Source: Anaeromyxobacter dehalogenans 2CP-1
GTDB taxonomy: Bacteria; Myxococcota; Myxococcia; Myxococcales; Anaeromyxobacteraceae
Length of the DNA stretch: 64,000 bases
Direction: 5' to 3'
Assembly: GCF_000022145.1 (NCBI RefSeq)
Contig: NC_011891.1
Coordinates: 2,058,001-2,122,000 of the forward strand
The position numbers and the translations under genes were made by a program. This document shows, one piece after another, positions 1 through 64,000 of this stretch (its first letter is position 1; every line of letters begins with the position of its first letter). The notes under the pieces were generated by a model, which was not told the DNA's origin, made no database searches, and worked only from the letters and a program-made list of their open reading frames with translations.

Positions 1-660
1 GTAGGCCACGCAGCGGAACGCGACGCTCCAGCCCCGCAGCGTGCGGTGGCAGAGGGCGTAGCGCGCGTGCGGCGAGCCGTTCTCGACCCTGTGGTGGGAG
101 GGGTGGTCGTCCTCGTACGCCTGCAGCCCGACGCTGCCCGGGTTCACCACCAGGCGACCGCCGCTCAGCGCGGTCGCGTGCGGCACGTGCGAGTGGCCGC
201 AGAGGATGAGGCTCCGGTCCACACCGAACGCGCGGGTCTCGAGCGTGCCCGGCGCGGCGAGGCGCAGCCCGCCGTGCTCGACGTCCTCGAGCAGGTGCTG
301 GGTGTCGCTGGTCGGCGAGCCGTGGCAGAGGAACACGCCCGCGCGCGCCAGGTCGAGCGTGGGCGGCAGGTGGCGCAGCCACTCGCGGTGGCGTGGCGTG
401 GTGTGCTCGAACGCGTGCTGGTCGGCCGGCCCGCCGGCGTGGTGCTCGCAGGCGAGGAGCTGCCGCTCGTGGTTGCCCGCGATGGTCGGCAGGCCGAGCG
501 GGATGAGCAGGTCGGCGGTGGCCGCCGGCTCGAGCGGCCCGGAGAGGACGTCGCCCGTGTTGACGACGAGGTCCACGCCCTGCCGGTGCGCGTCCTCCAG
601 CACCGCCTCGAGGGCCCAGACGTTCCCGTGGATGTCCGAAAGCGCCGCGATGCGCAGCAT
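1..660 (-). CDS. Metallophosphoesterase (YfcE/MJ0936-like), 3' end cut off by window edge
   Basis: The reading frame opens at an ATG at 660 and runs off the left edge without a stop, so 220 codons are visible and the C-terminus is missing. The N-terminus has the calcineurin-like metal-binding series in order: S-D-I-H-G-N (D9, H11), N-T-G-D (D37), G-N-H-E (H64) and G-H-S-H (155-158). These ligands bind two metal ions that hydrolyse phosphoester bonds. Short single-domain proteins of this kind are usually cytoplasmic phosphodiesterases. The physiological substrate cannot be read from the sequence. No strong Shine-Dalgarno is seen. The family call is secure; a more precise function is not. Confidence 0.9.
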   Translation of the reverse strand, partial: MLRIAALSDIHGNVWALEAVLEDAHRQGVDLVVNTGDVLSGPLEPAATADLLIPLGLPTIAGNHERQLLACEHHAGGPADQHAFEHTTPRHREWLRHLPPTLDLARAGVFLCHGSPTSDTQHLLEDVEHGGLRLAAPGTLETRAFGVDRSLILCGHSHVPHATALSGGRLVVNPGSVGLQAYEDDHPSHHRVENGSPHARYALCHRTLRGWSVAFRCVAY

Positions 661-720
661 GGCCGCGCAGTATTCCGCCGCGCGGCGGTGAGGGCACGGG
701 AAAAATGAGCGGTGCCGCGA

Positions 721-1398
721 CTACCGCGCCTTGCGCGCCCGAGGCGCCGGCGCCTCCTCCGGCTCCGCGCCCCCTTCGTCGTCCTGCATCCAGCGCTTCA
801 GCGCCGGGACCGTGCGCGAGGCCCAGGCCCGCGAGGCGCGGACCTCGAGGAACGCCGCCGCGAGCGCGTCCACCAGCGCCGAGAGCCGCTGCGCCTGCTC
901 CAGCCGCTCGACGAGCTTGTCGTCGTCCGCCTCCGCCAGCGGCGGCGGCAGCTTCGCGCCCTTCACGTCCAGGAACTCCGCGTCGAGCGTGACCTCGTAG
1001 GCCTGCTCGCCGTGCTGGATGCGCACGCGGGCCTGGTGCACCAGCAGCCCCGCGTCGAGCGCCCGCCGGACCTCGCGCGCGTACGGCGCCTGCGTGCCCC
1101 GCGCCGCCAGCTCCGTCACGTCGCCCACCACCCCGCGCAGCGTGACCCGCCCGACGAAGAGGACGACCACCGGCGTCCCGTCCAGCTCGGTGATCGGCTC
1201 CCCCGACTCCGAGCGCCACAGCAGCCAGGTCAGCAGCTCGCGCCCTAGCCACGTGCGGCCGCGAACCAGCGCCTCCCGCGCCTTGTCGCGCTCGACCTCC
1301 GCCTCGTCCCGCCCGTCCGCGTCGGTCGCGACGCCATCGACGCCCGTGTCGCCGCGCATGAACGCGGCCTCCGCCCTCGCCTGATCACGCCTCGCCAC
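721..1398 (-). CDS. Protein coupled to the RdgC-like gene; possibly the C-terminal half of a split RdgC
   Basis: This 225-residue protein starts at a GTG preceded by an AAGGAGG ribosome site at ideal spacing. It overlaps the last 14 bp of the upstream RdgC-like gene in another frame, so the two are probably translationally coupled. Around residues 51-64 it has L-G-R-E-L-L-T-W-L-L-W-R-S-E, which resembles from memory a segment in the second half of deltaproteobacterial RdgC-like proteins. It then has a beta-rich middle, a helical Leu/Glu/Ala-rich section and a charged tail ending in P-R-A-R-K-A-R. There is no signal peptide or membrane segment. I infer that it supplies the missing C-terminal half of RdgC. 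An unrelated partner remains possible. Confidence 0.6.
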   Translation of the reverse strand: MARRDQARAEAAFMRGDTGVDGVATDADGRDEAEVERDKAREALVRGRTWLGRELLTWLLWRSESGEPITELDGTPVVVLFVGRVTLRGVVGDVTELAARGTQAPYAREVRRALDAGLLVHQARVRIQHGEQAYEVTLDAEFLDVKGAKLPPPLAEADDDKLVERLEQAQRLSALVDALAAAFLEVRASRAWASRTVPALKRWMQDDEGGAEPEEAPAPRARKAR

Positions 1399-2020
1399 GG
1401 CTCGCCTCCTTGCCCGAAAGCCCCGTCAGCGCCGCGGTGGGAGCCAGCGCCGAATCGGAGATCTCCGACCGGACCGCCAGCGCGCTCACCGAGGAGGGCG
1501 TCAGCTTGATCTCCAGCGCCCCCTCCACCGCCGCCGCGATCTCGTCCACCAGCTTGCGCGACGCCGCCCACACCAGCAGCTCGCCAGACCCGAGGTGCAG
1601 GCTCACGTCATGCACCTTGCTGGAAGGAACCGCCCGCTGCCGGTGCGCATGGCGGATGAGGTCCTTCTGCGTCGCCTTCTCGCCCTTCGTCGGCGGCCGG
1701 CCACGCTCCTTCTCGTGGAGCGCGATCCACCGGTCCAGCTCTGCCCGGACCGCCGAGGCCGGCACGCGCAGCGTGTCCACGCGGAACCCGAACAGCGCCC
1801 ACTCGCCCTCGAGCACGCCCGAGGTGAAGTCCGTGACCCCCGGATCCTCAGCGGAGACGAACCCCGCCGCCCGATCGTCCTCCCCGCGTTCGACATCGAG
1901 CGCCTCGAAGGCCCCCTTGGCGAGCCCGCGGGCCAGCCAGCGGCGCGTGTCGGAGGAGCGCTTCGCGGGGATCTCCGCGCGGAAGCGAGCGAAGGTGACC
2001 GAACCTCGTCGGATGGGCAT
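1385..2020 (-). CDS. rdgC: RdgC-family recombination-associated protein, N-terminal part
   Basis: RdgC is a ring-shaped DNA-binding protein that restrains RecA loading during replication-linked recombination. This 211-residue version shows the central block of the family: a helix with S-A-V-R-A-E-L-D-R-W, then P-P-T-K-G-E-K and K-D-L-I-R-H-A-H-R-Q-R-A-V-P-S-S, then a strand ending in G-E-L-L-V-W-A-A-S. I chose the ATG at 2020 because homologues begin with a similar P-I-R-R-G-S-V-T-F-A-R-F segment; an in-frame start at 2131 would add an implausible leader. No Shine-Dalgarno precedes 2020. E. coli RdgC is 303 residues, so this protein lacks the usual C-terminal part, which the downstream overlapping gene may provide. 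Confidence 0.7.
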   Translation of the reverse strand: MPIRRGSVTFARFRAEIPAKRSSDTRRWLARGLAKGAFEALDVERGEDDRAAGFVSAEDPGVTDFTSGVLEGEWALFGFRVDTLRVPASAVRAELDRWIALHEKERGRPPTKGEKATQKDLIRHAHRQRAVPSSKVHDVSLHLGSGELLVWAASRKLVDEIAAAVEGALEIKLTPSSVSALAVRSEISDSALAPTAALTGLSGKEASRGEA

Positions 2021-2111
2021 AGGGGGGCGCAAGATGGGGGAGGGCGGGAAGAAGGTCAAGCGGCTCAGCGTCCAGGCGGCGAGATGACTTCCCATTCCGC
2101 ATGCATCCCGC

Positions 2112-2140
2112 TCACCGTTCGACAGGCTCACTGTGAGCGG
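2112..2140. repeat. REP-like element overlapping the 3' end of the HNH gene
   Basis: The core TTCGACAGGCTCA is followed by a hairpin GCTCAC-T-GTGAGC (2126-2138). Related elements with the TTCGAC...GCTCA core lie at 3523-3544 and 7330-7362. The HNH reading frame runs into this copy, so its last residues (S-E-P-V-E-R-stop) are encoded by the repeat. Confidence 0.6.
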
Positions 2141-2653
2141 AGTGGACCACGGAGCGTCGCCCTCGGCGCGTGTGGCGCTCTATCATCGCCGCCCCCAGCA
2201 CCCGCCGCGCGGCTTCGAGGTTGTGCGCCGCACAGAGCACGCGAAGGTTGCCCGGAGACGACTCCCCGCCCAGTGACAGCGGCACGAGGTGGTCGAGCTG
2301 GAGCGCATGCGTGGACCCGCAGATGTCGCCATTGGCGAGCCGCCACTGGCAGCACCCACCGTCCCGCAGCCAGACCTCGCGGCGCACGCGGGCAGGGATG
2401 TGACGCGGATCGCGGGAAGGGCGGGCCGAGGCCCGTGGCCGATCCGTGAGCGCAGCCTTCCGCTTCTCTGCCTTGGCGAGGAGGAGGTCCACCGCCGCCT
2501 CGAGCAGCGCATCGTCCGAGAGGTCCGGACGCAGCGACCGCAGCCGCTCCAACTTCTCCCCGAAGCGTTCACTTACCGTGACGTGGAGCCGCTGACGGTC
2601 CGCCGTGAGCGGCGTGAGCGCCGCCGAGCGTGGCGGAGGCGCCGCAGCGGTCA

Positions 2654-2826
2654 GTTCAACAGTTGAACCAGCCGTCCCGCCAGGGCCACCCAGTTCAACA
2701 GTTGAGCCGAAGGCCACCGCAGGGATCGCCAGTTCAACAGTTGAACCAGACGTCACGGCAGGGGCAATCAGTTCAACAGTTGAACCAGAGGCCGCCGCAG
2801 GGGCAGCCAGTCCAACAGTTGAACCG
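2654..2826 (-). repeat. 39-bp tandem repeat with palindromic core inside the HNH gene
   Basis: Five copies of a 15-bp near-perfect palindrome (GTTCAAC-A-GTTGAAC) begin at 2654, 2693, 2732, 2771 and 2810, exactly 39 bp apart. Copies 2 and 5 each carry one substitution. The 24 bp between palindromes are also related in the first four units. The period is a multiple of three, so the reading frame is kept and each unit encodes 13 residues around G-S-T-V-E-L. Confidence 0.9.
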
Positions 2827-3258
2827 CCCAGCGGCCGGACCGCCGTGAGCACCGTCCGAACCGGCGGCGCCGGATGCGGCGACAGCCCCGCCACGACTTC
2901 CGCCGCCTCGTGCCGCGACAGCCCGTAGAACCGGGGCAGGACCGTCTCCCAGTTCTCGCCCGTCACGACCCGCGCCACCTCGATGATGGAGGTGAAGCAC
3001 AGCCGCCCATCCCGCAGCGGCTCGATGACCGCCGGGACCGCCTGGATGAGCTCCGCCGCGACCTTGCGGTACTGGGCCGAGCCCTTCGAGAGCCCGAGCT
3101 CCCGGTGCAGGTATGGAAGAGCGAGGCGTACCCCAGGTCCGCCCACGCGCGCCGCGCGTCGAAGCTCGCGAGCGCGACGAGAAACTCCGTGAGGGAGAAG
3201 CGCTCGCGGCGGAGCAGGGTGGCCAGCCGATCCGAGAGTTCACGCGCAGTGTCCATGC

Positions 3259-3269
3259 AGACACTGTCT
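3259..3269. promoter_or_regulatory. Inverted repeat just upstream of the HNH start codon
   Basis: AGACA-C-TGTCT is a perfect 11-bp inverted repeat that ends three bases before the HNH start codon (ATG at 3256, minus strand). Its position suits an operator or a structure over the ribosome site. No regulator is identified, so this is suggestive only. Confidence 0.3.
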
Positions 3270-3529
3270 CACGCGTTTCCGAGCCCTCGCCGGACGCACG
3301 CGTTCGCCGTCAGACGCACGAAGGGGAGGGGAAGATCGCGAACGCGCCCGGAGCGAGGGCGCGACGCGCAGAGAGGGAGCAGCGCGTTCTGAGCGGGGTT
3401 TCCGTGCGTCCCGCGCCGCGGGAATCGCCGCACAGTGAAGTGGCGTCAATGGGAACGAACGTGCCCGTTGGGTCGCAAGCAATCACTCAGCGTGATTCCG
3501 GTCCCCGCGTCACGCTCATGGTTCGACGG

Positions 3530-3601
3530 GGCTCACCATGAGCGGAAGACGGCGGCTCACCATGAGCGAAATACCGGGGCTCACCATGAGCGGAAGTCAC
3601 A
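3530..3601. repeat. 24-bp tandem repeat, three copies
   Basis: The 15-mer GGCTCACCATGAGCG occurs at 3530, 3554 and 3578, exactly 24 bp apart. It carries a small hairpin, GCTCA-CCA-TGAGC. The first copy joins a TTCGAC core at 3522, so the array looks like a locally amplified REP element. Confidence 0.85.
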
Positions 3602-3690
3602 GCAGCGCGCGGCCCCGGGAAGCCATCCCCGCCTCCCCGTCAGGCCTCTCGCAAGCCGATCCCCCCGCGCCGCCCTCGGCCAAAAAGGCC

Positions 3691-3945
3691 CGTTCCGCAA
3701 GCCCGCTGCCCGCCTCTAGCTCCTCTTCCACCACGCGCCCCGTCCCGCAAGCCCGCTGCCCCGCCTTCAGCTCCACTTCCAGGCGCCCCGCCACGCAAGC
3801 CCGCTGCCCCGCCTCTAGCTCCTCTTCCAGCACGCGCCCCGTCCCGCCAGCCCGCTGCCCGACCTCCGGCCCCTTTCCAGAGGCCCGCCCCGCCACCCCG
3901 CTGCCCCACCTCTAGCTCCCTTTCAAAGGCCCGCCACCATCCAAG
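3691..3945. repeat. Imperfect ~49-bp minisatellite-like repeat, about five copies
   Basis: The anchor CCCGCTGCC recurs at about 3701, 3751, 3799, 3850 and 3897, a spacing of 47-51 bp. Each is followed by a variant of a CTCTAGCTCCTCTTCC segment and a C-rich tail. Similarity decays toward 3945. Unequal spacing makes a coding origin unlikely. Confidence 0.75.
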
Positions 3946-3953
3946 CCCCGCAA

Positions 3954-4946
3954 CTACGAATGCAGCTCCACCACATCCCCATCCCCCAGCACGTGCCCCC
4001 GGTCGACCTGCTGCCCCTCGAACCGCGCGTGCGGCCCCCACAGCCGCGCGAACTTCAGCCGCTCCGCGAGGTCGTGATGCACCCGGTCCGCCAGGTCGTG
4101 CACCGTCGCCCCCTCCGGCAGCACGAACGGCTTCCCGCCGTCCGCCGCATGCCCCGGCTCCTTCGTGTGTACGCGGATCCGGTGCAGCGACCTGAACAGC
4201 ACCGCCCGCAGCCCCTCCAACCCGTCTCCTCGGACGGCCGACACAGAGAACATGAACAGATCCGGCGGCACCGCCTCCCGCGCCAGCGCCGCGAACGTCC
4301 CGTCGTCGTCCAGGTCGCACCGGTTCACGAGCACCACCACCGGCACCGCCCGCTCCAGCGGCGACGCCCCCGCCGCCGCCGCCCGCCCCGCCGGCCGGAC
4401 CCTCGCCCGCTCCAGCAGCTCGAGCGAGCTCCGCAGCCCCGCCTCCAGATCATCCGCCGCCACGTCCAGCACGATCAGCACCCCGTCCGCCCCGTGGACG
4501 AGCTGCGGCAGCCAGGCCGGCACCTGCGCGCCCCCCACCGCCGGCGTGTCCACGAGCTGCACCTGCACGTCCTCGAACTCCATCATCCCCGGCAGCGGAT
4601 CACGCGTGGTGAACGGGTACTCCGCGATCTCCGGCTTCGCGTGGGTGAGCGCCGCGAGCAGCGACGACTTCCCCGAGTTCGCCGGCCCGATCATCACCCA
4701 CTGTCCGGCGCCCTCGCGCACCACCTGGCCGACCTCGGCGCGGCGCCCGGGGCGGTGCGCGTGCGTCGCCTCCTCCTCCAGCTTCGAGAGGCGGGCGCGC
4801 AGGTCCCCGAGCAGCTTGTCGGTCCCCTTGTGATGCGGCAGGAGCGCGATCATCTCGCGGAGCGCGTCCTCCTTCTCCTCGCGCGTGGTGGCGCGATGGA
4901 GGCGCAGCTCCGCGTCCTTGTACCGGGGCGGAACGTTCGCGGGCAT
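3954..4946 (-). CDS. Obg/DRG-type GTPase with C-terminal TGS domain
   Basis: This 330-residue GTPase has the P-loop G-P-A-N-S-G-K-S-S, a G2-like threonine pair in Y-P-F-T-T-R, the switch II motif D-T-P-A and the guanine-specificity motif N-R-C-D. An N-terminal helical arm (Y-K-D-A-E and a charged Lys/Glu section) precedes the G domain. The last ~70 residues form a TGS domain beginning L-P-E-G-A-T-V-H-D-L-A. This order matches the DRG branch of the Obg-HflX superfamily, which acts on ribosomes or translation. The start is the ATG at 4946, with GGAG eight bases upstream. It is transcribed divergently from the acetyltransferase gene at 5039. Its specific role is unknown. Confidence 0.88.
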   Translation of the reverse strand: MPANVPPRYKDAELRLHRATTREEKEDALREMIALLPHHKGTDKLLGDLRARLSKLEEEATHAHRPGRRAEVGQVVREGAGQWVMIGPANSGKSSLLAALTHAKPEIAEYPFTTRDPLPGMMEFEDVQVQLVDTPAVGGAQVPAWLPQLVHGADGVLIVLDVAADDLEAGLRSSLELLERARVRPAGRAAAAGASPLERAVPVVVLVNRCDLDDDGTFAALAREAVPPDLFMFSVSAVRGDGLEGLRAVLFRSLHRIRVHTKEPGHAADGGKPFVLPEGATVHDLADRVHHDLAERLKFARLWGPHARFEGQQVDRGHVLGDGDVVELHS

Positions 4947-5038
4947 GGCCGATGCTCCATCGGCGGCGCCGCCGGTGGCACGGCCGCCGAAGGGCTCGCC
5001 CGGTCGAGGGAAACCGCGCCGTTTCGCCGCACCGCGGC

Positions 5039-5518
5039 ATGAGCCTGAACGATCGTTTCGGCTACCGTGCCCAGATGCCCTTCCTCGTCCGTTTCGCCTC
5101 GTCCACCCAGGACCGCGACGCCGCCTACGCGCTGCGCCGCGACGTCTTCGAGCTCGAGCAGCACATCCCCCGGCCGCTCGACCGCGACGCCTTCGACTTC
5201 TCCGCCGACCACGTGGTGGCGTTCGACCGCGGCGGCCGCTGCGTCGGCACGGGCCGGGTGGTCCGGACCGACCACCGCACCTGCCACATCGGCCGCATGG
5301 CGGTGGCGCGGGAGGCCCGCCGGAGCGGCGTCGGCGCCGCGATGCTCGAGTCGCTCGAGCGCATGGCTCGCCTGCGCGGGATCCGCGAGGTGGTGGTGGC
5401 CTCGCAGCTCGGCTCGGAGCCCTTCTTCCACGCGCGCGGCTACCGGCGCGACGGGGACGTGTTCGAGGACCAGGGCGTCCCGCACGTCCACATGCGCAAG
5501 CTCCTGCTGGTGAGCTAG
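5039..5518 (+). CDS. GNAT-family N-acetyltransferase (ElaA/YjcF-like)
   Basis: The protein has an N-terminal Y-A-L-R-R-D-V-F-E-L-E-Q segment, the middle strand with G-T-G-R-V-V, and the acetyl-CoA motif A, R-M-A-V-A-R-E-A-R-R-S-G-V-G-A-A-M-L, followed by F-F-H-A-R-G-Y. This order is typical of small cytoplasmic GNAT acetyltransferases; the acceptor is unknown. Starts are possible at 5039 (159 residues) or at 5075, which begins closer to the conserved fold. Neither has a clear Shine-Dalgarno. The gene stands alone between a divergent GTPase gene and prfC. Confidence 0.85.
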   Translation: MSLNDRFGYRAQMPFLVRFASSTQDRDAAYALRRDVFELEQHIPRPLDRDAFDFSADHVVAFDRGGRCVGTGRVVRTDHRTCHIGRMAVAREARRSGVGAAMLESLERMARLRGIREVVVASQLGSEPFFHARGYRRDGDVFEDQGVPHVHMRKLLLVS

Positions 5519-5695
5519 CCCGCCGGTGGGCCGGCCGGGCGCGGAGGGGCCCCGGCACGGCCGGACGGAGGGCGGCGCGGGGGATGCAACCCACGCGCCG
5601 CTGGGTTAGAGTGCGCCCCCGACGACACAGACGCTCGCTCGCCCCGGGTCCCGCGGCCCGGGGCGATTCGCATTCTGGAAGGACCCCCGCAGTCC

Positions 5696-7321
5696 ATGAG
5701 CCACCACGAGATCTCGCGCCGGCGCACCTTCGCCATCATCGCCCACCCGGACGCGGGCAAGACCACGCTCACCGAGAAGCTGCTGCTCTACGGCGGCGTC
5801 ATCCAGCTCGCCGGCGCGGTGAAGGCGAAGCGCGGCCGAGCCAACGCGGTCTCGGACTGGATGGAGATGGAGCGCGAGCGCGGCATCTCCATCACCACCA
5901 GCGTCCTGCAGTTCCCCTACCGCGGGCTGCAGATGAACCTGCTCGACACCCCCGGCCACGCCGACTTCAGCGAGGACACTTACCGCACGCTGCACGCGGT
6001 GGACGGGGCGGTCATGCTGCTCGACTGCGCCAAGGGCGTCGAGTCGCAGACCCGCAAGCTGTTCCGCGTCTGCCGGCAGCGCTCCATCCCCATCTTCACG
6101 TTCGTGAACAAGATGGACCGCCCGGGCCGCGACGCGTTCGAGCTCATCGGCGAGGTGGAGAGCGTCCTCGGCATCGGCGTCTACCCCATCACCTGGCCGG
6201 TGTTCCGCAGCGGCGTGTTCCGCGGCGTCTACCACCGCATGGCGCGGCGCGTGTACCTGTTCGACGCCGACCACGCCAACTCCAGCTCCACCACCGGCGC
6301 CGAGCGGCCGCCGGTGGAGGTGACCGGCATCGACGACCCGATGCTGCGCGAGGCGCTCGACGACGCCGGCTACGATCGCCTGCGCTCCGAGGCCGACCTG
6401 CTCGACGCCGCCGGCGACGGCTTCGACCGCGAGCGCTTCGAGGCGGGCGAGCTGTCGCCCATGTTCTTCGGCAGCGCGGTGAACAACTTCGGCCTGGAGG
6501 CGTTCCTCGAGACGTTCAGCGAGCTGATGCCGCCGCCGCGCCCCCGCGACACCGACCAGGGCCCGGTGGAGCCGACCCGCGACGAGTTCAGCGGGTTCGT
6601 CTTCAAGATCCAGGCGAACATGGACAAGGCACACCGCGACCGCGTCGCGTTCGTGCGCATCTGCTCGGGCCGGATGGTCCGCGGGATGAAGGCGCACCAC
6701 GTCCGCACCGGCAAGGACGTCCGGCTCGCCAACCCCACCCAGTTCCTGGCCCGCGACCGCAACGTGGTGGACGAGTCCTGGGCCGGCGACGTGGTGGGCA
6801 TCCACGACCCCGGCAACCTGGAGATCGGCGACACGCTCACCGGCGGCTCGCGCTTCGTCTACGAGGGCATCCCCAGCTTCGCGCCGGAGCACTTCCGGCG
6901 GCTCGCGCTGGTGGACCCCATGCGCCGCAAGCAGTTCGCGACCGGGCTCGAGCAGCTCGCGCAGGAGGGTACGGTGCAGCTCTACCGGCCGCCGGCCGGC
7001 CGCGCCGGTGATCTCGTGCTGGGCGCCCTCGGCCAGCTCCAGTTCGAGGTGGTGCGCTACCGCCTCGAGTCGGAGTACTCGGTGCAGGTGCGCGTGGAAC
7101 CGGTGCCCTACCAGCTCGCGCGCTGGGTCTCGCGCGCCGACGGCAAGCCGCTCGATCTCGACGCGCTCCACGACGCGGTCGAGGGCATGGTGGTGCTCGA
7201 CGTGCGCGACCGGCCGGTGGTGCTGTTCGACCGCGAGTGGGCGCTCCGCACCGCGGAGCGGCTCCACCCCGAGTACCGGTTCGCCGAGACCGCCACCGGC
7301 GTGGTGGTCCGGGCGGCGTGA
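5696..7321 (+). CDS. prfC: Peptide chain release factor 3
   Basis: RF3 is the translational GTPase that removes RF1 or RF2 from the ribosome after termination. The 541-residue product has G1 A-H-P-D-A-G-K-T-T near residue 17, the RF3-typical insert with K-R-G-R-A-N-A-V-S-D-W-M-E-M-E-R-E-R-G-I, G3 D-T-P-G-H-A-D and G4 N-K-M-D. A beta-barrel domain and the RF3 C-terminal domain follow. The length agrees with E. coli RF3 (529). A GGAAGGA ribosome site lies at 5677-5683. It converges on gloA, separated by a REP hairpin. Confidence 0.97.
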   Translation: MSHHEISRRRTFAIIAHPDAGKTTLTEKLLLYGGVIQLAGAVKAKRGRANAVSDWMEMERERGISITTSVLQFPYRGLQMNLLDTPGHADFSEDTYRTLHAVDGAVMLLDCAKGVESQTRKLFRVCRQRSIPIFTFVNKMDRPGRDAFELIGEVESVLGIGVYPITWPVFRSGVFRGVYHRMARRVYLFDADHANSSSTTGAERPPVEVTGIDDPMLREALDDAGYDRLRSEADLLDAAGDGFDRERFEAGELSPMFFGSAVNNFGLEAFLETFSELMPPPRPRDTDQGPVEPTRDEFSGFVFKIQANMDKAHRDRVAFVRICSGRMVRGMKAHHVRTGKDVRLANPTQFLARDRNVVDESWAGDVVGIHDPGNLEIGDTLTGGSRFVYEGIPSFAPEHFRRLALVDPMRRKQFATGLEQLAQEGTVQLYRPPAGRAGDLVLGALGQLQFEVVRYRLESEYSVQVRVEPVPYQLARWVSRADGKPLDLDALHDAVEGMVVLDVRDRPVVLFDREWALRTAERLHPEYRFAETATGVVVRAA

Positions 7322-7329
7322 CCCCCCGC

Positions 7330-7362
7330 CCGCTCGCCCTTCGACAGGCTCAGGGCGAGCGG
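7330..7362. terminator. Bidirectional terminator-like REP hairpin
   Basis: CCGCTCGCCCT (7330-7340) and AGGGCGAGCGG (7352-7362) form a perfect 11-bp stem around a TCGACAGGCTC loop. It fills the gap between convergent prfC and gloA and carries the TTCGACAGGCTCA core of the window's REP family. There is no T-run, so Rho-independent termination is not assured. Confidence 0.6.
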
Positions 7363-7380
7363 AGGTGAGGGAATCCGCGC

Positions 7381-7767
7381 TCAGCTCCCGCGCTGGATGA
7401 GCTCGACCTTGTAGCCGTCGGGATCCTCGACGAACGCGATCACCGTGGTCCCGTGCTTCATCGGGCCGGCCTCGCGCACCACCCGCCCGCCGCGCGCCTT
7501 GATCTCGGCGCAGGCGGCGTAGGCGTCCGGCACCTCCAGCGCCACGTGCCCGAAGCCGGTGCCGAGGTCGTAGCGCGGCGTGTCCCAGTTGTGCGTCAGC
7601 TCGAGGGCGGTCTGCTCGGACTCCGGGCCGTAGCCCACGAACGCGAGCGTGAACCGGCCGTCGGGGTACTCCTGGCGGCGGAGCAGTGTCATGCCGAGGA
7701 CGCCGGTGTAGAAGGCGAGCGACCGCTCCAGGTCGCCGACGCGGAGCATGGTGTGGAGGATGCGCAC
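7381..7767 (-). CDS. gloA: Lactoylglutathione lyase (glyoxalase I)
   Basis: Glyoxalase I isomerises the methylglyoxal-glutathione hemithioacetal to S-lactoylglutathione in the cytoplasm. The 128-residue protein has the two beta-alpha-beta-beta-beta modules and the expected metal ligands: His in R-I-L-H-T-M-L-R-V, Glu in A-L-E-L-T-H-N, His in G-F-G-H-V-A-L-E-V and Glu in Y-K-V-E-L-I-Q. The start is a GTG at 7767 with a GGAG site in front; a longer in-frame start at 7923 would overlap the upstream gene. It follows the DksA-like gene by 20 bp on the same strand, so the two are probably co-transcribed. Confidence 0.95.
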
Positions 7768-7787
7768 GGGGATCTCCGGGGTGCGGG

Positions 7788-8180
7788 TCAGCTGAAGTCG
7801 GTCAGGTTCTTGCGCGTCGCGTTGCGGCGCGGCTCGGAGCGCGCCTGGCACTCCGGGCAGAGCGCCGCGTAGGGCATGAGCGCGAGCCGGCGGGGCGCGA
7901 TCTCCTCCTCGCACGACTCGCACAGCCCGAAGTCGTCGGGGCGGTTCGCCAGCTTCGCCAGCGCGCGGTCGATCCGGCCGACCAGCTCGGCCTGCCCCTT
8001 GTTGCGCTGCGAGGCGAGCACCTGGAGCATCTCCGAGAGCGCCTGCGCGTCCTCGTCGGAGACGCCGGTGCTGGCCGGGTCCCGGCGGTTCGGCTCGATG
8101 CGGGCGGGGCCCGCCTGGACGAGCTGCGCGCGCAGCCGCTCCAGGGCGAGCCGGTGGGCGGCGCGCTCCTTCGCGTTCAT
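7788..8180 (-). CDS. DksA/TraR C4-type zinc finger protein
   Basis: The 130-residue protein has a long helical N-terminal hairpin and a C-terminal zinc finger, [11 protein letters not shown] ... C-P-E-C, in the DksA/TraR arrangement. Such proteins enter the secondary channel of RNA polymerase and tune initiation, often with ppGpp. The coiled-coil tip shows no obvious D-x-x-D-A motif, so equivalence to E. coli DksA is uncertain. A strong AAGGAG site precedes the ATG at 8180. It is probably the first gene of a pair with gloA. Confidence 0.88.
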
Positions 8181-8304
8181 GGCCGCTCCTTAGCCCAGAA
8201 CCGTGGGACGCGCCATCGCGAACACCCGGTGCGGGGGTCGACGGCGGCCCTCGTTCGTCTTACTCGGTGGGGGCCGCTCGGCCCTCACCACCCCGGAGCT
8301 TCGC

Positions 8305-9417
8305 ATGCGCGTCGGCTGCCCCAAGGAGATCAAGAACAACGAGAACCGCGTCGGCCTGACGCCCGGCGGGGCGCGATCGCTGGTCGCGGCCGGCCACGAG
8401 GTCCTGGTCGAGTCCGGCGCCGGCGAGCGGAGCGGGTTCACCGACGCCGAGTACGAGGCGGTCGGCGCGCGCATCGCGCCGGTGGCGCGGCAGGTGTTCG
8501 AGCAGGCCGAGCTGATCGTGAAGGTGAAGGAGCCGCAGCCGCCCGAGCTGGCCGCGCTCCGGCCCGGGCAGATCCTGTTCACCTACCTGCACCTCGCGCC
8601 GGACCCGCTCCAGACGAAGGCGCTCCTCGAGCACGAGGTCACCGCCATCGCCTACGAGACCATCCGCGACGCCTCCGGGCGGCTGCCGCTGCTCACGCCC
8701 ATGTCCGAGGTGGCCGGCCGCATGGCCGCGCACGTGGGCGCGTTCTACCTGCAGCAGCCGAACGGCGGGCGCGGCATGCTGCTCGGCGGCGTGCCCGGGG
8801 TGCCGCCCGCGCACGTGGTGGTGCTGGGCGGCGGGGTGGTGGGCCTGAACGCCATCAAGGTCGCGGCCGGCATGGGCGCGCGGGTCACCGTCCTCGACAA
8901 GAGCCTGCCCACGCTCCGCTACCTCGACGACATCTTCGGCAACCGCATCGAGACGCTCTGGTCGAACGAGGCCCACGTGGAGCAGGCGCTGGTCCAGGCC
9001 GACCTCGTCATCGGCGCGGTGCTCATCCCCGGCGCCGCCGCGCCACGGCTGGTGCAGCGGCGCATGCTGAAGGACATGAAGCCGGGCTGCGTGATCGTGG
9101 ACGTGGCGGTGGACCAGGGCGGCTGCGTCGAGACCACCCGGCCGACCACCCACGCCGACCCGGTCTACTTCGTGGACGGCGTGCTGCACTACGCGGTCGC
9201 GAACATGCCCGGCGCGCTGCCGCGGACCTCGACGCTCGCGCTCACCAACGCGACGCTCCCGTACGCGATGCAGCTCGCCGGCCGCGGCGTGAAGGACGCG
9301 CTCCTCGCGGATCCCGGCTTCCTGGCCGGGCTCAACACGTACCGGGGCAAGCTCACCTGCGCCCCGGCGGCGGAGAGCCTGGGGATCCCGTACACGGATC
9401 CGCGGACGCTGCTGTAG
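8305..9417 (+). CDS. ald: Alanine dehydrogenase
   Basis: This enzyme interconverts L-alanine with pyruvate and ammonia using NAD. The 370-residue product begins [17 protein letters not shown], the standard opening. It carries the substrate Lys in K-V-K-E-P, the active His in T-Y-L-H-L-A, and the NAD-binding loop [10 protein letters not shown]. The length matches the family. I chose the ATG at 8305, preceded by CGGAGC, over an upstream in-frame start at 8203 that adds an unconserved leader. It is transcribed divergently from the DksA-like gene and converges on the DAHP synthase gene. Confidence 0.96.
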
Positions 9418-9440
9418 GGGCCCCTCCCGCCGCGGTCCGT

Positions 9441-9530
9441 CCCTCGACTTCGCGCGGCATTCGCCGCGCTACGCTCGGGATGAGCGGGGATCACTCCGCT
9501 CGCCCCGAGCCCGTCGAGGGGCGAGCGGCC
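9441..9530. repeat. REP/BIME-like palindromic repeat between convergent genes
   Basis: The stretch holds CGCGCGGC...GCCGCGC, CGGGATGAGCGGG, then CCGCTCGCCCCGAG and CCCGTCGAGGGGCGAG, which can form nested hairpins. The reverse complement of 49606-49660 shares its first half (TCGACTxCGCGCGGC ... CGGGATGAGCGG), so this is one member of a dispersed family. It separates ald from the DAHP synthase gene. Confidence 0.65.
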
Positions 9531-9536
9531 CGGCTG

Positions 9537-10607
9537 CTACCCGCGGTCGCGCCGCGGCAGCACGTCCTTCAGCACCTCGCGGGCCTGGCGCACCATCTCC
9601 ACGGTGGTGTCCCAGCCCACGCAGGCGTCGGTGACCGAGCAGCCGTAGCGGAGCTTCGAGAGGTCTTCGGGGATGGGCTGGCTGCCCGCCTCGATGAAGC
9701 TCTCGACCATGAAGCCGACCACCGAGCGGTTGCCCTCGCGCACCTGGTGCACCACGTCGCGGAGCACGAGCGGCTGCAGGTCGGGCTTCTTCCACGAGTT
9801 CGCGTGGGAGCAGTCCACCACCAGGTTGAGCGGGAGCTTGGCGCGCGTGAGCGCCTGCTCGGCGAGCGAGATGGAGACGGTGTCGAAGTTGGGCCGGCCG
9901 CCGCCGCCGCGCAGCACCAGGTGGCCGTAGCGGTTGCCGCGGGTGCGGATGATGGCCGACCGGCCCTGGCCGTTCACGCCCAGGAAGCTGTGCGGCCGCC
10001 CCGCCGACAGGATGGCGTTCACCGCCGCGTCCACGTCGCCGTCGGTGCCGTTCTTGAAGCCGACCGGGGTGGAGAGGCCCGACGACATCTCGCGGTGCGT
10101 CTGCGACTCGGAGGTCCGGGCGCCGATGGCGGTCCAGGAGACGAGGTCGCCGTAGTACTGCGGCGCGTGCGGGTCGAGCGCCTCGGTGCCGGCGGGCAGG
10201 CCGAGCTCGTTCACCTGGAGCAGGAAGCGGCGCGCCCGCTCCATGCCCTCGTCCACCCGGAACGAGTCGTCCATGTACGGATCGTTGATGAAGCCCTTCC
10301 AGCCCACGGACGTGCGCGGCTTCTCGAAGTACACGCGCATCACCAGCACCAGCGTGTCCTTCACCTCCTCGGCGAGGAGGCGCAGGCGGCGCGCGTAGTC
10401 GAGCCCGGCGGCGGCGTCGTGGATGGAGCAGGGGCCGATGACGCCGAACATGCGCGGGTCGCGGCCGTCGAGGATGGCCTCGATGGCGCGGCGGCCCTCC
10501 ACCACGGTGCGGACGGCCTCCTCGGTGATGGGGATGCGCGCCTTGACCTCGTCCGGCGACGGCATGAGGTCGAACGCGGCGATGTTCAGGTCCTCGGTCT
10601 TCTGCAC
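9537..10607 (-). CDS. aroG: 3-deoxy-7-phosphoheptulonate synthase, class I
   Basis: DAHP synthase condenses phosphoenolpyruvate with erythrose 4-phosphate, the first step of aromatic amino acid synthesis. The 356-residue protein has the class I signatures V-I-G-P-C-S-I-H-D, Y-F-E-K-P-R-T-S-V-G-W-K-G, G-F-K-N-G-T-D-G and D-C-S-H-A-N-S. Length and motifs match the AroF/G/H type. Which effector inhibits it cannot be told, so the symbol is nominal. The start is a GTG at 10607 with a GGAGCGAG ribosome site. The methyltransferase gene ends 118 bp upstream on the same strand. Confidence 0.96.
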   Translation of the reverse strand: MQKTEDLNIAAFDLMPSPDEVKARIPITEEAVRTVVEGRRAIEAILDGRDPRMFGVIGPCSIHDAAAGLDYARRLRLLAEEVKDTLVLVMRVYFEKPRTSVGWKGFINDPYMDDSFRVDEGMERARRFLLQVNELGLPAGTEALDPHAPQYYGDLVSWTAIGARTSESQTHREMSSGLSTPVGFKNGTDGDVDAAVNAILSAGRPHSFLGVNGQGRSAIIRTRGNRYGHLVLRGGGGRPNFDTVSISLAEQALTRAKLPLNLVVDCSHANSWKKPDLQPLVLRDVVHQVREGNRSVVGFMVESFIEAGSQPIPEDLSKLRYGCSVTDACVGWDTTVEMVRQAREVLKDVLPRRDRG

Positions 10608-10725
10608 GGGCTCGCTCCGGCGCGGGGGAAGGGGAGCGAAAATACACCCGATCGGCGCGTCCGTTCCACCCCGCGCAGGGGCGATTCCCAGCAGGAAACC
10701 GCCGGCCCGCCGGTCGTGCGGCGGG

Positions 10726-11547
10726 CTACGGCACGCGCGCCGAGAGGATCGGGATCACCCAGGCCGCGTACTGGTCCGGATCGCGGATGGTCGCGATCTG
10801 GTCGTCGAAGTGGCGCCGGGCCTGCTCCGCGCTGAAGCGCGTGTGCTGCCCGATCGCGTCCACGTAGCCGTCGCGCCAGGCCTCCCAGATGGCCGCGAAC
10901 GTCTCGCGCGGCACGCGCAGCGTGTCCACGGCGACGTAGTCGAGCGTGATGTCGGCGAGCCCGAGCGCGCGCATCATCGCGTAGGCGCGCCGCCCGACCA
11001 GCATGTCCGAGCCGGTGCGGGCCCCGAACTCGCGCGGCGCGGTCGGCCAGAAGTCGGCCGGGTCGAGCGTGCGCGGCGGGATGTGGATCATCCCGTAGTC
11101 CTCGGCGAGCAGGTGGATGCGCCCGCCGCGGCGCGTCACCCGGGCCAGCTCGGCCAGCGCGCGCTCGGGGTGGGGGATGGCCTGGATGACGTGGCGGCAG
11201 ACGGTGAGGTCGAGCTCGCCGTCCGGCAGCGCCAGGTGGAACACGCTGCCCTGCGTGAACGAGACGCGCGGCGCCAGCGCGCCGTGCCGGGCGCGGGCCA
11301 CCCGGAGCGGCGCCTCGAGCACGTCCACCCCGAGCAGCGTCGCCTGCGGGAACAGCCCGGCCAGGCGGGCGGTGATCTCGCCCGTGCCGCAGCCCGCGTC
11401 GAGGATGCGCGCGCCGGGCGGCAGCTCGTAGCGCCGGAACAGCGGCGCCTCCTGTGGCCAGATGGCCGAGGCCTGCGCGGCCAGGTTGCGGAACATCGAC
11501 TCGTCCGCCATCTGGCGGGCCTGCGGGTTCAGCGTCTCCTGGCTCAT
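10726..11547 (-). CDS. SAM-dependent methyltransferase, class I
   Basis: This 273-residue protein has the Rossmann methyltransferase motif I, I-L-D-A-G-C-G-T-G-E-I, an acidic loop L-G-V-D-V-L, and motif II around L-D-L-T-V-C-R-H-V-I-Q-A-I-P-H-P, typical of the UbiE/small-molecule group. The substrate is unknown. The start is the ATG at 11547, eight bases after GGAGG; an upstream in-frame ATG at 11583 would lose that site. It lies 61 bp downstream of the CDF transporter gene and may share its transcript. Confidence 0.88.
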   Translation of the reverse strand: MSQETLNPQARQMADESMFRNLAAQASAIWPQEAPLFRRYELPPGARILDAGCGTGEITARLAGLFPQATLLGVDVLEAPLRVARARHGALAPRVSFTQGSVFHLALPDGELDLTVCRHVIQAIPHPERALAELARVTRRGGRIHLLAEDYGMIHIPPRTLDPADFWPTAPREFGARTGSDMLVGRRAYAMMRALGLADITLDYVAVDTLRVPRETFAAIWEAWRDGYVDAIGQHTRFSAEQARRHFDDQIATIRDPDQYAAWVIPILSARVP

Positions 11548-11608
11548 GCCGCGCCTCCGCGCCGGCCACCCGGCGGCCTGCAACTGATGGCGAGGCGTTC
11601 GCGCCGCG

Positions 11609-12556
11609 TCAAGGTGCCTGGCGCGGCGCGGCCGGCGGCAGCGGCCGGTCGAGCTCCTGGTCCTGCCAGGCGGCCGGATCCTCGAGGGCCTCGAGGTGCG
11701 TCTCCATGGTGGCGTTGGGCAGCACCGCCCGCGCCTCCTGCTCGATCGCGTCCACCAGCGCGTGCCCCCGCGCCACCGTCCAGGCGCCGGGGACGAGCAC
11801 GTGCACCGTCACGAAGCGGCGCGAGCCCGCCTGCCGCGTCCGGAGCGCGTGGAACTGCACCTCGGAGCAGGCGTGGCGGTCGAGCACGGCGCGGAGCGCC
11901 GCCTGCTCCTCGGGCGCGAGCGCGCGGTCCAGCAGCCCCAGGGCCGAGCGGCGGATGATCTTCACGCCGGTCCAGACGATGTTCGCGGCCACCGCGATCG
12001 CGATGAGCGGGTCGAGCCGCTGCCAGCCGGTCAGCGCCACCAGCCCGACCGCCCCCAGCACGCCGGCCGACGTCCACACGTCGGTCATGAGGTGGTGGGC
12101 GTCGGCCTCGAGCGCGATCGAGTGGTGCCGCCGCCCCGCCCGCAGCAGGACCCGCGCGACCCCGAAGTTCACCAGCGACGCCGCCACCGAGACGACGAGG
12201 CCCAGCCCCACCTGCTCGATGGGGTGCGGCGAGAGCAGGCGCTCGGTCGCCGTCCAGGCGATCCCGGCCGCCGCGAGCAGGATGAGCGCCCCCTCCGCGC
12301 CGCTCGCGAAGTACTCCGCCTTGCCGTACCCGTACGCGTGCTCCTCGTCGGGCGGGCGGGCCGCCACGCCCAGCATCGCCAGCGTGAGCATCGCGGCGAC
12401 GAGGTTCACCAGCGACTCGAGCGCGTCGGACAGCAGGCCCACCGAGCCGGTCAGCAGGTACGCGCCGGTCTTCAGGCCGATGGTGGTGACCGCCGCGGCG
12501 ATGGAGAGCCAGGCGAAGCGGGTCAGGGAGGCGCGGGCGGGGGCGGGCGTGGTCAT
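11609..12556 (-). CDS. Cation diffusion facilitator (divalent metal efflux)
   Basis: A 316-residue inner-membrane metal/proton antiporter of the CDF family. It has about six transmembrane segments, with the metal-site residues of the family: an aspartate in L-L-S-D-A-L-E-S in the second helix and H-H-L-M-T-D in the fifth. The [10 protein letters not shown] segment follows the third helix. A cytoplasmic C-terminal domain begins after L-L-D-R-A-L-A-P-E. The likely substrates are Zn, Fe or Mn; specificity cannot be decided. The start is the ATG at 12556; a longer in-frame start at 12664 gives a low-complexity leader. Confidence 0.92.
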
Positions 12557-12859
12557 GACGGACGGTGCCAGTTGTCCGCCCGGGCCCGGCCGGCGGCAAG
12601 CGCGAAGGGGCGGGCGGTCCGCGGCGCCCGCGGGCGAGCGGCCGCCTGCGACAAAGGGCCGCACCGGAGGCCCGGAAAGCGCGTGACGAACCGTTTGATC
12701 CCGATCATCTCAAGGGATAGGTTCCTGCCCCGTCTGGTACGGAAGGGTTCCGGGGGCTTGCTGTTGAATGGCAGCCCGCGCTGGACGGTCACAGCGCTGC
12801 GGCATGCGCAACTTCGCTGCGGTTTCGAGGGCGGCTGGCCGCCCGTACACGAGGGATGG
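12557..12859. other. Divergent intergenic region with FNR-like box
   Basis: This 303-bp gap separates the minus-strand CDF gene from the plus-strand cytochrome maturation operon. The AT-richer stretch 12690-12790 holds the FNR-like box at 12695 and probably the operon promoter. No gene is visible. Confidence 0.6.
12695..12708 (+). promoter_or_regulatory. FNR/CRP-type binding site
   Basis: TTGATCCCGATCAT matches the FNR consensus TTGAT-N4-ATCAA at nine of ten positions. It is identical in 13 of 14 bases, spacer included, to the box at 38073. It lies 151 bp before the start codon of the Met-rich lipoprotein, ResB and CcsA operon. The position implies anaerobic or redox control. Confidence 0.65.
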
Positions 12860-13549
12860 ATGCGAGTCGAAGCACCTGATCCGGGCGCGAGGCGGGACGG
12901 CGCACGTCCGTGGTCGTCTGTCGCACCCGTATGGGTGGTCCTGGGCGCGCTGGCCCTGGCCGCGAGCGGCTGCCAGCGCGAGTCGGTGAGCCACTTCCGC
13001 GTGCCGAAGTCTGCGCCGGCGCAGGAGCCGGTCGGCATGGCGGCGATGCCCGCGGGCATGGGCGGCGGGATGGGCGCGCCCGGCATGGCGGGCGACGTGC
13101 CGCCGCCGGCGCAGCCGACCGGCTCGTCCGCGCTGGCGTGGACGCTGCCGAAGGGCTGGAACGAGGTCCGCGGGGGCGGCGCGATGCGCTACGCGACGAT
13201 CACGCCCCCGGCCTCGGGCGGCAAGGTGGAGGTCACGGTGATCGTGCTCCCCGGCCCGGCGGGTGGCGAGCTCGCCAACGTGAACCGGTGGCGCGGGCAG
13301 ATCGGCCTGCCGCCGCTCGACGACGCCGCGCTCGCCTCCGCGCGCAAGCACGTGAAGACCCGCGCCGGCGACGTGTCGGTCTACGACTTCCTCGGCGAGG
13401 GCCAGCAGAAGACTCGCGTGGTGGCTGGCTTCACGTTCACCGAGGGGAACACCTGGTTCCTGAAGATGTCCGGCGACGCGTCCGCGGTCGGCGCGCGCAA
13501 GCCCGAGTTCGTTTCCCTGCTGGAGAGCCTCCGCCTTGACGCGAATTGA
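12860..13549 (+). CDS. Methionine-rich lipoprotein preceding the ResB/CcsA genes
   Basis: The 229-residue product has a hydrophobic helix ending in a lipobox (A-S-G-C, Cys38), so it is probably a lipoprotein facing the periplasm. After the Cys comes a Met/Gly/Pro-rich stretch with five methionines in about twenty residues. A C-terminal globular domain of about 120 residues follows, opening W-T-L-P-K-G-W. I do not recognise a named function. The start is the ATG at 12860, with GAGGGA close in front. It overlaps the ResB start by 14 bp, which places it in the cytochrome c maturation operon. Metal binding by the Met-rich part is speculation. Confidence 0.8.
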   Translation: MRVEAPDPGARRDGARPWSSVAPVWVVLGALALAASGCQRESVSHFRVPKSAPAQEPVGMAAMPAGMGGGMGAPGMAGDVPPPAQPTGSSALAWTLPKGWNEVRGGGAMRYATITPPASGGKVEVTVIVLPGPAGGELANVNRWRGQIGLPPLDDAALASARKHVKTRAGDVSVYDFLGEGQQKTRVVAGFTFTEGNTWFLKMSGDASAVGARKPEFVSLLESLRLDAN

Positions 13550-14714
13550 GAACCGGCCCCTGCGCGCGCTGCTCGGCGTGCTCACCTCGCTGAAGCTCAC
13601 CATCGTCTGCATGGCGGCGCTGATGGTGCTGGTGGTGGCCTGCACGCTGGCGCAGGTCCACCTCGGCACCTGGGGCGCGGTCAACGTCTACATGCGCAGC
13701 TGGCTCGTCTGGTGGGACGTGCCGGGCACCGTGCTCTCGGTGCCGGTGTTCCCCGGCGGCGCGCTCGCCGGCGCGGTGCTGGCGGTGAACCTCATCGCCG
13801 CGCAGCTGAAGCGGCTGGAGCTCTCCTGGAAGAAGGCGGGGCTCTGGATCGTCCACGCAGGCCTCATCCTGCTCGTCATCGGCGAGTTCGTGACCGGCAT
13901 GTTCCAGCAGGACATGCAGCTCGCGTTCGAGGAGGGGCACACCGCGAACTACGTGGAGTACCCCCGCGAGAACGAGCTGGCGGTCATCGACGTCACCGAC
14001 CCGGCCTGGGACGAGGTGTACGGCATCCCCGAGACGCTGCTCGCCCGCGCCGACGAGGTGCAGGTGCCCGGGACGCCCATCACGCTCAAGGTGAAGCGCT
14101 TCCTCAAGAACGCCGACCTGGCCATGCGCACGCCGAACGACGCGCCGGCCATCGCCACCGCCGGGGTGGGCGCGAGCATCCGCGTGGCCGAGCTGCCCCC
14201 GGTCACCACCGACGACCGCCCCAACGCGACCGCCGCGTTCGTCGAGCCGGTGGCGGGCGGGCGGAGCTACGGCACCTGGCTGGTGTCGGCGCTGCTCGCC
14301 GCCCCGCAGCAGTTCGTCCACGAGGGGCGCACCTACCAGCTCGCGATGCGCTCGCGGCGGGTCTACCTGCCGTACTCGCTCACGCTGAAGGACTTCACCC
14401 ACGACGTGTACCCGGGCACGGAGATCCCGAAGAACTTCTCCAGCCTGGTGCACCTCAACAACCCGGCCAGGGGCGAGTCGCGCGACGTGCTCATCTACAT
14501 GAACCAGCCGCTGCGCTACGACGGGAAGGCGTTCTACCAGGCCAGCTTCGGAAAGGGCGACACCCTCTCGATCCTGCAGGTGGTGTCGAACCCGGGCTGG
14601 CTCCTGCCTTACATCTCCTGCGTGCTGGTCACGGTGGGGCTGCTCGTCCACTTCGCCATCACGATGAGAAGGTCGATGCGGCGCCGTGCGGCCGCGGCGG
14701 AGGCGCACTCATGA
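13536..14714 (+). CDS. resB: ResB-family cytochrome c biogenesis protein
   Basis: ResB (Ccs1/CcsB) is the membrane partner of CcsA in system II cytochrome c maturation, which exports heme and attaches it to CxxCH motifs in the periplasm. The 392-residue protein has three N-terminal membrane segments (residues ~12-40, ~72-88, ~100-118), a large periplasmic domain and a final segment near 355-375. It opens with L-G-V-L-T-S-L-K-L-T-I, typical of the family. The start is a TTG at 13536 with GGAG ten bases upstream; no ATG lies near the first helix. It overlaps both neighbours, by 14 bp upstream and by ATGA downstream. Confidence 0.92.
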   Translation: MTRIENRPLRALLGVLTSLKLTIVCMAALMVLVVACTLAQVHLGTWGAVNVYMRSWLVWWDVPGTVLSVPVFPGGALAGAVLAVNLIAAQLKRLELSWKKAGLWIVHAGLILLVIGEFVTGMFQQDMQLAFEEGHTANYVEYPRENELAVIDVTDPAWDEVYGIPETLLARADEVQVPGTPITLKVKRFLKNADLAMRTPNDAPAIATAGVGASIRVAELPPVTTDDRPNATAAFVEPVAGGRSYGTWLVSALLAAPQQFVHEGRTYQLAMRSRRVYLPYSLTLKDFTHDVYPGTEIPKNFSSLVHLNNPARGESRDVLIYMNQPLRYDGKAFYQASFGKGDTLSILQVVSNPGWLLPYISCVLVTVGLLVHFAITMRRSMRRRAAAAEAHS

Positions 14715-16528
14715 AGCTCGAGAAGCTGATCCCCTGGCTCGCCGGCGGCCTCGCCGTGGTCGGCGCGGCCATCGCCGTCATCCCGCCGAGCCCGGTCCGC
14801 GGGTTCGACACCGACGCGTTCGGCCGCCTGCCGGTGCTGGAGGGCGGGCGCGTGAAGCCGGTGGACTCGGTGTCGCGGAACGCGCTGCTCATGATCCGCG
14901 GCCAGCAGAGCTTCAAGTACGACGCGGACGGCGACGGGCCGGAGAAGGGCCGGACCATCGCCTCCGACGAGTGGATCCTGGACGTCCTGTTCCGCCCGGA
15001 GCTGGCGGACAAGTACCCGGTGTTCGTGATCAACGACCCCGAGGTCCTCGGGCTCATGGGCATGCGCCAGAGCTCGAACCGCTACTTCTCGTTCACCGCG
15101 CTCGTGCCGCACCTGGAGGAGATCCAGAAGCAGGCCATGGCGGCGCACCAGGTGGACGCGAAGCAGCGCACGCGCTTCCAGTCGGCCATCGCGAACCTGT
15201 TCGAGCGCGTCTACCTCTACTACCGGCTGAAGAACACCGTGCAGCTCGCCGGCTCCCCGGGCCTCGCCGCCGAGGTCGCCTCGGCGGGCACGCCGGGCGC
15301 GCAGCAGCGGCACCAGGCCATCGAGGAGCTCGCGTACTTCCGCCCCATCCCGCCGGCCGCGGGCACCACCGGCGACGACTGGCTCAACATGGGCCAGGCG
15401 CTGCGTGGCGCCGCGTCGGGCCAGCCGGGCGACGCGCTCTCGAGCTGGGCGCGCCTCTCGGTCGCGTACATGGCGCAGGATCCCTCCAGCTTCGGCCGCG
15501 CGGTGGCCGACGTGGCCGCTGCGGACGCGGCGGCGCGCCCGGGCTCGATCGACCTGGCGGGCCACGAGATCGTCTTCAACCGCGCGCAGCCGTTCTACGC
15601 GGGCATGGTGGTGTACGTGCTCGCCATGCTGGCGCTGTTCGCGTCCTGGCTGTGGAAGCCGAAGATCCTGCAGCCGGCCGCGTACGGGCTGCTGGTGGCG
15701 GGCGCCGTCATCCACACGCTCGGCCTCGTCTCGCGCGTGCTCCTGCAGGGCCGCCCGCCGGTCACGAACCTCTACTCCTCGGCGGTGTTCGTGGGGTGGG
15801 GCGCGGTGGTGCTGGGCGTCATCCTGGAGCGCATCTACAGGAAGGGGTTCGCGACGGCCGTGGCCGCGGCCTCGGGGTTCGCCTCGCTCATCGTGGCGCA
15901 CCACCTCTCGGGCGACGGCGACACGATGGAGATGATGCGGGCGGTGCTGGACTCGAACTTCTGGCTCGCCACCCACGTCGTCACCATCACCATCGGCTAC
16001 AGCGGCACGTTCCTCGCGGGCGCGATGGCGATCGGCTACACGCTCCGCAAGCACCTCGTCCGCAAGCCGGACCCGGGCACCACCAAGGCGCTCATGGGGA
16101 TGACCTACGGCGTCATCTGCTTCGCGCTCTTCTTCAGCTTCCTGGGCACGGTGCTGGGCGGCATCTGGGCCGACCAGTCCTGGGGCCGGTTCTGGGGCTG
16201 GGATCCGAAGGAGAACGGCGCGCTGCTCATCGTGCTGTGGAACGCGATCATCCTGCACGCGCGCTGGGGCGGGTTCGTCCGCGAGCGCGGCATCATGGCG
16301 ATGGCGATCTTCGGCAACGTCATCACCAGCCTGTCCTGGTTCGGCGTCAACATGCTGGGCGTGGGGCTCCACTCCTACGGCTTCATGGACAGCGCGTTCT
16401 GGGCGCTCACCGGCTTCATCGCCTCGCAGGTCGCCATCATGGCGTTCACGCTCCTGCCCGCGCAGTTCTGGAAGACCGCGCACGCGCACGGCAAGCAGCA
16501 GGAGCCTTCGCCGGAGCCGGGGCACTAG
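14711..16528 (+). CDS. ccsA: CcsA/ResC-type heme exporter for cytochrome c maturation
   Basis: A 605-residue heme-handling membrane protein. The N-terminal 280 residues are mostly extracytoplasmic with one leading helix. The C-terminal half has about eight membrane segments and the WWD signature W-G-R-F-W-G-W-D-P-K-E-N. Conserved histidines flank it (V-A-H-H-L, A-T-H-V-V and L-H-S-Y-G-F) as expected for heme ligands. It starts within the ResB stop (ATGA at 14711), a typical coupled pair. The large N-terminal extension is longer than in plastid CcsA. A terminator-like hairpin follows. Confidence 0.94.
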   Translation: MKLEKLIPWLAGGLAVVGAAIAVIPPSPVRGFDTDAFGRLPVLEGGRVKPVDSVSRNALLMIRGQQSFKYDADGDGPEKGRTIASDEWILDVLFRPELADKYPVFVINDPEVLGLMGMRQSSNRYFSFTALVPHLEEIQKQAMAAHQVDAKQRTRFQSAIANLFERVYLYYRLKNTVQLAGSPGLAAEVASAGTPGAQQRHQAIEELAYFRPIPPAAGTTGDDWLNMGQALRGAASGQPGDALSSWARLSVAYMAQDPSSFGRAVADVAAADAAARPGSIDLAGHEIVFNRAQPFYAGMVVYVLAMLALFASWLWKPKILQPAAYGLLVAGAVIHTLGLVSRVLLQGRPPVTNLYSSAVFVGWGAVVLGVILERIYRKGFATAVAAASGFASLIVAHHLSGDGDTMEMMRAVLDSNFWLATHVVTITIGYSGTFLAGAMAIGYTLRKHLVRKPDPGTTKALMGMTYGVICFALFFSFLGTVLGGIWADQSWGRFWGWDPKENGALLIVLWNAIILHARWGGFVRERGIMAMAIFGNVITSLSWFGVNMLGVGLHSYGFMDSAFWALTGFIASQVAIMAFTLLPAQFWKTAHAHGKQQEPSPEPGH

Positions 16529-16552
16529 GCGCTCCGGGCGCCGGACCCTTGC

Positions 16553-16583
16553 GGCCCCGCTCCCGGCACTCGGGGGCGGGGCC
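16553..16583 (+). terminator. Terminator-like hairpin after ccsA
   Basis: GGCCCCGCTCCCG (16553-16565) and CGGGGGCGGGGCC (16571-16583) form a 13-bp stem with one G-T pair and a five-base loop. It is followed by GTCGTCCTTTCG, a weak T-rich tail. The site suits the end of the cytochrome maturation operon. Confidence 0.65.
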
Positions 16584-17085
16584 GTCGTCCTTTCGCGGTC
16601 GGCCACGCGAGCCGCCTCCAGGCCCTTGGTGGGGAGCGTTCGCCGGAGGAACTTGTCGCCGTGGTGCCTCGAAGCCGCCCGCACGGACCCCCGTCCGCAG
16701 CGCGTACGCCCTCGCCCGCGACCGCGACTGTCAGCGCAGGCGCAGCACGCGGCGGCCACCTCTCGCGCGCGTATCCAGCCGGCGTGCGCGGCGAGCGTGT
16801 CTGAGGCCGCGCGTCGCGCCAGCGATACGCGCGGCCGAGTTCGCGAGCGCGCCCGGGAGCATCGAGCGCGACCCGCGCGCGTCCTACGACCGAAGTCCCG
16901 CGCCGAGCATTCCTTCTCCACGTCGCGGGAGCGGGCGAGGGCGGGAGCGCACAAGAGGACCCGAACCCACGGCCCCCCCGGCTTCGAGTCACGCGACGTC
17001 CGGCGAGCATCTCCGCCCGGATCCAAGCGATCCCGGCCTGGCCCCCGCTTGTCGCGGCGCCGCGCGCGTCGTAGCGTGGCGACCG
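16584..17085. other. Intergenic region upstream of the sensor kinase
   Basis: I see no convincing gene in these 0.5 kb. Frames crossing it on both strands have Arg/Ala/Pro-rich composition without motifs. A short segment near 16950-16985 looks weakly like a tRNA T-arm on the minus strand but does not fold as a tRNA. It presumably holds the promoter of the kinase-regulator pair. Confidence 0.5.
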
Positions 17086-18818
<1,733 letters not shown>

Positions 18819-18822
<4 letters not shown>

Positions 18823-20228
18823 GCGAGTCGTTCTATCCCGCGTTCGCGATCCTGGCGGTGGACGACGAGGCCGCCTGGCTGCGCTCGGTCTCGCTCACGC
18901 TCGAGCGCGCGGCCGGCATCACCCACCTGCTCACCTGCCAGGACGCGCGCCGGGTGATGGAGGTGCTCGACGGCAACGACGTGGGCGTGGTGCTGCTGGA
19001 CCTCACCATGCCCCACCTCTCCGGCGAGGACCTGCTCGGCCGCATCTCGGTGGAGCACCCCGACGTGAAGGTCATCGTGGTCTCCGGGATGAACCAGGTC
19101 GAGACCGCCGTGCGCTGCATGAAGCTGGGCGCGTTCGACTACCACGTGAAGACCGAGGAGGAGGACCGGCTGGTCGCCGGCGTCCTGCGCGCCGTGCGCA
19201 TGCAGGAGCTGCAGCGCGAGAACGGCGAGATGACCGCGCGCTTCATGTCCGGGGAGCTGCGCAACCCGGAGGCGTTCGCCGGCATCGTCACGCAGGACCG
19301 CACCATGCTGACGCTGTTCTCGTACGTGGAGGCGGTGGCGCGCAGCCCGCAGCCGCTGCTCGTCACCGGCGAGAGCGGGGTCGGCAAGGAGCTGGTGGCC
19401 GGGGCGGCGCACCGGCTCTCCGGGCTGCCCGGGAAGCTGGTGGCGGTGAACGTGGCCGGGCTCGACGACGCGGTGTTCGCCGACACGCTGTTCGGCCACG
19501 TGCGCGGCGCGTTCACCGGCGCCGAGCAGCCGCGGCGCGGCATGGTGGAGGAGGCCGCCGACGGCACGCTGTTCCTCGACGAGATCGGGGACCTGTCGGT
19601 GCCGTCGCAGGTGAAGCTGCTGCGCTTCCTGCAGGAGGGCGAGTTCTTCCCGCTCGGGAGCGACCGGCCGAAGCGGGTGAAGGTCCGCGTGGTCGCCGCC
19701 ACGCACCAGGACCTCGCCGCCAAGGAGCGCGCCGGGATGTTCCGGCGGGACCTGTACTACCGGCTGCGCACGCACCGCGTGCGGGTGCCGCCGCTCCGGG
19801 AGCGCCGCGAGGACGTGCCGCTCCTGCTCGATCACTTCCTGGGCGAGGCCGCGCGGCAGCTCGGCAAGAAGAAGCCCACCCCGCCGAAGCAGCTCGCGCA
19901 GCTGCTCATGACGCACGACTTCCCCGGCAACGTCCGCGAGCTGCGCGCCATGTGCTTCGACGCGGTCAGCCGCCACCGCGACCGCGTGCTCTCCATGGAC
20001 GCGTTCCTGGAGGCGATCGGCCGGCACGGCAACGGCGCCCACCCCGCGGCGGAGGAGGGGCAGAACCCCTTCGGCGTGGTGGAGCGGCTGCCCACGTTCG
20101 ACGAGGCGCTGGAGCTGCTGGTGCAGGAGGCGATGCGGCGCTCCGGCGGGAACCAGACGCTCGCCGCGCGGCTGGTGGGCATCTCGCAGCCCGCGCTCTC
20201 GAAGCGCCTGAAGTCCTACCGGCGCTGA
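18819..20228 (+). CDS. Sigma-54-dependent response regulator (NtrC family)
   Basis: A 469-residue activator. The receiver domain carries acidic residues V-D-D-E, phospho-acceptor Asp61 in L-L-D-L-T-M-P, a serine in V-V-S-G and a lysine in Y-H-V-K. The AAA+ domain has Walker A G-E-S-G-V-G-K-E, the sigma-54 contact loop G-A-F-T-G-A and Walker B L-F-L-D-E-I-G-D. The C-terminus is a Fis-type helix-turn-helix, Q-T-L-A-A-R-L-V-G-I-S-Q-P-A-L-S-K-R-L. The start is a GTG inside the kinase stop. It is the cognate partner of that kinase and probably acts on dctA, though I could not find a clear -24/-12 promoter there. Confidence 0.95.
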
Positions 20229-20563
20229 TCCCGCGGAACGCGCAGCGGCCCGGCCGCGCCGCCGAACGGGCATTCCCGCGGGAATGTCCATGCCCGCTGG
20301 CATGGCAGGGCCCAGACGCGCGGGATCACTGCGGTCCGCACCCGCACGGGCCCTGCGGCGCGCGGTCGCGATAACGCGCGGCATGCTGGTTCGGATCGCG
20401 ACGCGCTGCGCGAGCGGCGGGTGATCACGCCGCTTTCCGCGCGCGGGCGATCCGGCACCGAAGGTGCTCTGGGGCGGGGCCTCGGCACACATGACCGGCC
20501 CGCGGCGCGACCGCCGGCCTCGACCCCGCGCCGGGCGGCGGCGGCTCCCGGCAGGAGAGACAC
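20229..20563. other. Intergenic region between the regulator and dctA
   Basis: This 335-bp region has no gene. It contains two adjacent 16-bp palindromes (20271-20304) and must hold the dctA promoter. I looked for TGGCAC-N5-TTGC and found no good match. Confidence 0.5.
20271..20304. promoter_or_regulatory. Pair of palindromes upstream of dctA
   Basis: CATTCCCGCGGGAATG (20271-20286) is a perfect 16-bp palindrome. Two bases later CATGCCCGCTGGCATG (20289-20304) is nearly palindromic and similar in layout (CATxCCCGCxGGxATG). The pair lies about 260-290 bp before the dctA start, a plausible distance for an enhancer-type operator of a sigma-54 activator. It could instead be a folded transcript end of the regulator gene. 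Confidence 0.45.
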
Positions 20564-21886
20564 GTGAAGCGTCTCGCGCGCAGCCTGTACCTGCAGGTGC
20601 TCCTGGCGGTCGTCCTCGGTGCGCTGGTCGGGCACCTGTTCCCGGCCACCGGCGCGTCGCTGAAGCCGCTCGGCGACGGGTTCATCAAGCTGGTGAAGAT
20701 GCTGATCGCGCCCATCGTGTTCGCCACGGTGGTGACCGGCATCGCGAAGATGGGCGACCTGCGCAAGGTCGGGCGGGTGGGGCTGAAGGGGCTGCTCTAC
20801 TTCGAGGTGCTCACCACCGTCGCGCTCGCCATCGGCCTGGTGGTGGCGCGCCTGGCGCGCCCCGGCGCCGGGATGAACGTGGACCCGGCCACGCTCGACA
20901 CCAAGGCCATCGCGTCCTACACGAACGGCGCGCAGGCCCACGGCACGGTGGACTTCCTCATGAACGTGATCCCGCGCGACGTGGCGGACGCGTTCGCGCG
21001 CGGCGACATCCTCCAGGTGCTGCTGTTCTCGGTGCTGTTCGGCGCCGCGCTCGCCGCCCTGAAGGACAAGGGCCGCCCGGTGCTCGAGTTCGTGGACGGC
21101 CTGTCGCTGGTGCTGTTCCGCATCGTCGGGTTCGTGATGCGCCTCGCCCCGGTCGGCGCGTTCGGCGCCATGGCGTTCACGGTGGGGAAGTACGGCATCG
21201 CCACGCTGCTCAGCCTCGGCAAGCTCATCGCCTGCTTCTACGCGACCAGCGCGCTGTTCGTGGTGCTGATGCTGGGGCTGGTGCTCCGCTGGTGCGGGCT
21301 GAGCCTGTTCCGGTTCCTGCGGTACATCAAGGAGGAGATCTTCGTGGTGCTCGGCACCTCCTCCTCCGAGTCGGCCCTGCCGCTCATGATGCGGAAGATG
21401 GAGAAGCTCGGCTGCTCCAAGCCGGTGGTCGGGCTGGTGGTGCCGATGGGCTACTCCTTCAACCTGGACGGCACGTCCATCTACCTGACGCTCGCCACCC
21501 TGTTCATCGCGCAGGCGACCAACACGCACGTCACCCTGGTGCAGGAGCTGGAGATCCTGGCGGTGCTGCTGCTCACCTCGAAGGGGGCCGCGGCGGTGAC
21601 GGGCGGCGGCTTCATCACGCTGGCGGCGACGCTGTCCGCGGTGGGCAACATCCCGGTGGCGGGGCTGGCGCTGCTGCTCGGCGTGGACCGCTTCATGTCC
21701 GAGGCCCGCGCCATCACCAACCTCATCGGGAATGGCGTCGCGTCGGTGGCGGTTTCGCGCTGGGAGGGTGAGCTGGACCAGGCCCGCGCCCGCGCCGTCC
21801 TCGCCGGCACCGTGCCGGAGGAGGTGGAGCCGGCCAACGAGCCCGAGCCGCCCGCGGTCCCGGCCGGTGCCGGGCTGCACGGCTGA
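20564..21886 (+). CDS. dctA: Dicarboxylate/amino acid:cation symporter (DctA type)
   Basis: A 440-residue inner-membrane symporter of the DAACS family, which takes up C4-dicarboxylates, glutamate or aspartate with H+ or Na+. It shows eight membrane segments and two re-entrant loops. Signature segments are [10 protein letters not shown] and [13 protein letters not shown]. The start is a GTG at 20564 preceded by AGGAGAGA. The two-component genes just upstream make succinate, fumarate, malate or aspartate the likely substrate. The last 35 residues form an acidic, Pro-rich tail. Confidence 0.94.
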
Positions 21887-21931
21887 GCCGCCGGGTCGCC
21901 CCCCCGCCGGACCCCACGGAGGAACCCGAGC

Positions 21932-22033
21932 ATGATCCGCCTCATCCGCACGCTGGCCCGCCTCTGGAACGCGCTCTGCGAGCTCGACGCCCGCACCGCG
22001 CTCCGCCCCGCGCCCGCGCACGTGCGCAAGTAG
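21932..22033 (+). CDS. Small ORF (33 residues) downstream of dctA
   Basis: An ATG at 21932 follows a full GGAGGA ribosome site at eight-base spacing and opens 33 codons ending in TAG. The product is basic and amphipathic: M-I-R-L-I-R-T-L-A-R-L-W-N-A-L-C-E-L, then an Ala/Pro/Arg tail. It begins 45 bp after dctA on the same strand. I recognise no family. The strong ribosome site and the helix-forming pattern support a real small protein. A regulatory or membrane-surface peptide is possible. Confidence 0.5.
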   Translation: MIRLIRTLARLWNALCELDARTALRPAPAHVRK

Positions 22034-22054
22034 CCCGCGCCGCGCCGGGAGGCG

Positions 22055-22906
22055 CTACCAGGTGCCGGTGAGCTGGACGCCGCGCCCCATGGGCGCGAGC
22101 GCCACCGGCAGCCGCCCGCCGCGCGCGTGGAGCAGCGGGACCAGCGTCCCGAACCCGAACCCCGCCGCCGCGCCCACCAGCACGTCGGTGGGGAAGTGGC
22201 GCCCGGCCAGCACCCGCTCCGCGCCCACGCTCGCGCCCACCGCCGCGGTCACCAGCCACGGCCACGCGGCCGGGCCCCGGCGCAGCGTGTACGTCCACGA
22301 CGCGGCGGTGAGCGCCGCGACCGCCGTCGAGGTGTGCCCGGAGTAGAACGACCGGTAGCCCTGCGCCTGCTTCACCAGGCCGTCGCGCCCGGCGTAGGTG
22401 ACCGGCAGCGGCCGCTGCACCGCGAACTTCACGGTCATCACCGCGGCCGAGTTGAGCGCCAGCGTCTCGGTGAGGACCATGAGGTCCTCGCGGAGCGCCC
22501 GCGTGTTCCCCACCCAGAACGCGTCCGCCACCACCGGCACGCCCACCGAGGCGAGCACGGTGACGTCGCTGATCACCCCGGCGGCGCGGCTGTGCAGGTC
22601 GATCGCGAAGCGGTCGAAGCCGTTCACCTCGGCCCGATCGCACGGACAGCGCGGGGTGATGAAGCTGAACGGGTAGCGCGCCGGAAGGATGGCGACGCCC
22701 GCCGCGAGCGCGGTGAGCGGCACGTCGAGCCAGGGGACCAGGCGGTAGACGCTGTCGCCCGGCGGCCGCACCTCGGGCGCGTCGAGCGGCAGGTCCGGCG
22801 CGACCGGCGGCGCGATGGCTGCGGGGGAGGGCAGGGCCGCGGGCACCGTCTGGACGGCGGGGACGGGCTGGGCGGCGAGGGCGAGCGCGAGCAGGGCGGG
22901 GAGCAT
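22055..22906 (-). CDS. PAP2-family phosphatase, exported
   Basis: The 283-residue product begins with a signal peptide (M-L-P-A-L-L-A-L-A-L-A-A) and a Pro/Ala-rich linker. It contains the acid phosphatase/PAP2 triad: K-F-A-V-Q-R-P near the first motif, Y-S-G-H-T-S and G-R-H-F-P-T-D. Tyr replaces the usual Pro of P-S-G-H. Such enzymes remove phosphate from lipid phosphates, undecaprenyl pyrophosphate or similar substrates at the periplasmic face. I chose the start at 22906, where the signal peptide begins; an in-frame start at 22948 adds 14 charged residues. It is monocistronic. Confidence 0.88.
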   Translation of the reverse strand: MLPALLALALAAQPVPAVQTVPAALPSPAAIAPPVAPDLPLDAPEVRPPGDSVYRLVPWLDVPLTALAAGVAILPARYPFSFITPRCPCDRAEVNGFDRFAIDLHSRAAGVISDVTVLASVGVPVVADAFWVGNTRALREDLMVLTETLALNSAAVMTVKFAVQRPLPVTYAGRDGLVKQAQGYRSFYSGHTSTAVAALTAASWTYTLRRGPAAWPWLVTAAVGASVGAERVLAGRHFPTDVLVGAAAGFGFGTLVPLLHARGGRLPVALAPMGRGVQLTGTW

Positions 22907-23082
22907 CGGTGACCCGCCGCGGGGGCGGGCACCTCCGAGCCTGTGCACCGGGCGGTCCCGTGTCGAGGCCTGCCTTCACGATCCGTGGCTGCTTCGCGGG
23001 GCGGACGCGCCCGGACGAGTGGGCCCCCGGCCGCGAGCGGGACGCGGCCGGGGGCCCGGGGCTGCGAGGGGTTCACCGCTGG

Positions 23083-24264
23083 TCAGAAGGAGTACATCGC
23101 GGTCAGGGACCCCTGGTCGGCGGTGCGGGTTCCGGTGATGGTCCGGGTCTCGTACCGGTAGTACTCCAGGCCGAGGGTGTAGGGCCCCTCGCAGTACTTG
23201 GTCAGCGCGCCGACCGACACGTTGCGGAGGCGCGTGGCGCCGGCCTCGCGGACGTCGGCGTCGTCCGGATCGTCCATGCCGGCGAACAGGTGGGCGGAGA
23301 CGGTGTCGGTGAACGACCATCCCGCCTGCGCCCAGGCACCCCAGCCCTGGATGTCCCCGAACTGCACGATGGCGCCGAAGAGCTGGCCGACCGCCTGGCC
23401 CGTCCAGCCGTTCGCGGCGAGCTGGAGCCGGCCCGCGGTCACCTTGCCGCCCAGCTCGGCGGCCCAGCCGTCCACGCCGTCCTCCGGGGCGGTGGCGCCC
23501 ACGCCGGTCAGGTCCTTGCGATCGTAGTGGCCGACCAGGAACGCGGAGTAGGCGACGCCGTCGGCGGGCTTGCCGCTCAGCATGGCGCGCGCCTCGACCT
23601 GCGGGATCGAGGACGCCTCGCCGTAGGAGACGCCCAGCGGCAGGTCGGCGTCCGCGTCGCTCCAGGAGCCGCGGGTGGCGCTCACCGCCAGCTCGAGGAC
23701 GTGGGCGCCGGCGAGCGGGATGCGGTGGAACACCATCACGCCGGGGAAGCGCCAGCCGATGCCGCCCGCCGCGTAGCTGGCGGGGAACGCGACGTGCGCG
23801 AGGCTCACCGGCGCCATGGCGAAGATGAGCCCGTGGTTCTGGCCCACCTGGAAGGTGGTGTTGCCCAGCACCAGCTCGGCGTAGGCGAGGCGCAGCCGCG
23901 GCCCCACCGACTCGTCGCCGAACGCGCCGCCGGTGTTGCCGCCGAAGAAGTCGGCCTCGACCAGCGCGCGCGGCGTGGCGCGGCCGGAGAGGATGGCGGG
24001 CCCCGTGGCGGCGAGCTGGAGCCGGGTCTGGCGCAGGTCGCCGCCGAGGAACGTCTCGTCGGTGCGCGGCTCGGTCACGGTGAACAGGGAGCCCTGGCCA
24101 TTCCAGGGACCGGTGGTCGCGTCCTGCACGAACACGGTGGCGGACACGAACCCGTGGAGCGCGACCGAGGGCTTCTCGGGTGCGGTGGCCGGCTCGGCCG
24201 CGAGGGCCGGCGCGGAGGCCGCGAGCGCGGCGGCGCACGCGAGCCGTATGACGGTGTCGATCAT
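23083..24264 (-). CDS. Outer-membrane beta-barrel (porin-like) protein of the flavoprotein operon
   Basis: A 393-residue protein with a clear signal peptide cleaved near A-L-A-A. The rest alternates hydrophobic and polar residues in many short strands and ends in ...Y-S-F, the usual C-terminal aromatic of outer-membrane barrels. I do not recognise a precise porin family. The start has a GGAGGAGA site. It is the third gene of an operon with the seven-heme cytochrome (31 bp upstream) and the flavoprotein, so it probably admits the substrate of that reductase or supports its electron transfer. The latter is inference from context. Confidence 0.82.
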   Translation of the reverse strand: MIDTVIRLACAAALAASAPALAAEPATAPEKPSVALHGFVSATVFVQDATTGPWNGQGSLFTVTEPRTDETFLGGDLRQTRLQLAATGPAILSGRATPRALVEADFFGGNTGGAFGDESVGPRLRLAYAELVLGNTTFQVGQNHGLIFAMAPVSLAHVAFPASYAAGGIGWRFPGVMVFHRIPLAGAHVLELAVSATRGSWSDADADLPLGVSYGEASSIPQVEARAMLSGKPADGVAYSAFLVGHYDRKDLTGVGATAPEDGVDGWAAELGGKVTAGRLQLAANGWTGQAVGQLFGAIVQFGDIQGWGAWAQAGWSFTDTVSAHLFAGMDDPDDADVREAGATRLRNVSVGALTKYCEGPYTLGLEYYRYETRTITGTRTADQGSLTAMYSF

Positions 24265-24295
24265 GGTGTCTCCTCCGGTGCTGCGTGACCGGGCG

Positions 24296-24961
24296 TCAAC
24301 GCTCCGCGCCCGGCAGCTTCTTCATCTCGAACTTGGGGTGGCAGTTGAGGCAGTAGTTCTCCGAGGCGGCGTGGGCGTGGTGGCAGACGGTGCAGTCGAT
24401 CTCCCCGAGGTGCGAGTGGTGCGGGTTGCGGTCGGGGTGCACGGCCGGCTCGGTCGCCTTCGCGAGCGCGTCGGCCGGGCCGTGGCACGCGAGGCAGCGG
24501 TCGTTCGCGACCGTCGCGCCCGGCTCTGGGAGCTCGCCGGCGTGGCAGCCGGCGCAGGAGACGTCGGCCCGGGCGTGGGCGCCGTCGAGCAGCGCCGACC
24601 CGGCCCAGGAGGCCGCGGCCCGGCGCAGCGGCGCGTCGCCCTCGGCGAGCTTGCCGATCGGCTGCTTCCCGCCGGCCAGGCCGAAGCGCCCGCGGGAGAG
24701 CGTGTGGCAGACGGTGCAGTCGGCGTCGGGCGCGCGGTGGGCGCGGTGCAGGCGGGCCGAGAACGCGTCCGGCTTCGCGTCGGCGGCGGGCTTGTGGCAG
24801 CCGAGGCAGGCGGCGAGCGTGGTGCCCTTCACCGGCGGGTGGTCCTTCGGCAGCACGGTCCACGAGGGGTGACACTGCTTGCAGCTGCCGGCGTGGGCGG
24901 AGGGGCGAGGGGGCGCGGCGGCGACGAGCGCCAGCGCGGCGAGCGCGACGAGGGCGTTCAT
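24296..24961 (-). CDS. Seven-heme periplasmic cytochrome c
   Basis: The 221-residue protein has a signal peptide and seven C-x-x-C-H heme-binding motifs (CKQCH, CLGCH, CTVCH, CAGCH, CLACH, CTVCH, CLNCH). The first begins at Cys27. Additional histidines (R-L-H-R-A-H-R and H-H-S-H) could serve as distal ligands. The layout resembles the cytochrome domain of flavocytochrome c fumarate reductases but with more hemes. It lies 73 bp downstream of the flavoprotein gene, whose natural electron donor it probably is. Maturation would need the ResB/CcsA system encoded at 13.5-16.5 kb. Confidence 0.93.
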   Translation of the reverse strand: MNALVALAALALVAAAPPRPSAHAGSCKQCHPSWTVLPKDHPPVKGTTLAACLGCHKPAADAKPDAFSARLHRAHRAPDADCTVCHTLSRGRFGLAGGKQPIGKLAEGDAPLRRAAASWAGSALLDGAHARADVSCAGCHAGELPEPGATVANDRCLACHGPADALAKATEPAVHPDRNPHHSHLGEIDCTVCHHAHAASENYCLNCHPKFEMKKLPGAER

Positions 24962-25034
24962 GGATGGCTCCGTGAGGGAAGGGCGGGCGCCCGGGCCGGC
25001 GAGCGGGACCGGCGCCGGGCGTCCGCGGGCCGGC

Positions 25035-26582
25035 CTAGGCGGCCGGGCTGGCGCCCGCCGCGCTGCGGCCGGCGATGCGCCCGAACACGACCGCGTCCGG
25101 GCCGGCGTTGCCGCCGAGGCGGTTCGCGCCGTGGATGCCGCCGGTGACCTCGCCGGCGGCGAAGAACTTCGGGATGGGGTTGCCCCAGATGTCGATCACG
25201 CGCGCCTGCTCGTCGATGCGCAGGCCGCCCATGGTGTGGTGCACCGCGGGCCACTGCGCGATCCCGTAGAACGGCCCCTCCTCGAGCGGCAGCATGCGGT
25301 CGGTGATGGGCTTGGCGAAGTCCGGGTCCTTCTTCTCCCGGATGTACCGGTTGTGCGTGGCGACCGTCTCGCGGAGCGTGTCGGCGGGCAGGCCGAGCTT
25401 CCCGGCCAGCTCGTCGATGGTGTCGGCCTTCACGAAGCGGCCCTTGGAGATGCCGGCGTCGATCTCCTCCTTGGTCCCGCCCATGAGCGGCGCCATCTTC
25501 GCGTTGAAGATGGAGTAGGTCGGCTTCATGCCTGTGTTGATCTCGGCGCGCGAGACCACGTCACGGCGCTCCAGCTCGTTCACGAAGCGCTTGCCCTTCT
25601 TGTCCACGTACAGGATGCCGTAGCCCGGGCCACGGAACGGGTAGACGGCCGGCGCGTCGAGGATGCCGGTGTCCGGCTCGGCGTACGGGTAGAGCTGGAT
25701 GAACCCGAGGTGCAGCGTGTCCGCGCCGACGGCCTGCGCGAAGCGGATGGTCTCGCCGGTGGCGCCCGGGTGGTTGGTGCAGTTGTAGCTCGCCACCAGG
25801 CTCGGGTTGAACGCCATGCGCATCTTCACGTCGCGGCTGAAGCCGCCGGACGCGAGCACCAGCCCGCGGTTGACCTTGACCTGGAGCTTCTTCCCGCGGG
25901 CCTTCACCTCCACGCCCAGCACCGGCCCGTCCACGTCGGCGCGCCAGATCCAGGTGATCTCGTGGTTGAGGCGGACCTTCACGCCGGCCTTCTCGGCGAT
26001 CTTGCGCTCGGCCTCGGTGTAGCCGCGCCCGACGCCCTCCTTGCAGGTGTGGGTCCGGTAGGCGGTGTGGCCGCCGGTGCGGTTCAGGATCTCGCGGAGC
26101 TGCAGCCCGCCCTCGTCGATCATCCAGTCGAGCGCCTTCGGCGACTCGCGGCAGAGGATCTCGACCAGCTTCGGGTCGCCGTAGTAGTCGCCGCCCTTCA
26201 GCGTGTCGCTGCCGTGGAGGTCCTTCGAGTCGTCGGGGAGCTTCAGCTTCTCGCGCAGGTGCAGCTCGTCGGTCCAGGCGTTGTACTCGCCGCCGTTGAT
26301 GATCGAGTTGCCGCCGTACACCGGCATCTTCTCGAGCACCGTCACCTTGGCGCCGGCCTTGGCGGCCTCGGCCGCGGCGGCCAGGCCGGCGAAGCCGGAG
26401 CCCACCACCACCACGTCCCAGGTCTCGTCCCACTTCTTCGGCAGCGGCCGCTTCGCGCGTGGCTCGGCTGCCTCGGCCTTCCCGCCGAAGAGGTCGAGCG
26501 CGAGGCCCGTGCCCGCGGCCACCGCCGTGGCCTTGAGCATCGCGCGACGTCCGATTCCGCTCTTCTGCTGCTGGTCGCTCAT
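25035..26582 (-). CDS. Periplasmic fumarate-reductase-family flavoprotein (Tat-exported)
   Basis: This 515-residue protein has a twin-arginine signal (G-R-R-A-M-L-K-A), an FAD-binding dinucleotide fold (V-V-V-G-S-G-F-A-G-L-A-A) and the FAD contact G-G-N-S-I-I-N-G-G. The fumarate-reductase catalytic region has H-H-T-M-G-G and an F-F-A-A-G-E-V-T-G-G-I-H-G-A-N-R-L-G-G-N motif. It lacks a heme domain. The cytochrome is the separate next gene, as in the methacrylate reductase Mrd/Mcc pair known from Geobacter sulfurreducens AM-1. Candidate substrates are fumarate, methacrylate, acrylate or urocanate. Ribosome site GGAGAGGAGA precedes the ATG at 26582. It is the first gene of the three-gene operon. 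Confidence 0.92.
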   Translation of the reverse strand: MSDQQQKSGIGRRAMLKATAVAAGTGLALDLFGGKAEAAEPRAKRPLPKKWDETWDVVVVGSGFAGLAAAAEAAKAGAKVTVLEKMPVYGGNSIINGGEYNAWTDELHLREKLKLPDDSKDLHGSDTLKGGDYYGDPKLVEILCRESPKALDWMIDEGGLQLREILNRTGGHTAYRTHTCKEGVGRGYTEAERKIAEKAGVKVRLNHEITWIWRADVDGPVLGVEVKARGKKLQVKVNRGLVLASGGFSRDVKMRMAFNPSLVASYNCTNHPGATGETIRFAQAVGADTLHLGFIQLYPYAEPDTGILDAPAVYPFRGPGYGILYVDKKGKRFVNELERRDVVSRAEINTGMKPTYSIFNAKMAPLMGGTKEEIDAGISKGRFVKADTIDELAGKLGLPADTLRETVATHNRYIREKKDPDFAKPITDRMLPLEEGPFYGIAQWPAVHHTMGGLRIDEQARVIDIWGNPIPKFFAAGEVTGGIHGANRLGGNAGPDAVVFGRIAGRSAAGASPAA

Positions 26583-26830
26583 CTGGCTTCTCCTCTCCGC
26601 CGGGGGGCGGATGAGCCGCGCTCCGGTCTGGGCGCGGCGTTGCGGGAGCCAGCGTTCGACCGGGGCGGGGTGGCGGCAATGGGTCGGCGCCACCCCCGCG
26701 CGGCGCACGCGGTGCGCGACGGAGCGCGGTTCGTTCGCGCGCGCGGACGGGCCGCACCGTGCGCCGGGGCGCGGGGTGCGCCGCGCCGCCGCCGGCCCGC
26801 GTGGCGCGGGCCGTGAGCGCGCTGGCCGCG

Positions 26831-26963
26831 CCGGTCCGCAGGATGTGGATTCCACCGGTCCGCATGCCCGGTCGCGCCCGATCGGCCCGGGTCCGGGCAG
26901 CCCGCACGCGCTGCGCGTGCGACGTTCGCGCAGGGCACGGCGGGGACGAAAGTGGACCGGTCC
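26831..26963. promoter_or_regulatory. Repeated CCGGTCCGCA / GGACCGGTCC sites
   Basis: CCGGTCCGCA occurs at 26831-26840 and 26864-26873, and the palindrome GGACCGGTCC at 26954-26963. The last copy sits in an 18-base context shared at 17 positions with the fumarase upstream region (60746-60763). The cluster lies 250-380 bp before the flavoprotein start and could be an operator set. Confidence 0.4.
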
Positions 26964-27020
26964 GGTGGGGATCCGGGCGCAGTCCTCGCGGCGTCGCACC
27001 CCGCGTGCGGGTGCGACCGG

Positions 27021-27041
27021 CGCGCGGCTTGTTGCCGCGCG
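27021..27041 (-). terminator. Possible terminator hairpin after kbl-tdh
   Basis: CGCGCGGC and GCCGCGCG form a perfect 8-bp stem around a TTGTT loop, about 50 bp past the tdh stop. No T-run follows on the minus strand, so it may instead only stabilise the transcript end. Confidence 0.4.
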
Positions 27042-27089
27042 GCGCGGGCGCGCCGCACGCGCGGTGTCAGATCACGGTCGGTGAAGCGG

Positions 27090-28127
27090 TCAGCGCGCGG
27101 CGCCCCAGTCCAGGACCACCTTGCCGGAGCGCCCGCTGCGCATGACGTCGAAGCCCTGCTGGAAGTCGTCGATGGAGAAGCGGTGCGTGACGACCGCGGT
27201 GAGGTCGAGCCCGCTCTGCAGCATCGCGACCATCTTGTACCAGGTCTCGTACATCTCCCGGCCGTACACGCCCTTGAGCTGGAGCCCCTTGAACACCACC
27301 TGGCTCCAGTCGATCGGCTCCGGCCCGGCCATGATGCCGAGCAGGGCGACCTTGCCGCCGTGGTTCATGACCTCGAGGAGCTGGCGGAAGGCGCGGCCGT
27401 TCCCGCTCATCTCCAGCCCCACGTCGAAGCCCTCGCGCATGCCCAGCTCGGACATGACCGCGCGCAGGTCCTCCTTCGCCACGTTCACCGCCCGCGACGC
27501 GCCCATCCGGCGGGCCAGGTCGAGCCGGTAGTCGTTCACGTCGGTGACGACCACGTGCCGCGCGCCCACGTGCCGCGCGATGGCGGCCGCCATGACGCCG
27601 ATGGGCCCGGCGCCGGTGACGAGCACGTCCTCGCCCACCAGGTCGAACGAGAGCGCGGTGTGCGTGGCGTTGCCGAACGGGTCGAAGATGGCGGCGATGT
27701 CGTCGGGGATGTCGTCCGGGATGCGGTAGACGTTGTCGGCCGGGATCACCACGTACTCGGCGAAGGATCCGGGCCGGTTCACGCCCACGCCCACCGTGTG
27801 CCGGCAGAGGTGCCGGCGGCCGGCGCGGCAGTTGCGGCAGAAGCCGCAGGTGACGTGGCCCTCGCCGCTCACCCGCTCGCCGGGCCGGAACGCCTCCACC
27901 TCGGCCCCGACCTTCTCCACCCGGCCCACGTACTCGTGCCCCACCACCATGGGCACCGGGACGGTCTTCTGGCTCCACTCGTCCCAGTTGTAGATGTGCA
28001 CGTCGGTGCCGCAGATGGCGCTCTTCGTGACCCGGATCATCACGTCGTGGACCCCGACCTCGGGGACCGGCACGTCGTGCTGCATCCAGATGCCTTCCTC
28101 GCGCTTCGCCTTGACGAGTGCCTTCAT
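27090..28127 (-). CDS. tdh: L-threonine 3-dehydrogenase
   Basis: This zinc alcohol dehydrogenase oxidises threonine to 2-amino-3-ketobutyrate with NAD. The 345-residue product has the catalytic zinc site (C-G-T-D-V-H and G-H-E-Y-V-G), the structural zinc cysteines [15 protein letters not shown] and the NAD loop G-A-G-P-I-G. Length agrees with E. coli Tdh (341). It starts 20 bp after kbl on the same strand; together they convert threonine to glycine and acetyl-CoA. Confidence 0.96.
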
Positions 28128-28147
28128 CGCGTGATGTTTCCTCTCGG

Positions 28148-29347
28148 TCAACGTCCCTGGATGACGCCCAGCGCGCGGCCGACCTTCTCGAACGCCGCCA
28201 CGGCGTGGTCGAGGTCCTCGCGCGAGTGCGCCGCGCTCATCTGCGTGCGGATGCGGGCCTGCCCCTTCGGCACCACCGGGAAGAAGAAGCCGGTGACGTA
28301 GACGCCCTCGTCGAGCAGCCGGCGGGCCATCTCCTGCGCCAGCGGCGCCTCGTGGAGCATCACCGGGATGATGGGGTGCTCGCCCGGCAGCAGCTCGAAG
28401 CCGAGCCGGGTCAGCTCGGCGCGGAAGTGGCGGGCGTTCTCGCGGAGCTGCCGCCGCAGGGCGTCGCCGGACTCCAGCAGGTCGAGCACCGCGATGCTGG
28501 TGGCGGCGATCACCGGCGCGAGCGTGTTCGAGAACAGGTAGGGGCGCGCCTTCTGGCGGAGCCACTCCACCACCTCGCGCGAGCCGGCCACGTAGCCGCC
28601 CGACGCGCCGCCCAGCGCCTTCCCGAGCGTCCCGGTGACGAGGTCGACCCGGCCCATCACCCGGTGGTGCTCGTGGGTGCCGCGGCCGTGCTCGCCGATG
28701 AAGCCCACCGCGTGGCTGTCGTCCACCATCACCATCGCGCCGTGCCGCCCGGCCAGGTCGCAGATGGCGGGCAGGTTGGCGAGGTACCCGTCCATGGAGA
28801 AGACGCCGTCGGTGACCACCAGCTTGAAGCGCGCGCCGGCCGCGTCGGCGGCGGCGAGCTGCGCGGCGAGGTCGGCCATGTCGCCGTTCGCGTAGCGGTG
28901 GCGCCGGGCCTTGCAGAGCCGGATGCCGTCGATGATGGAGGCGTGGTTGAGCGCGTCGGAGACGACCGCGTCCTCCTCGCCGAGCAGCGCCTCGAACACG
29001 CCGCCGTTCGCGTCGAAGCAGGACGAGAACAGGATGGCGTCCTCGAAGCCCAGGAAGCGCGCCAGCCGCTGCTCCAGCTCCTTGTGGACGTCCTGGGTGC
29101 CGCAGATGAACCGCACCGAGGACATCCCGAAGCCCCAGCGAGGCAGCGCCGCCACCGCGGCGTCCACTAGCTCCTGCCGTCCGGCCAGGCCGAGGTAGTT
29201 GTTCGCGCACAGGTTCACCACCCGGCGGCCGTCGGCCTCGACCCAGGGGCCCTGGCGGCTGGTGATGACGCGCTCGCGCTTGAACAGCCCCTCCGCCTGG
29301 AGGCGGTCGAGCTGGGTGCGCAGGTGGTCGGTGAAGGCTGGGTTCAT
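28148..29347 (-). CDS. kbl: 2-amino-3-ketobutyrate CoA ligase (glycine C-acetyltransferase)
   Basis: A 399-residue PLP enzyme that cleaves 2-amino-3-ketobutyrate with CoA to glycine and acetyl-CoA. It has N-N-Y-L-G-L-A near the N-terminus, [10 protein letters not shown] and the PLP-binding lysine in [13 protein letters not shown]. Length matches E. coli Kbl (398). It is the first gene of the kbl-tdh operon. The close spacing suggests channelling of the unstable intermediate, as known for this pair. Confidence 0.97.
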
Positions 29348-29575
29348 GGGGGCGCGTCCTCGGGTGCGGGGCGCCCCCTTTCTAACCCGCCGTGCGCGGG
29401 TGCGCCGCCCGTCCGGAGGGGGACGCCGCGCCGCGTCGCAGGCCGTGCGGGCGCCGCGGGCCGGGCGCGGGGCGTGGCGCCCCGCCGCCCGGCGACGCAA
29501 CGTCGAGCGGACGGCGCCCCCTCGCGCCGCCGGTATCGACGGCGCGCCTCTCCGCGCCGTGGATGGGCAGGTCCG

Positions 29576-30124
29576 ATGTCCCCGTCGCTCGCCGCGCTCC
29601 TCCTCTCGCTGGCGGCCGTCGCGCCGCCGCCGGCCGAACCGCCGTCCTCCGCCGCGCCGGGCGGTCCTCCCGTGGCCCAGCCCGCCGCGCCGGCGCCCGC
29701 GCCGCCCACGCTGCGCGAGGCGAACCTGGCCCGGGCCGGAAAGGGCCTGCTGCCGCGCAGGGCGCCCCCGCGGCGCGCGCCGCGCCGGTTGCAGGTGGTG
29801 TCCGCGCGCGACCAGGTCGCCCGCGCGCAGCAGGTCGGCGGCCGCGCGGCGGTCGAGCTCGTGGCGGTGGCCGCGGCGGAGCCCGAGCTCGAGGCCGCGC
29901 CCCGCGCCGGCGGCGCGGCCTGGATCGCGGGGAGCGTCATCCGCGGCCTGGCCGGCGGCGGCGGCGGGCGCGGCGGCGAGCCCGGGGCGCGGGTGGAGGC
30001 GGAGCCCGGCGGGCTGCGCGCCGGGGCGCGGGTCGCCTCGGTGGAGGTGACGGTGCGCGTGCGCGCCGGCGCGCTGGCGCTCGCGGCCGGCTCGCCGGGG
30101 GCGGCCGTCCGGCCCCTCCGTTAG
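29576..30124 (+). CDS. Hypothetical secreted protein
   Basis: The 182-residue frame starts at an ATG (29576) and encodes a likely signal peptide ([16 protein letters not shown]) followed by a Pro/Ala-rich linker. A short central part has [15 protein letters not shown]. The C-terminus is Gly/Arg/Ala-rich with alternating valines. I recognise no family. The stop is 9 bp before lhr. In this GC-rich DNA such frames can arise by chance, so the call rests on the signal peptide and the fit between neighbours. Confidence 0.5.
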
Positions 30125-30133
30125 ACTCGGGGG

Positions 30134-33100
30134 ATGGCGCGATCCCCGGGACCGGCGGCGGTGCCGTTCCACCCCGCGGTGCGGGCCTGGTTCGAGCGCG
30201 CCTTCCAGGCGCCGACCCGCGCGCAGGCGCTCGGCTGGCCGCCCATCCACCGGGGCGAGCGCACGCTCCTGCTCGCGCCCACCGGCAGCGGCAAGACGCT
30301 GGCCGCGTTCCTCTCCTGCATCGACCGGCTCATGTTCTCGCCCGAGCCGGCGCGCCGGGAGCGGCTGCGCGTCGTGTACGTGTCGCCGCTGAAGGCGCTC
30401 GCGGTGGACGTGGAGCGCAACCTGCGCGCGCCGCTCGCCGGCATCGCGCAGGTGGCCGCCGCGCGCGGCGACGCGCACCGGATCCCCACCGTGGCGGTGC
30501 GCACCGGCGACACGCCCGCGTCGGAGCGGGCCCGCTTCGCGCGCGATCCGGCCGACATCCTCATCACCACCCCGGAGTCGCTCTACCTCCTGCTGACGCA
30601 GGCGGCGCGCGAGGGGCTGCGCACCGTCGAGACGGTGATCGTGGACGAGATCCACGCGCTCGTCCCCTCGAAGCGCGGCGCGCACCTGGCGCTGTCGCTG
30701 GAGCGGCTCGAGCAGCTCGCCGGGCGGCCGCTGCAGCGCATCGGGCTCTCGGCCACGCAGCGCCCGCTCGACGAGGTGGCGCGCTTCCTGGGCGGCGCCG
30801 TCCCCGCCGCGCCCGCGGCGGCCGGCGAGGCCGAGGGCGCGCTGGGCGAGCTGCGCGACCGGGCCGCCCGCCCGGCCTGGCGCCCGGTGACGGTGGTCGA
30901 CGCCGGATCGCGCAAGCCCCTCGAGCTCACGGTGGAGGTGCCGGTCGAGGACATGGCGCGGCTCGGCGAGCCGCTCGACCTGCCCGGCGGCGACGCCTCG
31001 CAGGCGCCGCCGCGCGCCTCGATCTGGACCGCCATCCACCCGCGGCTGCTCGAGCTGGTGAAGGCGCACCGCACCACCTTGCTGTTCGTGAACAGCCGGC
31101 GGGTGGCCGAGCGGCTCGCGGGCGCGCTGAACGAGCTGGCCGGCGAGACGCTGGTGCAGGCGCACCACGGCTCCATCGCCCGCCCGCAGCGCATCGCCAT
31201 CGAGGACAACCTCAAGGCCGGCCGGGTGCGCGGCCTGGTGGCCACCTCCTCGCTCGAGCTGGGCATCGACATGGGCTCGGTGGACCTGGTGGTCCAGATC
31301 GAGGCGCCGCCCTCGGTCGCGAGCGGCCTGCAGCGCATCGGGCGCGCCGGCCACCAGGTGGGCGCGCCCAGCGCCGGGGTGCTGTTCCCGAAGTACCGCG
31401 GCGACCTGGTGGCGTGCGCCGCGCTGACCGAGGCCATGCAGGAGGGGGACGTCGAGGCGACCCGCTACCTGCGAAACCCGCTCGACGTCCTGGCGCAGCA
31501 GATCGTGGCCATGGTCTCGCTCGACGACTGGCGGGTGGACGACCTCCACGCCGCGCTGCGCGGCGCCGCGCCGTTCGCCGAGCTGCCGCGCGGGATCCTG
31601 GAGGGCGTGCTCGACCTGCTCTCCGGCCGCTACCCGTCGGAGGAGCTGGCCGAGCTGCGCCCCCGCGTCACCTGGGACCGGGTGCGCGGCGTGCTCCGCG
31701 CGCGCGAGGGCGCGCGGCGGGTGGCGGTGGTGAGCGGCGGGACCATCCCCGACCGCGGGCTCTACGGCGTGTACCTGCTGGGCGGCGCCAAGGGCCAGGC
31801 GCGGGTGGGCGAGCTGGACGAGGAGATGGTCTTCGAGACCGCCGTGGGCGAGACGTTCACCCTGGGTGCCTCCACCTGGCGCGTCGAGGAGATCACGCAC
31901 GACCGCGTGCTGGTGTCGCCGGCGCCGGGCGAGCCCGGCAAGATGCCGTTCTGGCACGGCGACGCGGCCGCGCGGCCGGTGGAGCTGGGGCGGCGCATCG
32001 GGCGGCTGGTGCGGGAGCTGCGCGGCGTGCCGCGCGCGGCGGCGCTGGAGCGGCTGCGGGCCCGCCACGGCCTCGACGCGCGCGCGGCGGAGAACCTGGT
32101 CCGCTACCTGGAGGACCAGCAGCAGGCGGCCGGGGCGGTGCCGGACGACCGGACCGTGCTGGTGGAGCGCTGCCGCGACGAGCTGGGCGACTGGCGCGTG
32201 TGCGTGCTCGCGCCGTTCGGCAGCGCGGTGCTCGTGCCGTGGTGCATGGCGGCGGCCCGGCGCGCCCGCGATCGGCTCGGCGCCGACCCGGAGACGCTCT
32301 GGACCAACGACGGCTTCGCGCTGCGGCTCCCCGAGACCGACCAGCCGCCCGAGGTGGACTTCCTGTTCCCGGAGCCGGAGGAGGTCGAGGCGCTGGTGGT
32401 GGAGCAGCTCGGGGCCACCGCGCTGTTCGCCGCCCGCTTCCGCGAGGCCTCCGCGCGCGCGCTGCTCCTGCCGCGCCGCCGCCCCGGTCAGCGGACCCCG
32501 CTGTGGCAGCAGCGCAAGCGCGCCGCCGACCTGCTCGCGGTGGCGTCCCGCTTCGCGCAGTTCCCGCTGCTCCTCGAGGCGTACCGCGAGTGCCTGCGCG
32601 ACGTGTTCGACATCCCGGCGCTGGTGGAGCTGATGCGCGACCTGAAGGCGGGGAGGGTGCGCCAGGCGGTCGCCGACACGCGGGTGCCCTCGCCGTTCGC
32701 CGGGTCGCTCCTGTTCGGCTTCGTGGCGAGCTTCATCTACGACGGCGACGCGCCGCTGGCGGAGCGCCGCGCGCAGGCGCTCGCCATCGACCAGGCGCAG
32801 CTCCGCGAGCTGCTGGGCGAGGCGGAGCTGCGCGAGCTGCTCGACGCGGACGCGCTCGCCGACCTGGAGGCGCGGCTGCAGCTCCTGCCGCCCGAGCTGC
32901 GGGTGCGCAGCGCCGACGGCCTCGCGGACATGCTGCTCCGCCTCGGCGATCTCACCCGGGCCGAGGTGGGGCGCCGCGCGGCCAGCCCGGAGGTCGCGGC
33001 GAGCCTCGACCGGCTGGTGGCGGAGCGGCGCGCGGTGGCGCTCCGCGTCGGCGGCGAGGAGCGGTTCGTGGCGGTGGAGGACGCGGCCCGCTACCGCGAC

Positions 33101-34744
33101 GGCCTCGGGGTCCCGCTGCCGCCCGGCGTGCCCGAGGCGCTGCTCGCCCCGGTGCCGGACGCGCTGGACGGGCTGGTGGCGCGGTACGCGCGGCGCCACG
33201 CGCCGTTCACCGCGGGCGAGCTGGCGGCGCGGCTCGGCCTGGCCCGGGCCGCGGCGGAGCGGGTGCTGGAGCGGCTCGGGCGCGCGGGCCGGCTGCTGGA
33301 GGGCGCGTTCCGGCCGCACGGGGCGGAGCGCGAGTGGTGCGACCCGGACGTGCTCCGGACGCTGCGGCGCCGCTCGCTGGCGAAGCTCCGCGAGGAGATC
33401 GAGCCGGTCGAGCCGCGCGTGCTCGGTCGGACGCTGCTCGGCTGGCACGGGATCACCCGGCGGACCGCGGGGCTCGACGCGGTGCTGGACGCGGTCGAGA
33501 AGCTCCAGGGCGCGCCGCTCCCCGCGTCGCTGCTGGAGAGCGAGATCCTGCCGGCGCGGGTGGAGGGCTACCTGCCCGGCGATCTCGACGCGCTCGCGGC
33601 GGGCGGCGAGGTCACCTGGGTGGGCCTCGAGCCGCTGGGCGAGCGCGACGGGCGGGTGGCGCTGTTCCTCGCCGACGCGCTGCCCGCGCTGCTCCCGCCG
33701 GCGCGCCCCGCCGAGCCGCCGGAGGACGCGCGCGAGCGGCGCGTCCTCGAGCACCTGGCGCGCCGCGGGGCCTGCTTCTTCCCGGAGCTGCACGAGGCGG
33801 CGGGCGGCGGCTTCGCGCAGCAGACGGTGGACGCGATCTGGGCGCTGGTGTGGCGCGGCCTGGTGACGAACGACACGTTCCAGGTGCTCCGGGCCCGCGC
33901 CGCGCGGGCCGCGCCGCGGCGCGATCGCGAGCGGGCCCGCCGCACCGCCCGGCGCGCGTCGGCGGCCGGGTACCGCTCGCGGCTCTCCGCGCCGCCCGGC
34001 GCGGGCGGGCGCTGGACGCTGGTGGAGGCGCGCCGCGACGCCGGCGGCCGTCCCCGGCCCACCCCGACGCAGTGGAGCGCGGCGGTGGCGCAGCAGCTCC
34101 TCGCCCGCTACGGCGTGGTCACCCGCGGCGTGGCCGCCGCCGAGGCGCTGCCGGGCGGCTTCGGCGCGGTCTACGACGTGCTCCGCCACCTGGAGGAGTC
34201 CGGGCGCATCCGCCGCGGGTACTTCGTGGCCGGGGTGGGCGCGATGCAGTTCGCGCAGCCGGGCGCGCTCGACCTCCTGCGCGCGTCGCGCGAGCCGGGC
34301 GAGGCGCCGGAGGTGGTGACGCTGGCGGCGGCCGATCCGGCCAACGCCTGGGGCGCGCTGGTGGAGTGGCCGCCGGTGCCGGGCGCGCCGGACGGCAAGC
34401 GCCCGGCGCGCGCGGTCGGCGCCCAGGTGGTGCTGGTGGACGGCGCGCCCGGCGCCTGGGTCGCCCGCGGGCTGCGCCAGATGCTGGCGTGGCTGCCCGA
34501 GGACGAGCCGGACCGCTCGCGGGTGGGCGAGGCGGTGGCGGCCGCGCTCGCGGGGCTGGCCCGCGACGCGCTCGCGCGCGGGGAGGGCGCCTTGCTCGAG
34601 GAGGTGAACGGGGCCGCCGCGGCGGAGCACCCGCTGGCCGGCTTCCTGGTGCAGGCCGGGTTCTCGCCGGCGGGGACCGCGCTGCAGCTCCCGCGCCGCG
34701 CCGCCGGCGCGCTCACGCTCCCGTCCGGCGCCGGGCTGGCCTGA
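30134..34744 (+). CDS. lhr: Lhr-type large ATP-dependent helicase
   Basis: A 1536-residue superfamily 2 helicase, almost exactly the length of E. coli Lhr (1538). Motif I is A-P-T-G-S-G-K-T (near residue 50), motif II V-D-E-I-H, motif III L-S-A-T-Q and motif [10 protein letters not shown]. The Lhr core winged-helix and beta-barrel domains follow, and a long C-terminal extension with further winged-helix modules. Bacterial Lhr unwinds RNA:DNA hybrids 3' to 5' and takes part in DNA repair. The next gene, nei, starts on its stop codon. A Lhr-Nei2 association is known in mycobacteria, which supports a repair role here. Confidence 0.95.
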
Positions 34745-35580
34745 TGCCGGAGGGCGACACGCTGGCCCGGGCCGCGCGCGCCCTGCACCGCGCGCTCGCC
34801 GGCAAGCCGGTGGTCCGCTTCGAGACCGTGCTGCCCCGGCTGGCACGCGTGGCCGCCGACGCGCCGGTGGTCGGCCGGACCGTGGAGCGGGCCGAGGCCG
34901 TCGGCAAGCACCTGCTCCTCCACCTCTCCGGCGGCCTGGTGCTCCGCACGCACTTGCGCATGAACGGGAGCTGGCACCTGTACCGGCCCGGCGCCCCCTG
35001 GCGGCGCCCGGCCTCGGCGATGCGCGTGCTGCTGGAGGTGCCGGACGCGGTGGCGGTGGCGTTCGATCTCCCGGTCGCGGAGTGGCTCCGCGCGGCGGAC
35101 CTGGGGCGCCACCGGGCCCTGTCACGCCTCGGGCCCGACCTGCTCTCCCCCGCGTTCGACGCGGCCGAGGCGGAGCGGCGGCTGCGGGCGCGCGGGGGGC
35201 TCGCGGTGGCGGACGCGCTGGTGGACCAGGCGGCGCTCGCCGGCGCCGGGAACGAGCTCAAGTCGGAGATCCTGTTCGTGGCCGGGGTGAGCCCGTTCCG
35301 GCGGGTCGAGGACCTCGACGACGGCGAGCTCCGGGCGGTGATCGCGACGGCGCGGCGGCTGATCGGCGAGAACGTGCCGCCGCCCGGGCCGGGTGGGGTG
35401 GAGACCTGGCGCGGCGGACGGCGCACCACCCGCCGCATGAACCCGCGGGAGCGGACCTGGGTGTACGGCCGGGGCGGGCGCCCGTGCCGCCGGTGCGGCG
35501 CGCCCATCGCGTTCGCGCGCCAGGGCCCGCACGCCCAGGGCACCTGGTGGTGTCCGCGGTGCCAGCCGGGGCCGGCGTAG
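34744..35580 (+). CDS. nei: Endonuclease VIII-like DNA glycosylase (Nei/Fpg family)
   Basis: The 278-residue glycosylase excises oxidised bases and nicks the abasic site by beta,delta-elimination. It begins M-P-E-G-D-T, the Nei-type N-terminus with the catalytic Pro2 and Glu3. It has the conserved Lys in V-G-K-H-L-L, the helix-two-turn-helix with [10 protein letters not shown] and a C-terminal zinc finger C-R-R-C ... C-P-R-C. The start codon shares one base with the lhr stop (TGATG), so translation is probably coupled. It ends 5 bp before a convergent sensor kinase gene. Confidence 0.93.
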
Positions 35581-35585
35581 CGCGG

Positions 35586-37877
35586 TCAGGCGGTGGGGGG
35601 CGGGCTGGTGGTGGCGGCGCCGGCCCGGTGCGTCGCGGCGGCCTCGGGCGCGCGCGACAGCGTCACGGTGAAGGTCGAGCCGGCGCCGGGCGTGCTCTCG
35701 ACGCGGACGGTCCCGCCCAGCACCTCGACGATCTCCCGCACGATCCACAGCCCCAGTCCGAACCCGCCGTAGTGGCGGCGCGACACCGCGCGCTCGAACC
35801 GCTCGAAGATGCGCCGCTGGTCGGCGGCGGAGATGCCGATGCCGTGGTCGCGGACCGAGAGCAGCGCCCGGTCTCCGTCGGTCCGCACGCGCACCTCGAC
35901 CGGGCGGCCCGGCCCGTACTTCACCGCGTTCCCGAGCAGGTTGGTGAGCACCTGGTCGAGCCGCACCCGGTCCCAGCGCCCCACCACCGGCTCGGGCGCC
36001 TCCAGCGAGAGCGGGCACGCCGCCCGCGAGGCCTCCTCCTCGAACCGCGCCACCACGTCGCGCGCCACCTCGGCGAGGTCCACCGGCTCGAGCTCCAGCT
36101 CCAGCCGGCCCGCGTTGATGCGCGAGAGGTCGAGCAGGCTCGCCACCAGCCGGGTGAGCCGGTCCACGCTGCGCCGGATCACCTCGGACTTGCGCACGAG
36201 CGCGTCCGCGTCGCCGCGCCCGGCGCTGGCGCGCAGGCTGTCGGACTGGAGCGCGAGCGAGGTGAGCGGGGTCTTCAGCTCGTGCGAGGCGATGGAGAGG
36301 AACTCGTCGCGGACGCGCACCGCGTCCTGGGCGCGCCAGGTGAGCCGCGCGGTGTCGACCGCGGCGGCGAGCAGCCGGGCCAGGTCCTCGGCGAGCGCGC
36401 GGTCGTGGGCGTCGAACGGGCCGTGCGCGGAGAGCAGGGTCACGGCGCCGACCGGCTCGCCCCGGACCACCAGCGGCACGCTGAGCAGCGCCTCCACCCG
36501 CTCCTCGCGCAGCCGCGCCGCGACCGCCGGCGAGCGCGCGAAGTGGGGCAGGCGGTCCGGCGCGTGGTCCACCTCGTGCGGCTGGCCGGTGGACAGGGCG
36601 GCCGCGATCCCGGTGCGCCCCTCCGGATCCAGCCCGGCGGCGGCGGCCGCGGCCAGCCAGCCCTCGGCCCGCGCCGGCTCGCGGTGGCCGGCGAACCACA
36701 GCGGCCCGGTGGGCTCGACCACGCAGCCCACGCACGCGTCCGCCACCCGCTCGGCGGCGAGCCGGGCCACCTCCGGCAGCGTGCGCCGGTAGTCGAGGTC
36801 CGAGGCCAGCCGCTGGCTGGCGGCGGCGAGGAACGCGGTGCGGCGCGCGTCCTGCTCGGCGCGGCCGCGCGCCATCACCTCGGACCGGGTGATCCAGAAC
36901 AGCAGCACCGTGAGCGCCGCGCCCACCCCCAGCACCAGGCCCGGGAGCGCGCGGTCGGTGAGCGAGACGAACGCGGCGGTGGCGGTGTGGCGCACGGTCC
37001 AGGTGCGGCCGGCCACCTCCAGGCGCTGCGCGGTCGTGAGCGCGCCGCCCCGGGCGGCGGTCCCGTCGTCGTACAGCAGGGCATCGGTCGTCTCCGCCTC
37101 GCCGTCGTACACCGCCAGCCCGATGGTGCGCGCCGGCGCGTCGTCGAGCGTGGAGCGCAGCAGGTCGGTGGCGCGGAACGGCGCGTACACCCACCCGCGC
37201 AGCAGCTCGCGCCGCTCCTGCAGCGAGCGCGGCGCCCGAGCGTACACCGGCAGGTAGACGAGGAACCCGGCCTGGCGCTCGCTGCCGGCCTCCTGCACCA
37301 GCTCCACCGGCCCGGACGCGGCCACGTCGCCGCTGTCGCGCGCCCGCTCCATCGCCGCGCGCCGGACCGGCTCGGAGAACATGTCGAAGCCGATCGCCCG
37401 GCGGTTGCGCCAGTCCAGCGGCTCGAGGAAGACGATGCTGGAGTAGAGCGCGCGCTCGCCCTCCGGCCAGACGCGGTAGCCGGGGTCCCACTGCGCCCGC
37501 ACCGCGGCCACGTGCGCCTCCAGGTCGCGGGGCAGGAGCGCCCGGCTCCAGCCGAGGCCCTGGATGCCGCGGTAGTAGCGGGTGAGCTCCGTGCTCTGGA
37601 CGTAGGCGCGGAAGCCGATCCGGTCCGGCTCGCCGCCGGTCGCCTCGACGAAGCCGCGCGTGGCGCGCAGCATCGCCACGTACGCGTTCATCCGGTCGCG
37701 GATCGCGTCGGTGCCGGCGGTGGCGCGCTCGCGAAAGCGCGCCGCCTCCTGGGCCTGGACCGCGGCGCGGACGTACTGCCACGACGCGAGCGCGGCGGCG
37801 AGGCTGATGGCGGCCACCGCCGCGGGCACCGCGTGCGTGCGGAGGACGACGACGGGCGGGCGGCGGCGGTTGGGCAT
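35586..37877 (-). CDS. CHASE-domain sensor histidine kinase with GAF domain
   Basis: The 763-residue kinase has a membrane helix near residues 12-34, a periplasmic CHASE domain (about 45-260, with F-R-A-Y-V-Q, I-Q-G-L-G-W-S and Y-L-P-V-Y) and a second helix near 280-305. A GAF domain follows (about 330-490), then HisKA with His532 in S-I-A-S-H-E-L-K-T-P-L and the ATPase domain with N-L-L-G-N-A-V-K-Y, D-H-G-I-G-I and F-G-L-G-L-W. CHASE domains sense small extracellular ligands such as cytokinins or peptides; the ligand here is unknown. No response regulator is adjacent, so the kinase is an orphan. The start at 37877 was chosen to begin just before the first helix. Confidence 0.93.
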   Translation of the reverse strand: MPNRRRPPVVVLRTHAVPAAVAAISLAAALASWQYVRAAVQAQEAARFRERATAGTDAIRDRMNAYVAMLRATRGFVEATGGEPDRIGFRAYVQSTELTRYYRGIQGLGWSRALLPRDLEAHVAAVRAQWDPGYRVWPEGERALYSSIVFLEPLDWRNRRAIGFDMFSEPVRRAAMERARDSGDVAASGPVELVQEAGSERQAGFLVYLPVYARAPRSLQERRELLRGWVYAPFRATDLLRSTLDDAPARTIGLAVYDGEAETTDALLYDDGTAARGGALTTAQRLEVAGRTWTVRHTATAAFVSLTDRALPGLVLGVGAALTVLLFWITRSEVMARGRAEQDARRTAFLAAASQRLASDLDYRRTLPEVARLAAERVADACVGCVVEPTGPLWFAGHREPARAEGWLAAAAAAGLDPEGRTGIAAALSTGQPHEVDHAPDRLPHFARSPAVAARLREERVEALLSVPLVVRGEPVGAVTLLSAHGPFDAHDRALAEDLARLLAAAVDTARLTWRAQDAVRVRDEFLSIASHELKTPLTSLALQSDSLRASAGRGDADALVRKSEVIRRSVDRLTRLVASLLDLSRINAGRLELELEPVDLAEVARDVVARFEEEASRAACPLSLEAPEPVVGRWDRVRLDQVLTNLLGNAVKYGPGRPVEVRVRTDGDRALLSVRDHGIGISAADQRRIFERFERAVSRRHYGGFGLGLWIVREIVEVLGGTVRVESTPGAGSTFTVTLSRAPEAAATHRAGAATTSPPPTA

Positions 37878-38354
37878 GGGCGTCTGGCCGGGCCCGCGGC
37901 CCCGCCTCGTCAAAGTATGCCCGTTGTGCGGGCCGGGCAGGGAGGCATCGCGCGGGCGCCCCCGGGCGCGCGTCGGCCCCCGCGCACCGATTGCGCCGGG
38001 ACGGCCGCAGGGGAATCCCGGCGCGTAATTTTCGTCCGGGCCCCGGGCGCGCGACCAAATGCACGTGCGCAATTGATCCCGATCAACCCGGTACCGGACC
38101 CGAGAAGTCCAGGGGTTCTCCCGCTCCCCCGGAACAGGTATTCCCTACTTCATGGACCTTTGAACTCGACTTGGGCCTAAATTCGCTCGCCGTGACGCGT
38201 ACTTGCATCAATGTGGACCGATCGGTACAGTGCGCCCGCGTCGAGGCCCGGCCTACGCTCGAGGAGGCAGTCGATCGGGTGGCCCGGGCGGTGCACACGC
38301 CGCGACCCGCGGAGCAGCCGCCATCCGGATTGGCAACGAGAGGGAAGCACCACA
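37878..38354. other. Divergent intergenic region upstream of the formate dehydrogenase operon
   Basis: This 477-bp gap is clearly AT-richer than its surroundings between 38020 and 38220 and contains the FNR-like box at 38073. It has no coding signal. The formate dehydrogenase promoter should lie here. Confidence 0.65.
38073..38086 (+). promoter_or_regulatory. FNR-type binding site, perfect palindrome
   Basis: TTGATCCCGATCAA matches the FNR consensus TTGAT-N4-ATCAA at every position. It lies 268 bp before the formate dehydrogenase start. AT-rich palindromes of this kind should be very rare in DNA of this composition. It nearly repeats the box at 12695. Confidence 0.75.
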
Positions 38355-41300
38355 ATGACCCTGAGCAGAAGAAATTGGTTGAAGATTGCAGCCGGGGGCA
38401 CGGCCGGGCTGGCGCTCGCCGACCTGGGCTTCGGCCCGGGTGAGGCGCGGGCCGCCACCGGCGCCCTGAAGCTGAAGGGCACCAAGGAGTTCACCACCGC
38501 CTGCAACTTCTGCTCGTGCGGCTGCGGCATGGTCGCCCACGTCAAGGACGGGCAGCTGGTCAACCTCGAGGGCGATCCGGACCACGCCATCAACTTCGGC
38601 GCGCTCTGCACCAAGGGCGCGGCCATGAAGGCCACGCACGACTCGCCGCAGCGGGTGAAGGTCCCGATGTACCGCGCGCCGGGCTCCGACCGCTGGGAGG
38701 AGCTCTCCTGGGAGCAGGCGTACGAGAAGCTCGCCCGGAAGCTCAAGGAGGTCCGCGACGCGAGCTGGACCGCCACCGAGCAGGACGGCGACACCGAGTA
38801 CCCGGTCAACCGGACCGACGCGATCGCGCTCATGGGCGGCGCCCAGAACACGAACGAGGAGTGCTACCTCTTCAACAAGATGGGCCGTCTCCTCGGGACG
38901 AGCTACGTCGAGCACCAGGCCAGGCTTTGACACAGCCCCACCGTCCCCAGTCTGGGGGCATCGTTCGGCCGTGGCGCGATGACGAATGGTTGGGCTGACC
39001 TGCAGAACGCCAAGGTCTTCCTGATCGAGGGATCCAACGCCGCCGAGAACCACGTGATGGCGATGAAGTGGATCCGCAAGGCGCAGGAGAAGGGCGCCAA
39101 GATCATCCACGTCGATCCGCGCTTCAACCGCACCTCCTCGGTCGCCGACGTGTTCGCGCGCATCCGTCCGGGCTCGGACATCGCGTTCCTGTCGGCCGTC
39201 ATCAACCACGTGCTGCAGAAGCGCCTCTACGACGAGGCGTACGTGAAGCTGCACACGAACGCGCTGCTCGTCTCGAAGGACGAGTTCGGCTTCGACGAGG
39301 GCGTGTTCTCGGGCTACGACCACGAGAAGCACAAGTACGACAACGCCTCGTGGGGCTACGAGCTCGACGCCGCGCGCAAGCCGGTCAAGGCGAAGGACCT
39401 CGACGACCCGCGCTGCGTGTTCTCGAAGCTGAAGCGGCACTTCGCGCGCTACACGCCGGAGGTGGCGGAGCAGATCTCGGGCGTGCCGGCGAAGCAGGTG
39501 GTCGAGATCGCGGAGCTGTACGCGAACAACCGCCCCGGCACGATCCTGTACGCGCTCGGGATGACCCAGCACACGGTGGGCATCCAGAACATCCGCTGCT
39601 ACGGCATCCTGCAGATGCTGCTCGGCAACATCGGCGTGGCGGGCGGCGGCGTGAACGCGCTGCGCGGCGAGCCGAACGTGCAGGGCGCCTGCGACATGTC
39701 CGTGCTGCACGGCTACATGTTCGGCTACCTGAACTACCCCGAGCACGTCCACAGGACGTTCAAGGACTGGACGAAGGCCAACGGCAGCTTCCGCGCGAAG
39801 ATGACCGCGAACGGCCTGAAGGCGTGGTTCGGCGAGAACGCCACCCCCGAGAACGAGTTCGGCTGGGCCTGGCTGCCGAAGAAGAGCGCCAAGAAGGACT
39901 ACTCGCTGTACGGCATCCTCGACGCCGCCTACGCCGGGCAGGTGAAGGTGCTGTGGGCCCTCGGGCAGAACCCGATGGTCACGAACCCGAACCTCTCCTA
40001 CGTGCACGACGCGCTGTCGAAGCTCGACATGCTGGTGGTGCAGGAGCTGTGGGAGACCGAGACCGCCGCGTTCTGGCAGCGCCCGGGCACCGACCCGAAG
40101 GCGATCCAGACCGAGGTGCTGCTGCTGCCGGCCGCGTACTTCATGGAGAAGGAGGGCACCATCACCGGCTCGGGCCGCATGGTGCAGTGGCGCCACGAGG
40201 CGGTGAAGCCGCCCGGGCAGGCCAAGACCGACCTCGAGATCATCGACGCGGTCTACCGCAAGGTCCGCGACCTGTACGCCGGGTCGGCGGATCCCAAGGA
40301 CGCGCCGCTCGCCAAGGCGGCCTGGGACTACCGTGCCGAGAGCCGCGCCGAGGACGTGCTGAAGGAGATCAACGGCCGCGTGCACCGCGACGTGACGCTC
40401 CCCGACGGCAAGGTGCTGAAGGCGGGTGACTTCGTGGGCGGCATCGGCCAGCTGCAGGCCGACGGCTCCACCTCGTCGGGCGTCTGGCTGTACGCGGGCG
40501 TCTTCGCCGGCGGGAAGAACCTGTCGAAGCGTCGCGACAGCTCGGACAAGTCCGGCATCGGCTTCTACAAGGACTTCGCCTGGTCGTGGCCGGGCAACAT
40601 GAAGATCCTCTACAACCGCGCCTCCTGCGACGCGAACGGCAAGCCCTGGCCCGGGACCATCCCGATCATCGCCTGGGACGAGACCGAGAAGAAGTGGAAG
40701 GGCAAGGACACGCCGGACGTGCCGGACGCCACCAAGGGCCCGGACACGCCGGAGGGCCAGCGCGCGTTCCGCATGAACGCCGAGGGCCTGGGGCGGCTCA
40801 TGGCCGCGCCGTACAAGTCCTTCAAGGAGGCGAAGGACGAGCTGCCGATCGACAGCTCCTACGTGCCGAAGGACGGTCCTTTCCCCGAGCACTACGAGCC
40901 GGTCGAGAGCCCGGTCGCGAACGTCATGCACCCGAAGGTGCAGACGAACCCGTGCCTCAAGTACCCGCGGGTCAAGGCCAAGCAGCCCATCGGCGCGTCG
41001 AAGGACTTCCCGTACGTGCTCATGACCTCGTCCATCGCGGAGCACTGGTGCGCCGGGTCCACCACGCGCAACGTGCCGTGGCTGAACGAGCTGTTCCCGG
41101 AGCCGGTGATCGAGCTGCCGGAGAAGCTGGCCGCGAAGCTCGCGATCCGGTCGGGCGACAAGGTGAAGGTGACCTCGGCGCGCGGGAACGTGACGGTGAA
41201 GGCCGTCGTCACCAAGCGCATGCAGGTCATGACGATCGCCGGCCAGGAGGTGCCGGTGGTGTGGATGCCCTACAACTGGGGGTTCAAGGGCCTCAGCACC

Positions 41301-41417
41301 GGTCCGAGCACCAACTACCTGACCATCGACGCGGTGGACCCGGGAGCCGGCACCCAGGAGACGAAGGCGTGCCTCGTCGACGTCGCTCGCGTGGAGGAGG
41401 CCGTCGCCTCGCGGTAG
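38355..41417 (+). CDS. fdnG: Formate dehydrogenase catalytic subunit, selenocysteine- and Mo/W-bis-MGD-containing, Tat-exported
   Basis: One gene of 1021 codons including an in-frame TGA at codon 192, read as selenocysteine. The flanking residues A-R-L-U-H-S-P-T-V and F-G-R-G-A-M-T-N match the active site of E. coli FDH-N (Sec196; 1015 residues). The N-terminus has a twin-arginine signal (S-R-R-N-W-L-K). A [4Fe-4S] site follows: C-N-F-C-S-C-G-C, with a fourth Cys in G-A-L-C-T-K-G. Molybdopterin-binding segments and a C-terminal cap domain complete it. The enzyme oxidises formate to CO2 in the periplasm. The next gene supplies the electron-transfer and membrane parts. Tools that stop at TGA would split this gene into two ORFs. 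Confidence 0.96.
38928..38960 (+). promoter_or_regulatory. Selenocysteine codon and bacterial SECIS-like hairpin
   Basis: TGA at 38928-38930 is followed after 14 bases by CCCC (38945-38948), loop AGTCT (38949-38953) and GGGG (38954-38957). The loop resembles the AGGTCT apical loop of the E. coli fdhF SECIS that binds SelB. Distance and stem are within the bacterial range. SelA, SelB, SelC and SelD must be encoded elsewhere. Confidence 0.85.
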
Positions 41418-41443
41418 GGGCGGCGCGCTGAAAGGACACGACG

Positions 41444-43639
41444 ATGAGCAAGGCCACGTTGATCGACACGACGTACTGCATCGGGTGCCGCTCCTGCCAG
41501 AGCACCTGCAAGCAATGGAACGACCTCCCCGCCGAGCAGACCGTCCTGCTCGGCGGTGACAAGGGGCTCCAGAACCCCAACACGCTGACCTCCAGCACGT
41601 TCGCGGTGGTCACGTTCGACGAGGTGGAGGACGCGAGCGCGCCGGGCGGGCTCCGGTACGTCTCCACCAAGCGCCAGTGCATGCACTGCGAGGAGCCGGC
41701 CTGCGCGGCCGCCTGCCCGGTGACGGCGCTGCACAAGACCGAGTCGGGCGCGGTCGCCTACGACGCCTCGAAGTGCATCGGCTGCCGCTACTGCATGTGG
41801 GCCTGCCCGTTCGGCGTGCCCACCGCGGAGTGGGACTCGCTCGCGCCGAAGATCCAGAAGTGCGACATGTGCGTGGGCCGCCAGACGGCGGCCGTGCCCG
41901 TGGAGCGCAACGGCGTCGCGCTCACCGCCGAGGAGCGCACCCACCTCGCCGCGGCGTACGCGATCCCCGCCTGCGTGAAGCAGTGCCCGGCCGGCGCGCT
42001 GAAGTACGGCGACCGGGACGAGCTGCTGAAGGAGGCGCACGCGCGCATCGCCGCCAGCCCGTCCAAGTACGTGGACCACGTCTACGGCGAGCACGAGGTG
42101 GGCGGGACCAACATGCTGTACCTGTCGCCGGTCCCGTTCGAGAAGCTCGGGTTCCCCATGGACCTCGGCACCGATCCGCTCCCGCGCCGCAGCGCGGTGG
42201 CGCTCGGGGCGGTCCCGCCCGCGGTCATCGGGGTGGGCGCGGCGCTCGGCGGCGTGTACGCGCTGTCGAAGCGCAAGCAGGAGGTGAAGGCGAAGGAGGG
42301 GAAGGCGCACGAGCACCACCCCGAGTTCGCCCCGGTGAAGCAGCCGTTCTGGACCACCGCGAACAAGCTGCTCGCGGCGGTGATGGCCTGGGGCGCGATC
42401 TCCTTCGTGGCCCGGTTCGCCCTCGGCCTGGGCGGCTCCACCAACCTGAGCGACACCTACGCCTGGGGCCTCTGGATCGTCTTCGACCTGGTGTGGATCG
42501 CGGTCGCGGCCGGCGCGTTCGCCACCGCGGGCCTCATCTACGTGCTCCAGCGGAAGGACCTGTACTCCATCGGACGGTCCGCCGTACTGATGGGCCTGCT
42601 GTCCTACTCCTTCGTCACGGTGACGCTGCTCGCCGACCTCGGCCTGCCGTGGCACTTCTGGCGCCTCGGCACCGAGGCCCCGCACCACTCGGCCATGTTC
42701 GAGGTCTCCTGGTGCGTCGGCCTGTACGTGACGGTCCTCGCGTTCGAGTTCATGCCGGTGCCGTTCGAGCGCTGGGGCATGAAGAAGGCGATGGACGCCT
42801 GGAAGCGCTGGTCGCCCTGGTACGTGGTGGGCGCGGTGACGCTGTTCGTCTACCTGATGTCCCGCAACGTGCTGATCGCCGCCGGCGCGGCGGCGGTGTT
42901 CTCGGTCCTGGCGTACGCGTTCCGCACGCGCCCGGGCGAGAAGCCGGTGCCCATCCTGCTCGCCATCGCGGCGGTGACGCTGTCCACCATGCACCAGAGC
43001 TCGCTGGGCTCGCTGTTCCTGCTCATGCCCGACAAGCTCGACCACGCCTGGTGGTCGCCGGTCATGCCGGTCTACTTCTTCCTCTCGTCCGTCGCGGCTG
43101 GTCTGGGCCTGATGGTGCTGGTGGAGCTGTGGATCGCGAAGGCGTTCAAGCGGCAGGTCCGCGTGGCGCAGCTCGCCGCGCTGGGCAAGGTGGCGTTCTG
43201 GGCCCTCGCGGTGTACGAGGCGTTCCGCCTGGGCGACCTGGCCGTCCGCGGCCAGCTCGGGCACGCGTTCACCGGCCCGAAGGCCGGCCTGTTCCTGGTC
43301 GAGGTGCTGCTGGGCGGCCTGCTCCCGCTCGTGCTCCTCGGCGCGGCGAAGCTCCGTGAGCGCCCGGCTGTCCTGGGCCTGGCGTCGGCCCTCGCGACCG
43401 GCGGCATCGTGCTGAACCGCATGAGCGTGGTGGTGTTCGCGATGAACCTGAAGGGCGCCATGCCCCAGGACTCGGCGCAGCCGTACCTGCCGAGCGCGGT
43501 CGAGTGGGGCGTCTCGCTCGGCCTCATCGCGGCGACCATCTTCCTGTTCGGCCTCGCCGTCCGTCACATGCCGGTGCTGCCGAAGGAGGAGCCCGCCCAG
43601 GCGGCGAACGAGCCGAACGCAGAGCAGGCCAGCGCGTAA
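41444..43639 (+). CDS. Fused formate dehydrogenase iron-sulfur subunit and NrfD-type membrane subunit
   Basis: A 731-residue fusion. Residues 1-250 are a FdnH/HybA-like ferredoxin with cysteines for four [4Fe-4S] clusters: C12-I-G-C-R-S-C-Q-S-T-C, C-M-H-C-E-E-P-A-C-A-A-A-C-P, C-I-G-C-R-Y-C-M-W-A-C-P and C-D-M-C ... C-V-K-Q-C. A membrane helix (near 258-280) and a charged linker rich in Lys/Glu follow. From about residue 305 on come about nine helices of the NrfD/HybB type, which passes electrons to quinone without heme. It starts 27 bp after the catalytic gene. No heme-binding FdnI-type gamma subunit is present. Electrons probably flow formate, Fe-S clusters, then menaquinone. Confidence 0.93.
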   Translation: MSKATLIDTTYCIGCRSCQSTCKQWNDLPAEQTVLLGGDKGLQNPNTLTSSTFAVVTFDEVEDASAPGGLRYVSTKRQCMHCEEPACAAACPVTALHKTESGAVAYDASKCIGCRYCMWACPFGVPTAEWDSLAPKIQKCDMCVGRQTAAVPVERNGVALTAEERTHLAAAYAIPACVKQCPAGALKYGDRDELLKEAHARIAASPSKYVDHVYGEHEVGGTNMLYLSPVPFEKLGFPMDLGTDPLPRRSAVALGAVPPAVIGVGAALGGVYALSKRKQEVKAKEGKAHEHHPEFAPVKQPFWTTANKLLAAVMAWGAISFVARFALGLGGSTNLSDTYAWGLWIVFDLVWIAVAAGAFATAGLIYVLQRKDLYSIGRSAVLMGLLSYSFVTVTLLADLGLPWHFWRLGTEAPHHSAMFEVSWCVGLYVTVLAFEFMPVPFERWGMKKAMDAWKRWSPWYVVGAVTLFVYLMSRNVLIAAGAAAVFSVLAYAFRTRPGEKPVPILLAIAAVTLSTMHQSSLGSLFLLMPDKLDHAWWSPVMPVYFFLSSVAAGLGLMVLVELWIAKAFKRQVRVAQLAALGKVAFWALAVYEAFRLGDLAVRGQLGHAFTGPKAGLFLVEVLLGGLLPLVLLGAAKLRERPAVLGLASALATGGIVLNRMSVVVFAMNLKGAMPQDSAQPYLPSAVEWGVSLGLIAATIFLFGLAVRHMPVLPKEEPAQAANEPNAEQASA

Positions 43640-43662
43640 CGCGCCAGCGCGTACGCGACCCC

Positions 43663-43704
43663 GAAGCTCCCGGTGCCGGTTCCCGGTGCCGGGAGCTTCT
43701 CTTT
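43663..43704 (+). terminator. Strong intrinsic terminator-like hairpin between the fusion gene and fdhE
   Basis: GAAGCTCCCGG (43663-43673) pairs with CCGGGAGCTTC (43689-43699) in a perfect 11-bp stem, followed at once by TCTTTT. This is the best Rho-independent terminator in the window. It lies 24 bp after the fusion gene stop and 20 bp before the fdhE start, so it probably reduces fdhE expression relative to the structural genes. Confidence 0.75.
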
Positions 43705-43723
43705 TCGCTACAAGGGAAGGCCC

Positions 43724-44554
43724 ATGGACACGGAACTCCAGGACTGGCTGCGCACCCACCCCTACCTCTCACGGATCGCCGACGTCCAGGGGAGGGTCGA
43801 GGACGCCGCGGCGCGCGCCGAGGCGGCCCCCCCGCCCGCGCCGGAGCAGTGGGAGGCCTACCGCGCCGAGTACGGACGCGGGGTCGCGCTCCTGCGCGCC
43901 GAGCAGGGCCGGCCGGACGTCGCCGCGCACGGCGCCGCCGCGCTCGAGCAGGTGATCGCCGCGCTGGACGCCGCGCCGCTGCCCGACGCCGTCGCGGCCG
44001 GCGTGCGCGAGCTGAAGGAGCGCTTTGCCGGCCGGCCCGCGGATCTGCGCGGCGCCGTCGCCTGGGTGCTCGACGGCGAGCACGCCGAGGCGCCGGCGCA
44101 GCCGGGCCTCCTCCGCTACCTGGGCTGGAGCGCGCTGCGGCGCGTGCTCGCGCCCACCGTGGCCGCGTTCCAGGCCTGGCGCGACGAGGACGGGTGGATG
44201 CACGCGCACTGCCCCACCTGCGCGGCGCGCCCGGTGGTGGCGCAGCTCGTCCCGGCGGCGGCCGGCCGCGAGCGCCGCCTCGCCTGCGGCTGCTGCGGGA
44301 CGCGCTGGAAGTTCCGCCGCATCGGCTGCCCGTACTGCGGCAACGCCACCGCCGAGAAGATCGACGTCTTCGAGGTGGAGGGTGAGGACGGCCTGCGCCT
44401 CGACGTGTGCCAGGGGTGCAACGGGTACCTCAAGACGGTGGCCCGGGAGGGCGCGCCGGACCTGCTGCTCGCCGACTGGACCACGCTCCAGCTCGACGCG
44501 CTCGCCCGCGAGCGCGGCTACAAGCGGCTCGGGACGTCGCTGTACGAGCTGTAG
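43724..44554 (+). CDS. fdhE: Formate dehydrogenase accessory protein FdhE
   Basis: FdhE is a cytoplasmic, rubredoxin-like protein needed to assemble active respiratory formate dehydrogenase. The 276-residue product has a helical N-terminal half and, in its C-terminal half, four C-x-x-C pairs (C-P-T-C, C-G-C-C, C-P-Y-C, C-Q-G-C) that would bind two metal ions. The start is the ATG at 43724 after AAGGGAAGG; an in-frame start at 43673 lies inside the terminator hairpin. It is the last gene of the formate dehydrogenase cluster and converges on the pfp gene. Confidence 0.93.
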   Translation: MDTELQDWLRTHPYLSRIADVQGRVEDAAARAEAAPPPAPEQWEAYRAEYGRGVALLRAEQGRPDVAAHGAAALEQVIAALDAAPLPDAVAAGVRELKERFAGRPADLRGAVAWVLDGEHAEAPAQPGLLRYLGWSALRRVLAPTVAAFQAWRDEDGWMHAHCPTCAARPVVAQLVPAAAGRERRLACGCCGTRWKFRRIGCPYCGNATAEKIDVFEVEGEDGLRLDVCQGCNGYLKTVAREGAPDLLLADWTTLQLDALARERGYKRLGTSLYEL

Positions 44555-44636
44555 GCCGGTCGGACCGCGCCGCGGCGCCGCGCCGGAGGACGGGCGGCCG
44601 CGGCGGCGCGGGCCGGGCGCCGCGCCGGGGGTCGCG

Positions 44637-45821
44637 TCAGATCTTGTTGAGGAACACCGGCAGCCCGCGCTTGTTCGCGTAGATCGGGCGCAGGCGGTCG
44701 GTGTTGTACATGCTCGCCACGTCCACCTTGCGGGGCCCGAGCTTCGGGTCGGGGATGGGGACGAGGTCGTAGCGCCCGTCGACCAGCGCCGACATGAGGC
44801 CGCTCTTGCCCTCCAGCACCGCGTCGAACGCCATGGTGCCGAAGGTGTACGCGATGAGCTTGTCGATGAAGTCGGGATCGCCCGAGCGCAGGTCGTAGGT
44901 CAGGTCGGAGACGATCGTTTCCTCGCCGGTGCGCCGCTTGATCTCGTCGGAGAGCGACTCGCCCACGCTGGCCTTCTTGCGGTGGCCGAACGCGTCGGGG
45001 TCGCCGTACTCCTGCACCGCGTAGCCCTCCCACTGCGCGCCCTCGGAGAGCACGATGAGCGCGTAGCCCGAGGGGTTGTCGCGCTTGTCGGTGACCAGCA
45101 GGTCCACCACGTGCTCGATCTTCGGCTTGTGCTCGGGGATGAGGCAGCGGATCGAGGTGACGTAGGCGGTGTAGAGCGAGGTGAACCCCGCGTCCCGGCC
45201 GAACACCCGGAACACGCCGATGCGCTCGTGCGAGCCGACCGTGGTGCGCTGGCGCTCGATCGCGTCCATGGCGCGGGTGATCGCGGTCGAGAACCCGATG
45301 CAGTACTCGGTGTTCCGGACGTCGTTGTCCATGGTCTTCGGGATCGCGATGACCTTGAACCCGAGGTCGTGGAGCCTGGCCGCGTAGGACAGCGTGTCGT
45401 CGCCGCCGATGGCGAGCAGGTAGTCGAGCCCGAGCGCCTCCAGGTTGGCGAGCACCTGCTTCGAGACGTCGAAGGTGGTGGTGGCCGTCCCGCCCTTGGT
45501 GCTGGTCGAGGTCGGGAACGACGTCCCCTGCAGGTGCGGCGGCAGCTTCTTCATCTTCGCGGGATTCGTCCGCGAGGAGTGGAGGATGGTGCCGCCGGTC
45601 CGGTCGATGGTGCGGGTGTTCTCGCGATCGAGCGGCCAGACGTAGCGCGCCTTGCTGGCGGAGTCGGTGAGGTCGAGGTGGGTGAGCCCCTCCCACCCGC
45701 GCCGGATGCCCACGACCTCGATGTCGTGCTCGGCGCCGCGGTACACGACGCTCTTGATGACGCTGTTCAGGCCGGGGACGTCGCCGCCGCCGGTGAGGAT
45801 GCCGACGCGCTTCTTGGTCAT
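44637..45821 (-). CDS. pfp: Phosphofructokinase, PPi-dependent type by sequence signature
   Basis: The 394-residue enzyme phosphorylates fructose 6-phosphate. The phosphoryl-donor loop reads G-G-D-D-T (139-143) and the catalytic loop P-K-T-M-D-N-D (161-167). An Asp at the second position after G-G and the Lys in P-K-T are the residues that distinguish PPi-dependent from ATP-dependent enzymes (G-G-D-G and P-G-T). The use of pyrophosphate would make the step reversible. The N-terminus has G-G-G-D-V-P-G-L-N. The start is the ATG at 45821, preceded by AGGA. It is divergent from the Cys/Met enzyme gene. Confidence 0.93.
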   Translation of the reverse strand: MTKKRVGILTGGGDVPGLNSVIKSVVYRGAEHDIEVVGIRRGWEGLTHLDLTDSASKARYVWPLDRENTRTIDRTGGTILHSSRTNPAKMKKLPPHLQGTSFPTSTSTKGGTATTTFDVSKQVLANLEALGLDYLLAIGGDDTLSYAARLHDLGFKVIAIPKTMDNDVRNTEYCIGFSTAITRAMDAIERQRTTVGSHERIGVFRVFGRDAGFTSLYTAYVTSIRCLIPEHKPKIEHVVDLLVTDKRDNPSGYALIVLSEGAQWEGYAVQEYGDPDAFGHRKKASVGESLSDEIKRRTGEETIVSDLTYDLRSGDPDFIDKLIAYTFGTMAFDAVLEGKSGLMSALVDGRYDLVPIPDPKLGPRKVDVASMYNTDRLRPIYANKRGLPVFLNKI

Positions 45822-45950
45822 GGCCAGCATCCTAGCCGCGCCCGCGCGCCCGCGCCCGAAACCGGAGCGTGACGCCCGGTGACCGGGCGGGGCCGGGGTC
45901 ACGCGTGCGGCAGCTTGCCGCCGGGGCCGGGCGGGACGAGGATGCGCCGC

Positions 45951-47027
45951 ATGGCCGATCCGCTCCGCCCCGAGACCCTCGCCCTCCACGCCGACGCCGG
46001 CCTCGAGCCGTCCCCCGACGTCGCCCCGCCCATCCACCTCTCCACCACCTTCGACGCGGACAACCCGGAGGGCCTCGTCTACTCGCGCGACGAGCAGCCG
46101 ACGCGCCGCCGCCTGGAGGCGGTGCTCGGCGCGCTGGAGGGGGGCGGCACCGCGGTGGTGTACGCCTCCGGTCTCGCGGCGGTCACGGCGGCCCTGCTCC
46201 ACCTGCAGCCCCGGCGCGTGGCCATCGCCCGCGGCGGGTACCACGGCACGCACGCCGCCATCGACGCGCTGGCGCGGCTCGGGGTGGAGAAGGTCCCGCT
46301 CGACGCGCCGGTGGGCAAGGGCGACCTCGTCTGGCTGGAGACCCCGCGCAATCCGACCTGCGAGGTGCAGGACGTCGCGGCGCACGCGGCGCGCGCCCGC
46401 GCGGCCGGGGCGCTGCTGGTGGTGGACGGGACGTTCGCGACGCCGGCGCTGCAGCAGCCGCTCGCGCTCGGCGCCGACCTGGTGATGCACTCGCTCACCA
46501 AGTTCCTCTCCGGCCACTCCGACGCGCTGGGCGGCGTGCTGGTGGCCCGCGATCCGGCGCTGGGCGCCGCGCTGCGCCGCGGGCGCACGGTCGGCGGCGC
46601 GGTGCTGGGCGCGCTCGAGACCTGGCTCGTCCTGCGCGGCGTGCGCACGCTGGGCGTCCGGGTCCGGGCGCAGTCCGCGACCGCCACGCGCCTGGCCGAG
46701 TTCCTCGCGCCGCGGGTGGCGCGCGTGTGGCACCCCTCGCGCCCGGACTTCCCGGGCCGGGAGCTGGCCGCCCGCCAGATGCGTGGGCCCGGGCCCATGC
46801 TCGCGTTCGAGCTCGGCAGCGAGGCCGAGGCGCGGGCGCTCCCCGGCAAGCTCCGGCTGTTCCGGGACGCGACCTCGCTCGGCGGCGTCGAGTCGCTCGT
46901 CGAGTGGCGACGCAAGGTGGACCCCGAGGCGCCGCCGGCGCTGCTGCGCGTCTCGGCCGGCCTCGAGGATCCCGAGGACCTCGTCGCGGACCTCGAGCAG
47001 GGGCTCCGCGCCGTGGCCGCCGGATAG
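45951..47027 (+). CDS. Cys/Met metabolism PLP-dependent enzyme (cystathionine gamma-synthase/lyase family)
   Basis: A 358-residue PLP enzyme of the trans-sulfuration family. It opens P-E-T-L-A-L-H-A-D, has Y-S-R-D-E-Q-P-T and Y-A-S-G-L-A-A-V, and the PLP-binding lysine in M-H-S-L-T-K-F-L-S-G-H-S-D. Members make or break C-S bonds in cystathionine, homocysteine or methionine; which reaction occurs here cannot be resolved. It is slightly shorter than the usual 380-400 residues. The ATG at 45951 has GGACGAGG at good spacing and is preferred to 45942 and 45879. Confidence 0.9.
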   Translation: MADPLRPETLALHADAGLEPSPDVAPPIHLSTTFDADNPEGLVYSRDEQPTRRRLEAVLGALEGGGTAVVYASGLAAVTAALLHLQPRRVAIARGGYHGTHAAIDALARLGVEKVPLDAPVGKGDLVWLETPRNPTCEVQDVAAHAARARAAGALLVVDGTFATPALQQPLALGADLVMHSLTKFLSGHSDALGGVLVARDPALGAALRRGRTVGGAVLGALETWLVLRGVRTLGVRVRAQSATATRLAEFLAPRVARVWHPSRPDFPGRELAARQMRGPGPMLAFELGSEAEARALPGKLRLFRDATSLGGVESLVEWRRKVDPEAPPALLRVSAGLEDPEDLVADLEQGLRAVAAG

Positions 47028-47092
47028 GGCGCCTGGCCGGCGGTCCCCGGCGGTGCCGGGCCGCGCGTCCGGGGCCATGCTTCAGCGAGGCC

Positions 47093-48250
47093 ATGCGGCG
47101 CCGCACCGCCAGACGCCTCGCCGTCGCGCTCGGGATCCTGCTCGTCCTCGGGATCGCGGCCCGGCTCGCGCTCGGTCCGATCGCCACCTGGCGGACGCGC
47201 AAGGTCCTGGCCGGCCTGGAGGGCATGCGCGGGACGTTCTCCGACGTGGAGATCCGGCTGCTCTCGCTGTCCTACGTCATCCACGACCTGCGCATCGTGA
47301 AGGTGGGCGCGGGCGGCGCGGCGCTGCCGTACCTGGAGGCCGAGCGCGTGGAGCTGGGCTTGTACGGCAAGGAGCTGCTGCACGGGAACGTGGTGGCAGG
47401 CGTCGAGCTGCGCCGGCCCAAGCTGAACCTGCTGGTCGGGAAGGCGCGCGAGCGCACGCAGGCGGCGAAGGAGGCGTCGGAGGCGGGGCGCGGCCTGGAG
47501 CGGCTGGCGCCGTTCCGGATCGATCGGGCCGAGGTGAAGGACGGCGAGCTGCTCTGGGTGGACGGCCGCGAGAAGGAGAAGCCGCGGCTGTGGTTCCACG
47601 GCATCGAGGCCACGCTCGAGAACTTCGCCACCCGCGCCGCGCTGGCGCGCCGGGAGCCCACCGTGCTCGCCGCGCGCGCCACCCTGCAGCGCTCCGGCAC
47701 CGTGTCGGTGTTCGCGACCGCGGACCCGCTCGCGAAGCAGCTCACCTTCGCCGGGCAGGGCACGGTCACCGGGCTGCGGCTCGCGGAGCTGGGCGAGCTG
47801 CTCGACGCGAAGACCGACCTCGTGCCGGAGAAGGGGACGCTCGACCTGTACGTGCGCTTCCGCGCCGAGGACGGCCGGCTCTCCGGCGGCGTGCGCCCGC
47901 TGGTGAAGGACGCCGAGCTGAAGGCCGGCGCGTCGGATCTCGGCACGCGGCTGAAGGCCATGCTCGCCGACGCGTCCCTGCACCTGTTCTCGGACGAGCG
48001 CGGCGGCAAGGAGGTCGTCGCGACCACCATCCCGATCGAGGGGAGCGTGCGAGGGCCGCAGGTGCAGGCGGTGCCGACCATCCTCGGCGTGCTGCGGAAC
48101 GCGTTCGTCCGCGGGCTGGCCGGCGGCCTCTCCGGCCTGCCGCCGCCGAAGGCGAAGGAGAAGCAGGGCACGCTGGAGCAGGCGCGGCGGGCGCTGTCGC
48201 CGGGGCACGGGCCGCCGCGGGCGCAGCCGCGGAAGGGCGAGAAGCGATGA
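47093..48250 (+). CDS. AsmA/DUF748-like envelope protein
   Basis: The 385-residue protein has one N-terminal membrane helix (residues ~9-30), then a long beta-rich periplasmic region with repeating V-E-L-x-L-Y-G-K-E-L-L-H-G and I-D-R-A-E-V-K-D-G-E-L-L-W segments typical of AsmA/DUF748 proteins. This superfamily is linked to lipid transport or outer-membrane assembly. The C-terminus is Lys-rich. It is translationally coupled to the next gene, a peptidoglycan-binding lipoprotein, by ATGA. The specific role is unknown. Confidence 0.75.
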   Translation: MRRRTARRLAVALGILLVLGIAARLALGPIATWRTRKVLAGLEGMRGTFSDVEIRLLSLSYVIHDLRIVKVGAGGAALPYLEAERVELGLYGKELLHGNVVAGVELRRPKLNLLVGKARERTQAAKEASEAGRGLERLAPFRIDRAEVKDGELLWVDGREKEKPRLWFHGIEATLENFATRAALARREPTVLAARATLQRSGTVSVFATADPLAKQLTFAGQGTVTGLRLAELGELLDAKTDLVPEKGTLDLYVRFRAEDGRLSGGVRPLVKDAELKAGASDLGTRLKAMLADASLHLFSDERGGKEVVATTIPIEGSVRGPQVQAVPTILGVLRNAFVRGLAGGLSGLPPPKAKEKQGTLEQARRALSPGHGPPRAQPRKGEKR

Positions 48251-48657
48251 GGGCCTGGCGCGCGCTCGCGCTGGCGGCGGCCCTGGGCTGCGCGACCGGC
48301 GGCAGGAGGGAGCCGGTGCGCCCGTCGCCGACCGGGGGCGCGGCCGAGGCGCCGGACCGGCCCGAGGAGCTCGGCGTCCCCCCGCGCGGCGAGCGCCCGC
48401 GCGTGCCGTCGTCGCCGGAGGCGCTGCTCGCCCCGGGCGCGGTCGGCGAGATCCAGGACGCGCTGCGCGACCGCGGCTACCTCGGCGCGCACCGCCGCGG
48501 CGAGCTCGACCGCGCCACCAGCGCCGCGCTGCGCCGCTTCCAGGAGGCCCAGGGGCTGGCCGCCACGGGCGCGCCGGATCGCGAGACGCTGCGGCGGCTC
48601 CACGTCGATCCCGCAAGGGCGTACGGGCGCGACGAGGGCCCCGGCGGCGGCTCGTGA
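48247..48657 (+). CDS. Lipoprotein with peptidoglycan-binding domain
   Basis: A 136-residue protein starting in the upstream stop (ATGA). It has a short signal with lipobox A-L-G-C, a Pro/Glu/Arg-rich linker and a PG_binding_1 domain: I-Q-D-A-L-R-D-R-G-Y-L-G ... A-L-R-R-F-Q-E-A-Q-G-L-A-A-T-G. It probably anchors in a membrane and contacts the cell wall. Pairing with the AsmA-like protein suggests a joint envelope function. Confidence 0.85.
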   Translation: MRAWRALALAAALGCATGGRREPVRPSPTGGAAEAPDRPEELGVPPRGERPRVPSSPEALLAPGAVGEIQDALRDRGYLGAHRRGELDRATSAALRRFQEAQGLAATGAPDRETLRRLHVDPARAYGRDEGPGGGS

Positions 48658-48697
48658 CGGGGCCCCCGCCGCGCGGCGCCGCTGGTACAGTCGGCGC

Positions 48698-49573
48698 GTG
48701 CGGTACTGCGAGGGACGGCCGGAGTCGGGCGCGCGCCCGCTGACGCCCGGCGAGCGGACCTGGGCGGCGGCGCTGCGCCGACGGCTGGCGCTCCGCGCGG
48801 TGCTGGCCGCGCTGGCGGGTCCGCTCGCGCTCGCGACCGTGCCGCTCGCACCGTGGTTCGCGCGGCACGTGATGCGCCTCGGCGAGCGCATGGCCTACGC
48901 CGCCGGCACCGGGTGGATGGGGCTGGTGCTGCTGCTCGGCGTGCCCGCGGCCGTGCTGCTGGTGCGCGACGGCCTCCGCGCCTGGCGGACGCTGGCCCGC
49001 GATCTCGACGAAGGGCTCGCGGTGCGCTTCGGCGAGGGCGCCGGCGCGCTCGAGCTGCTGCCCCGCAGCGGCCGGGTGCTGCCCGGCGGCGCGCGGGGCA
49101 GGGCGCGGCGCGTGGCGGTGGGCGAGGCCGCGGCGCTCCCGGCGGACCCGGTCACCTGGGCGCTGCCGGTGTCGGACGTGCCCGAGGCGCTGCAGGGCGG
49201 CGGCTGGGTGAAGCGCGCCCTCACGCCGGAGGAGAAGGACGAGATCGCCGCGTTCGCCGCCCGGGTGGCGCGCTTCCCATGGGCGCTCGCGATCCTCACG
49301 CTGGCGCTGCTCGCGGCGGCGGCCGGCCGGGCGGGCGCGCACGCGGCCGCGCCGGCCACGGCCGCGCTGTGGGTGCTCGCGGCGGGGCTGGGCTGGTGGC
49401 GGGTGGCGAGCGCGCGCGCCATGGCGGCGCGGCTGCGCGCCGACGTGCGCGAGGGCTGGGTGATGCGCGCCACCGCGGGCGCGGCCGCCGGCGACGAGAT
49501 GCTGCCGGACTCGCGCGCGGCCTGGGCGCGCGCGGGCGCCCCGGCGCCGTGGCGGCTGCGGCGCCGGGCGTGA
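48698..49573 (+). CDS. Integral membrane protein of unknown function
   Basis: The 291-residue product starts at a GTG (48698) without a clear ribosome site. Hydrophobic segments lie near residues 32-54, 68-88 and a pair at 197-230. Between them is a soluble stretch with A-L-T-P-E-E-K-D-E-I-A-A-F-A. I recognise no family. It lies 40 bp after the lipoprotein gene in the same direction, so it may share the transcript. Confidence 0.65.
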   Translation: MRYCEGRPESGARPLTPGERTWAAALRRRLALRAVLAALAGPLALATVPLAPWFARHVMRLGERMAYAAGTGWMGLVLLLGVPAAVLLVRDGLRAWRTLARDLDEGLAVRFGEGAGALELLPRSGRVLPGGARGRARRVAVGEAAALPADPVTWALPVSDVPEALQGGGWVKRALTPEEKDEIAAFAARVARFPWALAILTLALLAAAAGRAGAHAAAPATAALWVLAAGLGWWRVASARAMAARLRADVREGWVMRATAGAAAGDEMLPDSRAAWARAGAPAPWRLRRRA

Positions 49574-49623
49574 GGCCTCGAAGAGGGGCGACGCGTCGAC
49601 CTCGGCCCGCTCATCCCGGGCGT

Positions 49624-49643
49624 CGCGCGGCCTCGGCCGCGCG
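49624..49643. repeat. REP-like hairpin
   Basis: CGCGCGGCC-TC-GGCCGCGCG is a perfect 9-bp stem. With its flanks (CGGGATGAGCGGG on the opposite strand) it is homologous to the element at 9441-9530. It lies just after the membrane protein gene, between convergent genes. Confidence 0.6.
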
Positions 49644-49679
49644 GAGTCGAGCGGCGCGGCGATCGATCCCTCAGAGCGC

Positions 49680-49829
49680 GTGAATCCATCCCCGGACCGA
49701 GCCAGGCGGTCGAGACGCGAGCAGCGCGAGGCGCGACGACCGAGCATGCCCCGAGGCATGTGCAGGGAGGAGCAACGAAGCGATGCGACGCGGATCGGCC
49801 GCCGCGGCGACGGGAGGGGATGGGTTCAC
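49680..49829. repeat. 150-bp element bounded by 14-bp inverted repeats
   Basis: GTGAATCCATCCCC (49680-49693) and GGGGATGGGTTCAC (49816-49829) are inverted copies matching at 13 of 14 bases. Inside are a GACCG...CGGTC stem (49695-49711) and a CATGCC...GGCATG hairpin. No coding frame is evident. It could be a small non-autonomous mobile element or a large folded intergenic repeat. Confidence 0.5.
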
Positions 49830-49835
49830 GCTCTC

Positions 49836-50417
49836 TCAGGGCTCCACGTCGCGCGCCGCCGCCCACCTGTGCTCGGGCGGGCGGTACGCGGCGAGCTTGT
49901 CGAGGAGCTCCGCCGGATCGCGCGCCACCTGAAGCATGGCGCGGTACTCGGGCCGCATGAAGCCCTCCTTCACCGCGTGGTCCGCCATCGCCAGCAGCGG
50001 CGCGAAGTAGCCGGACACGTCCAGGACGCCGAGCGGCTTGCGGTGGATGCCGAGCTGCGCCCAGGTCCAGATCTCGAACAGCTCCTCGTAGGTGCCGGCC
50101 CCACCCGGCAGCGCCACGAACGCGTCGGTCAGCTTCGCCATGAGCGCCTTGCGCTCGTGCATGGTCTCGACCACGTGCTGCGCGGTGAGGCGCTGGTGCG
50201 CCACCTCGCGCTCGACCAGCGTGCGGGGGATGACGCCCACCACCTCTCCGCCGGCGGCGAGCGCGGCGTCGGCGGCGAGGCCCATCAGGCCCACCCGCCC
50301 GCCGCCGAACACCATCCCGATGCCGCGCCGGCCGAGCAGGGCGCCGGTGTCGCGGGCGGCGGCCGCGTACTCGGGCCGGACACCGCTGGAAGAGCCGCAG
50401 AAGATGCAGATCCGCAT
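49836..50417 (-). CDS. LOG-family protein (cytokinin riboside 5'-monophosphate phosphoribohydrolase type)
   Basis: The 193-residue product has the Rossmann-like opening I-C-I-F-C-G-S-S-S-G, G-G-G-R-V-G-L-M-G and the LOG signature L-P-G-G-A-G-T-Y-E-E-L. LOG enzymes hydrolyse nucleotide 5'-monophosphates at the N-glycosidic bond, with AMP or modified AMP as substrates. The start is the ATG at 50417, at the conserved N-terminus; an upstream in-frame start at 50462 is unlikely. It is divergent from pepD. Confidence 0.93.
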   Translation of the reverse strand: MRICIFCGSSSGVRPEYAAAARDTGALLGRRGIGMVFGGGRVGLMGLAADAALAAGGEVVGVIPRTLVEREVAHQRLTAQHVVETMHERKALMAKLTDAFVALPGGAGTYEELFEIWTWAQLGIHRKPLGVLDVSGYFAPLLAMADHAVKEGFMRPEYRAMLQVARDPAELLDKLAAYRPPEHRWAAARDVEP

Positions 50418-50630
50418 GGAGGGGAGCGCTCCGGGAGTGTGGAGGGCGTCGGTATAGCGCATCGGGCGGACGCCCGCCGCAGGGAGACGCGAGCCGGCCG
50501 TCCGTGACGCGGCCGCGGCCGCCGCGCGAGGGCGTTCCGCCGCGCCGGCTTCCTGCTAGGCTTCGCGCGCACGGAGCCCGCCCGCACGGTGCGGGGACCG
50601 CATCCGCGAACCTTCGCAACGGGAGCACGC

Positions 50631-52085
50631 ATGTCCGCCGATCTCGGAACCCTCGAGCCCAGGGCCCTCTGGAGCTACTTCCTCGACCTCTCGCGGATCC
50701 CGCGCAGCTCGAAGAACGAGGCGGCGGCCGCCGCCTGGGTCGCCGGGGAGGCGACCCGGCTCGGCTGCGAGGTGGAGCGCGACGCCATCGGGAACGTGCT
50801 GGTCCGCAAGCGCGCCTCGCCGGGTCGCGAGGGCCGGCCGGCCCTGGCGCTGCAGGGCCACCTCGACATGGTGTGCGAGAAGAACGAGGGCACGCCGCAC
50901 GACTTCGAGAAGGATCCGATCCAGGTGTGGCGCGACGGCGAGGTCCTGCGCGCGCGGGGCACCACGCTCGGCGCCGACAACGGCGTGGGCGTGGCCGCGG
51001 CGCTGGCGGTGCTGGCCTCGCGCGACCTCGCCCACCCCGCCATCGAGGCGCTGTTCACGGTGGACGAGGAGACCGGCCTCACCGGCGCGAACAACCTGAA
51101 GGCCGGCTGGCTGCGCGCGCCGCGCCTGCTCAACCTCGACAGCGAGGAGGAGGGCGAGCTGACCATCGGCTGCGCCGGGGGCGTGGACACCGTCGCGTCG
51201 CGCGCGCTCGCCGTCGCGCCGGCGCCGGAAGGCCGGACCGCGCTGCGGCTGCGGGTGATGGGCCTGAAGGGCGGCCACTCCGGCGTGGACATCGCGGCCG
51301 GCCGCGGGAACGCGGTCCGCCTGCTGGGGCAGGTGCTCGAGGCGCTGGTCGCGAGGCACGGCCTCGAGGTCGCCGCGCTGAAGGGCGGCAACAAGCGGAA
51401 CGCCATCCCGCGCGAGGCCTCGGCGGTGGTGCGGGTCGAGCCGGCCCGCGAGGCGGCGCTCCGCGCGGACGTGGCGGCGCTGGCGCAGGACTGGAAGGCA
51501 GCGCTGGGCGCGTTCGATCCCGGCCTCACGATCGTCCTCGAGCCCGGCGCGGCGACGCAGGTGATCGCGGCCGCCGACGCGCGCGCGGTGATCGGGCTGC
51601 TCGTGGCGGGGCCGCACGGCGTGGAGGCGATGAGCCCGGACATCCCGGGGCTGGTGCAGACCTCCACGAACCTCGCCATCGTGGACGCGGACGCGACGAC
51701 GGGGCGGGCCGAGGTCTGCTTCCTCACGCGCAGCGCCATCGACGCCTCCAAGCGCGCGCTGGCGGCCCGGATCGCCGCCATCGCGGCGCTGGCCGGGTTC
51801 GAGGCCCGGCACTCCGGCGGCTACCCCGGCTGGAAGCCGGAGCCGGGGTCCGGGATGGTGAAGCTGGTGAACGGGGTCCACCAGGCGCTGTTCGGGAAGC
51901 CGATGCTGGTGAAGGCCATCCACGCCGGCCTGGAGTGCGGCCTCATCGGCGAGAAGTACCCGGGCATGGAGATGGCCTCCATCGGCCCGAGCATGTGGGA
52001 CGCGCACACGCCGGACGAGCGGGTCTCGATCGCGTCGGTGGCGGCGTTCTGGCGCCTGCTCACCGCGATCCTGGAGCAGGCGTAG
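50631..52085 (+). CDS. pepD: Aminoacyl-histidine dipeptidase (beta-Ala-His dipeptidase)
   Basis: PepD is a zinc metallopeptidase of family M20 that hydrolyses Xaa-His dipeptides in the cytoplasm. The 484-residue protein has metal-ligand segments L-Q-G-H-L-D-M-V, T-L-G-A-D-N-G-V-G, V-D-E-E-T-G-L-T-G and L-N-L-D-S-E-E-E. It also has G-L-K-G-G-H-S-G in the lid domain and a C-terminal H-A-G-L-E-C-G. Length matches the family. The ATG at 50631 follows GGGAGC. Its 3' end overlaps the convergent plsC-like gene by 26 bp. Confidence 0.95.
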   Translation: MSADLGTLEPRALWSYFLDLSRIPRSSKNEAAAAAWVAGEATRLGCEVERDAIGNVLVRKRASPGREGRPALALQGHLDMVCEKNEGTPHDFEKDPIQVWRDGEVLRARGTTLGADNGVGVAAALAVLASRDLAHPAIEALFTVDEETGLTGANNLKAGWLRAPRLLNLDSEEEGELTIGCAGGVDTVASRALAVAPAPEGRTALRLRVMGLKGGHSGVDIAAGRGNAVRLLGQVLEALVARHGLEVAALKGGNKRNAIPREASAVVRVEPAREAALRADVAALAQDWKAALGAFDPGLTIVLEPGAATQVIAAADARAVIGLLVAGPHGVEAMSPDIPGLVQTSTNLAIVDADATTGRAEVCFLTRSAIDASKRALAARIAAIAALAGFEARHSGGYPGWKPEPGSGMVKLVNGVHQALFGKPMLVKAIHAGLECGLIGEKYPGMEMASIGPSMWDAHTPDERVSIASVAAFWRLLTAILEQA

Positions 52086-52839
52086 CCGGCGCGGCCCGCG
52101 GCGGCGCGGCGGGGGCCTCCAGCTCCGCCAGCGCCGCCGCGATCCGGCCGCGCACCTCCTCGCGGAGCGCATCCACGTCGGCCGGCGTCCGGCCCACGGT
52201 CGGCACCGGCGGCAGGATCCGCACCTGGATGGTGGCGGGCCGGATGGCCGCGCGGTCCGGCGGCATGGCGCGCCAGGCGCCGGAGATCGCCACCGGCACG
52301 ATGGGCACGCCCAGGTCCACGGCCAGGCGGAACGGTCCGGCGTGGAACGGCTGGAGCAGGCCGTCGCGGGTGCGGTGCCCCTCGGCGAACAGGCCCACCG
52401 GCACCCCCGCCTCCAGCCAGCGCCGCATCGCCGCCAGCGCCGCCGCGCCGCTGGCGCGATCGCCGCGCTTCACCGGCACGTAGCCGGCGAGGTGGAACGC
52501 CCAGCCGAGCCAGGGCAGCCGGAATGCCTCCACCTTGCCGAGCCACTTCATGTTGCGGGGCAGGCACGCGACCGCGATCGCGTCCACGATGGACTGGTGG
52601 TTCGGCACGACCACGAACGTGGCGGGCGGCGGCGGGAGCGACCCCTCGATGCGCGCCGGCCAGAGCGGCGCGTGGCGCAGCAGCACCTCGCCCAGCCAGC
52701 GGAGCAGCTCGCTCACCGCCATCCGCCGCCGGTCGAACGGCGCGGTGAGCAGGAACAGGCCGAGCGCGAGCGGGAAGGACACGGCCACCACCGCCCCGGC
52801 GAGCGCGTAGGTGAGGGCGGTGGCGAGCAGGCGGCGCAC
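52060..52839 (-). CDS. plsC: 1-acyl-sn-glycerol-3-phosphate acyltransferase (PlsC family)
   Basis: The 259-residue enzyme begins with a hydrophobic helix (residues ~5-30) and has the acyltransferase motifs V-P-N-H-Q-S-I-V-D (NHx4D), a block II-like K-W-L-G-K-V-E-A-F and F-A-E-G-H-R-T-R-D. It should add the second acyl chain to lysophosphatidate at the inner membrane. The start is a GTG at 52839. The tail is Ala/Pro-rich. It is divergent from the RNase HI gene. Confidence 0.9.
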   Translation of the reverse strand: MRRLLATALTYALAGAVVAVSFPLALGLFLLTAPFDRRRMAVSELLRWLGEVLLRHAPLWPARIEGSLPPPPATFVVVPNHQSIVDAIAVACLPRNMKWLGKVEAFRLPWLGWAFHLAGYVPVKRGDRASGAAALAAMRRWLEAGVPVGLFAEGHRTRDGLLQPFHAGPFRLAVDLGVPIVPVAISGAWRAMPPDRAAIRPATIQVRILPPVPTVGRTPADVDALREEVRGRIAAALAELEAPAAPPRAAPATPAPGSR

Positions 52840-52923
52840 GGGAACAGGGTAGCGGGCCGGGCGCCCGCCGGCCACGCTGCGCCCCGAGGTGCTGTCAGGG
52901 CGGCGGGGTAGGGTGCGCGCCCC

Positions 52924-53475
52924 ATGTCCCAGGCCCGCTTCATCGCCTTCTCCGACGGCTCGGCGCTCGTGAACCCCGGCGGCCCGGGCGGCACCGGCTT
53001 CGTGGTGCTCGACCGCGCCCGCCCGGCCTACCGGTTCGGCGGCACGCGCTGGGTCGAGGACGGGCCGAACGCCGTCACCAACAACCGCATGGAGCTGCGG
53101 GCGGTGCTGGAGGCGCTGGAGGGGCTCCCGGGCGGCGAGCAGGTCGAGGTGATCTCCGACTCGCGCTACGTGGTGGACGCGCTCTCCCGGTGGATCCACG
53201 GCTGGCGCAAGAAGGGCTGGCGCACCGCGAGCGGCGAGCCGGTGCTGAACCGGGACCTCATCGAGGCGCTCGACGCGCGCGCCAGCGCGCTGACCGTCCG
53301 CTACACCTGGGTGCGCGGGCACGACGGGCACGCGGTGAACGAGGTGGTGGACCAGCTCGCGCAGGCGGCCGCGCGCGGCGTGGCCGGTCCGGGCGAGGCC
53401 GAGGTCGTGGCGGCGCTGCGGGCGGAGGCGTTCCTGGCCGGCGGCTCGGCGGCGCCCCGCTCCTCGCGCGCCTGA
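52924..53475 (+). CDS. rnhA: Ribonuclease HI
   Basis: RNase HI cleaves the RNA strand of RNA:DNA hybrids. The 183-residue protein has the four acidic catalytic residues in place: Asp in F-S-D-G-S, Glu in N-R-M-E-L-R-A, Asp in I-S-D-S-R-Y-V-V and Asp in V-N-E-V-V-D-Q-L-A. The His in V-R-G-H-D-G-H is also present. A W-R-K-K-G-W basic handle is kept. A C-terminal tail of about 30 residues is extra to the E. coli protein (155). Confidence 0.93.
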
Positions 53476-53546
53476 CCGTGCACCGGACGCGGGCGGCGCG
53501 GCCGAGGCTCCCGCCGCGGCGCGGGCGGCCGCATCGTGTGGCGGAG

Positions 53547-54563
53547 ATGCCGCCGCTGACCCGCCGGGACTTCCTCCGCGCCGCGCTCGCCGCGACCGTG
53601 CTCCCGGCCGCCGGCTGCGGCGGGGGCGCGCGCATGGGCGACGGGCGGGGAGGGGGCGCGGACGAGGTCCCGCGGCGGGCGCTGGGCCGCACCGGCGAGA
53701 CGGTGTCGATCGTCGGGCTGGGCGGCTTCCACCTGGCGGTGCCGGCCTCCGAGCAGGAGAGCCTCCGCATCCTCCGCACCGCGGTGGACGGCGGCATCAC
53801 GTTCCTCGACAACTGCTGGGACTACCACGACGGCGAGAGCGAGCGCCGGATGGGCAAGGCGCTCCGCGACGGCTACCGCGACCGCGTGTTCCTGATGACG
53901 AAGGTGGACGGGCGGACGAAGGCGTCGGCGACGCAGCAGCTCGAGGAGTCGCTCCGCCGGCTCGAGACCGATCACGTGGACCTGCTGCAGCTCCACGAGG
54001 TGATCCGCGACGACGACCCGGGCCGGACGTTCGCGCCCGGGGGCGCCGCCGAGGCGCTGCTGGAGGCGCGCCGGGCCGGGAAGGCGCGCTTCCTCGGCTT
54101 CACCGGCCACAAGTCGCCCGACATCCACCTCGCCATGCTCGCGGCCGCCGGGGCGCACGGCTTCCGCTTCGACACCGTGCAGATGCCGCTCAACGTGCTC
54201 GACGCCCACTTCCGCAGCTTCGAGCACCGCGTGCTGCCGGCGCTCCTGGAGCAGGGCATCGCGCCGCTCGGCATGAAGCCGATGGCGGACGCGCGCATCG
54301 TCCAGCGGAACATCGCCTCGGCCGAGGAGTGCCTGCGCTACGCCATGAGCCTGCCGGTCGCGACCGTGATCACCGGCTGCGACGCGCTCGAGCGCGTGGA
54401 GCAGGCGCTGCGGGTCGCGCGGGGCTTCCGGCCGCTCGCCGAGGCGGACGTGAGCGCGCTCCTCGCCCGCACCGCGCCGGCGGCCGCGAGCGGCGCGGAC
54501 GAGCGGTACAAGACGACCGACGGGTACGACGCCACCACCCACAACCCGAGCTGGCTGGGGTGA
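53547..54563 (+). CDS. Aldo/keto reductase with Tat/lipoprotein signal
   Basis: The 338-residue protein begins with a twin-arginine motif (T-R-R-D-F-L-R-A-A-L) and a lipobox-like P-A-A-G-C, so it is probably a folded, exported lipoprotein. After a Gly/Arg linker comes an aldo/keto reductase barrel with L-G-R-T-G-E-T-V-S-I-V-G-L-G-G, catalytic D-N-C-W-D-Y-H and the lysine in T-K-V-D-G. Most relatives are cytoplasmic NADPH enzymes, so periplasmic cofactor supply is an open point. The start could also be the GTG at 53538. The C-terminus ends ...H-N-P-S-W-L-G. Confidence 0.87.
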   Translation: MPPLTRRDFLRAALAATVLPAAGCGGGARMGDGRGGGADEVPRRALGRTGETVSIVGLGGFHLAVPASEQESLRILRTAVDGGITFLDNCWDYHDGESERRMGKALRDGYRDRVFLMTKVDGRTKASATQQLEESLRRLETDHVDLLQLHEVIRDDDPGRTFAPGGAAEALLEARRAGKARFLGFTGHKSPDIHLAMLAAAGAHGFRFDTVQMPLNVLDAHFRSFEHRVLPALLEQGIAPLGMKPMADARIVQRNIASAEECLRYAMSLPVATVITGCDALERVEQALRVARGFRPLAEADVSALLARTAPAAASGADERYKTTDGYDATTHNPSWLG

Positions 54564-54575
54564 GGCCGGGCCGGG

Positions 54576-55100
54576 CTACCCGGCGTCGGAGCCGGGCTCG
54601 TCCGCGTCCTCCTCCTCGAGGTCCGGCCCGCGCGGCAGCTTCTCCATCTTCTCGCGCACCAGCCGCTGGTGCTTCAGCTCCTCGCCCTGCAGCTCGGTGA
54701 AGAGCTTGCGCACCTCGGGATCGCGCACCTGCTCGAGCGCGGCCGTGAAGAAGTCGTACGCCTTCTCCTCGGAGGCGAGCGCCACCTCCATGGCCTGGCG
54801 CGCCGACATGAACACGCGCGGCGCGGTGACGTCGGGCGCCTCGACGTCCTCGACGGCGTCCGGGGAGACGTGCGCCGGCGCGGCGCCGAACAGCTTCGCG
54901 CGCCGCTCGGCCAGCTCGGTGCGGTGCCGGGCCTCGTAGCTCGCCATCATGCGGAACATGTCGGACGCGTCGCCGGCGTACCGGCCGCCCACCAGCTTCG
55001 TGAACTCCTCGTACCGGCCCTGCGCCTCCTGCTCGATGCCGATGGCGAGGTCGAGCGCGTCCTGCAGGCTCAGGCTGGAATAGTCGATGGTCGTGGTCAC
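54576..55100 (-). CDS. Rubrerythrin/ferritin-like diiron protein
   Basis: A 174-residue four-helix bundle protein. Two E...E-x-x-H sets supply a diiron site: I-E-Q-E-A-Q-G-R-Y with Y-E-A-R-H, and S-E-E-K-A-Y-D-F-F with E-E-L-K-H. A loop with D-V-E-A-P-D-V-T-A-P joins the halves and the tail is acidic. There is no rubredoxin domain. It probably handles peroxide or iron. The start is a GTG at 55100 preceded by GGAGG. It converges on the aldo/keto reductase gene with a 12-bp gap. Confidence 0.87.
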   Translation of the reverse strand: MTTTIDYSSLSLQDALDLAIGIEQEAQGRYEEFTKLVGGRYAGDASDMFRMMASYEARHRTELAERRAKLFGAAPAHVSPDAVEDVEAPDVTAPRVFMSARQAMEVALASEEKAYDFFTAALEQVRDPEVRKLFTELQGEELKHQRLVREKMEKLPRGPDLEEEDADEPGSDAG

Positions 55101-55227
55101 GTGCCCCCTCCTGTCTCCGGTGGATCGCGGACGGGGAGCACCTAACGGCGGGCCGGGCGGGTTGCGACGGCCGCCGCGGCCTCCTCTCGGGGGCCAGCGC
55201 AGGAGGGCGGCGGCCGGACGCGGACCG

Positions 55228-55551
55228 TCAGTAAACCGAGAGCAGCTCCACCTCGAACACCAGCGTGGCGCCGGGCGGGATCTCCGGGGGCGCGCCGCGC
55301 GCCCCGTAGGCCAGCTCCGGCGGCAGCGTCAGCTTCCGCTTCCCGCCGACCTTCATCCCGGCGACGCCGCGGTCCCAGCCCTCGATCACCTCGCCGGCGC
55401 CGAGCCGGAAGGAGAACGGGCTGCCGCCCACCGACGAGTCGAACTGCTTCCCGTCGAGGAGCCAGCCCGTGTAGTGGACCTCGACCGTCTTGCCCCGGAC
55501 CGCCTCCGGGCCCTTCCCCTTCACCAGCTCCTCGATCTTCGGCTTGGCCAT
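55228..55551 (-). CDS. FKBP-type peptidyl-prolyl cis-trans isomerase
   Basis: A single-domain, 107-residue FKBP without a signal peptide, so cytoplasmic. It has the drug-pocket residues V-H-Y-T-G-W, F-D-S-S, V-I-E-G-W-D, G-G-K-R-K-L, Y-G-A-R-G and [13 protein letters not shown]. It speeds proline isomerisation during folding. It may share a promoter with neither neighbour: gaps of about 100-130 bp lie on both sides. Confidence 0.96.
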
Positions 55552-55646
55552 GCGCGTGCGCTCCTCGACGGGTGTGGCGCGTAGGGTAGCCGCGCGCGGC
55601 CCGGCGCGCCACGCGGGGACGCCGGGCGGCGGGCAGCCGTCGCGAG

Positions 55647-56375
55647 TCAGCGGATGGCGAAGGTGACGCTCACCGTCGCGGCCACCTCGACCTCGCCCGC
55701 GGCCACCGGCGCGGCCTCCGCCTTCATGGACATCACGCGCGCGTCGCGCATCACCGGGAACGGGCGGACCTCGCCGCCCTCGGAGACGGTCAGCACCTCG
55801 CCCAGCGTCACGCCGGCGGCGCGGGCGATGGCCTCGGCCTTGAAGCGCGCGGTGGCGCAGGCGGCGGCGAGCGCGCGGGCCTGCTCCGGCGTGGGATCCT
55901 CCTTCTCGAACGCGAGCGACCGCAGCGTGTTCGTGCCGACCGCGAGCACGCGCTCGATGACCGTGCCGAGGGCGGCGAGGTCGCGGACCTTCACGCGCAG
56001 CTCGTCCGTCACCGTGTAGCCGGTGATGGGCCCGGGGCCGCCGCCCTTCACGTTCCAGTCGCGGTCCACCGAGACGTCGTGGCGCGCGGTCTGCACGTCC
56101 TTCTCGGCGACGCCGGCGCGGGCCAGGGCGTCGAGGATGCGGCGGAGCTGGGCGTCGGTGTCGGCGGTGACGCGCCGGAGGTCCTTGCCGGTGGCGGTGA
56201 CGCCGGCGAACAGCACCGCGACGTCCGGGCGCACCGACACGTGCCCCTCGCCCGAGACGGCGATGACGCGCGGCGCCGGGGCGGGCGCGGGCGCCGGGCC
56301 GGCCGGGACGGGCTGGGCGCCCGGCGCGGTGGGGGCGAGGGCGAGGGCGGTGGCGAGGGCCAGGGTGCGGAACAT
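55647..56375 (-). CDS. SIMPL-domain (DUF541) periplasmic protein
   Basis: The 242-residue protein has a signal peptide, a Pro/Ala linker and a SIMPL domain opening [17 protein letters not shown] with [13 protein letters not shown] and a C-terminal V-A-A-T-V-S-V-T-F strand. Family members (YggE, BP26) are periplasmic or outer-membrane proteins connected with oxidative stress; the molecular role is not established. A full GGAGGT ribosome site precedes the ATG at 56375. Confidence 0.92.
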
Positions 56376-56508
56376 GGTGCGACCTCCGGTGCGGGTTCGG
56401 CGGTAGGAACGCCCGGGGGCCGGATCCGATCTAGACCCCGACGGGGTCAAGGCCGGCCGCGCATCCGCGGGTGACGCCCGCCGGCGAGGACCGTAGAATC
56501 CCCGACCC

Positions 56509-56742
56509 TTGGAAGCCCTCCTCGACCCCTCGAAGCCGCTGCACTGGATCGTCGCCGCGGTGCTGCTCGTCTCCGGCCTGGTCTGCGCCTGGATCGGCGT
56601 GCGCGACGGGTTCGTGCGCCGGCGCATGCCGACCAGCGGCGGCCTGCTCACCGGCGGGAAGGCGCTCGCCGCCGGCGTTCTGTACGTCGCGACCGGCCTG
56701 GCCGGCGTGGTGGGGGCGCTCCTGTTCGCGCTCCGGCGGTGA
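56509..56742 (+). CDS. Small membrane protein (77 residues)
   Basis: The frame starts at a TTG (56509) and encodes two hydrophobic helices, near residues 13-32 and 50-73, joined by a basic loop with R-R-R-M-P-T-S-G-G. The composition and length are those of a small inner-membrane protein. I recognise no family. There is no ATG or GTG upstream of the first helix and no good ribosome site, so the start is uncertain. Confidence 0.6.
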   Translation: MEALLDPSKPLHWIVAAVLLVSGLVCAWIGVRDGFVRRRMPTSGGLLTGGKALAAGVLYVATGLAGVVGALLFALRR

Positions 56743-56917
56743 GCCGCGGCCCGCCGCCCGCACGCAACGTGGCGGATCGACGCAACCATCCGGGTCGTGT
56801 ATCGTGCACGGTCCAGCCCCGTTGGGGGCTCGATCACAGCGGACGGCGGGACGGCCGCGGCGCGACGGGCGCCGGCGATCGGGGACGCGTCGTCCGCAGC
56901 GCGCGGAAGGAACGCGG

Positions 56918-58468
<1,551 letters not shown>

Positions 58469-58501
58469 ACCTCACACCAGGAACCCAAGGAGACACCGAG
58501 C

Positions 58502-59563
58502 GTGAACGCGAAGATCGTGGTGCTGCCGGGCGACGGGATCGGGCCGGAGGTGACGGCCGAGGCGGTGCGGGTGCTGGAGGCGGTGGCGCGCCGGGGAGGG
58601 CACACGCTCTCGTTCACCGAGCGGCTGATGGGCGGGTGCTCCATCGACGCGCACGGGACCGCGCTCACGCCCGAGGTGCTCGCCGACTGCCAGGCGGCCG
58701 ACGCGGTGCTGCTCGGCGCCGTGGGCGGGCCGAAGTGGGACGACCCGCGCGCCAGGGTGCGCCCGGAGCAGGGGCTGCTCGGCCTGCGCAAGGGCCTGGG
58801 CGTCTTCGCGAACCTGCGCCCGGTGCGCGTGCACCCGAGCCTGCTCGACTCCTCCCCGCTCCGCCCGGAGAAGCTCCGCGGCGTGGACATCATGGTGATC
58901 CGCGAGCTGACCGGCGGCCTCTACTTCGGCCAGCCCAAGGGGCGCGACGTGAAGGACGGGCACGCGCGCGCGGTGGACACGCTCGAGTACCAGGACTTCG
59001 AGGTGCGCCGGGTGGTGGAGCTCGCGTTCCGCATCGCCAAGGGGCGGAAGAAGAAGGTCACGAGCGTGGACAAGGCGAACGTGCTCGAGTCCTCGCGGCT
59101 CTGGCGCGAGATCGCGACCGCCATCGGGCAGGCGAACCCCGACGTGGCGCTCGATCACATGCTGGTGGACACCGCCGCCATGCGGCTCGTCACCAGCCCG
59201 GCCACGCTCGACGTGGTCGTCACCGAGAACATGTTCGGCGACATCCTCACCGACGAGGCCTCGGTGCTGGCCGGCTCGATGGGCATGCTCCCGTCCGCCT
59301 CCATCGGCGAGAAGGGGCCGGGCCTCTACGAGCCCATCCACGGCTCCGCCCCGGACATCGCCGGCAAGGGCATCGCGAACCCGGTGGGCACCGTGCTCTC
59401 CGCCGCGCTGCTGCTCCGCCACTCGCTCGGCCTCGAGCCGGAGGCGGCCGCCATCGAGCGCGCCGTGGACCAGGCCATCACCGACGGCTGCCGCACCGCC
59501 GACCTGGGCGGGAAGCTCTCCACCCGCGCCATGGCCGACGAGATCCTGAAGCGGCTCGCCTAG
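58502..59563 (+). CDS. leuB: 3-isopropylmalate dehydrogenase
   Basis: The 353-residue enzyme oxidises and decarboxylates 3-isopropylmalate, and in citramalate users also 3-methylmalate. It has [29 protein letters not shown], the catalytic lysine in D-K-A-N-V-L and [11 protein letters not shown]. The start is a GTG at 58502 after AAGGAG. Co-transcription with cimA points to use in both leucine and isoleucine synthesis. Confidence 0.96.
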
Positions 59564-59583
59564 CCACGCCCCGGGACGCCGCC

Positions 59584-60714
59584 ATGCCGGCCGGCCCACG
59601 CGGCCCGCTCCCCGCGCTGGACGGGCTGCGCGGGCTGGCCATCGGCGGCGTCCTCGCCTGCCACCTGCTCAACGCCTGGCCCGGCGCCGGCGCCTGGGAG
59701 CGCCGCGCGGTGGCGGCGCTCGGGCTGGGCTGGACCGGCGTGGACCTGTTCTTCGTCCTCTCCGGCTTCCTCATCACCGGCGGCCTGGTGGACACGCTCG
59801 GCCAGCGCGGCTGGTGGCGCGGCTTCCTGGTCCGGCGGGCGCTCCGGATCTTCCCGCTCTACTACCTCGCGCTCGCGGTGTTCGCGGTGGCGGGGCCGGC
59901 GCTCGGGCTGGTGGACCAGTGGACGTTCGGCCGGTGGGGCTGGTGGTACTGGGGCTACCTCGGCAACTGGGCCTACGCGGCGCGCCAGGTCATCCCGGCG
60001 CTCTCGCACTTCTGGTCGCTCGCGGTCGAGGAGCAGTTCTACCTGGCCTGGCCGCTGGTGGTGCTGCTCGCGCGCGGGCGGGCGCTCGCCGCGGTCTCGG
60101 CCGCGCTGGTCTGTGCCGGGCCGGCGCTGCGCTGGCTCATCGTGGACTCGGGGCTGCCGGTGGGGAGCGCCTACCGGCTCACGCCGGGCCGGGTGGACGC
60201 GCTCGCCATGGGCGCGCTCGTCGCGGTGGTGGCGCGCGCGCCGGGCGGCGCCGGGCTGCTGCGGCGCGCCTGGTGGCCGGCGGCGGCGGTCGGGGCGGCC
60301 GGGTTCGCCGCGCTCGGGCTGCCGCACGGGTTCGACATGCACGCGCGGCCGCTCGAGATCTGGAGCCACCTCTGGCTGGCGCTGGCGTTTGGCGGGCTGG
60401 TGGCGGGCGCGGTCGCGACGGAGGGGACCGCCCACCCGCTCCGGCGCGCGCTGTCCGCGGCGCCGCTCCGGGCGCTCGGCCGCTACAGCTACGGCCTGTA
60501 CGTCGTGCACTACCTCGTCCACGTGGGCGCGCTCGGCGCGCTGCGGGCGCGACCCTGGGGCACGGCGCTGCTCGCCTCGCGCGCGGGCTACGCCGCCTAC
60601 GCGGTGACCGCGCTGGCGGCCTCGCTCCTGATCGCCTGGGCGAGCTTCCACCTGGTGGAGCAGCGCTTCCTCGCGCTCAAGGACCGCCTCGCGCCGCGGC
60701 GCGCCGCGGCGTAG
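59584..60714 (+). CDS. Membrane acyltransferase (acyltransferase 3 family)
   Basis: The 376-residue protein has about ten membrane segments and the family signatures L-D-G-L-R-G-L-A-I near the N-terminus, [21 protein letters not shown] and [13 protein letters not shown]. Such proteins (OafA-like) transfer acyl groups to surface carbohydrates or similar acceptors. The acceptor is unknown. It lies 20 bp after leuB but is functionally unrelated. The start is the ATG at 59584. Confidence 0.9.
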
Positions 60715-60745
60715 CGCCCCCGCCCGCGCGCCCGCGGAGGGGCCG

Positions 60746-60763
60746 AAAGCGGACCGGTCCGGG
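60746..60763. promoter_or_regulatory. GGACCGGTCC-containing motif upstream of fumarase
   Basis: GAAAGCGGACCGGTCCGG lies about 145 bp before the fumarase start. The same 18 bases, one substitution apart, occur at 26949-26966 upstream of the flavoprotein operon. The core GGACCGGTCC is a perfect 10-bp palindrome. It may be the binding site of a shared regulator. Confidence 0.45.
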
Positions 60764-60905
60764 CGAGAATCCGCGTGCGATCGGGGCTCAGCGGCGCATC
60801 GACACCGGCCGCCGTCCTGTGCTTTCCTGCGGGCCCCGGGCACCGAGAGCGCACCGGCCCGCGTTTCGACTTCCCACCCCGTTCGCCCGCGAAGGAGAGG
60901 CACAC

Positions 60906-62528
60906 ATGGCGACTCCCGCGTTCCACTACCAGGACCCGTTCCCCGTCTCGAAGGACGCGACCAAGTACCGGCTCCTCACCAGCGAGGGCGTGTCGGTCGG
61001 GACGTTCGAGGGCAAGGAGATCCTGAAGGTCGAGCCGGCGGCGCTCACCCGCCTCGCGCGCGAGGCGATGCGCGAGGTGTCGTTCTTCCTCCGCCCCGAG
61101 CACAACGAGCAGGTCGCGAAGATCCTGGCAGACCCCGAGGCGTCGCAGAACGACAAGGGCGTCGCCATCGCGTTCCTCAAGAACGCCGAGATCGCGGCCC
61201 GCGGCGAGCTGCCCATCTGCCAGGACACCGGCACCGCCACCATCGTGGCGAAGAAGGGCCAGCAGGTCTGGACCGGCGTGAAGGACGAGCAGTACCTGTC
61301 GGAGGGCGTGTACCTCACCTACACCGGCGAGAACCTCCGCTACTCCCAGACCTCCGCGCTCGACATGTACCGCGAGGTGAACACCGGCACGAACCTGCCG
61401 GCGCAGATCGACGTCCTCGCGACCGAGGGCGCCGAGTACAAGTTCCTGTTCGTGGCGAAGGGCGGCGGGTCGGCCAACAAGACCATGCTGTTCCAGGAGA
61501 CCAAGGCGCTCCTCACGCCGGAGAAGCTCGAGAAGTTCCTGGTCGACAAGATGAAGTACCTCGGCACCGCCGCCTGCCCGCCGTACCACATCGCGGTGGT
61601 GGTGGGCGGCACGAGCGCCGAGACCTGCCTGAAGACGGTGAAGCTCGCCTCGACGAAGTACTACGACGGCCTCCCCACCGAGGGGAACGAGCACGGCCAG
61701 GCGTTCCGCGACGTCGCGCTGGAGCAGCGGCTGCTCGAGGCGGCCAACAAGCTCGGCATCGGCGCGCAGTTCGGCGGCAAGTACTTCGCGCACGACATCC
61801 GCGTGGTGCGGCTGCCGCGCCACGGCGCCTCCTGCCCGGTCGGCATGGCGGTGTCCTGCTCGGCCGACCGCAACGTGAAGGCGAAGATCAACAGGGAAGG
61901 GCTCTGGATCGAGGAGCTCGACCACGCGCCGGGCCGCCTCATCCCGCTCGAGCTGAAGAAGGGCAAGCACGAGCACGGCGTGAAGGTGGACCTCAACAAG
62001 CCCATGAAGGAGATCCTGGCCGAGCTGACGAAGTACCCGGTCTCGACCCCGCTGCTCCTCACCGGCACGCTGGTGGTGGCCCGCGACATCGCGCACGCGA
62101 AGTTCAAGGAGCTGATCGACCAGGGCAAGGGCGTGCCCGAGTACCTGAAGCACCACCCGGTGTACTACGCCGGCCCGGCCAAGACGCCGAAGGGCAAGCC
62201 GTCCGGCTCGTTCGGCCCCACCACCGCCGGCCGCATGGACTCGTACGTGGACCTGCTGCAGTCGCACGGCGCGTCGATGGTGATGATCGCGAAGGGCAAC
62301 CGCAGCCAGCAGGTGACCGACGCGTGCAAGAAGCACGGCGGCTTCTACCTGGGCTCGATCGGCGGCCCGGCCGCGGTGCTGGCCGAGGAGAACATCAAGA
62401 AGGTGGAGTGCATCGACTTCGCCGAGCTCGGCATGGAAGCCGTCTGGAAGATCGAGGTCGAGAACTTCCCCGCGTTCATCCTGGTGGACGACAAGGGCAA
62501 CGACTTCTTCAAGAAGCTGGGGATGTAG
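60906..62528 (+). CDS. fumA: Fumarate hydratase, class I (iron-sulfur)
   Basis: A 540-residue [4Fe-4S] fumarase that interconverts fumarate and malate in the TCA cycle. The single chain holds both the alpha-like (residues ~1-330) and beta-like (~340-540) parts, as in E. coli FumA (548). Cluster cysteines are in [17 protein letters not shown] and H-G-A-S-C-P-V-G. The beta-part has T-A-G-R-M-D-S-Y. The enzyme is oxygen-sensitive, fitting an anaerobic or microaerophilic life. Ribosome site GGAGAGG precedes the ATG. Confidence 0.95.
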
Positions 62529-63927
62529 CCGGCCCCGCCTCGATCACCCGCACCCCCCGGCCGGCAGGCGCGCCCGCGAAGGCCGCCTGCCGGCCGTCCT
62601 GTTCCGGGGCCGCCGCGGCGGCCGGGGGCCGGGCGCGGCGCGCGGGGGGCCGCGGCGCGAACGCCGCCAGCTCCTCGTCCAGCGCGCCCGCCAGCGCGCG
62701 CGGGTCGATCGGGAACGCCGCGTCGGCGCGCACGCCCATCGTCACCTTGCCGGCGTAGCTGAAGACGCTCACGCCCAGCCCGAGCGCGGCCGGGTGCGGG
62801 ACCCAGAACAGCAGCTCGTCCACCCGCCGGCCGGCGAGGTGGAGCCGCCGCTGCGGGCCGGGGACGTTGGTCACCACCAGCGACGCCTTCCGCGAGAAGA
62901 ACGCGGTGCCGAGCCGCTCCAGCGCGGGCGGCGCGAAGCCGAGGGCGCCCAGCACCCCGAGCGCCACCCAGGCGTCCGGGCTGCGCTTCAGCGCGGCGGT
63001 GCGGCCGCGCACGATCTCCAGCCGCTCGTCCGGCGCGAGCGGTTCGACCGGCAGGTCGAGGAACACGAGGCCGAACTGGTTGCCCGCCCCGGCCACCCCC
63101 GCCGCGGGCGCCGCGCGCAGGTTCACCGGCACCAGCGCGCGCACGTCGTCGGGCAGCGGTCCCGGCGGGACGGGGCCGGCGCGGAGGGCGCGCGAGAGCG
63201 CGCCGGAGAGCGCCGCGAGCAGCGCGTCGTTCACGGTGCCCCCGCCGGCCCGGGCGGCGGCGCGCACGTCCTCGAGCGGCCACGACCGCGACCACGCGAC
63301 GGTCCGGCGGCCGGAGAGCGCCGGCGGCGCGAGCGCGCCGGTCGCGGTGGGGAGCGTGGCCATCTTCCAGAGCGCGGCCGCGGCGGCGAGCGGATCCCGG
63401 AGCAGCGCGCGGGCGCCGCGGCGGAGCGGGTCGCCTCCGGGCACGTCCGGCGCCGGCGCCTCGACGCGGCCGGCGTGCTCGTCGGACAGGCCGAGCAGCA
63501 CCGACACGAGCGCGACCCCGTCCGCCATGCAGTGGTGGAGCTTCACCACCAGCGCGCTCTCCTCGGCGCCCTCGAGCAGCAGCGCGCGCCAGGGCGGGCG
63601 GCCGGCCGGGAGCGGCTGCGTGGCCGCCTCGGACACGGCCGCCTCGAGCGCCTCCGGGTGCGCCTCGCGCAGCGGCCGCGCGCTGAGGTGTCGCGCGATG
63701 GAGAAGCGCGGATCCGGCTCCCAGGCCGGGCCGCCCAGCGCGCCGGCGTCCGCCACCCGCGCGCGGAACCGCTCGTGCGGCAGCAGCCGCTGCTCCAGCA
63801 GCGTGCGCAGCCGCGGCGGGGTGAGGCGACCCGCGAGGCGCAGCAGCACCACGATGTCGGCCGTGTTCTCGGGGCGGTCCATGCGCAGCCAGGCGGCGTC
63901 CACCCGGCTCATCGGCTCGCGGGTCAT
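62509..63927 (-). CDS. Wax ester synthase/diacylglycerol acyltransferase (WS/DGAT)
   Basis: The 472-residue protein has the acyltransferase active-site motif K-L-H-H-C-M-A-D-G (HHxxxDG, near residue 132), an N-terminal [10 protein letters not shown] segment, and P-V-N-L-R and V-T-N-V-P-G-P blocks typical of the family. These enzymes esterify fatty acyl-CoA to alcohols or diacylglycerol to form storage lipids. Its 3' end overlaps the convergent fumarase gene by 20 bp. The C-terminus is Ala/Pro-rich. Substrate preference is unknown. Confidence 0.92.
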
Positions 63928-64000
63928 GTCGGCTCCTGGGCCGGATCCTGCGCGGATCGGCGCGCGGAGGGAGGGACCGGGAGGGAGCCCGGGCGACGTG
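63928..64000. other. Upstream region of the WS/DGAT gene
   Basis: These last 73 bases lie before a minus-strand gene and should contain its ribosome site and promoter. I see no further feature. Confidence 0.4.

Follow-up and report, generated by a model that had tools for sequence, protein, structure and literature searches.

A palindrome array within an HNH nuclease gene

Why should a nuclease gene carry a tandem array of DNA palindromes inside its own reading frame, and which molecule, if any, reads them? This question is raised by a locus of Anaeromyxobacter dehalogenans 2CP-1, which we analysed within a 64 kb stretch of the chromosome (hereafter the window; positions 2058001-2122000). The initial annotation described five near-perfect palindromes spaced 39 bp apart inside an HNH gene and encoding in-frame 13-residue units, and both parts of this description were borne out, the first by coordinates, a Pfam HNH match and sequence shuffles. 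The palindrome, GTTCAACWGTTGAAC, is present in five copies at 39 bp spacing. Three of the copies are perfect, matching GTTCAACAGTTGAAC exactly, and the other two have a single mismatch each. Counted on both strands, the window contained 10 matches, compared with a mean of 0.15 in shuffled windows, none of which reached 10. The 39 bp units encode the 13-residue sequence GSTVEL... on the minus strand, and the frame is identical in every copy. The features of the locus are as follows.

3256..2112, minus strand: DUF222-like/HNH gene copy, with ATG at 3256 (ORF list, Pfam HNH)
3039..3121, minus strand: predicted helix-turn-helix stretch, family residues 46-73, with co-varying residues 51, 55, 60 and 63 (AlphaFold2, fixed differences)
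2652..2826, minus strand: array of 39 bp units, one palindrome each, in the predicted disordered linker
2654..2668, 2732..2746 and 2771..2785: palindromes whose arms match perfectly
2693..2707 and 2810..2824: palindromes with a single mismatch
2457..2591, minus strand: ribbon-helix-helix-like domain, limits approximate (strand-helix-helix in a paralogue model, NikR match)
2229..2324, minus strand: HNH nuclease domain (Pfam PF01844 match)

When aligned with three intact relatives, the window gene proved to lack one base between positions 3114 and 3113, inside the stretch encoding the helix-turn-helix, and it is therefore probably a pseudogene. The orthologous locus is present in two other species, which also carry orthologous genes of the window's subfamily. 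Copy-number variation among related HNH genes, suggested as a point of comparison by the initial annotation, was evident at this very locus, where the three species have 5, 1 and 3 palindromes; intact paralogues and orthologues have 1 to 4 units, versus 5 in the window gene.

Other repeats were observed around the gene. A REP-like repeat, GTTCGACAGGCTCACTGTGAGCGG, lies at its 3' end (2117-2140), and a threefold 24 bp relative of this repeat lies upstream (3525-3596). The REP-like repeat has 23 matches genome-wide, several of which are in HNH genes or no more than about 600 bp from one. A GC-rich tandem array with units of about 50 bp occupies positions 3686-3935 of the window.

Distribution of the palindrome and its gene family

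Palindromes were counted by pattern search in the whole genome, a single contig of 5,029,329 bases. The exact palindrome of the window, designated A type, was confined to three HNH paralogues. Allowing up to two mismatches recovered 13 genomic places, 12 of them inside the same three paralogues; the 13th has two mismatches, a level at which a reversed control pattern also scores once. The idea of a dispersed selfish palindrome accordingly failed for the A type, and each subfamily was found to have its own palindrome. A small mobile palindromic repeat inserted in frame, in the manner of Rickettsia palindromic elements or PARCELs, would account for units that are in frame, palindromic and variable in number, and PARCELs provide a published precedent (PMC2996958). 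The confinement of the A type to three HNH paralogues speaks against such a repeat, as do subfamilies that differ in sequence at the same place rather than carrying copies of one unit, and we regard it as very improbable.

The HNH family itself has about 15 members in A. dehalogenans 2CP-1 and between 7 and 40 matches per Anaeromyxobacter genome, dispersed as units of 1.4 to 2 kb. The 16-mer of the B2 type occurred in 2 of 195 Myxococcota genomes. The B1 and B2 palindromes have a few intergenic copies, one of which sits in a gap that a whole HNH gene occupies in a sister species, and these copies fit either relics or further targets. An interval following a signal-peptidase-like gene (L130 1186-1490, L144, L091) contains a whole HNH gene in genome G001 and only palindromes in G000 and G006. 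Intergenic copies of TTCGGGCGCCCGAA at L128:1727, L154:1501 and L155:1501 have a matching upstream flank in three species and lie beside a REP-like array.

In the branches of A. oryzae, A. terrae, A. soli and an Fw109-5-like genome, family members, including those in 1.9 kb elements, were mostly without a clear linker site. In other Anaeromyxobacter genomes (G002, G003, G004, G005 and G008; for example loci L111, L115, L118, L066, L068 and L123) the HNH gene lies in a dispersed unit of roughly 1.9 kb, the copies being about 90% identical. The unit is bounded by short inverted ends resembling TTCATTCGTCACAT...ATGTGACGAATGA and has no further obvious ORF. These units are candidate mobile elements with the HNH protein as their sole product. 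In the Fw109-5-like genome, L111, L115 and L118 are flanked by hexanucleotide arrays such as (GGGGTC)n. A plasmid collection gave zero DNA matches to the family, and a protein search of it gave HNH-domain matches only; the match on an actinobacterial plasmid was a short HNH protein and not a full relative.

Selection on DNA symmetry in the linker

In a set of 27 units from nine genes, the core GGTTCAACTGTTGAAC was nearly invariant while the spacers were divergent. Codons ending in A or T made up 133 of the 135 palindrome codons, compared with 371 of 2945 in the rest of these nine genes. Other paralogues carried different palindromes in the same linker (TTCGGGCGCCCGAA, TTCATGCGCATGAA, TTCATCCGGATGAA and TTCACCCGGGTGAA), and relatives recovered by a scan of bacterial genomes carried further ones, perfect over up to 24 bp (e.g. 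GTTACTTCTGACGTCAGAAGTAAC, GCGGTTCAACCGGTTGAACCGC). Each of these conforms to TTC-nnn-CG-nnn-GAA or to a variant close to it in length; the site of the window's subfamily is one base shorter, TTCAAC-W-GTTGAA.

The skeleton TTCnnnCGnnnGAA was searched without requiring the triplets to be complementary. It gave 32 distinct contexts, all in linkers and in one reading frame, and the triplets were fully complementary in 25 of them, whereas about 0.8 of 32 would be expected by chance, as estimated from base composition. Skeleton contexts elsewhere comprised six in the N-domain, with 0 to 2 pairs each, and none in the C-domain. Compared with codon shuffles over the whole set, palindromes numbered 57 versus 11.6 in the linker, 6 versus 13.6 in the N-domain and 27 versus 16.5 in the C-domain. 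Taken gene by gene, the same count gave a weak signal (p up to 0.01 in 6 of 35 clusters), because high GC content yields chance palindromes. Genes fetched later, which had played no part in defining the motif, contributed new palindromes of 16 to 30 bp, including CTGGTTCATCCGGATGAACCAG and CGGACTTCGCCGGCGAAGTCCG, both of 22 bp, as well as GCGTTTCGGACGTCCGAAACGC, AAAGTTCACCCGGGTGAACTTT and the longest, a perfect palindrome of 30 bp, TTCGCGAGTTCTGACGTCAGAACTCGCGAA. Some of these genes came from genomes already sampled; the genome with seven copies of CGGACTTCGCCGGCGAAGTCCG was new, and belongs to a genus outside the motif-defining set. Self-complementary DNA in the coding linker is under selection.

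Selection might instead act on STVE-type peptide repeats, with codon choice giving rise to the DNA palindrome as a side effect. Units that are in frame, in a linker that is translated, are compatible with this, but peptide-only selection was rejected by codon usage, given the near-exclusive use of rare A/T-ending codons noted above, and by the changing peptides. The encoded FRAPE, FHAHE, VHPDE, VQPVE, LTSE and STVE differ by subfamily while palindromicity is constant, and the window's subfamily reads the left half-site in another frame; we find a purely peptide-level origin scarcely credible. According to the initial annotation, homologues that kept the peptide but not the palindrome would mark the palindrome as incidental. 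The reverse was observed, in that palindromicity is kept and both the DNA sequence and the peptide change; the palindrome is not incidental.

Predicted domain architecture

An AlphaFold2 model of a paralogue, built on 63 aligned relatives, displayed a confident helical N-domain, a disordered linker with pLDDT under 50, a strand-helix-helix part and the HNH domain, in that order. The N-domain modelled alone reached a pLDDT of 90. Its top structural match (residues 1-127) was Spo0J-parS (4umk; Z 9.4 over 112 residues, rmsd 2.8), followed by Noc-NBS (6y93; Z 8.6) and ParB-parS (6s6h; Z 8.4); the first unrelated fold in the list scored Z 7.5, and helical domains readily give middling Z values. Foldseek E values for this domain were weak, at above 0.5 (0.7), and the Pfam families listed as matches did not include HTH_ParB. 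The KorB DNA-binding domain family appeared at Z 7.3 in the list for the full model and was absent from that for the domain alone, which is uninformative either way. These models support, but do not prove, that the N-domain carries a ParB/Noc-like DNA-binding fold.

By sequence, the N-domain belongs with DUF222: that of L012 scored 26.4 bits (Pfam cut-off 24.4), and 48 of 61 family members matched, with a best E of 2.6e-7. A ParB/Srx CTPase domain was found neither as a Pfam match nor as a fold in the model, in which the DNA-binding-like domain starts at residue 1. The strand-helix-helix part matched NikR (Z 4.2 over 44 residues, rmsd 1.6). The nuclease domain scored above the PF01844 cut-off in the window protein and L009, and the family conserves the HNH catalytic residues D315, H316, N330, H338 and N339 (D-H...N...H-N).

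Association of site type with helix residues

Paralogues with GGG-type (12) and ATG-type (5) sites, drawn from three species, formed the contrast set, paralogues being non-independent samples. Of 284 aligned positions outside the linker, only 4 showed fixed differences between the two types, all in one predicted helix-turn-helix: residues 51 (R/H), 55 (G/K or R), 60 (A/S) and 63 (Y/L), which lie in or between the modelled helices 46-52 and 58-73. Among 6188 label permutations, one, the true labelling, yielded four fixed differences, and the others yielded at most one. Site type is thus associated with helix residues. Trees of the pre-helix segment and of the C-terminal domain intermixed the GGG and ATG types, with a support of 0.984 for L015 plus L018, suggesting that recombination among paralogues has shuffled the remainder of the gene while the helix and the palindrome stayed together.

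Across the whole family, a partial Mantel test for the helix-turn-helix gave r 0.215 (p 0.0005). Other windows of the protein scored higher, notably residues 220-245 in the ribbon-helix-helix-like part, and the specific link to the helix therefore derives from one clear contrast, GGG versus ATG. The same triplet was also found with different helices (L206 compared with the B1 group), and L017 has both palindromes and a B1-type helix.

These results bear on whether the palindrome might act as a hairpin in the mRNA. Perfect arms are able to pair, and compensatory changes would be expected for RNA too. However, the sites keep CG at the centre and have no spacer for a loop, a feature not required of a hairpin, and the co-variation with the helix-turn-helix would be left unexplained; an RNA role accordingly appears improbable.

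Proposed function of the linker palindromes

Taking together the sequence comparisons, the structural models and the analogy with known systems, we think it likely that each protein binds the linker palindromes of its own gene. Such a protein would begin with a ParB/Noc/KorB-like helix-turn-helix domain and end in an HNH nuclease, with a disordered linker followed by a ribbon-helix-helix-like domain in between, and a dimer would bind one TTC-nnn-CG-nnn-GAA palindrome. The site would be placed in linker-encoding DNA, where nearly any peptide may be tolerated, and the reading helix and the site would change together, giving each paralogue a private protein-site pair. The downstream effect might be intragenic repression, or steering of the nuclease to its own and sister genes, leading to copying or gene conversion. 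The initial annotation offered three options: a selfish insertion, a substrate for recombination, and a target or operator of the nuclease itself. The last is well supported by the palindrome/helix-turn-helix co-variation and the predicted ParB/Noc-like domain, and a dispersed selfish insertion is not supported.

An intragenic operator, whereby the protein on its own coding sequence would block transcription and keep the nuclease low, is a downstream version of this own-site binding that we rate as plausible, if a little short of an even prospect. ParB-family DNA-binding domains are also found in repressors such as KorB (PMC11790492). L187 has one palindrome twice, 311 bp upstream and in the linker, as an operator pair would, L039 has TTCGCCAGGCGAA upstream with a near copy in the linker, and the conserved catalytic residues suggest a nuclease that would need control. 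A matching upstream site is nevertheless absent from most genes, being seen in L187 and part of A. oryzae.

Alternatively, the nuclease may cut or nick at the palindrome, both in its own gene and in sister copies, whereupon repair would copy the gene and the family would spread. The expanded and dispersed family, the recombination evident from intermixed flanking segments and the few intergenic palindromes, one in a gap matching a sister species' whole HNH gene, would all suit self-targeting. Against it, an intact target within the gene would expose the gene to its own enzyme, and the intergenic copies could be remnants left behind by gene deletion, so that we view it as rather unlikely. The fullest scheme, in which the site in each gene forms a private protein-site unit that co-diversifies and survives paralogue recombination, and the nuclease acts on its own and sister genes to bring about copying, is put forward tentatively and as an unlikely whole.

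Should each protein bind the site in its own gene, the candidate DNA target of DUF222-HNH-type paralogues could often be deduced from the gene sequence. Tests of a ParB-like specificity code could then extend past the parS/NBS pair by drawing on the natural helix/site variants, which would also reveal whether nuclease evolution is compatible with a site inside the enzyme's own coding sequence.

Comparison with known systems

Several known systems combine some of these features. The gene does not fit a homing endonuclease, as the palindrome is intact inside the gene rather than interrupted by it; at the one pair of occupied and unoccupied loci compared, there was no interrupted recognition site. 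Rickettsia palindromic elements and REP sequences likewise do not fit, for want of wide dispersal, with the A type in three HNH genes and the B2 16-mer in two of 195 genomes. PARCELs, too, combine tandem repeats read in frame with dyad symmetry of the DNA, but they are 25-residue amphipathic units spread across diverse unrelated, often membrane, proteins (PMC2996958), whereas the HNH family has short gene-specific cores and, in the window's subfamily, 13-residue units with non-conserved spacers. The 13-residue unit and the confinement of the palindrome to one family place the array outside the PARCELs. ParB/Srx-HNH fusions have been reported in bacteria (PMC12704722) and share the combination of a ParB-related part with HNH; they contain the ParB CTPase fold, whereas the HNH family has only a part resembling the DNA-binding domain.

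DUF222-HNH proteins (the REP13E12-type family) share with the HNH family the DUF222 match of the N-domain and the C-terminal HNH. To our knowledge, such proteins are numerous and without an assigned function. They differ in that intragenic palindromes are, as far as we found, undescribed there; the open-access papers searched gave no report of intragenic cognate sites, whether in DUF222-HNH genes or others.

ParB, Noc and KorB, which act at parS, NBS and OB sites, resemble the HNH family in the predicted fold of residues 1-127. As far as the sequences go, parS and NBS are palindromes of the form TTC...GAA with a central CG, as are the linker sites of the HNH family. The NBS site is TATTTCCCGGGAAATA. 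The parS consensus is TGTTCCACGTGAAACA (PMC7614844), and no chromosomal parS core was present within the 64 kb window. Four residues located in or close to the helix-turn-helix of ParB were required to switch binding from parS to NBS (PMC7383237), and a few helix residues likewise separate the GGG and ATG types. The HNH family differs from ParB, Noc and KorB in having nuclease and ribbon-helix-helix-like parts instead of the ParB/Srx CTPase domain, and its sites have two more bases per half-site than parS and NBS. Unlike the ParB and Noc sites, those of the HNH family lie inside each gene and have diversified among paralogues.
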